From contig JAUIJG010000386.1 in assembly GCA_030431355.1 (NCBI GenBank), positions 1-5,073 of the forward strand: a stretch of DNA of 5,073 nt, written 5' to 3'. Source of the stretch: a bacterium (lineage in GTDB: Bacteria; Cyanobacteriota; Vampirovibrionia; Obscuribacterales; Obscuribacteraceae). Below are positions 1-5,073 of the stretch, piece by piece (positions within the stretch are counted from its first letter, which is position 1; the number at the start of each line of letters is the position of its first letter). Made by a program: the position numbers and the translations under genes. The notes beneath the pieces are model-generated. The model was not told the origin of the DNA. It worked only from the letters and a program-made list of their open reading frames with translations, and did no database searches.

Positions 1-165
1 GGCGCATCGGAAGACATCGGCAGCAGCTCCTCTAGATCCGATTCGGCGGTAAGCAACAATGCCCAGGTTGACAAGGCTACTGATTCTGATTCCAATCCTG
101 TTCCAACACCGAAAGAGGATGCTCCACCTTTCTGGATGAGTCCGGATGTGAAAAGCAAGAAATAG
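1..165 (+). CDS. C-terminal tail of an unidentified protein (5' partial)
   Basis: Frame 1 is open from the window edge to a TAG at 163-165, giving 54 residues. The segment is rich in Ser, Asp and Asn (for example GSSSSRSDS), then Pro-rich (NPVPTPKEDAPPFW), and ends in a basic VKSKK. It reads as a disordered, hydrophilic C-terminal tail with no domain or motif, so no function can be named. It lies in the same direction as the sensor genes but is separated from them by a strong terminator, so it probably belongs to a separate transcription unit. The frame is supported by the terminator placed 41 bases after its stop; there is no homology evidence. Confidence 0.6.
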   Translation, partial: GASEDIGSSSSRSDSAVSNNAQVDKATDSDSNPVPTPKEDAPPFWMSPDVKSKK

Positions 166-206
166 CAAAATAGATTTTTTATCCACAAAATAACGTTGTA
201 GGGAAG

Positions 207-245
207 AAATAAGTGCTTCATGCTTGCATGGGGCGCTTATTTTAT
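207..245 (+). terminator. Intrinsic terminator: 16-bp hairpin with CUUG tetraloop
   Basis: Bases 207-222 (AAATAAGTGCTTCATG) pair without a bulge or mismatch to 227-242 (CATGGGGCGCTTATTT), allowing three G-U pairs. The loop at 223-226 is CTTG, a known stable tetraloop in RNA. The 3' arm runs into a T-rich stretch (TTATTTTAT, 237-245). Placed 41 bases after the stop of the upstream gene, this has the form of a Rho-independent terminator for that gene. The upper stem has several G-C pairs, while the base is A-U rich. Confidence 0.8.
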
Positions 246-250
246 ATAAT
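245..250 (+). promoter_or_regulatory. Candidate -10 box of the sensor array promoter
   Basis: TATAAT at 245-250 is a perfect match to the bacterial sigma-70-type -10 consensus and sits just after the terminator stem. The best -35 candidate is TTGCAT at 224-229, inside the hairpin, with a short 15-base spacer, so the -35 is weak. Transcription would start near 257, leaving an untranslated leader of about 40 bases before the ATG at 297. The placement makes sense, since the array needs its own promoter if the hairpin stops upstream transcripts. However, an A+T-rich terminator tail can mimic a -10 box by chance. Confidence 0.45.
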
Positions 251-296
251 GTTCTTTGAATCCGAACGAGAGAACGATTACTATCCTCACTCTGGA

Positions 297-2087
297 ATGA
301 AGAACAGACTTACTAGAAATCTATTGATTATCGTAGCGATCCCGCTTTCTTTTGAGCTGGCATTGTTTTCAAGTTGTTTTCTATTGATCAATGTGGCGGA
401 ACAAGAGAGAGCCCTGGAAACGGATTCCATAACGGTCACCTCGAAAATCTCACCGGTGATGGTATCATCACTGGAGCTGCTCACCCTGGCCATTGCCTAC
501 AGCATAAAAGACTTAAGATTCGAAGACCCTTTCAAACAGTCTGATTCCAAGACAGTTTTCAGAGAGATAGCGGATCTGGAAGAGGTGGGCAGACAGCATC
601 CCGATTACCAGAAATCTATAGAAGCCCTTTGTAAAAACAGTCGCGAACTCTTTCACCTGGTGCAAAAATTCAAAACCACCAAAGACACCAGAAAAGACAT
701 CAGCAAGGTTCTCACCCTGAAAGACTGCATCATGGGCATTGAAGAGTCGGCTAATTTCGTCCTGGATGAAATTAAGGAACATCGAGAAGAGTTATCTAAA
801 ACAGATTCCTATGTCCGAAACGTGATCCACACCATCCTCTGGTGCGCCCTGGGAATAAGTCTTTTGGTCGCGGCACTGGGAGTGGCGGCATTTCATCGAC
901 TTCTCAGTGTCCCTCTTAAAGAATTGAACAACAGGGCCAGACAATTAGCCCTGGGAAAACGCCTGGAGCCGGCCTTCGAATCCGATGACGAGTTGGGAGC
1001 CCTCAGTCGCGCCTTCGAAACCATGGCAGACGAAGTGGAAAAAAATCGAAGACTGGAAAACGCAATTTATGAAAATACTGCCGACATCGTGCTAACCATC
1101 GACGAAAAGAACAAAATCACGATGCTAAACGACGCAATTGAAGAGAACACCGGATTCAGGAAGTCCGGATTTCTGAACGCAGATGTTCTGAAGTTGATAC
1201 CGGATGAAGAGAAGAGCACCGTAGAAAAGCAACTTTCCGACATTAGAAAAAGAGAGTCTTACGGCTCCTTCGAATCCGGAATTTTGACGGCTTCGGGCCA
1301 TAGCATCGATGTGGTCTGGTCCGTGAGGTGGTCGAAGAAAGACGAGATTCTTTTCTGCACGGTCAACAACATAGACTATGAAAGAAAAACGGAACGTCTC
1401 AGTAAAGACTTGAGAACAATACTGGCCTCCGACCTGAAAAGGAACCTCGAAAACGCCCATAAAACCGTGGACAACCTCAAAAAACGGGGACTTCAGGACA
1501 ACAACAAGATCAAACATTTGGACAGCAATCTGGCCAGGCTTCTTCCCATGCTGGATAAACTAAACGAAGCAATATCTTCCCGTTCGAAAGAGCTGGTATT
1601 GACAAAGGAGACGACCACGACAAAGAGACTGGTAAGCAATGCAGTCTCCGCCGTGGAAGCACTTTTGAAAGACAAAAATATTGCCATAGAAGATTCGGTG
1701 GAGGATATTCAGATTTATGTGGATAGCTCCCAAATAGAGCGAGTGCTCATAAATCTTTTATCCAACGCTATCAAAGTCTCCCGAAAAGATTCTGAGACAG
1801 AAGCGATCATCAAAGTAAGAGCCGGCTATCTGACAAAGGACGATGAGACCGTTGTCTTTGAGGTGGAAGACCAGGGACCGGGGATCCCCTTGAACGCACA
1901 GAGCAAACTCTTCCAACGATATTACCAGCCTAAAGTACACGAATCGAGAGAAGGGAAAGGCTCCGGTCTCGGATTGTACAGCGCCCAGAATATTGTGGAA
2001 AATCATGGTGGCAGAATTGGTGTCATGAGCGATGGAAAAACCGGAACCACTTTTTGGTTTCACCTTCCCAGAGGCAGGTCCGCGTGA
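297..2087 (+). CDS. Sensor histidine kinase A (HAMP-PAS), intact ATPase but phosphoacceptor His replaced by Ser
   Basis: This 596-residue membrane sensor kinase has TM1 at about 8-32, an extracytoplasmic helical domain at 33-176, TM2 at about 177-200, HAMP at about 201-252 (DDELGALSRAFETMADEV), PAS at about 253-360 (WSVRW at 341-345), a helical dimerisation region from about 363, and a C-terminal HATPase_c domain. The ATPase looks functional: N-box INLLSNAIKVS (Asn490), G1 EDQGPGIP (Asp525), LFQRYYQP as F-box, and G2 GKGSGLGL (from 553). The H-box is not normal: where gene B has VSHDLRSPL, this protein has LASDLKRNL, so Ser378 (TCC, 1428-1430) replaces His and Asn replaces Pro. It probably cannot autophosphorylate but could bind ATP and phosphorylate a partner. 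The ATG at 297 is chosen because it aligns the N-terminus with both paralogues. The in-frame GTG at 213 and ATG at 228 lie inside the terminator hairpin, and the ATG at 249 lies in the -10 box. The Shine-Dalgarno sequence is weak. The stop overlaps the start of gene B. Confidence 0.9.
   Translation: MKNRLTRNLLIIVAIPLSFELALFSSCFLLINVAEQERALETDSITVTSKISPVMVSSLELLTLAIAYSIKDLRFEDPFKQSDSKTVFREIADLEEVGRQHPDYQKSIEALCKNSRELFHLVQKFKTTKDTRKDISKVLTLKDCIMGIEESANFVLDEIKEHREELSKTDSYVRNVIHTILWCALGISLLVAALGVAAFHRLLSVPLKELNNRARQLALGKRLEPAFESDDELGALSRAFETMADEVEKNRRLENAIYENTADIVLTIDEKNKITMLNDAIEENTGFRKSGFLNADVLKLIPDEEKSTVEKQLSDIRKRESYGSFESGILTASGHSIDVVWSVRWSKKDEILFCTVNNIDYERKTERLSKDLRTILASDLKRNLENAHKTVDNLKKRGLQDNNKIKHLDSNLARLLPMLDKLNEAISSRSKELVLTKETTTTKRLVSNAVSAVEALLKDKNIAIEDSVEDIQIYVDSSQIERVLINLLSNAIKVSRKDSETEAIIKVRAGYLTKDDETVVFEVEDQGPGIPLNAQSKLFQRYYQPKVHESREGKGSGLGLYSAQNIVENHGGRIGVMSDGKTGTTFWFHLPRGRSA
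2071..2087 (+). promoter_or_regulatory. Ribosome binding site and GTGA stop/start overlap between A and B
   Basis: GAGG (2071-2074) and AGG (2076-2078) lie 9 and 5 bases before the GTG at 2084. The GTG overlaps the TGA stop of gene A at 2085-2087. This four-base overlap decides the start of gene B and implies termination-reinitiation coupling, which would tend to keep the two products in fixed proportion. Confidence 0.7.
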
Positions 2088-3814
2088 GACTGACCGGTTC
2101 CGTAGCGGCCAAAGTGGCGTTCATGCTCTGTATTCCGGTGATTTTCGAAGTCACCGTAATCGCAAGCTCCATGCACCTTCTGAATGAAATAGATTCGGCA
2201 AGGCAGGAAAGAAAAAAAGTAAGCAACATTATCGCTCTATATGCCAGCACCCTGGCCGTCATAATGAGGGACCATATTCGCTTCTTCACTGTCTTTAGCT
2301 CCGGCAAGACTTTGAGCAGACAGAAATGCAACCAGATCTATCAGAGCACTTATGATGCCACGGAAAAACTTACGGTGGCTTGGAAAAACGCCGGGTTCGA
2401 CTTTAAAGAGATCAATGACATGGGCATGGAAGCCCACAGGAGATATCCGAAAGCCACCTACGGATTCGACGAAAAACTTCTAAAGGAGCAGGTAGCTCGC
2501 CAGGATCTCCTGGCCAATGTGGTCCTGGCCGTGGACCGCAGCATACACAAAAGAGCTAACGTCCTCCAGGAAAGAGAACAAAAGGAGAGAGAGCTGTTCT
2601 GGAAAATGAACGTGCTCCTGATTGCCGCCCTGGTGACCAGCCTGCTTCTTACCCTGGGTCTCTGTTTTATTATCAATCGCCTTCTTCTCGACCGGCTTGC
2701 CACTGTAAGTGAAAACACCAGAAGACTGGCGATGGATAAACCGCTACTGGAGATGTTGAGGGGGGATGATGAAGTAGCCCAACTGGACAAGACTTTTCGC
2801 ACCATGGCCCAGACCCTGGCCAACGCCCGCGAAAAAGACCAGTTGATCCTCGATAACTCCTCGGACATAATCGCTGCCATCGATGAGAATTATTGTTTTC
2901 AGAAAGTGAGCAAAGCATGCGAACTGGTTTGGCAGATTGAAGAAGAACACCTATTAAATAGTCACATATCAGAGATTCTGGGTAGCGACTCCCAGGTTGA
3001 AACTTTGAACATGCTGGACAGAGCCAGAGAATCAAATACGGTGGCTAAATTCGAGAATACAACCGTGGCAGCCGACGGCACCGAGATTCCGTCATTGTGG
3101 TCGGTAAAATGGACGGAAGAGGAATCCCTGTTTATTGCGGTCATCCATGACTCAAGGAACAGGAAAGAGGCGGAAACCAAAAGACAAGAGCTTCTTGCCA
3201 TGGTAAGTCACGACCTGAGAAGCCCCCTGACCACTGCTACACTATCCCTGGATACACTTTTAAAAGACGACAGCCTCGATTCTAAAGCTCGAAATGAACT
3301 TTCTAAAGTGAACAAATCAGTGGAACACGTGGTCTCCACCACAAACGATCTGATTGACCTGATGAGAATTCAACAAGACCGAATCAGTCTTAATCTTGCT
3401 CTGGTCAGCATAGAAAAGGCCAAAACCTTACTGGAAAAGCGCCTGGATGATGAGAACATCCCCTGTGATATCACAATCAGTGCATCCAATGTCTCTTTAA
3501 TCCTGGATGAAGATTATTTCCCCCGGGTGGTGCTTGCCTTGATTCGTCATTTGAGACTCTCCAGCGGCGAAGGAAAAATCCTCATAGAGATAAGCTTCAA
3601 GAAGCCGACGGTTATTTTCAAAATCGAATCTACCGCTCCTGGAAACAGCAAGGAGAGCGATGAAAGCAAGAGGATCAGCTGGGAGATATCCCTTGGTCTG
3701 ACCGGGGAGATCCTGAACAAGCTCAAAGGCGACCTCCTCACATCCTGGACCGCCAAAGGTCAGCCTGTCTACAACCTGATTCTGCCTATCTGCGAAATAG
3801 AGGAAGAAGATTGA
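2084..3814 (+). CDS. Sensor histidine kinase B (HAMP-PAS), intact H-box but degenerate ATP-binding domain
   Basis: This is a 576-residue paralogue of gene A: TM1 at about 8-33, extracytoplasmic domain at 34-172, TM2 at about 173-199, HAMP at about 198-250, PAS at about 251-362 (WSVKW), then a canonical H-box AMVSHDLRSPLTTATLSL with His376 (CAC, 3209-3211). The catalytic domain is eroded. At the N-box, LALIRHLRLSS has His489 where A has Asn490. At G1, IESTAPGN has Ser516 where A has Asp525. The F-box and ATP lid are largely missing, with about 11 residues between G1 and G2 against about 21 in A. At G2, SWEISLGL replaces GKGSGLGL. It should accept a phosphoryl group but is unlikely to bind ATP. 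The GTG start at 2084 overlaps the TGA of A (GTGA), has GAGGCAGG just upstream, and aligns residue for residue with the start of C. An alternative TTG at 2054 lies inside gene A and would add ten non-conserved residues. Translational coupling with A is likely. Confidence 0.9.
   Translation: MRLTGSVAAKVAFMLCIPVIFEVTVIASSMHLLNEIDSARQERKKVSNIIALYASTLAVIMRDHIRFFTVFSSGKTLSRQKCNQIYQSTYDATEKLTVAWKNAGFDFKEINDMGMEAHRRYPKATYGFDEKLLKEQVARQDLLANVVLAVDRSIHKRANVLQEREQKERELFWKMNVLLIAALVTSLLLTLGLCFIINRLLLDRLATVSENTRRLAMDKPLLEMLRGDDEVAQLDKTFRTMAQTLANAREKDQLILDNSSDIIAAIDENYCFQKVSKACELVWQIEEEHLLNSHISEILGSDSQVETLNMLDRARESNTVAKFENTTVAADGTEIPSLWSVKWTEEESLFIAVIHDSRNRKEAETKRQELLAMVSHDLRSPLTTATLSLDTLLKDDSLDSKARNELSKVNKSVEHVVSTTNDLIDLMRIQQDRISLNLALVSIEKAKTLLEKRLDDENIPCDITISASNVSLILDEDYFPRVVLALIRHLRLSSGEGKILIEISFKKPTVIFKIESTAPGNSKESDESKRISWEISLGLTGEILNKLKGDLLTSWTAKGQPVYNLILPICEIEEED
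3801..3814 (+). promoter_or_regulatory. Ribosome binding site and TTGA stop/start overlap between B and C
   Basis: AGGA at 3801-3804, within the purine run AGAGGAAGAAGA, sits six bases before the rare TTG start at 3811, which overlaps the TGA of gene B at 3812-3814. The start is fixed by exact alignment of the C N-terminus (IP.FFE motif at residues 17-22) with that of B. Confidence 0.7.
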
Positions 3815-4725
3815 ATTTCGGCGGTTCGATAGCATTCAAAGTAGCACTTATTCTGTGCATCCCGGTGTTTTTTGAGATAGCAGTAATCGGGACTTCCATA
3901 CATCTTCTGGGCGAAATAGACAAAGCCAGAGTAGAGAGAAAAGAAGTCAGCAAAATAGTATCCCTCTATGCCGGCATGCTGGGAATCATGATGCGAGACT
4001 ATATCCGCTTTCTCACTACGTTCAGTGACGGAAACAAGATCTCCCAAAAGGAGATAAATCAGTTGTACGCCAGGACCTACAAAATCTCAAACAAACTTGG
4101 ACAAATGGGTGTAAAAGCAGGGTTCAAGATTGAAGAGATAGACAAGAAAAAACAACAGGTTGACCGACGCTTCCCACTGCCGGTTCACGGCATGGATGAA
4201 AAGCTACTGAAGAAACAGATGATGCACTACAATCTTCTGCACAACTTGATTGCGGAAGCGAATAAGAGCATCAAAGATAGAGCCGTAATAGTGGAGGTGA
4301 AAGAGAAAAGAGAAAAGGAGTTGTTCTGGAAGATGAATCTTCTCCTTCTTGCTGCTCTTGCGGCAAGCATACTTCTAACCGTCTCACTCTGTTTTCTGAT
4401 CAACCGTGTTCTCCTGGAGAGACTGGCAGCGGTGGCTGAAAATACAAACCGACTGGCCCTGGACAAGCCTCTATTGCCGGACCTGGAAGGTAACGATGAG
4501 GTCTCCCAACTGGATAGAACTTTCCGAAAGATGGCAGACGCTCTTGCCCGGACAAGGGAGCGCGACCAGCTAATTCTGGACAATTCTTCCGATATCATCG
4601 CCGCTATCGACGAGACTTTTGTGTTCGTATGCAGTTCTAATATCGTCCGGCACGACAATTACGTGCATTGGTCTCTCCATGTGCTCAATTTGAAACGGAA
4701 CCGGAGTCCGATCCCAAGGCATTAG
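3811..4725 (+). CDS. Truncated sensor paralogue C: sensor, HAMP and start of PAS, no kinase domain
   Basis: This 304-residue protein is collinear with gene B, without gaps, from residue 1 to about 270: TM1 at about 8-33, extracytoplasmic domain at 34-172, TM2 at about 173-199, HAMP, and the first strand of the PAS domain (LILDNSSDIIAAIDE). Over residues 161-270 I count 75 identities in 110 with B. Similarity then stops abruptly and 34 unrelated residues follow before TAG at 4723-4725. The rest of the PAS domain, the H-box and the ATPase are absent, and neither of the other two plus-strand frames restores them, so this is not a simple frameshift. The TTG start at 3811 overlaps the TGA of B (TTGA) and has AGGA (3801-3804) six bases upstream. 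The protein could act as a membrane sensor or decoy subunit, or be a recent remnant; the uninterrupted frame up to the break favours recent loss or retained use. Confidence 0.75.
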   Translation: MNFGGSIAFKVALILCIPVFFEIAVIGTSIHLLGEIDKARVERKEVSKIVSLYAGMLGIMMRDYIRFLTTFSDGNKISQKEINQLYARTYKISNKLGQMGVKAGFKIEEIDKKKQQVDRRFPLPVHGMDEKLLKKQMMHYNLLHNLIAEANKSIKDRAVIVEVKEKREKELFWKMNLLLLAALAASILLTVSLCFLINRVLLERLAAVAENTNRLALDKPLLPDLEGNDEVSQLDRTFRKMADALARTRERDQLILDNSSDIIAAIDETFVFVCSSNIVRHDNYVHWSLHVLNLKRNRSPIPRH

Positions 4726-5016
4726 AAGGGTGACTCTTGGCAAAGGTAAATTCGAAGTTGTATCTTTCTCAAATTCCAAATCTCGCCTTACAAGTATTTT
4801 GTTTTTCGCACTCTTATGCAAAAGTTGCAGGAATTTTTGCTTTTCCCACACTTGTTTTGATGCCGCGATTTCTCGTGCGCCGTAAGTCGCGATTAAAACT
4901 TCCAGTACTTTTTGGATTTCACTTGTCAGAGTACTGGTGCCCCGTGGGTAATAGATGAATAAGCTTCGTTGGCCTTCAGGGAAATCATTGTTGTTATCAG
5001 TATTGCTGTCAGTCAT
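4570..5016 (-). CDS. Unrecognised protein with a probably chimeric, truncated C-terminus
   Basis: This minus-strand gene of 148 residues begins at the ATG complementary to 5014-5016, with AAGGA (5031-5027) ten bases upstream and a preceding gene ending only 13 bases before it. The first 15 residues are Asn/Asp-rich. A compact soluble-looking domain follows, with hydrophobic strands SLFIYY (18-23) and VTLLMPW (95-101), a helix at about 30-44, a Lys-rich helix at about 53-73 (KQVWEKQKFLQLLHKSAKNK), and a strand HVIVVPDD (118-125). There is no signal peptide or membrane segment. I do not recognise the family. From about residue 126 the frame reads antisense through the conserved codons of sensor C and stops by chance at 4570-4572, so the native C-terminus is probably lost. 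The good ribosome binding site and tight spacing to the upstream gene argue for a real gene rather than a shadow. Confidence 0.6.
   Translation of the reverse strand: MTDSNTDNNNDFPEGQRSLFIYYPRGTSTLTSEIQKVLEVLIATYGAREIAASKQVWEKQKFLQLLHKSAKNKILVRRDLEFEKDTTSNLPLPRVTLLMPWDRTPVPFQIEHMERPMHVIVVPDDIRTAYEHKSLVDSGDDIGRIVQN
4615..4640. other. Probable rearrangement junction joining truncated gene C to a truncated minus-strand gene
   Basis: Similarity of C to B ends at codon 268-271 (about 4614-4623). Beyond it the plus frame encodes residues unlike any PAS domain, while the minus strand carries a gene whose last 20 or so codons are merely the antisense of the conserved DNSSDIIAAIDE codons of C. Both genes therefore appear cut at the same place. 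I see no insertion-sequence end or target duplication here. A deletion, an inversion or a chimeric assembly would all give this picture. Confidence 0.6.
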
Positions 5017-5029
5017 GCTTAAAGAATCC

Positions 5030-5073
5030 TTAAAGTTTGCGTCCGATAATTTCTTTCATAATCTCGTTCGTGC
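5030..5073 (-). CDS. C-terminal end of an unidentified minus-strand gene (5' end outside window)
   Basis: Reading the minus strand from the window edge, one frame gives TNEIMKEIIGRKL followed by TAA at 5032-5030. The stop overlaps the ribosome binding site of the next minus-strand gene, whose ATG is 13 bases away, an arrangement typical of an operon. Only 13 complete codons are visible, so no function can be given, and the call rests on spacing alone. Confidence 0.4.
   Translation of the reverse strand, partial: TNEIMKEIIGRKL

Follow-up and report, generated by a model that had tools for sequence, protein, structure and literature searches.

Genes A and B, which overlap in the 5,073-nucleotide stretch of DNA analysed here (the window), probably encode one subunit each of an obligate heterodimeric, or split, sensor kinase of the HisKA type, which arose as complete kinases lost complementary parts. 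A would phosphorylate B in trans, and B would pass the phosphate to a regulator. The split in the sequence, its conservation, the co-inheritance of the two genes, their order and overlap, and the existence of parallel cases are all directly observed. The features concerned are these:

297..2087, + strand: gene A, 596 aa, TM-sensor-TM-HAMP-PAS-DHp(no His)-CA; proposed catalytic subunit
1428..1430, + strand: codon of A Ser378, the phosphoacceptor position, His lost
1764..1766, + strand: codon of A Asn490, N-box; invariant across the A family alignment
1869..1871, + strand: codon of A Asp525, G1 box; invariant across the A family alignment
1953..1976, + strand: A G2 box GKGSGLGL, from sequence and alignment
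2084..3814, + strand: gene B, 576 aa, TM-sensor-TM-HAMP-like-PAS-HisKA plus degenerate CA; proposed phosphoacceptor subunit
2084..2087, + strand: GTGA overlap of the A stop and the B start (GTG, assigned from this overlap); NTGA form in 5/5 loci
3209..3211, + strand: codon of B His376; invariant across the B family alignment
3548..3550, + strand: codon of B His489, replacing the N-box Asn
3629..3631, + strand: codon of B Ser516, replacing the G1 Asp
3811..4725, + strand: gene C, N-terminal portion of another B-type protein, ending after about residue 270

The initial annotation claimed complementary defects in A and B and an overlap of four bases between their genes, and both claims hold. A has Ser378 at the His position and retains Asn490, Asp525, Phe539 and the G2 box, while B retains His376, has His489 and Ser516 where the N-box Asn and G1 Asp belong, and lacks the G2 glycines in sequence and alignment. 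Pfam divides the proteins in the same way. A matches HATPase_c (8e-26), with no HisKA listed at E<=1, and B matches HisKA (4e-12), with no HATPase listed at E<=1 (in both cases the filters drop most matches above 0.1). Neither chain combines the His with the N, G1 and G2 boxes, as a single-protein HisKA-type kinase does; by sequence, the catalytic and phosphoacceptor parts lie on two proteins, as in a split histidine kinase. The Pfam lists of the two families contain HAMP, PAS, HATPase_c or HisKA and none of the CheA domains (HPt/P1, P3, CheW-binding); a weak HPTransfase match appears in 3/9 A members (best E 0.0029).

Gene C overlaps B by TTGA and is 97% identical over 270 aa to the intact protein P0122. 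The sequence that follows its truncated end is unlike the relatives' loci. Both gene C and the regulator found downstream in relatives were absent from the initial annotation.

Might the split be an accident of one genome? It is kept in 9/9 A-family and 10/10 B-family proteins, sets that include near-duplicates (7 A and 8 B are left after an 85% filter). In the alignments the residue at the A family's His position is unconstrained (S, R, N, I, G, D, T, E or Q over 11 rows), and the N-box Asn, G1 Asp and G2 glycines are retained in A rows, apart from a stop in genome G119. That stop, at one of the four A-B loci of other genomes, is in frame, inside A's G2 box, and the near-identical P0006 is without it. 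The conservation of domains is reciprocal: mean pairwise identity in A is 52% for CA versus 38% for DHp, and in B it is 57% for DHp versus 37% for the CA-like region. Because all aligned family members keep the split and domain conservation is reciprocal, the split goes beyond chance.

The two genes also travel together. Within the order of Candidatus Obscuribacter, orthologues of A and B were found in the same 4/53 genomes (the named relatives are MAGs) and are adjacent in 4/4, the genomic association expected of a split histidine kinase. All four of these loci keep the split: in none does A have its His or B a complete ATPase, the observation that by the initial annotation's own standard would have refuted it. 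An OmpR-type regulator (receiver plus Trans_reg_C) lies downstream of A-B in 4/4 relatives, making the locus there a two-component system; the regulator is known from those loci and is not within the window. A B-profile search of genome contigs gave, among the matches listed, distant kinases only, the best-scoring locus at 29% identity, and a phylum-wide sampling, with three candidates scored per genome, found no B outside the group, the one hit in 386 genomes being the known G073.

Two stand-alone relatives in the alignment, H_P0030 and H_P0137, have ATPase motifs of their own that look eroded; the former joined B in the tree with a long-branch warning and was not used. A forms one clade and B another (support 100/100). 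The idea that they are direct sisters is unsupported, as intact kinases fall between the two clades.

Kinases that are neighbours or fused were also surveyed across the order of Candidatus Obscuribacter. The survey is confined to the matches listed, and long open frames with one listed match mostly fall outside it. Partial domains removed 5/67 neighbour pairs before counting, and two pairs cut by contig ends are uncounted: G002:C106, in which nothing is eroded, and G002:C85, where the His-bearing member has 3/6 ATPase residues and the contig does not extend to the His region of its neighbour. Among the matches listed there are 63 complete pairs, including G098:C3, which stands outside the trees and the Fisher test. 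Both His are kept in 38 of the 63, with both ATPases intact in 38/38, and one His is missing in 25. The ATPase of the His-bearing partner is eroded in 22/25 one-His pairs versus 0/38 both-His pairs; in the other 3/25 its ATPase residues are intact. Every His-less kinase of a complete pair adjoins a His-bearing partner (25/25), and the His is kept in 40/40 stand-alone kinases.

On the tree, 11 changes are required for loss of the His and 9 for erosion of the ATPase. The trees left out domains that start past model position 45, end before 140 or have no readable His position, and one tree was also built without the long-branch fragment B_G002_C66_37628. For four window-family A rows the residue at the His position comes from the full-length alignment, since in these the domain profile began its match behind the H-box (three rows) or was shifted by a few residues (the window). 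There are several independent parallel cases of complementary pairs, and some of them are fused in a single polypeptide, as at G005:C261 and in the G002:C66 family. Judged by the pair counts, the tree changes and the stand-alone kinases that all have their His, complementary splits have arisen more than once in this lineage, apparently with the His lost first and the ATPase second. The order A-B-regulator was considered as a general rule and rejected, because outside the window family only one split pair, G077:C114, has an OmpR-type regulator directly downstream (from limited flanks and an OmpR-type profile only).

I propose, as the likelier course of events, that in the order of Candidatus Obscuribacter a one-way ratchet has again and again, with nine to ten such events on the tree, turned tandem duplicates of self-sufficient kinases into obligate complementary heterodimers: first the His disappears from one copy, then the ATPase from its partner, and some pairs are fused into single-chain pseudo-dimers. 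In the case of A and B, A would bind and hydrolyse ATP and phosphorylate His376 of B in trans, within an A:B dimer whose subunits meet at their DHp helices. From B the phosphate would then go to the OmpR-type regulator whose gene comes next in the relatives' operon. Each subunit is predicted to have its own extracytoplasmic helical sensor and its own PAS domain, so both should be required for output, and the pair may integrate two inputs. That A and B form an obligate kinase in which A phosphorylates B had been suggested from the window, and co-occurrence, adjacency, overlap and the parallel cases, some of them fused, now support it; the direction of phosphate flow I infer.

It is possible, though unlikely, that A and B instead form separate A:A and B:B homodimers and that A:A phosphorylates B:B on collision, with no stable heterodimer, as CheA3 and CheA4 do. 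The chemistry would overlap that of the heterodimer; the assembly would differ. The interaction of CheA3 with CheA4 is described as transient in the available text of PMC3591291, but a stable pair is favoured by the overlap of the genes at 5/5 loci and by the A-B fusions among the parallel cases. Less likely still, the complementarity does not reflect a working kinase pair: B would act as a pseudokinase on A or on the regulator, in the role of a phosphatase or scaffold for instance, and the His that A phosphorylates would belong to another protein. RetS, cited within PMC12675982 as one kinase inhibiting another, offers a precedent, the CA remnant of B is still conserved (37% identity), and the model of B (one of the AF2 monomer models, pTM 0.33-0.35) retains an alpha/beta CA-like layout and matches HK folds, RetS chains among them; this layout and the HK fold matches also fit the split kinase. 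However, the whole H-box, S-H-D-L-[RK]-[ST]-P-L, is kept in 14/14 B rows, more than a scaffold needs, and the 25/25 one-His pairs with a His-bearing neighbour argue against B as a mere modulator. Nor does B carry the bifunctional phosphatase motif, given in the available text of PMC3591291 as HE/DxxN/T: the position four residues past the His is Ser in 13/14 B rows, the window's HDLRS included, and Thr in that of G119. That two redundant kinases are simply decaying into pseudogenes at this locus, as the truncation of gene C and the stop in A of G119 might suggest, is very improbable, and this reading is rejected because orthologues keep the split: the pattern, the open frames and the reciprocal conservation persist across relatives 34-56% identical, and random decay should yield some pairs without either His, where the survey has 0/63 complete pairs among the matches listed.

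Split kinases are already known (CheA3/CheA4, FasB/FasC). In laboratory intermolecular complementation, His-less and ATPase-less forms of EnvZ-type mutants restore activity as a dimer; that complementation is engineered, whereas splits of the A/B type are natural and repeated. Rv0600c and Rv0601c of Mycobacterium tuberculosis divide into ATPase-bearing and His-bearing proteins, and are domain-truncated halves, in contrast to the two full-length sensors here. With TcrA they are listed as one system of two kinase-like proteins and one regulator (available text of PMC8965865 and PMC9274095).

FasB/FasC/FasA of Group A Streptococcus has two sensor-kinase-like proteins and one regulator in a single locus. 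As described in the accessible parts of PMC12675982, two-hybrid assays show FasB-FasC interaction but no homodimers, the system needs His246 of FasC but not the FasC kinase domain, and C-terminally truncated FasB fails to complement. Both Fas proteins are annotated there with DHp and HATPase domains and six TM segments each, unlike A and B, HAMP-PAS HisKA-type kinases in which each partner's loss is complete and conserved.

The initial annotation drew its analogy to CheA3/CheA4 of Rhodobacter sphaeroides; in that system, CheA3/CheA4/CheY6, label appears only when the proteins are together (available text of PMC3591291). The likeness stands in that a catalytic protein lacking a phosphoacceptor domain is paired with a phosphoacceptor protein lacking catalysis, for A and B as judged from sequence. 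It is looser than that to FasB/FasC. CheA3/CheA4, as far as these sources describe them, are of CheA type, from a cytoplasmic chemotaxis cluster and missing whole domains, whereas A and B are membrane kinases with a DHp region in both. Hik36/Hik43 of the cyanobacterium Synechocystis is likewise called a split histidine kinase, but is, in the available text of PMC7656254, a CheA homologue split over two distant loci and not full-length sister kinases. The literature searched shows no case in which full-length complementary pairs evolved repeatedly.

Domain-based annotation may label such pairs dead kinases or two separate sensors. If the ratchet is true, then intact sister pairs, intermediates with only the His lost and full splits coexist today, and the steps from homomer to obligate heteromer would be readable in living sequence. 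This replicated natural series, with intact, intermediate and complete cases of a homodimeric enzyme becoming an obligate heterodimer, would make the origin of paralogue heteromers, by neutral ratchet or by selection (for AND-gate sensing, for example), directly testable through comparison of sister loci and simple two-protein labelling assays. Mutually dependent pairs that seemingly evolved many times in related bacteria offer a natural test bed for how protein partnerships originate.

Two overlapping sensor-kinase genes, A and B, are followed in the window by a third, C, which is B-like:

297-2087: gene A, complete, 596 aa
2084-2087: overlap of A and B, GTGA
2084-3814: gene B, complete, 576 aa
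3811-4725: gene C, encoding the N-terminal portion of another B-like protein, overlapping B by TTGA

The four-base overlap of A and B is as the initial annotation described it, and its claim that A has the ATPase motifs of a kinase without the His, and B the reverse, is borne out by Pfam and by full-length alignment of both families. Pfam matches A to HATPase_c (the ATP-binding half, CA) and not to HisKA (the His-bearing dimerisation half, DHp), and B to HisKA and to no HATPase. At E<=0.1, HATPase_c is found in 9/9 members of the A family and HisKA listed in 0/9, while HisKA is found in 10/10 members of the B family and any HATPase family in 0/10. In the alignment, the position of the His is occupied across the 11 A rows by S, R, N, I, G, D, T, E or Q, with the N-box Asn, the G1 Asp and Gly, and the G2 glycines retained. 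All 14 B rows (near-duplicates included) retain S-H-D-L-[RK]-[ST]-P-L, and the N-box Asn, G1, and G2 are absent from all 14. Mean pairwise identity is 52% in CA versus 38% in DHp for the A family, and 57% in DHp versus 37% in the CA-like region for the B family. Judged by sequence, each family best conserves the half that the other has lost.

The secondary structure of the B model may be read as that of an alpha/beta domain resembling CA, with the lid missing. Foldseek aligns the model to histidine kinases, the kinase region of RetS among them, with global TM scores that are low because the models are elongated and of low pTM. Hydropathy gives A and B each an N-terminal transmembrane segment and a second near residue 180-200. 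In A both HAMP and PAS are recognised by Pfam. B itself has a PAS match slightly under the curated threshold and no listed HAMP, yet 4/10 B-family members match HAMP at E<=0.1. The first 270 aa of C are 97% identical to P0122, an intact relative, and 56% identical to B. Beyond about position 4620, C ceases to match P0122, and a minus-strand ORF (4570-5016) without a Pfam match above cut-off spans the point of divergence. Either the DNA is truly rearranged here or the assembly has produced a chimera.

Among 53 genomes of one order, including those of loci titled Candidatus Obscuribacter, B orthologues (threshold 1e-90; at most the best 25 candidates scored per genome) occur in four, at E 4e-195 or better, and A orthologues in the same four, at 7e-203 or better. 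The next-best matches to the A profile, at 1e-105, are ordinary kinases by profile. With the best three candidates per genome, a class sample of 382 genomes returned the same four and a phylum sample of 386 only one of them, G073. The initial annotation had suggested searching related genomes for adjacent pairs with the same split, and A indeed lies directly 5' of B in all four loci found. The overlap is NTGA in 5/5 loci, window included, counted in genome G119 in A's frame past an in-frame stop. That stop falls within the G2 box of the G119 A gene (locus L098, 1629-3413); P0006, a protein near-identical to G119 A, is without it. In the tree, A and B are one clade each (100/100 each), and in both the window groups with G073, and G143 with G119, the latter in B with support of just 97/77.

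An OmpR-type response regulator lies 3' of B in 4/4 relatives, its receiver Asp52 invariant among these loci. Its close relatives turn up in these four genomes too (about 1e-135 versus 1e-77 for the next), a co-occurrence that is partly circular because the profile was made from these four regulators. Two small genes are also found in all four loci (L095 to L098):

L095 8072-8587, L096 5766-6317, L097 6990-7484, L098 5975-6475: opposite strand, small conserved protein beyond the regulator
L095 13002-13508, L096 955-1401, L097 11952-12428, L098 1001-1438: small protein gene upstream of A

The proteins beyond the regulator are 36-42% identical over 93-157 aligned residues and all end in GRK; the two of four that were scanned have no Pfam match above cut-off. 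They are possibly a target or partner. The upstream proteins are weakly alike among the four relatives and have no Pfam match. The window starts within the tail of an ORF (1-165) that lies in the matching place.

Because kinases often stand in tandem in this order, a survey asked how regularly such neighbours are split. Its stretches were picked by same-strand adjacency or by open frames fitting two kinases, not by motif, and selected by eye among the matches listed (some single-kinase stretches were also taken). Across these stretches, the window and the four A-B loci, a transmitter profile made from complete kinases gave at least 137 domains and at least 67 neighbour pairs, 62 of them complete, or 63 with contig G098:C3 added. 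Among the matches listed, both His are kept in 38 of the 63, and every member of these 38 pairs has 6/6 scored ATPase residues. Of the other pairs, 25 have lost one His and none has lost both. The His-less member has 6/6 ATPase residues in 24 of those 25 (the exception is G119 A), and its partner scores 0-4 in 19, 5 in three, and 6 in three. Without the five window-family pairs, the partner is eroded in 17/20. The partner is intact in G005:C342, G077:C56, and G077:C12 (50741/48875), and the His-less member of the last also has a downstream neighbour, partial and uncounted, with the His and without the ATPase residues. Fisher's test (62 pairs, G098:C3 outside) gives p = 1.1e-13, which overstates the association because the pairs are related. 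In a subset of six genomes (G005, G077, G137, G061, G002, G098), again among the matches listed, all 28 both-His pairs are intact and 15 of 18 one-His pairs, G098:C3 included, have an eroded partner. Kinases are very numerous in these genomes, each of which has 84-138 kinase-profile matches at E<=1e-40.

The His-less gene comes first in 19 of the 22 eroded-partner pairs and second in three. Four of the 22 were scored as a single fused polypeptide, and the pairs of G141:C22 and G111:C9 also each lie within an open frame (1284 and 1302 codons, respectively). Stand-alone kinases from G061 and G137 have the His in 40/40 and 6/6 ATPase residues in 39, with five in one; they were drawn from strong matches, a bias against eroded ATPases and little against loss of the His. 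On G002:C85 (L221, 1-4000), a His-bearing kinase with 3/6 ATPase residues lies beside an intact ATPase end, probably another split pair, uncounted because its neighbour's His region is off the contig. In locus L151 (G077:C2:20000-33500) six complete kinase domains follow one another on the same strand, all motifs intact. Their open frames, of 1327, 1255, and 1265 codons, look like three double kinases, each a fusion.

On a tree of 131 domains, with H-box columns removed and ATPase-motif columns retained, the His-less label requires 11 changes, of which starred branches force 10, and the ATPase-eroded label requires nine, of which eight are forced. Gain and loss are indistinguishable on this tree; on general grounds neither a His nor an ATPase, once lost, is likely to be regained. 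The members of G002:C142/G061:C17 are each sister to a member of the intact tandem pair G002:C155/G061:C7 (100/97, 100/96), and the split and intact pairs therefore share an ancestral pair. In G077:C56 and G005:C342 one His is gone and both ATPases remain, and none of the 38 both-His pairs among the matches listed has an eroded ATPase, which suggests that loss of the His comes first.

I propose an A:B heterodimer as the simplest account of the split pair. The catalytic domain of A would phosphorylate the His of B in trans, and B would serve the OmpR-type regulator; A:A would be without an acceptor and B:B without a catalyst. Other split kinases have been described. Examples are CheA3/CheA4 (PMC3591291, which also reports 1556 of 42417 HisKA proteins to be without a detectable HATPase) and Hik36/Hik43 (PMC7656254). 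The closest known system in organisation is FasB/FasC/FasA (PMC12675982). Unlike CheA3/CheA4, Hik36/Hik43, and FasB/FasC, A and B are both full-length sensors with losses that are complementary, complete, and conserved, and the same outcome recurs here across separate tandem pairs and fusions. Searches of open-licence PMC papers showed, among the papers listed, no earlier report of recurrent complementary splitting. In this lineage a single A could have two acceptors to serve, the B-type proteins B and C, of which C has an intact relative in P0122.
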